Below, one piece after another: positions 1 through 32,815 of a stretch of DNA of 32,815 bases. A model generated the notes under the pieces. That model made no database searches and was not told the DNA's origin. It was given only the letters and a program-made list of their open reading frames with translations. This stretch comes from Prevotella sp. (lineage in GTDB: Bacteria; Bacteroidota; Bacteroidia; Bacteroidales; Bacteroidaceae). The translations under genes were made by a program, and so were the position numbers. The DNA is taken from positions 1-32,815 of the forward strand of contig JAFUZD010000138.1 of NCBI GenBank assembly GCA_017476785.1, read 5' to 3'. Position 1 is the first letter of the stretch. Each line of letters opens with the position of its first letter.

Positions 1-368
1 CGGAGTGGAGCGAGGTCGATGCAAGCCTCGAAAGACGCCAGCACCTCGTCGGTAAGTTCCACCGACTTGTTGAACTTCTCGCCGCCGTGCTCCATCCGAT
101 GCCCCACTTCTTCGATTTCTTTCAGGTCTTTGATGACGCCAATCTCCGGATCAGTCAGCAACGTAAAGATAAACTTCACACCCTCGGTATGCTCGGGGAT
201 GTCGTGCATAATCTGCTTCTTCTCGCCGTTAGCCAGCTTCACCTTTACGAAAGCGCCGTCCAAGCCCACACGCTCTGCGCCGCCACTGGTCATCACACTC
301 TTGTCGTCCATATTGTACAGTGCGTACTTGATAGAGGACGAACCACAGTTTAAAACTAATATCTTCAT
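1..368 (-). CDS. ackA: Acetate kinase, N-terminal part (cut by window edge)
   Basis: The N-terminal 122 residues are visible; the rest lies beyond the left edge. The protein begins MKILVLNCGSSSIKY, the N-terminal ASKHA-fold phosphate-binding strand diagnostic of acetate kinase, and later has the conserved GHRMEHGGEKF stretch (normally GHRxVHGG; here M replaces the usual V). Known role: reversible transfer of phosphate between acetyl phosphate and ADP, giving ATP and acetate in the cytoplasm. It lies downstream of pta on the same strand, and no TANNTTTG promoter is visible in the 153-bp gap, so co-transcription with pta is inferred. The ATG at 368 is the natural start because the family begins exactly at this motif. 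Confidence 0.96.
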   Translation of the reverse strand, partial: MKILVLNCGSSSIKYALYNMDDKSVMTSGGAERVGLDGAFVKVKLANGEKKQIMHDIPEHTEGVKFIFTLLTDPEIGVIKDLKEIEEVGHRMEHGGEKFNKSVELTDEVLASFEACIDLAPL

Positions 369-378
369 AAAGTTTAAA

Positions 379-519
379 CCTCTCACGACCTCCCCAAAGG
401 AGAGGAGTGCCTTTATAGGCTCCCCCTTTGGTCTATTCGGGTTTTTCTGTTTTATTATTTGTTGATACTTTCGCTTTTCGGCCCCGCTCTCCTCCCCTTT
501 GGGGAGGTTGGGTGGGGTT
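379..519. repeat. Pair of C/G-rich palindromic repeats between pta and ackA
   Basis: Two inverted copies of a C-rich palindrome occupy the pta-ackA gap. One has its core near 389-405 (CCTCCCCAAAGGAGAGG). The other is at 491-507 (CCTCCCCTTTGGGGAGG) and continues with GTTGGGTGGGG. Related copies lie inside murF (3555-3594) and between the acyl-CoA synthetase and prfB genes (11076-11109). No U-run follows the hairpin on the minus transcript, so it does not look like a simple terminator. A dispersed, REP-like or small non-autonomous element is the best description. Confidence 0.7.
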
Positions 520-521
520 GC

Positions 522-1532
522 TTATTTCTTTGCATCCATTGCCTGACAAGCAGTGATGGCCACCAAGTAATAGATATCCTCTACGGAGCAGCCGCGGCTC
601 AGGTCGTTGACCGGACGGGCAATACCCTGCAGGATGGGGCCGATGGCGATGGCATCACCCAGACGCTGCACCAGTTTATAGGCGATGTTGCCCACTTCGA
701 GGTTGGGGAATACGAGCACATTGGCCTTTCCGGCAATCTCGCTGCCCGGAGCCTTCTTGGCACCTACACCGGGCACCAGTGCCGCGTCGGCCTGCAACTC
801 ACCGTCTACCTTCAACGTGGGCTCCAGCTCGCGGGCCAGCCGTGTGGCCTCTATCACCTTATCTACTACCTCGTGTGTGGCACTGCCCTTCGTAGAGAAG
901 CTCAGCATAGCCACGCGCGGATCCTCGAAACCTGCCACCGACTTGGCCGTTTGAGCCGTACAAACGGCTATCTGGCTCAGCTGGTTGGCATCGGGCATCG
1001 GCGTCACGGCCACGTCGCCTACCACGAGTACGCCGTCCTCACCGTATTCAGGCTTCTGCGTGATAAGCAGCATTGCACCGCTGACGCAGGTGATACCGGG
1101 TGCACACTTGATAATCTGCAGGGCAGGACGCAGCGTATCGCCCGTAGTCGACAGCGCACCGCTAATCTGTCCATCGGCACCTTCGGTCTTGATAATCATA
1201 CAGCCCAGATAGAGCGGATTCTTCACCAGTTCGCGAGCCTGCTCAATAGTCATACCCTTCTTCTTGCGCAGTTCGCACAACAGCTGGGCATACTCCTCGC
1301 TCTTCTCGCAATTCTCCGGGTCAATAAGGGTAGCCTTACCAATGTTCTTCAGCCCCTTCTCTTCGGCCAGCTGATGCACTTTGTCAGGGTTACCGATGAG
1401 AATCAGGTCGGCAATGTCGTCAGCCAGCACGCGGTCGGCTGCACAGAGGGTGCGCTCCTCCTCAGCTTCGGGGAGCACGATGCGCTGCTTGTTGCTCTTA
1501 GCACGCGCAATGATTTGATCGATTAAACTCAT
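522..1532 (-). CDS. pta: Phosphate acetyltransferase
   Basis: A 336-residue, short (class I) phosphotransacetylase without the N-terminal DRTGG extension of enteric Pta. It converts acetyl-CoA and phosphate to acetyl phosphate and CoA, feeding acetate kinase for ATP formation in the cytoplasm. Visible family signatures are IVLPEAEEERTLCAADR at the N terminus, the central GADGQISGALSTTGDTLRP segment, and PGSEIAGKANVLVFPNLEVG near the C terminus. It is the first gene of a pta-ackA operon. A minus-strand promoter with -7 box TACCTTTG lies about 45 bp upstream. The ATG at 1532 fits the family length. Confidence 0.97.
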   Translation of the reverse strand: MSLIDQIIARAKSNKQRIVLPEAEEERTLCAADRVLADDIADLILIGNPDKVHQLAEEKGLKNIGKATLIDPENCEKSEEYAQLLCELRKKKGMTIEQARELVKNPLYLGCMIIKTEGADGQISGALSTTGDTLRPALQIIKCAPGITCVSGAMLLITQKPEYGEDGVLVVGDVAVTPMPDANQLSQIAVCTAQTAKSVAGFEDPRVAMLSFSTKGSATHEVVDKVIEATRLARELEPTLKVDGELQADAALVPGVGAKKAPGSEIAGKANVLVFPNLEVGNIAYKLVQRLGDAIAIGPILQGIARPVNDLSRGCSVEDIYYLVAITACQAMDAKK

Positions 1533-1578
1533 AGTTAGTTTGTATTTACGTTTGTTTTTAGATTTTCCGTATAGGCTA

Positions 1579-1609
1579 CAAAGGTAGCAAATTCCCCGGA
1601 ATTACGAAA
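1579..1609 (-). promoter_or_regulatory. Bacteroidetes-type promoter of pta-ackA
   Basis: The -7 box TACCTTTG occupies 1579-1586 on the minus strand. A TTTC, 3/4 match to the -33 TTTG box, sits 19 bp upstream at 1606-1609. The predicted start of transcription leaves a leader of roughly 40 nt before pta. Confidence 0.7.
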
Positions 1610-1724
1610 AGAATGGGAGCGAAATCTCTGAAAAAAGATAGAGGCATTTGCCAAACAGACCTCTTACATCGGGAAAGGCCCTACATTTTTCGGCTTTTCG
1701 ATGGGGCGTTTCAAATTATTTGTG

Positions 1725-1732
1725 TACCTTTG
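1725..1732 (+). promoter_or_regulatory. Promoter -7 box of folP
   Basis: TACCTTTG matches the Bacteroidetes TANNTTTG box. The folP ATG begins only 9 nt after the box, so the transcript would have almost no leader. No good -33 TTTG is present at the usual distance. Confidence 0.6.
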
Positions 1733-1741
1733 TGGTCAAGT

Positions 1742-2611
1742 ATGGACTATACACTGAATGTCAATGGTCGCCTGTTGTCGCTACAGCAGCCACAGGTGAT
1801 GGGAATACTCAACGTGACGCCCGATTCGTTTTTCGAGGGCAGCCGCAAGCAGACAGAGCGCGAGATTGCCGAACGGGCACAGCAGATTGTCCGCGAAGGC
1901 GGTGCAATTATCGACGTGGGCGGCTTCAGCACGCGCCCCGGTGCCAGCATCGTCAGCGCGGAGGAGGAGATGGAACGTCTTCGCAACGCGCTCACCATCA
2001 TCCGCCGCGAGGTGGCCGATGTCGTCATCTCGGTAGACACCTATCGCCCCGAAGTGGCGCGGATGGTAGTCGAGGAGTTCGGTGCCGCCATCATCAACGA
2101 TGTCAGTGAGGGTGGCATTACGGGCATTGCCGGCCAGCCTTTAGAAGACGAGCGGGGCGACGTGCCGCGGATGTTCAGTGAAGTGGCCCGGCTGGGCGTA
2201 GCCTATGTACTGATGTCGGTGCAGCCTACGATACAGCCGATGCTGCAAGCATTGTCCCAAGAGGTAGACCTCTTGCACTCACTGGGCCAGAAGGACATCA
2301 TCATTGACCCGGGATTCGGCTTCGGAAAGACGCTGGAGCAGAACTATCTGCTGATGGACCAGCTGGAAATGTTGCACGCCCTGCAGCTCCCGTTGCTGGT
2401 GGGCATCTCGCGCAAATCGATGATATACCGCCTGCTGAAGACCGACCCTACCCGTGCACTCAACGGCACCACGGCCCTGAACACTGCCGCCCTGCTCAAA
2501 GGTGCCCACATCCTACGTGTCCACGACGTGGCCGAGGCCGCTGAGTGTATCAGCATCGTGCAGTCAATCCACATCCACCGCTCATTCCAAAGTACGCAAG
2601 ACTATGTTTGA
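1742..2611 (+). CDS. folP: Dihydropteroate synthase
   Basis: A 289-residue TIM-barrel enzyme that condenses p-aminobenzoate with hydroxymethyl-dihydropterin diphosphate in folate synthesis; it is the sulfonamide target. Signatures seen are MGILNVTPDSFFEGSR, the DVGGFSTRPGA loop (pterin/sulfa site), SVDTYRPEVA, INDVSEG, IIIDPGFGFGKTLEQN and LLVGISRKSMI. The reading frame is open upstream to 1613, but homology starts at MDYTLNVNGR. The promoter box at 1725-1732 also lies inside the longer frame, so 1742 is chosen. The stop overlaps the start of cdaA, which suggests translational coupling. Confidence 0.96.
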   Translation: MDYTLNVNGRLLSLQQPQVMGILNVTPDSFFEGSRKQTEREIAERAQQIVREGGAIIDVGGFSTRPGASIVSAEEEMERLRNALTIIRREVADVVISVDTYRPEVARMVVEEFGAAIINDVSEGGITGIAGQPLEDERGDVPRMFSEVARLGVAYVLMSVQPTIQPMLQALSQEVDLLHSLGQKDIIIDPGFGFGKTLEQNYLLMDQLEMLHALQLPLLVGISRKSMIYRLLKTDPTRALNGTTALNTAALLKGAHILRVHDVAEAAECISIVQSIHIHRSFQSTQDYV

Positions 2612-3374
2612 ATTCGGACTGAAAGACATTGTAGACATTACGCTGGTAGCCGTCATTCTCTACTACATCTACCGGCTGATGCGCGAATCGCGCTCGCTCA
2701 ATGTGTTCATCGGCATTATGATTTTCATTCTGCTATGGCTCTTCGTGTCGCAAATCTTGGAGATGAAGCTGCTCGGCTCGATAATGGACAAGCTGGTCAG
2801 CGTGGGAGTTATCGGACTGATTATCCTGTTTCAAGAGGATATCCGCAAGTTTCTCTTCAACCTCGGCACGCGCCAGCGCATCCGCTCATTCATTAATCTC
2901 TTCTCACAAAACAAAGAGGGACAGAAGCAACGCGATAAATCGGCCATAATGCCTATCGTGATGTCGTGCCTCAGTATGAGCAAGCGAAAGGTGGGAGCCC
3001 TCATCGTCATTGAGCGCACAATGCCACTGGACGACATCGTGGCCACGGGGTCGGTCCTCGATGCCAATATCAACCAACTGCTCATCGAGAACATTTTCTT
3101 CAAGAACTCACCCCTGCACGACGGTGCAATGGTCATTGCCGGCAAACGCATTAAGGCTGCCGGATGCATTCTGCCCGTCAGCCACAGCCTCGACATACCC
3201 AAAGAACTGGGACTACGCCACCGGGCCGCACTGGGCATCTCGCAGGAAAGCGACTGCCTGACCATCGTGGTAAGCGAAGAGACGGGCAGCATCTCCATCG
3301 CCCACAAAGGCGAACTGTCGCTGCGCCTGTCGGCAGAAAAACTGGAAAGCATCCTGACACAAGAGGAGGACTAA
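2604..3374 (+). CDS. cdaA: Diadenylate cyclase, membrane-bound (CdaA type)
   Basis: A 256-residue protein with three N-terminal hydrophobic segments (about residues 10-80), a short linker and a DisA_N/DAC catalytic domain. The DGA motif (D173-G174-A175) and RHR motif (R205-H206-R207) are both intact, as expected for an active enzyme that makes c-di-AMP from two ATP. c-di-AMP is known in other phyla to control osmolyte transport and cell wall homeostasis. The start ATG lies inside the last codons of folP, and murF begins 6 bp after the stop, so a folP-cdaA-murF operon is likely. No CdaR-like partner or glmM lies next to it, unlike the Firmicutes arrangement. Confidence 0.93.
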   Translation: MFEFGLKDIVDITLVAVILYYIYRLMRESRSLNVFIGIMIFILLWLFVSQILEMKLLGSIMDKLVSVGVIGLIILFQEDIRKFLFNLGTRQRIRSFINLFSQNKEGQKQRDKSAIMPIVMSCLSMSKRKVGALIVIERTMPLDDIVATGSVLDANINQLLIENIFFKNSPLHDGAMVIAGKRIKAAGCILPVSHSLDIPKELGLRHRAALGISQESDCLTIVVSEETGSISIAHKGELSLRLSAEKLESILTQEED

Positions 3375-3380
3375 ATAACT

Positions 3381-4715
3381 ATGGACATCCATCAACTGTA
3401 CACACTCTATCAGCAGCACCCCTGCATCACTACCGACAGCCGCGACTGCCCTGAAGGTAGCATCTTTCTGGCACTGAAGGGAGAGAAATTCAATGGTAAT
3501 CGCTATGCGCTGCAGGCACTTGAGAAAGGCTGTGCCTACGCCATCGTGGACGAGGCCCCTCTCCCAACCTCCCCCGAGGGGGAGGGGACTTCCTCTCAAC
3601 TTATAAAGGTGGACGACTGCCTGCAAACATTTAAGGACCTTGCACGCGAGCACCGCCGCCAATTCAGCATTCCCGTCATTGGCATCACGGGCACCAATGG
3701 CAAGACCACGACGAAAGAACTGGTTCGTGCCGTGCTGTCGGACAGCTATCTCGTGTTGGCCACGGAGGTTAACATCAACAACGACGTGGGCGTGCCGAAA
3801 ACACTCTTCCGACTGACCGACGACGACGAGATAGCCGTCGTAGAGATGGGAGCCAGCCATCCGGGCGACATCAAGACGCTGGTAGAGACGGCTGAGCCTA
3901 CCTGCGGGCTCATCACTAACGTGGGTCGGGCCCATTTGCAGGGTTTCGGGTCGTTCGAAGGTGTGTGTCGCACGAAAGGCGAGCTCTACGACTTCTTGCG
4001 CAGCCACGAGTTGCCCGTCTTCGTCAACCGCGACAACGAGCATCTGGTAAAGATGGCTGAGGGAATGCCCGACGTCTACTACTACGGGCAGAGCGACGCA
4101 CCGGAGATTCTCATCCGCGGCGAAGTCATCAGTTGTGCACCGTTCTTGAAATTCCGCTGGCGCGAGCAAGACAGCGACGCGGGTTACCAGAGCGAGTGGA
4201 TGGAGGTGCAGACGCAGCTCATCGGAGCCTACAACATTGACAACCTCTTGGCTGCCATCACCATAGGGTACGTCAACAACGTTCCGTTCGAACAGATTAA
4301 TCACGCACTGGCCAACTACCGCCCGCAGAACAACCGCTCGCAGCTGACTGACACGGAGCACAACCATCTCATCGTGGATGCCTACAACGCCAACCCATCG
4401 TCAATGCAGGCGGCCATCGACAATTTCCGTCGGATGGACGTTGGACATAAGATGGCCATCCTCGGCGATATGCGCGAACTGGGTGAGGCTTCAGCTGAAG
4501 AGCATCAGCACATCGCCGACCTACTGGCCGAAGCCAGTTTTGAAGAAGTATGGCTGGTAGGCAGTGAGTTTGCCAAGACGCAGAGCGCATTCCGCAAGTT
4601 TGCCGACGTGGACGAGGTGAAAGCCGAGATAGCCCATCAGCAACCGCGCAACCGCTACATATTAATTAAAGGGAGCAACGGCATCCGACTGTTCCAACTG
4701 CCCGAACTACTCTGA
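3381..4715 (+). CDS. murF: UDP-N-acetylmuramoyl-tripeptide--D-alanyl-D-alanine ligase
   Basis: A 444-residue Mur ligase that adds D-Ala-D-Ala to UDP-MurNAc-tripeptide, the last cytoplasmic step of precursor synthesis. The ATP-binding loop [14 protein letters not shown] has K108, followed by the central-domain VEMGASHPGDI and TNVGRAHLQGFGS and the C-terminal-domain VDAYNANPSSM. Residues about 60-72 (PLPTSPEGEGTSS) are encoded by a C/G-rich palindromic repeat that also occurs between genes. They look like an in-frame insertion in the N-terminal substrate domain. It lies 6 bp behind cdaA, and a strong hairpin follows the stop. It is separate from the main mur cluster. Confidence 0.96.
   Translation: MDIHQLYTLYQQHPCITTDSRDCPEGSIFLALKGEKFNGNRYALQALEKGCAYAIVDEAPLPTSPEGEGTSSQLIKVDDCLQTFKDLAREHRRQFSIPVIGITGTNGKTTTKELVRAVLSDSYLVLATEVNINNDVGVPKTLFRLTDDDEIAVVEMGASHPGDIKTLVETAEPTCGLITNVGRAHLQGFGSFEGVCRTKGELYDFLRSHELPVFVNRDNEHLVKMAEGMPDVYYYGQSDAPEILIRGEVISCAPFLKFRWREQDSDAGYQSEWMEVQTQLIGAYNIDNLLAAITIGYVNNVPFEQINHALANYRPQNNRSQLTDTEHNHLIVDAYNANPSSMQAAIDNFRRMDVGHKMAILGDMRELGEASAEEHQHIADLLAEASFEEVWLVGSEFAKTQSAFRKFADVDEVKAEIAHQQPRNRYILIKGSNGIRLFQLPELL
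3555..3594. repeat. C/G-rich palindromic repeat inside murF
   Basis: The core at 3568-3585 is an inverted repeat (CCTCCCC / GGGGAGG), flanked by CTCCCAA on the left. It resembles the reverse complement of the intergenic element at 487-519 (GGGGAGGTTGGG). Its length keeps the murF frame open and adds about 13 residues rich in P, G, E, S and T. Confidence 0.75.
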
Positions 4716-4721
4716 AAGTTA

Positions 4722-4756
4722 AACGCGGGGCAATCTCAATAAGATTGCTCCGCGTT
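4722..4756. terminator. Strong hairpin after murF
   Basis: A 15-bp stem (4722-4736 with 4742-4756, one G-U pair) and a 5-nt loop begin 6 bp after the murF stop. The U-tract is poor (acatttgctt). The hairpin lies between the convergent murF and tRNA-Phe genes, so it may serve both directions. Confidence 0.7.
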
Positions 4757-4775
4757 ACATTTGCTTAACCGTGGG

Positions 4776-4848
4776 TGGTACCTCCAGGAATCGAACCGGG
4801 GACACACGGATTTTCAGTCCGATGCTCTACCAACTGAGCTAAGGCACC
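4776..4848 (-). tRNA. tRNA-Phe (GAA)
   Basis: A 73-nt cloverleaf with acceptor stem GGTGCCT / AGGTACC (one G-U pair), D arm with AGTTGGTAGAGC, anticodon loop CTGAAAA with anticodon GAA, and T arm with GGTTCGATTCC. The discriminator is A, and CCA is not encoded (CCC follows). It is divergent from tRNA-Pro and has its own consensus promoter. Confidence 0.96.
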
Positions 4849-4874
4849 TCTTTTTCTCTTGCGTTAAGCGGGTG

Positions 4875-4906
4875 CAAAGTTACGGCTTTTTTGCCATTTG
4901 AGCAAA
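4875..4906 (-). promoter_or_regulatory. Promoter of tRNA-Phe
   Basis: On the minus strand the -33 TTTG (4903-4906) is separated by 20 bp from the -7 box TAACTTTG (4875-4882), a full match to the Bacteroidetes consensus. The tRNA 5' end is 27 nt downstream. Confidence 0.85.
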
Positions 4907-4946
4907 TTTTTCTCGGAAAAACTGCACGTATTTCATTTTTTTGACG

Positions 4947-4954
4947 TACCTTTG
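4947..4954 (+). promoter_or_regulatory. Promoter -7 box of tRNA-Pro
   Basis: TACCTTTG ends 18 nt before the tRNA-Pro 5' end. The expected -33 position is not a good match to TTTG. Confidence 0.65.
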
Positions 4955-4972
4955 CAACCGCTTAAACGCAAT

Positions 4973-5045
4973 CGGGATGTAGCGCAGTTGGTAGCGCACT
5001 ACGTTCGGGACGTAGGGGTCGGGCGTTCGAGTCGCCTCATCCCGA
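4973..5045 (+). tRNA. tRNA-Pro (CGG)
   Basis: A 73-nt cloverleaf with acceptor stem CGGGATG / CATCCCG, including the C1-G72 pair typical of bacterial tRNA-Pro. The anticodon stem CTACG / CGTAG encloses loop TTCGGGA with anticodon CGG. The T loop is TTCGAGT, the discriminator is A, and CCA is not encoded. A perfect terminator follows within 10 bp. Confidence 0.96.
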
Positions 5046-5051
5046 CAGAGA

Positions 5052-5085
5052 AACAGCAGACTTATGATGAGTCTGCTGTTTTTTT
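5052..5085. terminator. Intrinsic terminator after tRNA-Pro, probably bidirectional
   Basis: An 11-bp perfect stem (AACAGCAGACT with AGTCTGCTGTT) and a 7-nt loop are followed by a run of T to 5085 on the plus strand. It ends tRNA-Pro. The comEA-like gene ends 22 bp away on the other strand, and the minus-strand copy of the hairpin is followed by TTTCTCT, so it may stop that transcript too. Confidence 0.9.
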
Positions 5086-5106
5086 GTGCCCATAGGTTTG
5101 TCGTCG

Positions 5107-5982
5107 TCAATACGCGACATAGGGTTCCAAGCGCTGGAAGTCGGCCTCGGTAAAGTCTTTGGAGAGGCGCAACTGGCGCAAGTCAGTAATAGGGCCACGC
5201 AGACGGCGATAGTCAACAATGGCTTTGGCCTGATAGAAGTTGATGTAAGGATGGCGGCGCAGTTGCTGCAACGTCAGCTGATTGACGTTGAGCTGTTGTG
5301 GACGAGGCTGCTCAACGACGAAGTATTTCTTGGATTCTTGTGGGAAATCATCGATTTCATCGAGCTGTTCGACACTGACATAGCCACCCAGCCGATGCCC
5401 ATAGCGCACGATTTCCTTAGCATAGTAGACCCCGATGCCCGGCACCCGGCGCAGCTGGGCGGTGTCAGCACGGTTCAGCACCACGTGCTCGTCGGCCTGA
5501 AGTTTCACGGGGAAGCGCAATGTATCGCGCTCGTAGTGCTCGCGTTCGCCCACCAGCGTGGCAGCAGGCCGATAGTCTGCCGAAATGCGGATATAAGGCT
5601 CCAGTCGCCGATAGTCCTTCACCGTGAGGCCGTAAAGGCGGGCAAAGTCTTCTTTGCGACGATAGACGCCGCCTTTTGCCCGGTATTTATAGATGTTGCG
5701 TACCTGCCACGGCTGCAGCCCGAGGCGCAATAGTTGGGTACTGTCGGCCGTGTTGGGATCAAAGGGAAAGAGTGCCGTTGACTGCGTCGCCACGGCATAA
5801 GGCTGGTAGGGACGTGCACCTTGGGGGGGGTAGAAGGATGTGCTGTCGGCTGTTGCCACTGCGTCGCTGGCGTCATTGCCACCTACGAAGAAGATGGCTG
5901 TCACCACGGTAACGAGGACGGCAAGCAGCACGAGGATGGTAGTGCGGTCGGACTTGCGCAGATAGAAGAACTCACGAATCAT
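5107..5982 (-). CDS. ComEA-like helix-hairpin-helix protein, membrane-anchored
   Basis: A 291-residue protein with a short cytoplasmic N terminus (MIREFFYLRKSDRTT), one transmembrane segment (about residues 16-34) and a long exported region. At least three HhH-like repeats are visible: FDPNTADSTQLLRLGL.., LNRADTAQLRRVPGIG.. and LNVNQLTLQQLRRHPYI... Each has the N-x-A/Q-(D/T)-x-x-(Q/E)-L-x-x-(I/L) pattern of ComEA-type DNA-binding domains. Proteins of this kind are often annotated as competence or DNA-uptake related, but the function in Bacteroidales is not shown by sequence. Its ATG overlaps the stop of the upstream transporter (ATGA), so it is probably translated from that operon. Confidence 0.85.
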   Translation of the reverse strand: MIREFFYLRKSDRTTILVLLAVLVTVVTAIFFVGGNDASDAVATADSTSFYPPQGARPYQPYAVATQSTALFPFDPNTADSTQLLRLGLQPWQVRNIYKYRAKGGVYRRKEDFARLYGLTVKDYRRLEPYIRISADYRPAATLVGEREHYERDTLRFPVKLQADEHVVLNRADTAQLRRVPGIGVYYAKEIVRYGHRLGGYVSVEQLDEIDDFPQESKKYFVVEQPRPQQLNVNQLTLQQLRRHPYINFYQAKAIVDYRRLRGPITDLRQLRLSKDFTEADFQRLEPYVAY

Positions 5983-7337
5983 ATCACGCCCAGCTGATGG
6001 AGGAAGATGAGTACGATGCCCAACGGACAGACAAAGCGCACGGCAAAGAGGTAGACGGAAAAGAGGCGGGTGGCCACAGTTCCTTTGTTGGTAAACTCTT
6101 CACGCACGACGCGCTGCGGAATATACCAGCCTACAAACAGACTGGTCAGCAGGGCACCGGCAGGCAGCAGATATTGAGCTGTCAGTATGTCGCAGAAGTC
6201 CATCAGCGAGTGCCCGAGCAGTTGCAGGCCGGGCTGGGCTCCCACGGAGAGTGAGCACAGGATGCAGATGACGGAGCAGACCGCTGTGAGCACCCAAGCC
6301 GTCTGCCGGCGCGGCAACCCCAGCTCTTCGTGGAAGAAGGCCGTCCCGATTTCGTGCATCGAGATGGTAGAGGTCAGTGCGGCAAAGACCAGCAGGGCGT
6401 AGAACATAATGGAGATAACGTAGCCCAATACGGGTGCGGAGGCAAAGGCCTGCTGGAACACGTTGGGCAGGGTGATGAAGATGAGCGACGGACCGCTGTC
6501 GGGATTGATGCCCACACTCATTGCCGCAGGGAATATCATCAGTCCCGAGAGGATGGCGATGAGCGTGTCGAGCAGGGCTATCTGACCGGCCGAGCGCAGC
6601 AGATGGGTGTCGCGCGAGAAATAGCTGGCATAAGTGCAGAGGCAGGCCGTACCCAGCGAGAGTGAGAAGAAGGCTTGCCCCAACGCTTCGAGAAACACGC
6701 TCTTGGAGAGCTTGCTGAAATCGGGCATCAACAGGAAGCGCACGCCTTCAATGGCACCGGGCAGCGTGCAGGAAGCGATGACGATGATGACCAGCAGTGC
6801 CAGCAGGATGGGCATCAGCAGCTTGGAAGCGCGCTCAATGCCACCCCGCACACCTCGTACGATGACCAGATGGGTGATGAGGATAAAGGCCACACCCCAG
6901 AGGGCAGGTTTCAGCGGATGGCTGGAGAAGGTGGAGAAGTAGCGAGCCACGTAGTGCGCATCGCCACCGAGCTGGCCGGCAATGGAGGCGAAGAGATACT
7001 GCAGGCACCAGCCGGCCACCACGGCATAGAAGCCGAGGATAATGGTGGAGGTGAGGATACCGAGATAACCCACGAGTTTCCACGGTCGTCCGCCCGACAG
7101 GGTGTCGTAGGCCCGCGCCGCATTGGCGTGGGCGTGGCGGCCGACGATGAATTCACTGACCATTCCGGGCAGACCGAGCATCAAGATGCAGCCAAAGTAG
7201 ATTAAGATGAAGGCGGCACCACCATTCTCGCCTGCCATATAGGGAAAGCGCCACACGTTGCCCAGCCCTACGGCCGAGCCGGCCGTAGCCAGCACGATGC
7301 CCAGCTTACTGCCAAAGTTGCCTCTGTCGTTTGTCAT
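5979..7337 (-). CDS. Sodium:neurotransmitter symporter family transporter (NSS/SNF), intact copy
   Basis: A 452-residue protein with about 11-12 hydrophobic segments. The first helix carries the NSS signature FGSKLGIVLATAGSAVGLGN followed by VWRFPYMAGENGGAAF, the unwound helix that binds Na+ and substrate in LeuT. The family imports amino acids or related compounds driven by sodium; the substrate cannot be read from sequence. It is a close paralogue of the next gene upstream, a tandem duplication. Its ATG overlaps the stop of that gene (ATGA), and its own stop overlaps the start of the ComEA-like gene, so the three form one translationally coupled unit. Confidence 0.93.
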   Translation of the reverse strand: MTNDRGNFGSKLGIVLATAGSAVGLGNVWRFPYMAGENGGAAFILIYFGCILMLGLPGMVSEFIVGRHAHANAARAYDTLSGGRPWKLVGYLGILTSTIILGFYAVVAGWCLQYLFASIAGQLGGDAHYVARYFSTFSSHPLKPALWGVAFILITHLVIVRGVRGGIERASKLLMPILLALLVIIVIASCTLPGAIEGVRFLLMPDFSKLSKSVFLEALGQAFFSLSLGTACLCTYASYFSRDTHLLRSAGQIALLDTLIAILSGLMIFPAAMSVGINPDSGPSLIFITLPNVFQQAFASAPVLGYVISIMFYALLVFAALTSTISMHEIGTAFFHEELGLPRRQTAWVLTAVCSVICILCSLSVGAQPGLQLLGHSLMDFCDILTAQYLLPAGALLTSLFVGWYIPQRVVREEFTNKGTVATRLFSVYLFAVRFVCPLGIVLIFLHQLGVI

Positions 7338-8698
7338 TTCAGAAGTCCAAGTTGGTGAAGGAAAATAAAGAGGATGGCCAGCGGGCAGACGTACTTCACG
7401 AGGAAGAGATAGAGATGGAAGAAGCGTCCGCGCAGCGTGCCCCAGTTGGTAAACTCGTCGCGCACCACCTTATGCGGCACGTACCAGCCAATGAAGATAC
7501 AGGTGAGGAAGCCCACCACGGGCAGGAATATCTGACCCGTGACAAAGTCGAACAGGTCGAAGAGCGACAGTCCGAACAGCTGCAAGCTGCCTACCGCACC
7601 CAGCGACAGCGAGCAGACCGTGCCGATGACGGCCGTAGAGACGGTGACGAGCGCAGCGGCACGCTTGCGCGAGATAGCCAGTTCCTCGTGGAAGAAGGCG
7701 GTACTCACCTCGTGGAGTGAGATGAGCGACGTGAGGGCTGCCAGCGACAACAGGGCCTAGAAAATGAGCGAGATGCAATAGCCCACGACGGGCATCGACG
7801 CAAAAGCCTGCTGAAACACGTTGGGCAGCGTGATGAAGATGAGCGACGGGCCGCTGTCGGGATTGACGCCTACTGAGAAGGCAGCCGGGAAAATCATCAG
7901 ACCGGCCAGTATGGCTACCATCGAGTCGATGAGTCCTATCTGAATGGCCGACCGGGTGAGGTTAGTCTGCCGCGAGAAATAGCTGGCGTAGGTGCAGATG
8001 CAGCCCATCGCAATGGAAAGCGAATAAAAGGCTTGTCCCAATGCGGCGAGGAAGACGTCGCTCGTAATCTTCGAGGAGTCGGGATGAAACAGGAACTTGA
8101 TGCCCTGACTGGCTCCCGGCAGCATACACGAAGCCGCCACGATGATGAGCAGTAATATAAATAAGGTGGGCATCAGCAGCTTGGAAGCGCGCTCAATGCC
8201 ATTGCGCACGCCATTCTCTACGATGAGGTAGGTGATGGTGAGGATGATGATGGTCCATAGCACCGGCTTCACGGGGTCGGAAGACAGCTCGGCAAAGTAG
8301 GCTTTGAAGTAGTCCGGGTCGCCGTGCAGATGGCCGATGAGCGAAGCCAAGATATACTGGAGGCACCAGCCCGAGACCACGGCATAATAGCCCGTGATGA
8401 GGAATCCCGTGAGCACGCCCATATAGCCGATGAGCGACCACGGCGTACGACCGCCCAGCTTGCGGAATGCCCGAGCCGTGTTGGCCTGCCCGTGGCGGCC
8501 GATGATAAACTCACTAATCATACAGGGAATACCAAGCAGCAACACACAAGCTACGTAGATGATGATAAAGACGGCTCCACCGTTCTGCCCGGCCATATAG
8601 GGAAAGCGCCACACGTTGCCCAGCCCTACGGCCGAGCCGGCTGTGGCCAGAATGATTCCCAGCTTACTGCCAAAGTTTGCTCGCTCTAAATTTGCCAT
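7334..8698 (-). pseudogene. Sodium:neurotransmitter symporter family transporter, interrupted by an in-frame amber codon
   Basis: A single frame of 455 codons from ATG 8698 to the stop at 7334-7336, broken only by TAG at 7757-7759 (codon 314). The paralogue has FYALLVFAALTS at this point and this copy reads IF-stop-ALLSLAALTS, so TAG replaces a tyrosine codon by one base change. Both halves keep strong similarity to the paralogue, including the first-helix signature GSAVGLGNVWRFPYMAGQNG. Either the gene is recently inactivated, giving a truncated protein of 313 residues, or the base is a sequencing error. A TTG at 8716 would lengthen the N terminus, but the ATG has an A/G-rich ribosome site and matches the paralogue start. 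Confidence 0.9.
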
Positions 8699-8720
8699 AA
8701 CATACTTTTCTTCCAATTCG

Positions 8721-8752
8721 TTTGCAAAAGTAGCAAATAATTCTTACTTTTG
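8721..8752 (+). promoter_or_regulatory. Promoter of the VanZ-like gene
   Basis: TTTG (8721-8724), a spacer of 20 bp and TACTTTTG (8745-8752) form a complete Bacteroidetes promoter. It overlaps the divergent promoter on the other strand. Confidence 0.85.
8725..8732 (-). promoter_or_regulatory. Promoter -7 box of the transporter-comEA operon
   Basis: Minus-strand TACTTTTG lies 27 bp upstream of the transporter ATG. No TTTG is present at the usual -33 distance. The box falls inside the spacer of the divergent promoter at 8721-8752. Confidence 0.6.
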
Positions 8753-8783
8753 CACCGCCCAATTAATAAAAGTGGAAGAAAAG

Positions 8784-9185
8784 ATGCAAAAATTGATTCG
8801 ATTCGTAAGAAAGTATCCGCTATCCCTTATACTTTTTGCCGTTATATGGTACTTGTCGTTCTTCACGCCACCCAAGACACAGCTGGCAGAAGTGCCGCTC
8901 ATCGACAAATGGGTGCACATAGCGATGTATGGCGGCACGTGCACGGTACTGTGGATAGAGTATCTGCGCGCCCACCCTGCGCTCCACCGCGCGCGGCTGG
9001 CACTGCTGGCGTGGCTGGCACCCGTGCTGATGAGTGGGATTATCGAGCTGCTGCAGGAATACTGTACCGGCGGACGGCGCAGCGGCGACTGGCTCGACCT
9101 GCTGGCCAACAGCATTGGCATCACACTGGCAGCATTGCTCGGACTGGCCATCCATCGCTATGGAAGGCAATGGATTCGCGCATAA
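8784..9185 (+). CDS. VanZ-like family membrane protein
   Basis: A 133-residue protein with four predicted hydrophobic segments. It shows the VanZ-family pattern: a first helix ending in SFFTPP, then LIDKWVHIAMYGG (the D-K-x-x-H motif), an ELLQEY segment and SGDWLDLLANSIG (the D-x-x-D-x-x-x-N motif). VanZ gives low-level teicoplanin resistance in enterococci; most homologues have no assigned role and this one should not be read as a resistance gene. The frame is open upstream, but ATG 8784 is the first ATG after the promoter at 8721-8752 and is preceded by GGAAGAAAAG. It is a single-gene unit. Confidence 0.85.
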   Translation: MQKLIRFVRKYPLSLILFAVIWYLSFFTPPKTQLAEVPLIDKWVHIAMYGGTCTVLWIEYLRAHPALHRARLALLAWLAPVLMSGIIELLQEYCTGGRRSGDWLDLLANSIGITLAALLGLAIHRYGRQWIRA

Positions 9186-9231
9186 GATTCTATTGGGAAT
9201 TCATTTCTGTCCCAAGAGCCTTTTGCGTATA

Positions 9232-9705
9232 CTACCACGTCGTATAAGGATTCCGGCGCAGTTGGCTGTTGTAATAACGGCGGTCTCCCGTCACCTCGAG
9301 ACCTATAAACGGCGGCAGCTCCACTGGTTCGTCGGCCGACGACAGCTCTACCTCAGCCATCACCAGCCCGGCATTGTCGCCTGCAAACTCATCGACCTCG
9401 AAGGTATGGCGGCCGCTCTTGACCAGCCAGCGCGTCTTGTCGATGATGCCCGGCTCGCACAGCAGCATCAGCTGCTCGGCCTCGTCGAGCGTAATCTCTT
9501 TTTCAAACTCATAACGAGAAAGGCCAGAGTCTGCACTCGGGCCTTTTATCGTAAGATAGCCGCGAGTATCACGGATACGCACCCTGACGGTGCGTCCGCG
9601 CTCGCTGCAGATATAACCTTGGCGGATATGGCTGCTGGCAAAGGCCGACTGCTTGTAGGAGCCATCGGCGACCAGAAACTTCCGCTCTATCTCCATTCCA
9701 CTCAT
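9232..9705 (-). CDS. CYTH domain protein (triphosphate tunnel metalloenzyme)
   Basis: A 157-residue protein starting with MSGMEIERKFLV; the ExExK motif is E5-E7-K9. Basic and acidic residues recur through the domain (RVRIRD, TIKGP, YEFEKEI, FEVDEF, AEVEL) as in the eight-stranded tunnel that holds triphosphate and metals. Small bacterial single-domain CYTH proteins hydrolyse inorganic triphosphate or nucleoside triphosphates; the substrate here is unknown. The family usually starts at MEIERKF, so ATG 9696 is an equally possible start. It lies 25 bp after the small membrane protein gene. Confidence 0.9.
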   Translation of the reverse strand: MSGMEIERKFLVADGSYKQSAFASSHIRQGYICSERGRTVRVRIRDTRGYLTIKGPSADSGLSRYEFEKEITLDEAEQLMLLCEPGIIDKTRWLVKSGRHTFEVDEFAGDNAGLVMAEVELSSADEPVELPPFIGLEVTGDRRYYNSQLRRNPYTTW

Positions 9706-9730
9706 CCGGCAGTTCTTGAGGGCTGTCCCG

Positions 9731-9874
9731 TTAAGAAAGAATGGTCAAAGTAAAGATGGTATAGATAATCGCCAGCAGCAACAGCACTGCGCCGATGGTC
9801 CAAACTACTTTCTTTCCTTTCTCTTCCTGTTTCTTTGCATAAGCCTCACGCTTTGCATTCGTTTTCTTGCTCAT
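9731..9874 (-). CDS. Small membrane protein, 47 residues
   Basis: ATG at 9874 and TAA at 9731-9733 enclose 47 residues. A strongly basic N-terminal half (MSKKTNAKREAYAKKQ, then EEKGKK) is followed by one hydrophobic helix (VVWTIGAVLLLLAIIYTIF) and a short tail. The sequence predicts a single-pass inner-membrane protein with its charged tail in the cytoplasm. It lies between prfB and the CYTH gene on the same strand. I do not recognise a named family. The non-random layout of charged half and helix supports it being a real gene. Confidence 0.75.
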   Translation of the reverse strand: MSKKTNAKREAYAKKQEEKGKKVVWTIGAVLLLLAIIYTIFTLTILS

Positions 9875-9945
9875 ACGTTTATATAGTTTTTAGTTTAAAG
9901 TTCAGAAATACTTACTGCTCCCTTCGGGAGAAGCCTTTGGCATTG

Positions 9946-11067
9946 CTACTCCTCGTCCGTCACGGGGAACTCCATCAGGTAGGCCTTGATGAAATCGTCT
10001 ATCTTGCCGTCCATCACGCCATCCACGTCGGTGGTCTGGTAGTTGGTGCGGTGATCCTTCACGCGGCGGTCGTCGAACACGTAGCTGCGTATCTGGCTGC
10101 CCCACTCTATCTTCTTCTTGCCGGCTTCTATCTTGGCTTGCGCCTCCAGCCGCTTCTTCATTGCGCGGTCGTAGAGCTGGCTCTTCAGCAGGCGCATCGC
10201 GTTGTTACGGTTCTCCAGCTGCTTGCGGCTCTCGGTGTTCTCAATGAGGATTTCCTCCTCTTCGCCCGTGTCGGGGTCTACGTACTGATAGCGCAGACGC
10301 ACGCCGGTCTCCACCTTATTCACGTTCTGTCCGCCGGCACCGCCGCTGCGGAACAGGTCCCAACTGACTTTCGACGGGTCGACGTAGACCTCGATAGTAT
10401 CGTCGACCAGCGGCGAGACGAACACCGAGGCAAACGAAGTCATTCGCTTACCCTGCGCATTGAACGGGCTGACGCGCACCAAGCGATGTACGCCGTTCTC
10501 GCTCTTCAGGTAGCCATAGGCATACTCGCCGCCCTCTATCTGCATCGTTACGCTCTTGATGCCGGCCTCGTCGCCGTCCTGCAGGTTGACGATGGTCACT
10601 TTATGACCGTGCTGCTCGGCCCAACGCTGATACATACGCATCAGCATCGAGGCCCAGTCTTGACTCTCTGTACCGCCGGCACCGCTGTTAATCTTCATCA
10701 CCACGTCCATCGGGTCTTCCTTTTGGCGCAGCATATTCTTCAGCTCCAGTGCCTCGATGGCTTCGATGGCCTTACGATAGTCGTCGTCGACTTCTTCTTC
10801 GGTGACCATCTCTTCCTTATAGAAGTCGAAGGCCAGCTGCAGCTCGTCGGCAGCCGAACGCACCTCTGCATAGCCGTCAATCCACCGCGTGATGCCCTTC
10901 ACCTTCTTCATCTGCTCCTCGGCACGCTTCGGGTCGTCCCAGAAGTCGGGTGCCTGCGTGCGCAGGTCCTCCTCCTCGAATTCTATCTTCTTCTCGTCTA
11001 TCTTCAGATAGTGCTTCAGCTTGTCTGCTCTCTCAAGCACATCTTTCAGTTGGTCTTGCGTAATCAT
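9946..11067 (-). CDS. prfB: Peptide chain release factor 2
   Basis: A 373-residue class I release factor that recognises UAA and UGA stop codons and triggers peptide release on the ribosome. The RF2-specific SPF tripeptide is at 200-202 (VRVSPFNAQGKRM) and the catalytic GGQ at 245-247 (GGAGGQNVNK). The coding frame is continuous: at YL (residues 20-21), where many bacteria have an in-frame UGA and +1 frameshift, this gene reads CTG AAG. Autoregulation by frameshifting is therefore absent. It probably lies downstream of the acyl-CoA synthetase in one transcript, since no promoter box is visible in the 98-bp gap. Confidence 0.97.
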   Translation of the reverse strand: MITQDQLKDVLERADKLKHYLKIDEKKIEFEEEDLRTQAPDFWDDPKRAEEQMKKVKGITRWIDGYAEVRSAADELQLAFDFYKEEMVTEEEVDDDYRKAIEAIEALELKNMLRQKEDPMDVVMKINSGAGGTESQDWASMLMRMYQRWAEQHGHKVTIVNLQDGDEAGIKSVTMQIEGGEYAYGYLKSENGVHRLVRVSPFNAQGKRMTSFASVFVSPLVDDTIEVYVDPSKVSWDLFRSGGAGGQNVNKVETGVRLRYQYVDPDTGEEEEILIENTESRKQLENRNNAMRLLKSQLYDRAMKKRLEAQAKIEAGKKKIEWGSQIRSYVFDDRRVKDHRTNYQTTDVDGVMDGKIDDFIKAYLMEFPVTDEE

Positions 11068-11075
11068 TTTCTGTT

Positions 11076-11109
11076 ACCCACCTCCATCCCCTCCTGACGG
11101 GAGGGGGCG
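11076..11109. repeat. C/G-rich palindromic repeat between the acyl-CoA synthetase and prfB genes
   Basis: ACCCACCTCCATCCCCTCC is followed by TGAC and GGGAGGGGGCG, an inverted repeat of the same style as the elements at 379-519 and 3555-3594. It lies directly in front of the prfB start. Confidence 0.6.
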
Positions 11110-11165
11110 TTTGGTTTCCTATGGAGGCCTTATTTTGGTTAATACATATCGTTGTTGTCCGAATT

Positions 11166-12974
11166 CTATTCTTCGTACATCTTATCAATCTCCGCTTTGT
11201 AGTTCTCGTTCAGCACACGGCGACGTATCTTCAGCGTGTTGGTCAGCTCGCCTTTCTCCATCGACAGATGATGGGGCAGCAGCGTGAATCGCTTCACCTG
11301 CTCATAGTGGGCCAACTGCTGCTGCAACGTGTCGATGCGCTCCTTCATCATCCGGACGATGCGCTCGTCGGCACACAGTTCCTCGCGGGTCTGGAAGCTG
11401 ATGCCATTAGCCCGGGCATACTCCTCGAGCAGCGGATAGACGGGGATAATCAGTGCCGAGACGAACTTACGCTCGTCGGCGATGACGGCAATCTGGTCGA
11501 TATACTTGTCTACCAACAGCTTCGACTCAATCATCTGCGGAGCGATGTATTTCCCGTTCGAGGTCTTGAACAGGTCTTTGATGCGCTCGGTGAGGAACAG
11601 CTCGTCGCCCTTCAGGTAGCCGGCATCGCCTGTGCGGAAGTAGCCATCGTCGGTAAAGGCGGCCTTTGTCAGGTCCTCACGGTTGTAGTAGCCGCGCGTG
11701 ATGGTGGGGCCTTTGAGCAGCACCTCGCCGTCTTCGCTGATGCGGATGCTGATACCCTCAATGGGACGACCTACCGAGCCCACGGTGAAAGGCTCGTTCA
11801 GATGGTCGCAGCTCACCGTGGCAAGGCTCTCCGTCAGGCCGTAGCCCACAATCATATTGATGCCGATGCTGTGCACAAACTCCTCCACGTGGGCACTCAC
11901 AGCCGCTCCCGCCGTGGGGAAGAAATGAGCGTTCTCCAAGCCCAGCTCCTTACGGATGAGCGAGAAGATGGTGCGATTAATCATCTCGTACTCCAGATGC
12001 AGCGACAGCGGCGGACGCTTGCCACAGCTCAGATACTCAAGGTTATGCTTACGGCCCACGGCCAGCGCGTGGCGGAACACCTTACGCTGGAGGGCACTCG
12101 ACTTCTCTATCTTCTCCTGCACACCCATATACACCTTCTCCCAGAAGCGCGGCACGCTCGACATACACGTGGGGTGCGTCTCGCGCATCGACTGCTGCAC
12201 CTCCTGCGGATGCGTGTTCACAATCATCGTCGCGCCGCAGGCCATCGCCAGAATAGCCCATCCGCGCTCGAAGATGTGGGTATAGGGCAGGAAGTTCATC
12301 ACGCGGTCGTGCTCCGTCACGGGCACGCACTTCGAGTTGGCCTCAAAAGCCGCGTGGAACTGGCCGTGCGTCAGGATGACGCCTTTCGAGTCGCCCGTCG
12401 TACCGCTGGTGTAGAGTATGTTGGCAATCTCGTCCATCGACGCCTCGCGCTGCAGGGTCTCCACCTCCGTCTGGCGCGGCAGTCCCTCGCCCAACTTCAG
12501 GAAATCGTCAAAATAGAGGGCGTTGGGGTCGTGCGTGGAGATACGCACCAGCCGGTCGAACACGATGATGCGCTCCAGCGTGGGGCACAGCGAGAAGACG
12601 CGGCGCGCCTTATCATACTGGTCCTGCTCGCCTACGAAGAGAAAACGCACCCGCGCATCATTGACCATAAACTGTATCTGTTGTTCCGAGCTCGTAGCAT
12701 AGAAGGGAATGGTCACGGCTCGAATGCCCCACGCACCGAAGTCAGTGCACAGATACTGCACCGAGTTCTGCGAGAAGATGCCCACGTTCTCCTGAACGTG
12801 CACGCCCAGATTGAGCAGTGCATTGGACACCTGCTTCACCATAGCCGACATCTGGTTCCACGACATCGACTTCCATTCCTTCGCTCCGAAATCTTGATAT
12901 ACCAGTGCCTCACGGTCGCCGTAATTCTTGGCTTGGTCGTGCACGAGCACCGACAGATGGCTGTTTGTCAACAT
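11166..12974 (-). CDS. Long-chain acyl-CoA synthetase (AMP-forming)
   Basis: A 602-residue ANL-superfamily adenylating enzyme that activates a fatty acid with ATP and CoA. Motifs seen are ILYTSGTTGDSKGVILTHGQ (ATP phosphate loop), FLPYTHIFERG, VGYGLTESLATVSC, the GYFRTGDAGYL hinge region and TSNGKYIAPQMIE near the C terminus. This layout matches the FadD15-like long-chain group with an extended C-terminal domain. The frame continues to a TTG at 12998, but the promoter box at 13001-13008 sits right against that TTG, so the transcript can only include ATG 12974. Acyl chain length and physiological role are not readable. Confidence 0.93.
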   Translation of the reverse strand: MLTNSHLSVLVHDQAKNYGDREALVYQDFGAKEWKSMSWNQMSAMVKQVSNALLNLGVHVQENVGIFSQNSVQYLCTDFGAWGIRAVTIPFYATSSEQQIQFMVNDARVRFLFVGEQDQYDKARRVFSLCPTLERIIVFDRLVRISTHDPNALYFDDFLKLGEGLPRQTEVETLQREASMDEIANILYTSGTTGDSKGVILTHGQFHAAFEANSKCVPVTEHDRVMNFLPYTHIFERGWAILAMACGATMIVNTHPQEVQQSMRETHPTCMSSVPRFWEKVYMGVQEKIEKSSALQRKVFRHALAVGRKHNLEYLSCGKRPPLSLHLEYEMINRTIFSLIRKELGLENAHFFPTAGAAVSAHVEEFVHSIGINMIVGYGLTESLATVSCDHLNEPFTVGSVGRPIEGISIRISEDGEVLLKGPTITRGYYNREDLTKAAFTDDGYFRTGDAGYLKGDELFLTERIKDLFKTSNGKYIAPQMIESKLLVDKYIDQIAVIADERKFVSALIIPVYPLLEEYARANGISFQTREELCADERIVRMMKERIDTLQQQLAHYEQVKRFTLLPHHLSMEKGELTNTLKIRRRVLNENYKAEIDKMYEE

Positions 12975-13000
12975 AAGTCCGTTTGTATGATTCTTCAATG

Positions 13001-13031
13001 CAAAGGTAACGCAATTTACCGAGATAACAAA
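13001..13031 (-). promoter_or_regulatory. Promoter of the acyl-CoA synthetase gene
   Basis: On the minus strand TTTG (13028-13031), a 19-bp spacer and TACCTTTG (13001-13008) match the consensus fully. The predicted start site falls near 12994, which fixes the coding start at ATG 12974. Confidence 0.85.
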
Positions 13032-13221
13032 ATTATTCCGCTGATATTTGCTATCAACACGACATCATTCCCCAGTTAGTTTCGGTGTCTCCGGCTCCCG
13101 CGTGGACACGTTGATGGTACGCCCCTCGATATAGGCCTTCGCTTTGTCCTCTCTTAGCAATGGAATGCGCGGCAGGAATTGCGAAAGATTCTGGTGGACT
13201 GGGTGAAAAAAGGAGGGCGGG

Positions 13222-13253
13222 CTTGGGCAATCAGCTTTCTTTTCGTACCTTTG
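13222..13253 (+). promoter_or_regulatory. Promoter of the M20 deacylase gene
   Basis: CTTG (13222-13225, 3/4 match), a 20-bp spacer and TACCTTTG (13246-13253). The ATG begins 9 nt after the -7 box, so the leader is expected to be only a few nucleotides. Confidence 0.7.
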
Positions 13254-13262
13254 TAGCCAGTT

Positions 13263-14318
13263 ATGAACTACAACGATTACAGAGACGAGGCGGTGGAGCT
13301 GCTGAAGCAACTTATCAGCACACCCAGCATCAGCCGCGACGAAGAGGCGGCAGCGACTGTTTTTGCCCATTTCATCGAGGAAAAGGGGCTGAAATATGAG
13401 CGCATCAAGAACAATATCATCGTCAGCGGGAGAGCGGACAGCACCAAGCCGACGCTGCTGCTGAATGCGCATATCGACACGGTGAAGCCTGTCAGCTCGT
13501 ACACACGCGACCCTTACACGCCGCAGGTGGAGGACGGACGGCTCTACGGACTGGGTAGCAATGACTGCGGCGGCGGACTGGTGAGTCTGTTGCAGGCATT
13601 CCGCATACTGAGCAAGAAGGACACACCTTATAATATAATATATGTGGCCTCGGCCGAGGAGGAGGTGTCGGGGCGCGACGGCATCGAGCTGGTGCTGCCA
13701 CGGCTGCCCCACATCGACGTGGCCATCGTGGGCGAACCGACGGGGATGCAGCCGGCCACGGCGGAGAAAGGATTGATGGTGGTGGATGCAACGGCACACG
13801 GCCGCAGCGGGCACGCGGCGCGCAACGAGGGGCTGAACGCCATCTACGAGGCGATGGACGACATTGCGTGGTTGCGCAGCTATCGGTTTGAGCGCGAGAG
13901 CGAGCTATTAGGAGCGGTGAAGACAACGGTGACCGTCATCAATGCCGGGACGCAGCACAACGTGATACCCGACGAGTGCCGCTTCACCATTGACATCCGC
14001 ACGAATGAGTGCTACACGAACGAGGAGGTGTTTAGCATCCTCGATGCTCAGATGAAGAGCGAGCTACGGGCGCGCTCGTTCCGCCTGTCATCGTCGCACA
14101 TCGACGCCAACCACCCGCTGGTGCAGCGTTGTCGGGCTATGGGGATGCAGCCGTTCGGTTCACCTACACTGAGCGACCAAGCGCTGATGCCATTCCCCTC
14201 GCTGAAACTGGGTCCCGGGCAGTCGGCTCGCAGCCATTCGGCCGACGAATACATCGAGATAGACGAGATAGGACAGGCTATCAGCACGTACGTAAAACTA
14301 ATTTCAATTGAGAATTGA
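13263..14318 (+). CDS. M20 family metallo-hydrolase (ArgE-like deacylase)
   Basis: A 351-residue zinc aminoacylase/peptidase-fold enzyme. Metal and catalytic motifs are NAHIDTV (H70, D72), GLGSNDCGGG (D at the bridging position), ASAEEE (E132-E134) and VGEPTG, with the dimerisation-domain HGRSGHAA segment between. In this family the closest roles are deacylation of N-acyl-ornithine or N-acyl-citrulline in arginine synthesis. Bacteroides is known to use succinylated intermediates, so an N-succinyl substrate is possible; this is inference. The last codons and stop are formed by the AATTGAG heptamer repeat. The gene is monocistronic and convergent with the EnvC-like gene. Confidence 0.88.
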   Translation: MNYNDYRDEAVELLKQLISTPSISRDEEAAATVFAHFIEEKGLKYERIKNNIIVSGRADSTKPTLLLNAHIDTVKPVSSYTRDPYTPQVEDGRLYGLGSNDCGGGLVSLLQAFRILSKKDTPYNIIYVASAEEEVSGRDGIELVLPRLPHIDVAIVGEPTGMQPATAEKGLMVVDATAHGRSGHAARNEGLNAIYEAMDDIAWLRSYRFERESELLGAVKTTVTVINAGTQHNVIPDECRFTIDIRTNECYTNEEVFSILDAQMKSELRARSFRLSSSHIDANHPLVQRCRAMGMQPFGSPTLSDQALMPFPSLKLGPGQSARSHSADEYIEIDEIGQAISTYVKLISIEN

Positions 14319-14467
14319 GAATTGACAATTGAGAATTGGGAATTGGGGGAATTAGGAATTGAAAATTGAGAATTGAGAATTTGCTATCGCCAAAGTTGGG
14401 AGAGCGGCAGCAAATTCTCAATTCCCAATTCTCAATTCTCAATTAAAAGATTCTCAATTAAAAGATT
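14306..14467. repeat. Inverted arrays of AATTGAG / CTCAATT heptamers
   Basis: The left arm (14306-14384) holds about ten tandem or near-tandem copies of AATTGAG. After an unrelated spacer (about 14385-14412), the right arm (14413-14467) holds CTCAATT copies, two of them followed by AAAAGATT. The arms can pair into a long AT-rich hairpin. The stop of the M20 gene (14316-14318) and the stop of the EnvC-like gene (14466-14468) both fall within or at the edge of the arms. It may act as a bidirectional terminator between the convergent genes. Confidence 0.9.
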
Positions 14468-16100
14468 ATCTTCCCAACCACGATTCGGGGTTGAGCTTGG
14501 CGGTCTCCTTACGCAGCTGGAACTGAAGGATATCCTCGGGACCGACACGGCCGATGGCCTGACCGAGCTTCACTTTCTGACCACGGTGCACACTGACTGA
14601 AGCCAGATTGCAATAGACGGAGATATAGCTGCCGTGGCGCACCATCACCCCCATCGTACCACCGAAGCTGAACACACGGCTCACCTCACCGTCGAAGATA
14701 GAGCGCACCTGCGCCCCCGACTGTCCCTTAATGTTGATTCCCTTATTATCGAGCGTGACATTGGTCAGGCCCTCCACATTGTACTGACCGAAGTGACTGA
14801 CAATGCGATAGCTGCCGATGATGGGCATCGGAAGACGGCCACGATTGCTCTCGAAGTTACCACTGATGCGCAGGTCCTCCGTATTGACGGCCACATTGTC
14901 GGCCTCACTGGCCCGACGGGCACTGGCCACCTCCTGTGCGTGCTGGCGGGCATCGCTGGCCGCCTGCTGCTCCACCTGACGCCGAGCCTGCTCGGCCTGA
15001 CGGGCCTCTGCTTCGGCAGCGGCCCGTTGTTGTGAGGTCTTGGCTGAAGCGGCAGCAGCACGGGCCCGTTGCTCACGCGCCTTCGCATCGGCAATACGCT
15101 GTGCGCTGGCACGGGCCGCAGCCTCTGCTTCCGCCCGACGGCGGGCCAGCTCAGCCTTACGACGCTTGGCCTCGGCAGCTTGCGCCCTTCGACGCGCCTC
15201 AGCAGCAGCACGCGCTTTGGCGGCGGCCACCTCTTCGGCAATCATCCGGTCTATCTGTGCATTCAGTGCAGCGTCCTTCTGCTTCTGCTGGGCAATGATG
15301 CCCTGAATGGTGCGCTGCTCGCGCTGCAATGTAGTGACCACGTTCTGCTGCTCCACCTGCTTGCCTTCCAAGCTGCGACGCTCGCGCTCACCCTGCGCCA
15401 GCAGGCGGTCTTTCTCCTGCTTGGCGGCCAGCAGCTCGGTGTGCTTGGCCTTCACCAGTGCCACCTTTCCCTTCACTTCCTCGCCCTGTGCCCGCTGATA
15501 GGAGGCATACTCGCGCATAAAACGGAGGCGGCGATACATCTGTGAGAAGTTCTTCGCACTGAAGATGAAGAACAGCTGGTTGTGGAGCGAGCGATTACGG
15601 TGCATATAGCGCATCGACTTGACATACTTCTGCTTGCGGTCGGCCAGCTCTTGGTTGAGCACGGCCAGCTGACTGTTGAGCATCTCTATCTCTACGTCGA
15701 GCGACGAGATGTCGCGACGGATGGTGTCGATGACGCGACGCTTGCCCTCAATCTCGGTATTGAGCATCATCAGGCTCTGCAGACGCTGCCGCACGTCGCG
15801 CTCATTGGTGCGCAGACGACGCTCCTGCTCCTGAATCTTACGCTGCAACACGGCACGCTGGTTCTGCAGTCCCTTCACGGTCACAGGCTGCTGGGCTGCG
15901 CCCTTTCCTTTGGCCGCAGGCTTCTTGGGCTGCTGCGCCGCGGGTTTCTTGCCTTTGCTCTGAGCCGCCACAGGCTTCTTAGCCTGCGGCTTGGCAGCAG
16001 GCTGCGCCTTCGCTTTCGGCTTGGCAGCGTTTTTCTGCTGCGCATAGGGTGCCAGCGCAAAGGATGCGACGAACAGGAACAGTAGACCGAATCGTTTCAT
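14466..16100 (-). CDS. EnvC-like murein hydrolase activator (degenerate LytM domain)
   Basis: A 544-residue exported protein. It has a signal peptide (MKRFGLLFLFVASFALAPYA), a low-complexity K/A/P/Q region (about 22-72), a long coiled coil (about 75-270), a second Ala/Arg/Glu-rich coiled segment (about 285-400) and a C-terminal LytM/M23 domain (about 425-544). The zinc ligands of M23 peptidases are replaced: the HxxxD site reads NKGIN, YxHL reads YCNL, and HLHFE is ILQFQ. As in E. coli EnvC, this predicts an inactive domain that activates amidases at division sites rather than cutting peptidoglycan itself. It is the last gene of the dut operon. Confidence 0.9.
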   Translation of the reverse strand: MKRFGLLFLFVASFALAPYAQQKNAAKPKAKAQPAAKPQAKKPVAAQSKGKKPAAQQPKKPAAKGKGAAQQPVTVKGLQNQRAVLQRKIQEQERRLRTNERDVRQRLQSLMMLNTEIEGKRRVIDTIRRDISSLDVEIEMLNSQLAVLNQELADRKQKYVKSMRYMHRNRSLHNQLFFIFSAKNFSQMYRRLRFMREYASYQRAQGEEVKGKVALVKAKHTELLAAKQEKDRLLAQGERERRSLEGKQVEQQNVVTTLQREQRTIQGIIAQQKQKDAALNAQIDRMIAEEVAAAKARAAAEARRRAQAAEAKRRKAELARRRAEAEAAARASAQRIADAKAREQRARAAAASAKTSQQRAAAEAEARQAEQARRQVEQQAASDARQHAQEVASARRASEADNVAVNTEDLRISGNFESNRGRLPMPIIGSYRIVSHFGQYNVEGLTNVTLDNKGINIKGQSGAQVRSIFDGEVSRVFSFGGTMGVMVRHGSYISVYCNLASVSVHRGQKVKLGQAIGRVGPEDILQFQLRKETAKLNPESWLGR

Positions 16101-16106
16101 CAGCTA

Positions 16107-16955
16107 TCAGAGCGACATAAAACGGCGCAGAATCTCGTCGACCGTTACCTCGCGATACTTGTTTGACACTTGGGTGCGCGTTTCCCAGTCGCTCTCAGCA
16201 CCCATATAGTTCAGTACCATTCCCAGCTTCACCTCTTTCTCGGGAGCCGTGAAGGTGATGCCGTGGCGCATCGGGAAGAGCTGCTTGCCGTTGCGCTTGA
16301 AGTCTTCGTAGTCCCAGTTGAGCTGGGTAGTGCCGTGGAGCTTGTCCTTATAGACGATGTTGGCCATCCTGATCTGTGCAGCGTTCTTGGTGGCCAGCCA
16401 CTTGTAGTTCATCTTTCCGTTCTCGTAGGAGATGACGACATCGTCCTCACCCAGCGTAGCCTGATAGTCGCCCAGTGCCTCTTCGGTCATTCTGGCGCGT
16501 CCGGGCTGGAACAGCTCGTTCCAGAAGAGCGCCTGCAGCGTGTAGAAGTTGATGCCGCTGTTGCGCAGGAAGTCGAGCTGGCCATAGGTGGCTTTCAGGT
16601 ACTGCTTGTTGATGCGGTCCATAATGAGCACGTAGTCCTTCGTGAACTCCAGCCGACCGGCTTCCACAAATCCGAATGCCATCAGCTGCAGGCGGATGAC
16701 GTCGTCGCGCTTCATCCGCAGATTGCCCGTCAGCGTCAGCTGCTGGTTGCCCACCTCGACCGAGAACTTCACCTTCGACGTAATGAACTTAGCCGTCTGC
16801 ACGTTGTTGTTCACCTGCTGCAGGAAGTCCTGCTGCTGAACGGCATCGGCAGCCACGGGTCTGGGCTCTTCAACTACTTTTTTCTTTGAAAAACACGATC
16901 CCATAACAAACGGGATTGCCAATACGGCAACTTTCAAATAGCGTGACAGTTTCAT
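16107..16955 (-). CDS. DUF4292 family lipoprotein
   Basis: A 282-residue protein with a lipoprotein signal peptide; the lipobox is MGSC, with Cys21 as the lipidation site. The mature part matches the Bacteroidetes-specific DUF4292 family, with repeated beta-strand patterns such as QQLTLTGNLRMKRDDVIRLQ, VLIMDRINKQYLKATY and YKWLATKN. The general shape recalls LolA/LolB-type lipid carriers, but no function is assigned and this is only a fold-level impression. The start ATG overlaps the stop of the TPR gene and the EnvC-like gene begins 6 bp after its stop, so co-expression is very likely. Confidence 0.9.
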   Translation of the reverse strand: MKLSRYLKVAVLAIPFVMGSCFSKKKVVEEPRPVAADAVQQQDFLQQVNNNVQTAKFITSKVKFSVEVGNQQLTLTGNLRMKRDDVIRLQLMAFGFVEAGRLEFTKDYVLIMDRINKQYLKATYGQLDFLRNSGINFYTLQALFWNELFQPGRARMTEEALGDYQATLGEDDVVISYENGKMNYKWLATKNAAQIRMANIVYKDKLHGTTQLNWDYEDFKRNGKQLFPMRHGITFTAPEKEVKLGMVLNYMGAESDWETRTQVSNKYREVTVDEILRRFMSL

Positions 16956-18682
16956 TCTTTTATGTATTTTTTGAGTTTAATCTTACGGATGAGGATGCGG
17001 CGCCGCTCGCCTTTCACCTCCGACCCCTCCGACGACTTGGCCAGTGCCTGCTGCCAGTAGGCCACTGCCTCGGCCGTCAGCCCACAGCGGCTGTAGATGT
17101 CGCCGGCGTGTTCCAGCATTACGGCACTGCTGTCGGCGTCGTTCTGCAGTGTCTGGTCAATGTATATCTTAGCCTCGGCATAGCGTTTCTGCATAAAGAG
17201 AATCCACGCATAGGTGTCGAGGTAGGTAGCATTCTTGGGCTCGGCCTTTATCGTGCGGTACGACATCTGTTCTGCCCGGTCCAGCTGCTGCCCCATCTCG
17301 CTCAGATAGTAGGCGTAGTTGTTCAGGCAGCCTACGTGGTCGGGCTTAATCTGCAGGCAGGAGTCGTAGGCCGCAAAGGCAGCTGCGTTCTGTCCTTTCT
17401 GGTGCAGCAGGTCGCCCATTATCGAATAGAAGTCGCTCACGATTTCGGGGTCGCTGTCCTCGTCGATGACCCCGATGCCGTTCTGGAAGGCTCCCAGTGC
17501 TTCGTCGAGGTTGCCCTGCTGGTAATAGGCAATGCCCTGATAGTAATAAAAGGCCATTTCATCGGGATTATACTGGCGTGCGGCCTGACAGAGGTCGACG
17601 ATGCGTTGCAAGTCGCCGTCGCGCCACGCATACTCCACCAGCTGCAAGCGGGCACCGGCATAGTCGGGCTGCACCTCGATGATGCGCTCGAAGACGGTCC
17701 TTATGGTGTCGCGCGGCATCTCCTTCAGCGTCATATAGGCCGTGCAGAGCGACGCCACGTCGACGTCGAACGGCTGCTGGTCGAGTGCCAGCCGGAAGTA
17801 TTGCAACACGCGGGTCGAGTCGCCTCCCTGCTGCTCGTTCTCCGCAATAATCATCCGCATCAGCTTCACCCGGTCTTCCGACGACACGTTCTTGTTCGTC
17901 AGCACGTGCAGGGCCATCGAGTCTATCCGTGCCTCGTCGCCCCGGTCTTGGTAGTAGGCCATCAGTGCCAGCTGCGCATTGCGGTTGTTGGGTTCCTGCC
18001 GCAGGATGTCCTGATACACCTCGAGTGCCTCTTGCTCCTGCCCGTTTATCAGCATCATATTGCCATAAAGGGCGCGGTAGTTCAGGTCGGCAGGGAACTG
18101 GTCGGCCAGTTGTCGCATCTCTGCCACGGCCGCCTCGGGTTCCCCGTTCTTGGCATAATAGTTGGCTTTGGCATACGAGAGGCGTTCGCTCTTGCCGTTT
18201 ATCGCCTCCAAGCGTTCCAGCGTCCGGATGGCATTGGTGTAGTCGTGCTGCTGGTCAAACAGGTCGACCAGCATTCCCAGCACGTCCTCACGGCTGCGGT
18301 TGCGCTCGTACAGCGACTCCAGAGCCTCGATGGCCTCGGGCAGCTGCTGGTTGCGGATGTAGGCTTCGGCCAGCGTCTCCAGATAGGTAGAGTTGTCCGG
18401 AGCCAGCCGGGCAGCCCGGATGGAGTATTCCAGCGCGCGGTCTCTCTGCCGCAATGCCGAGTAATACTGCGCCAGATAGAAGTAGGCTTCGGGCTTCATC
18501 GAGTCTATTTCCACGCAGTGGTTCAGCAAGTCGAATGCCGCATCCTGATTACCGCTGAGCCGCTGGCAGATGGCCTCGAGGAAGAACGTGTCGTAGCGAC
18601 GGTCCCTGTCGGCATCCTGCGCGCAAAGCGTGATGCTCATCATCACGGCTGCCGCCATCCATATGTATCTCAGATTCTTCAC
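16952..18682 (-). CDS. Exported tetratricopeptide repeat protein
   Basis: A 576-residue protein with a cleavable signal peptide (KNLRYIWMAAAVMMSITLCA) followed almost wholly by TPR units. Clear examples are EAYFYLAQYYSALRQRDRAL, MAFYYYQGIAYYQQGNLDEA, GCLNNYAYYLSEMGQQLDRA and ATYLDTYAWILFMQKRYAEA. It is a likely periplasmic or membrane-associated scaffold. The start is GTG at 18682, preceded by GGAAGG at good spacing; the next ATG would remove the basic N-region of the signal peptide. It lies between dut (18-bp gap) and the DUF4292 lipoprotein gene (overlap). Confidence 0.9.
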   Translation of the reverse strand: MKNLRYIWMAAAVMMSITLCAQDADRDRRYDTFFLEAICQRLSGNQDAAFDLLNHCVEIDSMKPEAYFYLAQYYSALRQRDRALEYSIRAARLAPDNSTYLETLAEAYIRNQQLPEAIEALESLYERNRSREDVLGMLVDLFDQQHDYTNAIRTLERLEAINGKSERLSYAKANYYAKNGEPEAAVAEMRQLADQFPADLNYRALYGNMMLINGQEQEALEVYQDILRQEPNNRNAQLALMAYYQDRGDEARIDSMALHVLTNKNVSSEDRVKLMRMIIAENEQQGGDSTRVLQYFRLALDQQPFDVDVASLCTAYMTLKEMPRDTIRTVFERIIEVQPDYAGARLQLVEYAWRDGDLQRIVDLCQAARQYNPDEMAFYYYQGIAYYQQGNLDEALGAFQNGIGVIDEDSDPEIVSDFYSIMGDLLHQKGQNAAAFAAYDSCLQIKPDHVGCLNNYAYYLSEMGQQLDRAEQMSYRTIKAEPKNATYLDTYAWILFMQKRYAEAKIYIDQTLQNDADSSAVMLEHAGDIYSRCGLTAEAVAYWQQALAKSSEGSEVKGERRRILIRKIKLKKYIKE

Positions 18683-18700
18683 CCTGTATCCTTCCCTGCG

Positions 18701-19138
18701 CTATTTCACGCCCGTATGTCCGTATCCGCCTTCGCCACGCTCGGTCTCGTCGAGTGCCTCGACGACGGCAAACGTGCCCTGCTCGTGGCGTGCTATCACC
18801 ATCTGCGCAATGCGCTCGCCGTCGTTGACGACGAAATCCTCCTGCGAGAGATTGATGAGCAGCACCATTATCTCGCCCCGATAGTCGGCATCGACGGTGC
18901 CCGGCGAGTTCAGCACGGTGATTCCTTTCTTCAGTGCCAATCCGCTGCGCGGACGGATTTGCGCCTCATAGCCCTCGGGCAAGGCGATGTGCAGTCCTGT
19001 GCCTATCAGTCGGCGCTCCATCGGATGCAGCGTCACGGGCGCATCGATATTGGCACGCAAGTCCATCCCGGCACTCTGCTGCGTGGCATAGGCCGGAAGC
19101 GGCTGATGGCCGCGGTTGACGACGTTGATTTTAATCAT
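18701..19138 (-). CDS. dut: dUTP diphosphatase, trimeric type
   Basis: A 145-residue dUTPase that converts dUTP to dUMP and pyrophosphate, keeping uracil out of DNA and feeding dTMP synthesis. All five motifs are seen: [35 protein letters not shown] and the C-terminal P-loop-like [10 protein letters not shown] (Tyr-Gly-His where many have Phe-Gly-Ser). It is the first gene of a four-gene unit with three envelope proteins and is divergent from dgt, another dNTP-pool enzyme. Confidence 0.97.
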
Positions 19139-19177
19139 ATCCGTTCTGTTCGTTTTACGCTTCTATTTAATAATGTG

Positions 19178-19185
19178 CAAAAATA
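19178..19185 (-). promoter_or_regulatory. Promoter -7 box of dut operon
   Basis: Minus-strand TATTTTTG lies 39 bp upstream of the dut ATG. No TTTG is present at 19-21 bp further upstream, so only the -7 box supports the call. Confidence 0.55.
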
Positions 19186-19249
19186 GTGATTTCTCCGCAA
19201 ATAGCCATCATTTTCGGCTGAAAATGTCGTATTTTATATAAAAAAGCAG

Positions 19250-19257
19250 TAATTTTG
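19250..19257 (+). promoter_or_regulatory. Promoter -7 box of dgt
   Basis: TAATTTTG ends 7 nt before ATG 19265 and 10 nt before ATG 19268. The transcript is expected to have almost no leader. The -33 box is not evident. Confidence 0.6.
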
Positions 19258-19264
19258 CAGCATT

Positions 19265-20605
19265 ATGATGGATTGGAGCAAACTCATTTCAAACAAACGG
19301 CTCGGACAGGAGTCGCGCCATACGGAGCGTCACGACGACCGCACGGAGTTCAAGCGCGACTACGACCGGCTGATCTTCTCAGCACCGTTTCGCCGCCTGC
19401 AGAACAAGACGCAGGTGTTCCCGCTGCCGGGCAGCGTCTTCGTGCACAACCGCCTGACCCACTCGCTCGAGGTGGCCAGCGTGGGAATGTCGCTGGGCAA
19501 CGACGTGGCGCAGCGGCTCATCGACAGCCGGCATCCCGAACTGAGGGGAACGATGTTCGAGCAAATCGGGCAGATTGTATCAACGGCGTGCCTCGCCCAC
19601 GACCTCGGCAACCCGCCGTTCGGCCACAGCGGCGAGAAGGCCATCCAGACGTTCTTCACCGAGGGGGCCGGCAGCGCGCTGAAAGAGCAGCTGGACTGGC
19701 GGTTCTGGTCGGACATCACGCGCTTCGACGGCAATGCCAATGCCTTCAGGCTGCTGACCCACCAGTTTAAGGGTCGCCGCCCGGGCGGGTTCGTGATGAC
19801 TTACGCCACGCTGGCCAGCATCGTGAAATACCCCTTCCCTTCCTTCTACGCCAGCAAGAACAAGTTCGGCTTCTTCTTCTCTGAGCAGGCGAGCTATGAG
19901 CGCATTGCCAACGAGCTGGGCATCCCCCAGCGCCCGCTGGCCAACGGCCACGAGCGATGGGCGCGCCACCCGCTGGTCTACTTGGTAGAGGCGGCCGACG
20001 ATATCTGCTACGAGATTATGGACTTGGAGGATGCCTTCAAGCTGAAAATATTCGCATACGAGGAGGTGGAGCGGATGATGCTGGCTTTCTTCGACGACGA
20101 GAACCAGCAGAAAATCCGCCGCCGCATTGCCGAGGAGCAGCTGGAGGACCCGAACGAGAAGGTGGTCTACCTGCGTGCCTGTGTCATCGGAAAGCTGGAG
20201 AACGAGTGCGTGGCAACGTTTGTCGAGAACGAAGAACAGATTCTGAGCGGCACGTTTGAGGGCAGCCTCATCGACCACATCGCCGAGACGCCGCGCAAGG
20301 CCTACCAAGACTGCGCCCGCCAATCGGTGCAGCGCATCTACCGCAGCAAGCCCGTGCTCGACGTGGAGCTGTCGGGTTACAAGATTATGGCCACGCTGAT
20401 GGAGCAGATGACCGAAGCCGTGATGCACCCCGAACGCTACTACTCACAGCAGCTCATCGGCCGTGTCAGCAGCCAGTACGACATCGACGCACCCGACTTG
20501 GAGACGCGCCTGATGGCTGTCATCGACTACATCTCGGGTATGACCGACGTCTATGCGCTCGACGTCTATCAGAAAATCAATGGTATCTCGCTGCCCATCG
20601 TATAG
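19265..20605 (+). CDS. dgt: Deoxyguanosinetriphosphate triphosphohydrolase (dGTPase, HD superfamily)
   Basis: A 446-residue HD-domain enzyme that cleaves dNTPs, typically dGTP, to deoxynucleoside and triphosphate. Conserved segments are DRLIFSAPFRRLQNKTQV, NRLTHSLEVA (first metal His), CLAHDLGNPPFGHSGEKAI (HD pair H112-D113) and the later YLVEAADDICYEIMDLEDA (third-Asp region). Two adjacent ATG codons (19265, 19268) are possible starts. It is divergent from dut, so two enzymes that shape the dNTP pool are back to back. Confidence 0.95.
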   Translation: MMDWSKLISNKRLGQESRHTERHDDRTEFKRDYDRLIFSAPFRRLQNKTQVFPLPGSVFVHNRLTHSLEVASVGMSLGNDVAQRLIDSRHPELRGTMFEQIGQIVSTACLAHDLGNPPFGHSGEKAIQTFFTEGAGSALKEQLDWRFWSDITRFDGNANAFRLLTHQFKGRRPGGFVMTYATLASIVKYPFPSFYASKNKFGFFFSEQASYERIANELGIPQRPLANGHERWARHPLVYLVEAADDICYEIMDLEDAFKLKIFAYEEVERMMLAFFDDENQQKIRRRIAEEQLEDPNEKVVYLRACVIGKLENECVATFVENEEQILSGTFEGSLIDHIAETPRKAYQDCARQSVQRIYRSKPVLDVELSGYKIMATLMEQMTEAVMHPERYYSQQLIGRVSSQYDIDAPDLETRLMAVIDYISGMTDVYALDVYQKINGISLPIV

Positions 20606-20633
20606 CGGCACCTGCCACCAACGCAGCACAGCA

Positions 20634-20690
20634 GGGGCAAAAGCCCCACATTGCGGGCAAAAAGACCGATGAAATGGGAGAAAATCAGCG
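20634..20690. repeat. Weak 20-21-bp periodic repeat between dgt and glsB
   Basis: GGGCAAAA at 20635, GGGCAAAAA at 20655 and GGGAGAAAA at 20676 recur at 20-21-bp steps in the gap between the convergent genes. A small hairpin GGGGC-AAAA-GCCCC (20634-20647) lies in it, without a T-run. I see no gene here. Confidence 0.4.
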
Positions 20691-21674
20691 CTCCTTATAG
20701 ATGACGCGATGCGCCCCGCTGGTAATTTTCAGTGCCTCGGGATGCTCGCGGATATAAGAGTCGATATGGCGCACGCGCTTCTGCTCCAGTATCTCGTCGA
20801 CAGCAATCAGGATGCCCGTCTCTTCCACTTCGCCGAAACCGTCGTTGATGGCCGTACCGAAGAGGCGCATCGTGGGCGAGAGTCCCATATAGGCATTGAC
20901 CAGCGGCGGGATGTTATAGCCCAGCCGACGAATCTCACGGTTCAGAATCTTATAGTCATCCTTAAAAGAATCCTCACAGAACAGACGAGCCAATTCGGCC
21001 TCGTCTGTTTCTATTTTCAGCGGTTTCATCGGGATTATCAGGTTGTCTTTATCGTCGAAGTGCTTCTTGAGGAAGTAGAGAATCATATCGCGTCCCTTAC
21101 GGATGTAAGAGGGATACATCGTCATCTTGCCGAAGAAATACTTCACATTAGGCTTGATGACCGTCAGTGCGCCCAGCCCGTCCCATAGGTTGTCCAGCGC
21201 AAAGAGGCTCTTGGCACCCATCCGCGAGCTCTGATAGGGCAGCGAGACAAACGAGCGTCCCAGCTCAATGGTCTGCGGGGCATAGTCGCGCAGGAACCGT
21301 TCGGAGAAATGGAACATATGACTGGTGGCCAAGCGCGGCTGCCCGTTGTCGTCCATCTCCCACTCCGAACCCAGCAGATAGCGATAGCCGCCGATGATCT
21401 CTTCCTCTTCGGGATTCCACACATTCAGCTGTTTGTAGCAGTTCTCGCCCGTATCGATCTCGTCGATATCCATCTCCTTACCCGTGCCGCCGCCAGCCTC
21501 ACGGAAGGCCACCTCGCGCAGTCGGCCGATCTCGCGCATCACGTTGGGTGCATTATGAGCCGTCACGATGTATATCTCGTTATGGCTCTTGTTGGTCATT
21601 CGCAACTGCCGCTCGGGAGTGAGTTCACGCTTGAGCAGGGCTTTGTCGACGGGAGGGATGATTGGTTGTTCCAT
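20685..21674 (-). CDS. glsB: GNAT-type N-acyltransferase for glycine (amino-acid) lipids
   Basis: A 329-residue protein of the OlsB/hemolysin-like GNAT acyltransferase group. Features are IYIVTAHNAPNVMREIGRLR and EVAFREAGGGTGKEMDIDEID near the N terminus, IIGGYRYLLG, and IELGRSFVSLPYQSSRMGAK. The Bacteroides glsB product transfers an acyl chain to the glycine amino group, the first step of glycine-lipid synthesis; this assignment rests on family resemblance and the adjacent glsA. The ATG at 21674 lies 24 bp after the glsA stop. The two genes form one unit. Confidence 0.82.
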   Translation of the reverse strand: MEQPIIPPVDKALLKRELTPERQLRMTNKSHNEIYIVTAHNAPNVMREIGRLREVAFREAGGGTGKEMDIDEIDTGENCYKQLNVWNPEEEEIIGGYRYLLGSEWEMDDNGQPRLATSHMFHFSERFLRDYAPQTIELGRSFVSLPYQSSRMGAKSLFALDNLWDGLGALTVIKPNVKYFFGKMTMYPSYIRKGRDMILYFLKKHFDDKDNLIIPMKPLKIETDEAELARLFCEDSFKDDYKILNREIRRLGYNIPPLVNAYMGLSPTMRLFGTAINDGFGEVEETGILIAVDEILEQKRVRHIDSYIREHPEALKITSGAHRVIYKER

Positions 21675-21698
21675 TTGCTTCGGTTTGAATAAGGAGAG

Positions 21699-22523
21699 TT
21701 ATAGGGCATACACTTGATTCTGCACAAATTGTGCCCATTCCATCGGTGTTTTCGACTTATCGAAGGTCTGCCACGGAATAGGTTTGCCAATCTTCACATC
21801 GAAGCTCTTGCCCACGTTTTTGTACATTTCATCGACGAGGAAGAGCATTGCCAGATTGAAGTTCAGGCACTTGTCCGAGAAGTTGGCCAGCCGATAGAAG
21901 AAATCGGAGTTCTGACCGCCGAAATGGATGGGGATGACGTCGCGCTGATAGTCCACGCTCTTGGTGATGAACGTCTTGGACCACGGGATGTCGCGGACGA
22001 CTCCGCCGTGGCGGCGCGAGCAGATACCGGCGGGAAACATCAGCATCTGGTTGTCGCTCTCGAAGCCCGCCTTCACCATTGCCGGGAACGAACGTCCCTG
22101 CCTGCCCGTCTTGTTGATGGGGATGCAGAGCGGTGCCAGCCCGGGCAGATTCATCAGCAGGTCGTTGACCAGATAGCGAAAGCGACCGCCGAAATGGCGA
22201 CCGATGACAGCCCCCAGTGCCACGCCGTCGACCCCGCCCAGCGGATGATTGGAGACGATGGTGTAGAGCCGGCCGTCGTCGGGTGCCGGCAGGTGTTCCC
22301 GCCCGCTGACACGGAGCGTCATCTTCAGATAGTCGACGCAGGCTTCGAGCCATTCCACGCCCGTCTTGTCGCGCGACTCCCAAAGGAATGCATTGACATC
22401 GTCCTGATGGGCAACGCGTTTGAGCCACGACACGGCAAAGCCGGGCACGAACTTGGCTTTCGCGCCCATCTTGCTGTTCAGAATATTTTCGATGTCGATA
22501 GTTTTCTCCGTAATTTGGTTCAT
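21699..22523 (-). CDS. glsA: O-acyltransferase for glycine lipids (PlsC/LPLAT family)
   Basis: A 274-residue lysophospholipid-acyltransferase-like protein. The catalytic block is SNHPLGGVDG (H93, D99), the NHPxGxxDG form of the LPLAT motif, followed by INKTGRQGRS and MFPAGICSR (the usual FPEGxxS position). Together with glsB it is expected to make di-acylated glycine or serinolipid membrane lipids, adding the second acyl chain. The frame is open to a TTG at 22532, but ATG 22523 follows a promoter box at 22553-22560 and fits the family. Confidence 0.82.
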   Translation of the reverse strand: MNQITEKTIDIENILNSKMGAKAKFVPGFAVSWLKRVAHQDDVNAFLWESRDKTGVEWLEACVDYLKMTLRVSGREHLPAPDDGRLYTIVSNHPLGGVDGVALGAVIGRHFGGRFRYLVNDLLMNLPGLAPLCIPINKTGRQGRSFPAMVKAGFESDNQMLMFPAGICSRRHGGVVRDIPWSKTFITKSVDYQRDVIPIHFGGQNSDFFYRLANFSDKCLNFNLAMLFLVDEMYKNVGKSFDVKIGKPIPWQTFDKSKTPMEWAQFVQNQVYAL

Positions 22524-22552
22524 AACTCGCAAGCGCTTCCACTAACAAGTTG

Positions 22553-22560
22553 CAAAAATA
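22553..22560 (-). promoter_or_regulatory. Promoter -7 box of glsA-glsB
   Basis: Minus-strand TATTTTTG, followed by CAAC as in other promoters of this window, lies 29 bp upstream of the glsA ATG. The -33 box is not clear. Confidence 0.6.
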
Positions 22561-22634
22561 ACGATTTTGTTCGAAATATTCTACGATTTTACTTAAAAAA
22601 TGTTCAAAAAGTGTATTTCTGTACTTCTTACACC

Positions 22635-23004
22635 GACCGCGGAGCGTTTCTCCGGAGACCGGGGAGCCTTTCTCCGAAGCCCGCGGAGCGATGCTACGGA
22701 GGCCGCGGAGCGACGCTCCCGAGGCTGCGGAACATTGCGGGCAAAGGCTGGGGCCGAAGCCATAGCAGCCAAAACGTCCCGAGAAACGGCCAAAACGACG
22801 GAATTGCCGAGGAGGCCGAAGCCCCCGAAAAGGCCGACAGCGCGGAGAGCAGCCAGCACGCCAATGAGCCCGGATGCCACCCCCATCGCCCGCAGATGCC
22901 CCACTCTTCACACGAAATCGCCCCACTCTTCACCCGGAAATACCCCATTTTCTACGCCAAAACGCCCCACTTTTCATACAAAAGTACAACCCACTGAATT
23001 TCAG
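22635..23004. repeat. Array with 22-bp periodicity upstream of mraZ
   Basis: The 605-bp gap between glsA and mraZ contains about 370 bp built on a 22-bp step. Units starting at 22635, 22657, 22679, 22701 and 22723 share GCGGAGCG-n3-CTCCGA, itself a small inverted repeat. Units at 22895, 22917, 22939 and 22961 share GCCCCACTCTTCAC, with CCCCA at exactly 22899, 22921, 22943 and 22965. The middle (22745-22872) is more diverged but has recurring CCAAAACG and GGCCGAAGCC at near-multiples of 21-22 bp. The frames that run through it are repeat artefacts. No gene is seen between 22524 and 23128. Confidence 0.85.
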
Positions 23005-23053
23005 GACGTTAAGATTCGAGTTTAAAGAAAAATAAAAATATTTCTTAAAATTT

Positions 23054-23083
23054 GTGGAGAAAGGTGGAGAATTGTGGGGAAAA
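23054..23083 (+). promoter_or_regulatory. MraZ operator, three direct 10-bp repeats
   Basis: GTGGAGAAAG, GTGGAGAATT and GTGGGGAAAA follow each other with an exact 10-bp step (GTGG at 23054, 23064, 23074). MraZ is known to bind TGG-type repeats one helical turn apart upstream of its own gene. The repeats cover the position of the -33 element, which fits repression by blocking RNA polymerase. Confidence 0.85.
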
Positions 23084-23088
23084 ATGAT

Positions 23089-23096
23089 TATCTTTG
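23089..23096 (+). promoter_or_regulatory. Promoter -7 box of the division/cell wall cluster
   Basis: TATCTTTG is followed by CAACC as at the tRNA-Pro promoter. It lies 32 bp before the mraZ ATG and just behind the MraZ repeats. Confidence 0.75.
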
Positions 23097-23128
23097 CAAC
23101 CGAAGTCTTTATTAATAAAGAGGAACGT

Positions 23129-23572
23129 ATGCGTTTTATCGGTAATATAGAAGCCAAAATCGACACAAAGGGCCGCGCCTTTCTGCCAGCCACCTTCCGA
23201 CGGGTGTTGCAGGCAGGCGGCGAGGAACGTCTGGTGATGCGCAAAGACATCCACCAGCCGTGCCTCGTGCTCTACCCCGAGTCGGTATGGAACGCGCAGC
23301 TCGACGTGCTGCGGGCACGGCTCAACCGATGGAACCGACAGCACCAACAGCTGTTCCGCCAGTTCGTAAGCGAAGTGGAGCTCCTGACCCTCGATGCCAA
23401 CGGCCGCTTTCTCATTCCCAAGCGTTACCAGCGTATGGCGTCAATCGAGCAAGACATCAAGTTCGTAGGGCTGGACGACACCATCGAGATATGGAGTGCC
23501 GCCGAGGCCGAGAAAGCCCAGATGCAGGCAGAGGAGTTCGGCGTGGCATTAGAAGAGTTGATGGGCGAATAA
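23129..23572 (+). CDS. mraZ: Transcriptional regulator MraZ
   Basis: A 147-residue double AbrB-fold (SpoVT-AbrB) DNA-binding protein, first gene of the dcw cluster. Two related half-domains are seen: GNIEAKIDTKGRAFLPATFR (about 5-24) and LLTLDANGRFLIPKRYQ (about 87-103), each with the D-x-x-GR-x-x-(I/L)-P signature. MraZ forms rings and represses the dcw promoter in other bacteria. The frame extends upstream to 23054, but that part covers the operator and promoter; ATG 23129 with AGGAAC ahead is the start. Confidence 0.96.
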   Translation: MRFIGNIEAKIDTKGRAFLPATFRRVLQAGGEERLVMRKDIHQPCLVLYPESVWNAQLDVLRARLNRWNRQHQQLFRQFVSEVELLTLDANGRFLIPKRYQRMASIEQDIKFVGLDDTIEIWSAAEAEKAQMQAEEFGVALEELMGE

Positions 23573-23577
23573 AGAAA

Positions 23578-24477
23578 ATGGAGACGTATCACATACCCGT
23601 ATTGCTGAACGAGAGTATCGACGGACTAAACATCCGGCCCGATGGCATCTACGTCGACGTGACATTCGGGGGCGGCGGGCACAGCCGCGAGATACTGCGC
23701 CGACTGGGACCGACCGGTCACCTCTATGGTTTCGACCAAGATGCCGATGCCGAGAGGAACATCGTAGACGACAGCCGGTTTACCTTTGTCAGGAGCAACT
23801 TCAGGTATCTGACCAACTGGATGCGCTACTACGGCATCGACCGCATCGACGGTCTGCTGGCCGACTTGGGCGTATCGTCCCACCACTTCGACGATGCCGA
23901 GCGCGGATTCTCGTTCCGCTTCGACGCACCGCTGGATATGCGGATGAACAAACGGGCGGGAACGACGGCGGCTGACCTGCTGAACGAGTGCGACGAGGCA
24001 CGGCTGGCCGACATCTTCTACCTCTACGGCGAGATGAAGAGCGCACGCCGACTGGCAGCCGCCATCGTGAAAGAGCGCGCCCGGCAGCGCATCGGCACCA
24101 CAGGCCAGCTGGCCGCCATTGCCGAGCAGACGCTGGGGCCGCGGGGACGTAAGGAGATGGCACAGCTGTTTCAGGCCCTGCGCATCGAGGTTAACCACGA
24201 GATGGATGCCCTGCGCGACCTGCTGCGGGGTGCCACGGAACTGCTGGCCGAGGGTGGCCGGCTGAGCGTCATCACCTACCACTCGCTCGAGGACCGCATC
24301 GTGAAGAACGTGATGAAGGCCGGCAACCCGGAGGGAAAGGTGGAGCAAGACTTCTTCGGCCGCATCGCGGCACCCCTCAGGCCGGTGAACGGAAAGGTGG
24401 TCACGCCTACGGCCGAGGAGCAACAGCGCAACCCGCGCAGCCGCAGTGCCAAGCTGCGTATGGCCGAGAAGCAGTAA
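23578..24477 (+). CDS. rsmH: 16S rRNA (cytosine1402-N4)-methyltransferase
   Basis: A 299-residue SAM-dependent methyltransferase (MraW) that modifies C1402 in the ribosomal P site. It begins METYHIPVLLNESIDGL and has the SAM-binding loop VDVTFGGGGHSREIL, GLLADLGVSSHHFDDAERGF, FQALRIEVNHE and the ITYHSLEDRIVK motif. The C terminus RNPRSRSAKLRMAEK is typical. It starts 5 bp after the mraZ stop. Confidence 0.97.
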   Translation: METYHIPVLLNESIDGLNIRPDGIYVDVTFGGGGHSREILRRLGPTGHLYGFDQDADAERNIVDDSRFTFVRSNFRYLTNWMRYYGIDRIDGLLADLGVSSHHFDDAERGFSFRFDAPLDMRMNKRAGTTAADLLNECDEARLADIFYLYGEMKSARRLAAAIVKERARQRIGTTGQLAAIAEQTLGPRGRKEMAQLFQALRIEVNHEMDALRDLLRGATELLAEGGRLSVITYHSLEDRIVKNVMKAGNPEGKVEQDFFGRIAAPLRPVNGKVVTPTAEEQQRNPRSRSAKLRMAEKQ

Positions 24478-24513
24478 CAGGAACCACACAAGCAGCAAAG
24501 AGAGCAACAATAT

Positions 24514-24975
24514 ATGGCAGAAAAGAAAGACAGAGACGAAGAGCAGCTGAAAGCCAAGCAGGAGGCGCAGACCGCCGCCAGCGACGAGGCTCCGCTGAAA
24601 GCGACGCTGAAGAAAATCAAGGAAAGCGTGCGCGAGGACGACCCCAAGCCCTCGGGCTCCGTCAACCTGCGTACCATTCTGGGCGGCGACATCCTCAATG
24701 CCAGTCTGGTGCGCTCGCACATCTGGCTGTTCGTGCTCATCGTGGGCATCACCATTGTCTACGTGGCTTTCCGCTACCAATGCCAACAGGACATCCTCAC
24801 CATCGACCAGTTGAAGACCCAGCTGAAAGATGCCAAGTATCGCGCACTGTCAAGCTCGTCGACGCTGACCGAGCGTTGCCGCGAGAGCCACGTGCTCGAC
24901 ATATTGAAGAACAATAAGGACTCGCTGCTCCACATCGCCGACCAGCCACCTTATATAATAATGGTACCGAAATGA
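24514..24975 (+). CDS. ftsL: FtsL-like division protein
   Basis: A 153-residue bitopic protein. A charged cytoplasmic N terminus (about 1-66) is followed by one transmembrane segment (HIWLFVLIVGITIVYVAF, about 69-86) and a short periplasmic region with a coiled-coil start (ILTIDQLKTQLKDAKYRALS). Position between rsmH and ftsI, size and topology identify it as the Bacteroidetes FtsL equivalent, part of the FtsQLB complex; sequence conservation in this family is low. Its stop overlaps the ftsI start (ATGA). Confidence 0.85.
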   Translation: MAEKKDRDEEQLKAKQEAQTAASDEAPLKATLKKIKESVREDDPKPSGSVNLRTILGGDILNASLVRSHIWLFVLIVGITIVYVAFRYQCQQDILTIDQLKTQLKDAKYRALSSSSTLTERCRESHVLDILKNNKDSLLHIADQPPYIIMVPK

Positions 24976-27143
24976 GCAAGTTTGACAACGACAAAGTAAT
25001 GCCGCGCTATTTCCTGATAGCTGTCGTGCTGACCATCATCGGCATCGCCGTCTTGGGCAGGGCGCTCTATATTATGATTGCGCAGAAGGACTACTGGGAG
25101 GTGGTGGCCGACAAGCTGAAGGTGGTCAACAGGCCCGACGAGGCAACCCGAGGCAACATCTTGAGCTGCGACGGGCAACTGATGGCTACCTCGATTCCCG
25201 AATACAAGATATTTATGGACTACCGCGCCACGGAGGAAGACACGGCGTGGTGCCACAAGCGCGACACCCTGTGGAACGAGAAGCTGGACAGCCTGTGCGA
25301 CGGGCTGCACGACATATTCCCCTCGATGACGGCCGCCGAGTTCAAAGCGCGGCTGCAAGAGGGCAAGCGGCTGCAGAAGCGCCACTGGCCGGTGTACAAG
25401 CAGCGACTGGACTACAACACCTTCTGTCGCGTCAAGCAGCTGCCCTTCTTCAACTTGGGCCGCCGCAGCGGATTCCACTACGACGAGGAGAAGAACGCCC
25501 GCCGGCGCCCGTTCCGCTCGCTGGCCCAGCGCACCGTGGGCGATATGTATGGCGGCATTGACTCGGCACGCTGCGGACTGGAGCTCTTCTACGACTCCAT
25601 CCTGCGCGGCACGCCGGGCATCAAGAACCGCATTAAGGTGCTCAACCGATACACCGACATCCCCGTGCAGCTGCCTATCGACGGCTGCGACATCATCACG
25701 ACCATCGACGTGAATATGCAGGACATCGCCGAACGGGCCGTCATAGACCAGATGAAGGTACAGAACTGCGACCTCGGCGTGGCCATCCTGATGGAGGTGG
25801 AGACGGGCGACGTGAAAGCCATCGTCAATATGACACGCCTGCACGACAAACAGGGCAACCCCTACTATGCCGAAATCAAGAACAATGCCATTGCCGACCT
25901 GCGCGAACCGGGCTCCGTGTTCAAGACGGCCTCGATGATGGTGGCACTGGAGGACGGCGTGGTAGACACCAACTACGTGCAGGAGGCCTGCGGTGGCACC
26001 TACAAAATGCACGGACGGGATATGAGAGACCACAACTGGCGCAACGGCGGATACGGACGGCAGACATTCTCCGAAATCGTGGAGCACAGCTCGAACATCG
26101 GTGTCAGCCGCATCATTGACAGCCACTACGGACACCGACCTGAGAAATTCGTCAAAGGCATCTACCGCACCGGACTGGCCGACGACCTGCACCTGCCGCT
26201 TTACGGCTATGCCAAGCCGCGCATCCGTATGCCCAAGAAGAACAGCCGCAACCAATACACCAACTGGAGCAAGACGGCACTGCCGTGGATGAGCATCGGC
26301 TACGAGACGCAGATACCGCCCATCTCGACCGTCACGTTCTACAACGCCATTGCCAACGGCGGCAAGATGATGCGCCCGCGCTTCATCAAGAGCATCGTCA
26401 AGAACGGCGAGGTCATCGAGGAGTTTGAGCCCGTGGTGCAACGCGAACAGATATGCAGCCCCAAGACGCTGAAGAAGATGCAGACAATACTGGAGCGCGT
26501 GGTCACCCGCGGCACTGGCAAGAAAGCAGGCTCGCGCACCTTCAGGACCGCCGGCAAGACGGGCACGGCCCAGATAGCAGAAGGCGGCGGATACAAGACG
26601 GGCACGGTGAAATACTGGCTGTCGTTTGCCGGCTACTTCCCGGCTGACGCCCCGCGCTACAGCTGCATCGTATGCCTCAAGAAAGCGGGCATACCCGCAT
26701 CGGGCGGATTCAGCGCCGAGGTGTTCCACCACATCTCCGAGGGCGTGATGGCCCGCTACCTGAAGCGCGACGTCAAGAGTGCACGCGACACGACCTCGAT
26801 CCTGATTCCCGACGTGAAGAATGGCAACGTGCTGGCAGCCGACTACGTGCTGGGACAGCTGGACATCAAGACCTCCAACGGCTGGGACGGCTCGTATGCC
26901 AGCGGCAATCCCATCTGGGGAACGGCCACCCGCCAGCAGAAAGAGGTGGCACTGGGACGCACGAAGACGGCCGACAACATCACACCCGACGTGACGGGAA
27001 TGGGTGCACGCGATGCCGTCTACCTGCTGGAGAGCCGCGGCCTGCGCGTCAGAATGAACGGACGCGGGCGCGTGGTCAAGCAGAGCTATCCGGCCGGACG
27101 CGCCATAGCGAGGGGCAGCGAGTGCGTGCTGACAATGAACTGA
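24972..27143 (+). CDS. ftsI: Penicillin-binding protein, FtsI-type transpeptidase with C-terminal PASTA domain
   Basis: A 723-residue class B PBP for septal peptidoglycan cross-linking. It has one N-terminal transmembrane segment (about 11-34), a PBP dimerisation/pedestal domain, then the transpeptidase domain with active-site S315 in PGSVFK (SxxK), S373-S-N375 (SxN) and K529-T-G (KTG). The C terminus (about 675-723, TPDVTGMGARDAVYLLESRG) is one PASTA domain, as in Bacteroidetes FtsI. It works with FtsW, encoded four genes downstream. Confidence 0.96.
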   Translation: MSKFDNDKVMPRYFLIAVVLTIIGIAVLGRALYIMIAQKDYWEVVADKLKVVNRPDEATRGNILSCDGQLMATSIPEYKIFMDYRATEEDTAWCHKRDTLWNEKLDSLCDGLHDIFPSMTAAEFKARLQEGKRLQKRHWPVYKQRLDYNTFCRVKQLPFFNLGRRSGFHYDEEKNARRRPFRSLAQRTVGDMYGGIDSARCGLELFYDSILRGTPGIKNRIKVLNRYTDIPVQLPIDGCDIITTIDVNMQDIAERAVIDQMKVQNCDLGVAILMEVETGDVKAIVNMTRLHDKQGNPYYAEIKNNAIADLREPGSVFKTASMMVALEDGVVDTNYVQEACGGTYKMHGRDMRDHNWRNGGYGRQTFSEIVEHSSNIGVSRIIDSHYGHRPEKFVKGIYRTGLADDLHLPLYGYAKPRIRMPKKNSRNQYTNWSKTALPWMSIGYETQIPPISTVTFYNAIANGGKMMRPRFIKSIVKNGEVIEEFEPVVQREQICSPKTLKKMQTILERVVTRGTGKKAGSRTFRTAGKTGTAQIAEGGGYKTGTVKYWLSFAGYFPADAPRYSCIVCLKKAGIPASGGFSAEVFHHISEGVMARYLKRDVKSARDTTSILIPDVKNGNVLAADYVLGQLDIKTSNGWDGSYASGNPIWGTATRQQKEVALGRTKTADNITPDVTGMGARDAVYLLESRGLRVRMNGRGRVVKQSYPAGRAIARGSECVLTMN

Positions 27144-27182
27144 GACAACCTATCAATCTGTATATATAATATAATAAGGTAT

Positions 27183-28637
27183 ATGAAACTAAGTGAGCTA
27201 CTCAAGAACATCAAGCCGCTGAACATCATCGGCAATGCCGATGCAGACATCACGGGGGTGAACATTGACTCGCGCAAGATAGAAGCGGGCCATCTATTTG
27301 CGGCCATCAAAGGCACTCAGACCGACGGGCACCGCTTCATCCCGAAGGCGCTGGAGCTGGGGGCTGTCGCCATTCTGTGCGAAGACATCCCGGCAGAGCG
27401 GGCCGACGGCATCACCTACGTTCAGGTGGAGTCTACCGAAGAGGCCATCGGGCCGGTGGCCACGCTGTTCTACGGCGACCCCTCGAGCCGACTGAAGCTG
27501 GTGGGCGTAACGGGAACCAACGGCAAGACGACCATCGCCACCTTATTATATAATATGTTCCGTAAGTTCGGCCACCGCTGCGGACTGCTCTCGACCGTAT
27601 GCAACTACATCGAGGACGAGGCCATCCCGGCCGACCATACCACGCCCGACCCCATTGAGCTGAACCGGCTGCTGCACCAGATGGTGGAGGCCGGCTGCGA
27701 ATACGCCTTTATGGAGTGCTCCAGCCACGCCATCGCCCAGCACCGCATTGGCGGACTGAAGTTTGCCGGCGGGCTGTTTACCAACCTGACACGCGACCAT
27801 CTGGACTACCATAAGACGGTGGAGAACTACCGTAACGCCAAGAAAGCCTTCTTCGACCAGCTGCCTAAGACGGCTTTCGCTATCACGAATGCTGACGACA
27901 AGAACGGCAGCTTTATGGTGCAGAACACCAAAGCCACCGTCAAGACCTACTCTACCCGCACGCTGGCCGACTTCCGCGCACGCATCGTGGAGTGCCACTT
28001 CGAGGGAATGTATCTTGAAATCAACGGCCGCGAGGTGGGTGTGCAGTTTATCGGCAAGTTCAACGTGAGCAACCTCTTGGCCGTCTATGGAGCCGCCACG
28101 ATGCTGGGCAAGCAGCCCGAAGACATCCTCGTGGTGCTGAGCACGCTGAAAAGTGTCAGCGGCCGACTGGAGCCCATCCGCTCGCCCGAGGGCTATACGG
28201 CCGTAGTAGACTATGCCCACACACCCGACGCGCTGGAGAACGTGCTGCGCGCCATCAACGAGGTGCTGGAGGGCAAAGGCGGTAAGGTCATCACCGTATG
28301 CGGCGCAGGCGGCAACCGCGACAAAGGCAAGCGTCCCCTGATGGCACAGGAAGCCGTGAAACAGAGCGACCGGGTCATCATCACGAGCGACAACCCCCGC
28401 TTCGAGGAGCCGCAGGACATCATCAACGATATGCTGGCCGGGCTGGACCAGAAGCAGATGAAGAAGGTGGTCAGCATCGTCGACCGCCGCGAGGCCATCC
28501 GCACGGCCTGTATGATGGCCGAGAAAGGCGACGTCATCCTCATTGCCGGAAAGGGACACGAGGACTATCAGGAAATCAAGGGCGTGAAACATCACTTCGA
28601 CGACCGCGAGGTGGTGAGGGAGATTTTTGGGAGTTAA
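27183..28637 (+). CDS. murE: UDP-N-acetylmuramoyl-tripeptide synthetase, meso-diaminopimelate-adding
   Basis: A 484-residue Mur ligase adding the third stem-peptide residue. The ATP loop [14 protein letters not shown] has K115; other signatures are [22 protein letters not shown] and [14 protein letters not shown]. The substrate-selecting motif is D403-N-P-R406, the form found in enzymes that add meso-DAP rather than lysine. The last two codons and stop (GGG AGT TAA) are the first unit of a 9-bp tandem repeat. The start is preceded by an AT-rich leader with AAGG. Confidence 0.97.
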
Positions 28638-28664
28638 CGGAGTTAAGGGAGTTAAAGGAGTTAA
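28629..28664 (+). repeat. Four 9-bp tandem repeats across the murE stop
   Basis: GGGAGTTAA, CGGAGTTAA, GGGAGTTAA and AGGAGTTAA follow without gaps. The first unit is the end of murE including its stop codon. Each later unit gives another in-frame stop and another GGAG, a possible ribosome-binding core, ahead of mraY (ATG at 28677). Confidence 0.95.
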
Positions 28665-28676
28665 AGACATTAGTTT

Positions 28677-29948
28677 ATGCTGTACTATCTGTTTCGTTTC
28701 TTAGACGAATTCGGCATTCCCGGTTCGCATCTGTGGGCATACATCTCGTTCCGCTCACTGCTAGCATTGATTCTGTCGCTGATTATCTCGGCGTGGTTCG
28801 GCGAGAAGTTCATCAAGTGGATGAAGCGCCGCAACATTTCCGAGACTGCCCGCGATGCCAGCATCGACCCCTTCGGCGTAGAGAAGAAAGGCGTACCCAC
28901 GATGGGCGGCATCATCATCATCGTCAGCATCCTCGTGCCCGTGCTGCTGCTGGGACGTATGCGCAACATCTATCTCATCCTGATGATTATCACCACGGTA
29001 TGGCTGGGATTCCTCGGATTTCTGGACGACTACATCAAGATATTCAAGAAGAACAAAGAAGGACTGAAGGGTAAGTATAAGATTGTGGGGCAGGTAAGCA
29101 TCGGCCTCATCGTGGGACTTGTGCTCTATCTGAGCCCCGACGCCGTGGTGCGCGAGAACATCACCGTGGAACAGCAGAACCAAGAGGTGGTGGTGAAGCA
29201 TAAGAGCACGGCCGTGAAGTCGCTGAAGACCACCATCCCTTTCATCAAGAACCACAACCTCGACTACTCCAGACTGATGTCGTTCTGTGGCAAGTACCGC
29301 GTCGCAGCAGGATGGATTGTCTTTGTCGTGATGACCATCATCGTGGTAACTGCCGTGAGCAACGGCGCCAACCTGAACGACGGGATGGACGGGATGTGCG
29401 CCGGCAACTCGGCCATCATCGGCGTGGTGCTTGGCATTCTGGCCTACGTGTCCAGCCACATCGGCTATGCCGCCTACTTCGACATAATGTACATTCCCGA
29501 CGCGCAAGAGCTGGTCGTCTTCATCTGTGCCTTCGTGGGTGCAATGATTGGATTCCTCTGGTACAACGCCTACCCCGCCCAAGTGTTTATGGGCGATACC
29601 GGCTCGCTGACCATCGGCGGCATCATCGGCGTCTGCGCAGTCATCATCCATAAGGAGCTGATGCTGCCCATCCTGTGCGGCATCTTCTTCGTAGAGAGCC
29701 TGAGCGTCATCATACAGACCCAGTGGTTCAAGATTCAGAAGAAGAAGGGACGCCGCATCCGCGTGTTCCGCGCCACGCCGATACACGACACCTTCCGGCG
29801 ACTGGACTCGCAGCTCGACGCCACAAGCACCTATATCCTGCGCGGCTGGCCACGCAGGCCGTTCCACGAGTCGAAAATCACCATCCGCTTCTGGATTACC
29901 ACCATCATATTAGCCGCATTAACGATTATAACACTGAAGATAAGATGA
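28677..29948 (+). CDS. mraY: Phospho-N-acetylmuramoyl-pentapeptide-transferase
   Basis: A 423-residue integral membrane enzyme that transfers phospho-MurNAc-pentapeptide to undecaprenyl phosphate, giving lipid I. About ten membrane helices are seen. Catalytic segments are GVPTMGGIIII, FLGFLDDYIKIFKKNKEGLKGKYK (Mg-binding DD), NGANLNDGMDGMCAG (variant of NLTDGLDGL) and FMGDTGSLTIGG. The extra region around 160-190 makes it longer than E. coli MraY (360), as is usual in Bacteroidetes. Its stop overlaps the murD start. Confidence 0.97.
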   Translation: MLYYLFRFLDEFGIPGSHLWAYISFRSLLALILSLIISAWFGEKFIKWMKRRNISETARDASIDPFGVEKKGVPTMGGIIIIVSILVPVLLLGRMRNIYLILMIITTVWLGFLGFLDDYIKIFKKNKEGLKGKYKIVGQVSIGLIVGLVLYLSPDAVVRENITVEQQNQEVVVKHKSTAVKSLKTTIPFIKNHNLDYSRLMSFCGKYRVAAGWIVFVVMTIIVVTAVSNGANLNDGMDGMCAGNSAIIGVVLGILAYVSSHIGYAAYFDIMYIPDAQELVVFICAFVGAMIGFLWYNAYPAQVFMGDTGSLTIGGIIGVCAVIIHKELMLPILCGIFFVESLSVIIQTQWFKIQKKKGRRIRVFRATPIHDTFRRLDSQLDATSTYILRGWPRRPFHESKITIRFWITTIILAALTIITLKIR

Positions 29949-31276
29949 GCAAGATAGCCATATTAGGAGCCGGAGAGAGCGGGGCGGGAGCCGCCGTACT
30001 GGCCAAGAAGCAGGGATTCGACGTATTCGTTAGCGATATGTCGAGAATCAGCGACAAATACAAGAAGCTGCTCGACGACCACCAGATAGAATGGGAAGAA
30101 GGCCGCCACAGCGAGGACCGCATACTCGATGCCGACGAGGTCATCAAGAGTCCCGGCATACCCGACACGGCGCCGATGATTGTGAAGGTGAAGGCACGCG
30201 GCATACGCATCATCAGCGAGATTGAGTTTGCCGGACGCTACACCGACTCGAAGATGATCTGCATCACGGGCTCCAACGGCAAGACCACCACCACCAGCCT
30301 CATCTACCACATCTTCCGCGAAGCAGGCTACGACGCAGGGCTGGCCGGCAACATCGGCAACTCGCTGGCGCTGCAGGTGGCAGAGGAGCCGCACGCCTAC
30401 TACATCATAGAGCTCAGCTCGTTCCAGCTGGACAATATGTATGACTTCCGCGCCGACATTGCCATCCTGCTCAACATCACGCCCGACCATCTGGACCGCT
30501 ACGACAACAAGATGCAGAACTACGTGGATGCCAAGATGCGCATCATCCAGAACCAGACGCCGCAGGACGCCTTCATCTACTGGAACGACGACCCCATCAT
30601 CAGTCGCGAACTGAAGAAATATGACATCAAAGCCATACAGTATCCGTTCTCGGAACTGAAGGAGCGCGGCAGCATAGGCTACATCGAGGAGGGACAATAC
30701 ACCATCGAGAAGCCCACGCCCTTCAATATGGAGCAAGAGTCGCTCAGTCTGTCGGGCAGGCACAATGTGTACAACTCGCTGGCTGCCGGCATCGCCACCA
30801 ACATTGCCGGCATCAAGAAAGACGTGATACGTCGCGCACTGAGCGAGTTCCCCGGCGTAGAGCACCGACTGGAGAAGGTGTGCACCGTGCGCGGCGTGCA
30901 ATACATCAACGACTCAAAGGCCACCAACGTGGATGCCTGCTGGTATGCGCTGGAGTCGATGAAGACCAAGACCATCCTCATCATCGGCGGCAAAGACAAA
31001 GGCAACGACTACGAGCCCATCAAGCCGCTCGTTAAGGAGAAGTGCGCCGGACTGGTGTATCTCGGTGCCGACAACCAGAAACTGCACGACAACTTCGACG
31101 CGCTGGGACTGCCCGTGCGCGACACTCACTCAATGCGCGAGTGCATCGAGGCCTGCTACGAGATGGCCCAGCCGGGAATGACCGTGCTGCTCAGCCCCTG
31201 CTGCGCCTCGTTCGACCTCTTCAAGAATATGGAGGACCGCGGCGAACAATTTAAAGAACTGGCAAGAAATCTGTAA
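29945..31276 (+). CDS. murD: UDP-N-acetylmuramoylalanine--D-glutamate ligase
   Basis: A 443-residue Mur ligase adding D-Glu to UDP-MurNAc-L-Ala. The N-terminal Rossmann-like segment IAILGAGESGAGAAVLA binds UDP; the ATP loop ITGSNGKTTTTSLIYH has K113; then ELSSFQLDNM, ILLNITPDHLDRY, YINDSKATNVDA and LLSPCCASFD. ATG 29945 overlaps the mraY stop (ATGA); the longer open frame upstream is inside mraY and has no homology. Confidence 0.97.
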   Translation: MSKIAILGAGESGAGAAVLAKKQGFDVFVSDMSRISDKYKKLLDDHQIEWEEGRHSEDRILDADEVIKSPGIPDTAPMIVKVKARGIRIISEIEFAGRYTDSKMICITGSNGKTTTTSLIYHIFREAGYDAGLAGNIGNSLALQVAEEPHAYYIIELSSFQLDNMYDFRADIAILLNITPDHLDRYDNKMQNYVDAKMRIIQNQTPQDAFIYWNDDPIISRELKKYDIKAIQYPFSELKERGSIGYIEEGQYTIEKPTPFNMEQESLSLSGRHNVYNSLAAGIATNIAGIKKDVIRRALSEFPGVEHRLEKVCTVRGVQYINDSKATNVDACWYALESMKTKTILIIGGKDKGNDYEPIKPLVKEKCAGLVYLGADNQKLHDNFDALGLPVRDTHSMRECIEACYEMAQPGMTVLLSPCCASFDLFKNMEDRGEQFKELARNL

Positions 31277-32518
31277 ATGAACCATAAGATAGGCAACATA
31301 TTCAAAGGCGACAAGGTCATCTGGATGGTGTTCTTCTTCCTGTGTATGATCAGTATTGTCGAGGTGTTCTCAGCCTCGTCCAACCTGACCTATCGCAGCC
31401 ACAACTACATCGGCCCCATCCTCTACCACTCGTCTACCATCATCTTCGGGGTTGTGGTGGCCATCATCACGCTGAACATTCCCTGCCGATACTTCAAGAT
31501 AATGACGCTGCCACTGCTGGCCATCAGCCTCTTCACCCTGCTGTGGGTGCTCGTAGGCGGCGAGACCATCAACGGTGCCAACCGCGTCATCAGCCTCTTC
31601 GGGCTGACTTTCCAGCCGTCAGAGATTGCCAAAGGCTCAGTGGTTCTGGCTTCAGCCCAGATACTCAGTGCCACCCAGCACGAGGACGGAGCCGACAAGA
31701 AAGCCTTCAAATGGATTATGTGGATTACGCTGGTGGCTGCCATACTCATCGGAAAAGAGAACCTGTCGACGGCTGCACTGCTGGTGCTCGTCGTTATCCT
31801 GATGATGTTCATAGGCCGCGTTCCTAAGGCACTGCTGCTCAAGCTCATCGGCATACTGGTGCTGGGGGCTGTCTTTGCCGTATCGGCCGTGATGCTGGTA
31901 GGCAACAGCAACGTCGACGAACAGGAGGCCGAGGGAGCACCGACAGAGAAAGGATGGGTGGCCAAGCAGCTGCACCGCGCCGACACGTGGAAAGGCCGCA
32001 TCCTCTCGTTCTTTGAGGAGCTGCCGCCACCAGAGGACTACAACGTAGACAAGAACCAGCAAGTGGCTCACGCCAACATTGCCATCGCCTCGTCGGGAAT
32101 CATCGGGAAAGGACCGGGGCAGTCGGTAGAGCGCGACTTCCTGCCGCAGGCTTTCTCCGACTTCATCTACTCCATCATCATCGAGGAGCTGGGTATTCTG
32201 GGTGCCACCGCCGTGGTGTTCCTCTATATCATCCTGCTCTATCGGACAGCGCGCATTGCCAGCCGCTGCGAGAACAACTTCCCGGCCTTCCTCGCGATGG
32301 GACTGGCCCTGCTGCTGGTGGTGCAGGCCACGTTCAATATGATGGTGGCCGTGGGTTTCGCCCCCGTCACCGGCCAGCCATTGCCGCTCGTCTCGAAGGG
32401 CGGCACGTCGACCATCATCAACTGCGCCTACATCGGTGTCATCCTCAGTGTGAGCCGCTCGGCCAAGATGAAAGGCGAGAAAGCAGTAAGGAAGAAAGCT
32501 GTCTCGGGAGGAGCCTGA
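31277..32518 (+). CDS. ftsW: Peptidoglycan glycosyltransferase FtsW
   Basis: A 413-residue SEDS-family membrane protein that polymerises glycan strands at the septum together with FtsI. About ten hydrophobic segments are seen. Conserved parts are FQPSEIAKGSVVL, the extracellular ANIAIASSGIIGKGPGQS, the QAFSDFIYSIIIEELG segment with the conserved Asp/Glu, and PLPLVSKGGTSTIINCAYIG near the C terminus. ATG follows directly on the murD stop codon. Confidence 0.96.
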   Translation: MNHKIGNIFKGDKVIWMVFFFLCMISIVEVFSASSNLTYRSHNYIGPILYHSSTIIFGVVVAIITLNIPCRYFKIMTLPLLAISLFTLLWVLVGGETINGANRVISLFGLTFQPSEIAKGSVVLASAQILSATQHEDGADKKAFKWIMWITLVAAILIGKENLSTAALLVLVVILMMFIGRVPKALLLKLIGILVLGAVFAVSAVMLVGNSNVDEQEAEGAPTEKGWVAKQLHRADTWKGRILSFFEELPPPEDYNVDKNQQVAHANIAIASSGIIGKGPGQSVERDFLPQAFSDFIYSIIIEELGILGATAVVFLYIILLYRTARIASRCENNFPAFLAMGLALLLVVQATFNMMVAVGFAPVTGQPLPLVSKGGTSTIINCAYIGVILSVSRSAKMKGEKAVRKKAVSGGA

Positions 32519-32533
32519 CGATTGAGCCAGCAT

Positions 32534-32596
32534 AAATTTACGCGTGAATTTGCCAAATTTACGCGTGAATTTGCAGAATTTACGTGTAAATTCATT
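32534..32596. repeat. Three 21-bp palindromic direct repeats before murG
   Basis: Units start at 32534, 32555 and 32576. The first two share AAATTTACGCGTGAATTTGC; the third is diverged (AATTTACGTGTAAATTC). Each unit is centred on an ACGCGT or ACGTGT inverted repeat. The second unit supplies the likely -33 TTTG of the murG promoter. Confidence 0.9.
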
Positions 32597-32603
32597 AATT
32601 TTG
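32570..32603 (+). promoter_or_regulatory. Internal promoter for murG
   Basis: TTTG (32570-32573) is 22 bp from TAATTTTG (32596-32603), slightly longer than the usual spacer. It indicates that murG and the genes behind it can be transcribed apart from the mraZ promoter. Confidence 0.65.
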
Positions 32604-32628
32604 CAAGATACTATATATATAATAAGGT

Positions 32629-32815
32629 ATGAGTGAAGAACTTAGAGTGATTATCAGCGGAGGCGGAACGGGCGGTCATATCTTCCCGGCAGTCTCGATA
32701 GCCAACGCCGTGAGGGCACTGCGCCCCGAGGCCAAGATCCTGTTTGTGGGTGCACTGGGGCGTATGGAGATGCAGCGTGTGCCTGCCGCAGGCTATGAAA
32801 TCAAAGGACTTCCCA
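32629..32815 (+). CDS. murG: UDP-GlcNAc transferase MurG, N-terminal part (cut by window edge)
   Basis: The first 62 residues are visible: [20 protein letters not shown] and [42 protein letters not shown]. The GGGTGGH glycine loop near residue 11 and the GAxGxMExxxVP motif are diagnostic of MurG, which adds GlcNAc to lipid I to give lipid II on the cytoplasmic face of the membrane. The AAGG element is only 1 nt from the ATG, unusually close. Confidence 0.96.

Follow-up and report, generated by a model that had tools for sequence, protein, structure and literature searches.

Arrays of short sites at a two-turn spacing in intergenic DNA of Prevotella

Intergenic DNA of Prevotella carries arrays of short sites that follow one another at 21 or 22 bp, and the arrays form families that are unrelated in sequence and share one plan: the sites are few and mostly constant in number, many have dyad symmetry, and they follow at a step of about two turns of the DNA helix. 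The families are dispersed in the genome, lie in non-coding DNA and are accompanied by a genus-wide peak at a lag of 22 bp. The anatomy of the arrays is firmly established, and from it we infer a mechanism: tentatively, we favour families of two-turn-spaced sites that would be bound cooperatively on one face of the DNA and would have spread as non-autonomous repeats. The arrays were encountered in the window, that is, the whole 32,815-nucleotide stretch of contig JAFUZD010000138.1 (Prevotella sp., assembly GCA_017476785.1) that was analysed.

A preliminary description of the window had reported a single array of about 370 bp before the division and cell wall genes, with a 22-bp step kept through two sequence types. 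The step is borne out in both types. Autocorrelation at lag 22 gives an identity of 0.80 in array A (22635-22731) and 0.66 in array B (22898-22986). The corresponding value for dinucleotide shuffles is about 0.29, and none of 1000 shuffles attains that of either array; Tandem Repeats Finder also lists both (B with 7% indels). The single array does not survive: the 166 bp between the two (22732-22897; annotated as an aperiodic stretch at 22735-22897) have a lag-22 identity of 0.23, below the shuffle mean, which rules out one continuous 370-bp array, and because the middle is without the periodicity, the region holds two arrays, each with about four units. The units do differ from one another, and array A is unlike a CRISPR, as had been proposed, in that its repeats have diverged and the 9-bp linkers are partly conserved, as opposed to near-identical repeats and unrelated spacers. 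Decay of a former coding sequence, raised as a possibility at the same time, finds no support in the position of array A, which lies between genes (by our own gene finder), or in the location of comparable arrays across the genus, given below. Rfam covariance models run over 22300-23400 returned no family; a single miRNA match, located within mraZ, stayed below threshold (E=0.059).

Array A belongs to a non-autonomous element of 109 bp with four sites, here called family A, whose copies are dispersed in the genome and lie mostly between genes. In the window, the element spans 22626-22734 on the forward strand and consists of a left end (TCTTAC, degenerate), four 13-bp dyad-like sites joined by 9-bp linkers and a right end (GGAACA), the forward-strand sites being A1 GGAGCGTTTCTCC (22641-22653), A2 GGAGCCTTTCTCC (22663-22675), A3 GGAGCGATGCTAC (22685-22697) and A4 GGAGCGACGCTCC (22707-22719). 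By a BLAST-type search, the genome from which the window comes (G000; 2.72 Mb in 139 contigs, 89% complete) contains 44 matches to array A, corresponding to 36 loci including the window, with eight arrays matched twice; the unit pattern has 88 forward and 83 reverse hits in that genome, compared with 0 and 0 for a reversed control. Automatic scoring found neither more nor fewer than four of the 13-bp sites, GGAGCnnnGCTCC, in 32 of the 36 loci, with every step in these exactly 22 bp. The exceptions at one threshold are L039 and L040 with three units, L041 with five and L042 with two, and at another L015 and L041 with five and L039 and L040 with three. Thirty-three elements were aligned, L034, L039 and L040 having been left out after inspection and the remainder stacked gap-free by construction. 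Pairwise identity over their 79-bp core averages 0.73 and reaches 0.94 at most, and the retention of four units despite this divergence argues for phased sites. In this alignment, column information is concentrated within the 109 bp, where the linkers have the plus-orientation consensus nnAGGCYGC and the ends the consensus TnTTYC and GRAACA; most columns outside hold less than 0.3 bits, with a maximum of 0.55 bits 6-10 bp to the left of the element. The ends are inverted in the consensus, at a length of only 6 nt, and resemble fading copies of the sites. No target-site duplication was found at family A (longest shared flank word, mean 4.74 versus a null of 4.71, sd 0.22), as is also true of many genuine mobile elements; with neither a target duplication nor a pair of empty and filled sites found, mobility is presumed.

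Ends inverted in consensus, together with a group of three or four sites each about 22 bp long, are also what solitary ends of a Mu/Tn7-like transposon could offer, since the transposase-binding sites of Mu and Tn7 are about 22 bp long and come in threes and fours. We consider this origin very unlikely, because the sites of family A are dyad-symmetric in consensus and stand in a solitary cluster, whereas Tn7 and Mu ends are asymmetric sites flanking cargo, and because of the missing target duplication.

The small hairpins attributed to the GGAG...CTCC units fare unevenly: the family A consensus is indeed palindromic, but individual units often are not, the dyad test on array A itself gives p=0.10, and support from covariation is absent. 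The units have a direction, and both GGAG-CATCR-CTCC and its complement occur, with GTAG as a variant of GGAG in some. A structured RNA had been among the meanings proposed, and its most concrete form would be arrays of RNA hairpins at transcript ends that protect or terminate mRNA, as has been proposed for REP elements. In the 33 elements, 519 of 660 cells show pairing of the GGAGC/GCTCC stems, but this is below the mean of column shuffles (529.8, z=-2.3), and a single cell of the 660 is compensatory; the same shuffles give z=-4.6 for the linkers and z=-4.3 for the element taken as one palindrome, so that family A lacks covariation support for either local or long-range structure. The likeliest cause of pairing below the shuffled level is the presence of directional units in both orientations, and this mixture makes the column shuffle an imperfect test. 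A looser set of 259 units had some stem and linker pairs above column shuffles; it was dropped because it included chance arrays in coding DNA.

Genomic context bears on the same question. By our ad hoc codon-based gene finder, 34 of the 36 family A copies lie outside predicted genes and two overlap one; the gaps that hold the copies are convergent in 12 cases, tandem in 11 and divergent in eight, and three are without a neighbour on the contig. In stretches of the same genome, 5 of the 49 gaps that measure 80 bp or more are convergent (34 are tandem and 10 divergent); by comparison convergent gaps look over-represented, and some copies come after terminator-like hairpins (by eye), both of which fit hairpins at transcript ends, whereas the eight divergent gaps do not. 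Taken together, we regard the RNA explanation as improbable, and the mixed gene context indicates no single regulatory role for family A. A block of 65-74 bp, with a terminator-like hairpin by eye, adjoins family A at L009, L014, L024, L026 and L042, and flanks of about 600 bp are common to L014, L024 and L042, which suggests that some copies moved with segmental duplications. Arrays of another kind, GAGnnCTCn at a 9-bp step, were also seen in the 195 kb searched: 14 tracts in nine of the 36 family A loci (L011, L013, L016, L017, L019, L022, L027, L035 and L039), each within 175 bp of the element.

The same genome has at least two further families, C and D, which surfaced in stretches chosen irrespective of arrays. 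Family C is TGTTT-N9-AAACA at 22 bp, with 76 forward pair hits genome-wide (control, 2), and has four units in 11 of the 13 distinct arrays read, the other two showing a weak fifth. Family D is AATTCTCGCGAGAATT at 21 bp, its 5-nt spacers varying in sequence from one to another, and has 115 pair hits genome-wide (control, 0); three units were counted in 14 of the 15 arrays read, the remaining one being doubtful. The 13 and 15 arrays are the first-returned loci plus those in other sampled stretches, out of all hits. A variant of family D occurs in the window at 32535-32592, with AATTTACGCGTGAATT twice and AATTTACGTGTAAATT once at 21-bp steps. Comparison of families A, C and D showed no sequence common to the three. 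The window also contains, at 14306-14467, two 7-bp repeats close together, AATTGAG (10.6 copies) and AATTCTC (4.6 copies), the latter being also a half-site of family D.

Array B is a separate case. On the minus strand of 22898-22986, it comprises four hexamers, GTGGGG or ATGGGG (CCCCAC or CCCCAT on the forward strand), starting at 22899, 22921, 22943 and 22965. Downstream lie a putative MraZ box (23054-23079, forward strand; GTGGAG-N4-GTGGAG-N4-GTGGGG, with 10-bp steps), which is named after known MraZ boxes such as that of E. coli, and mraZ itself (23129-23572, forward strand; PF02381, E=1.1e-17). The placement before mraZ noted in the preliminary description is therefore correct, but array A is not specific to it, as the 35 other loci of the same genome rule out a special placement of family A at mraZ; the suggested mraZ-specific role is unsupported for A, whereas B involves a conserved motif upstream of the gene. 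The box consists of three GTGGRG repeats at 10-bp steps in 26 of 30 mraZ loci and of two in the other four. CCCCAC, the reverse complement of the box hexamer GTGGGG, was counted in 109 of 110 mraZ loci (one was too short upstream), 92 of which have at least two box repeats near the gene; in 28 of these 92 it lies 86-92 bp upstream of the first box repeat (about 23 are distinct, with five pairs identical in sequence), compared with no locus in any 7-bp bin from 30 to 85 bp and with 5, 2, 2, 1, 1 and 1 in the bins above 92 bp. The window has a CCCCAC at this conserved place (22965-22970, minus strand), 89 bp upstream of the first box repeat, and it is the last unit of array B, the other three lying upstream at 22-bp steps. 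On these grounds, array B is best read as probably having arisen when a conserved site, similar to the MraZ box but inverted, was copied locally. The likeliest ligand of the array would be MraZ, and the conserved CCCCAC could be a second MraZ site; whether MraZ controls the division genes from upstream could be tested on array B. Array B resembles the MraZ box (PMC8475190) in its hexamer and in lying beside the box of mraZ, and differs in being inverted, in having 22-bp rather than 10-bp steps and in its distance of 89-155 bp upstream of the box. A second array like B was found nowhere else in the genome. In another Prevotella genome, two arrays of CGTGACnnnnGTCACG-like palindromes with 22-bp steps lie upstream of mraZ (L207, 2070-2355).

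The step extends well beyond this genome. We sampled one 20-kb stretch per genome in 20 further members of the genus, in assemblies chosen for large contigs, and filtered low-complexity and short-period units before counting local self-matches by lag. Lag 22 yielded 32 arrays, compared with 1, 8, 1 and 7 at lags 20, 21, 23 and 24, with harmonics at lag 44 (22) and lag 66 (15) and no lag-22 array in dinucleotide shuffles of the same stretches; the peak persists at thresholds of 11, 13 and 16. All 32 arrays are non-coding, in sequence that is only 16% non-coding, and they occur in 13 of the 20 stretches and in 26 of the 141 gaps of at least 100 bp. Ten stretches from other genera of the family gave six lag-22 arrays (5 of 50 gaps), an excess that is weak because lags 20 and 21 gave three and four, and 150 kb of E. 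coli gave none. Within the genus arrays, adjacent units have a median identity of 0.74, and between stretches the best unit match is usually about at the shuffled level, although some units are clearly related (20/22). It is thus the distance that is kept rather than the sequence, and alignment searches miss such arrays for that reason. Dyads at p<=0.05 were found in 13 of 28 genus arrays versus 6 of 38 at control lags, and in 5 of 23 arrays of named mraZ loci, which is not above that control; the test failed for three of the five lag-22 arrays of the window's own genome, including both in the window, and for all four of other genera. Runs of four consecutive stems, sought at periods of 17-30, occurred only at period 22 in the own-genome loci (9) and in the loci of one relative, G062 (9), and there were none in the 17 loci of another, G069.

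The strongest rival to cooperative binding is a copying process in which replication or repair in Prevotella duplicates 22-bp intergenic stretches, leaving functionless by-products that later diverge by substitution. It accords with unit sequences that are mostly unrelated between stretches while lag 22 stays sharp, with long or near-identical arrays (L227 with six units at 0.90, L232 with eight and L233 with seven) and with array B, which repeats a site that is single in relatives. For B, the continued slippage that had been suggested earlier is accordingly supported, but it fits A poorly, A being a dispersed element of fixed length. Alone, copying would leave unexplained the mostly fixed unit number of families A, C and D, their dispersal to many loci and the surplus of dyads among the genus arrays, and as a full account we consider it unlikely. 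It may nonetheless generate the raw arrays, as array B suggests, and both processes may hold.

Cooperative binding on one face is the simplest explanation because the two-turn distance is common to unrelated sequences. Each site would be bound by a dimeric DNA-binding protein, and a two-turn step, whether 21 or 22 bp, would align the sites along a single side of the helix and allow a cooperative protein assembly; mis-spaced arrays would be lost, and the families would spread within a lineage, at times along with repeat blocks that adjoin them. A transposase is one candidate for the protein; others are factors that organise the chromosome or have a regulatory function. Same-face binding, one of the options in the preliminary description, is thus the best fit to the two-turn step, the unrelated families and the mostly fixed unit number, with the protein itself being what we infer. 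Against it, dyads are not universal, as 15 of the 28 genus arrays and 18 of the 23 arrays of named mraZ loci fail the test. A broader reading, which is possible but doubtful, is that Prevotella intergenic DNA has a general, sequence-indifferent two-turn register, in which many independent array families at 21-22 bp, some with a fixed number of units, would be kept by an undescribed machinery sensitive to spacing or structure. The arrays allow a direct test of whether selection acts on DNA geometry in these bacteria or an unusual copying process has left its mark.

Searches of the open-access literature found no paper on 22-bp arrays in Prevotella and no description of a step common to unrelated families with a fixed number of sites. 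The closest published element found for family A comes from Porphyromonas gingivalis, which belongs, like Prevotella, to the order Bacteroidales. This element, the BrickBuilt MITE, is described as intergenic and dispersed, with 19 copies in one strain, 23-nt tandem repeats numbering 1 to 22.8 per copy, a leader and tail of up to about 300 nt, IS5-like 12-nt terminal repeats and terminators or polyadenylation sites predicted near 10 of the 19 copies; tandem repeats of 22, 23 and 41 nt had been reported earlier in P. gingivalis W83 (PMC4596501). The intergenic dispersal and tandem repeats are common to both, and inverted ends may be, whereas the Prevotella arrays have a step of 22 or 21 bp, a mostly fixed number of units and several unrelated families; the BrickBuilt leader and tail are unmatched in family A, whose flanks stay at or below 0.55 bits and whose ends have 6 nt, and by eye the published 12-nt ends show no likeness to those of family A.

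Arrays of the GGAG type are rare among relatives. With up to two mismatches allowed, 8 of 398 genus genomes carry the pattern, the window's own among them, and the linkers in the relatives differ from those of family A; a DNA-level search with array A found no match in 59 other genus genomes. The exact family A pattern is absent from viral_contigs and from genome_contigs, a set that possibly lacks the own genome. With up to one mismatch, 201 family genomes yielded the own genome, G481 and G575, and of the 188 among them from other genera two match; the match in G575 may be due to chance, as a reversed control also matched two of the 188 (G404 and G581). Elements in G069 read as having five sites and ends near TTTTAC and GTAAAA, the units as printed in its 17 loci numbering five in eleven, six in four, seven in one and eight in one, counts that weak outer units inflate. 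In G062, the units as printed number seven in six of 11 loci, eight in two, and six, nine and 11 in one each. This range of 6-11 counts against cooperative binding, as do 23-bp steps in relatives: ten loci of G172, G325, G118, G204 and G140 have 34 steps that measure either 22 or 23 bp, and 7 of these measure 23. The G062 arrays (L096-L098, L110-L117) start, by eye, at a conserved hairpin, TTCTCCCAAA...TTTGGGAGAA, and their units fade farther off, which makes the element polar.

Family A also resembles REP/BIME elements in being short, dispersed, intergenic and palindromic and in forming mosaics with other repeats, and it differs in being a head-to-tail array with a two-turn step, in a genome with no Y1 match (PMC2817692, PMC3733652). 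Its 36 loci, nearly all outside predicted genes, are dispersed extragenic palindromes in the REP sense. Mobilization of such elements by a RAYT (Y1) transposase could be read from PF01797 matches (E<=0.001) in all seven other GGAG-positive genomes, versus 196 of 396 overall, and from 22-bp arrays in two of the eight Y1 loci examined. We nevertheless judge it highly improbable: the own genome, which has the most GGAG hits, has no PF01797 match (an uncertain absence at 89% completeness), and the eight Y1 loci are without a GGAG-type pair, their 22-bp arrays differing in sequence. The two arrays of other sequence in the surroundings of Y1 transposase genes are both in G140, at 2106-2193 of L134 and 182-241 of L135.
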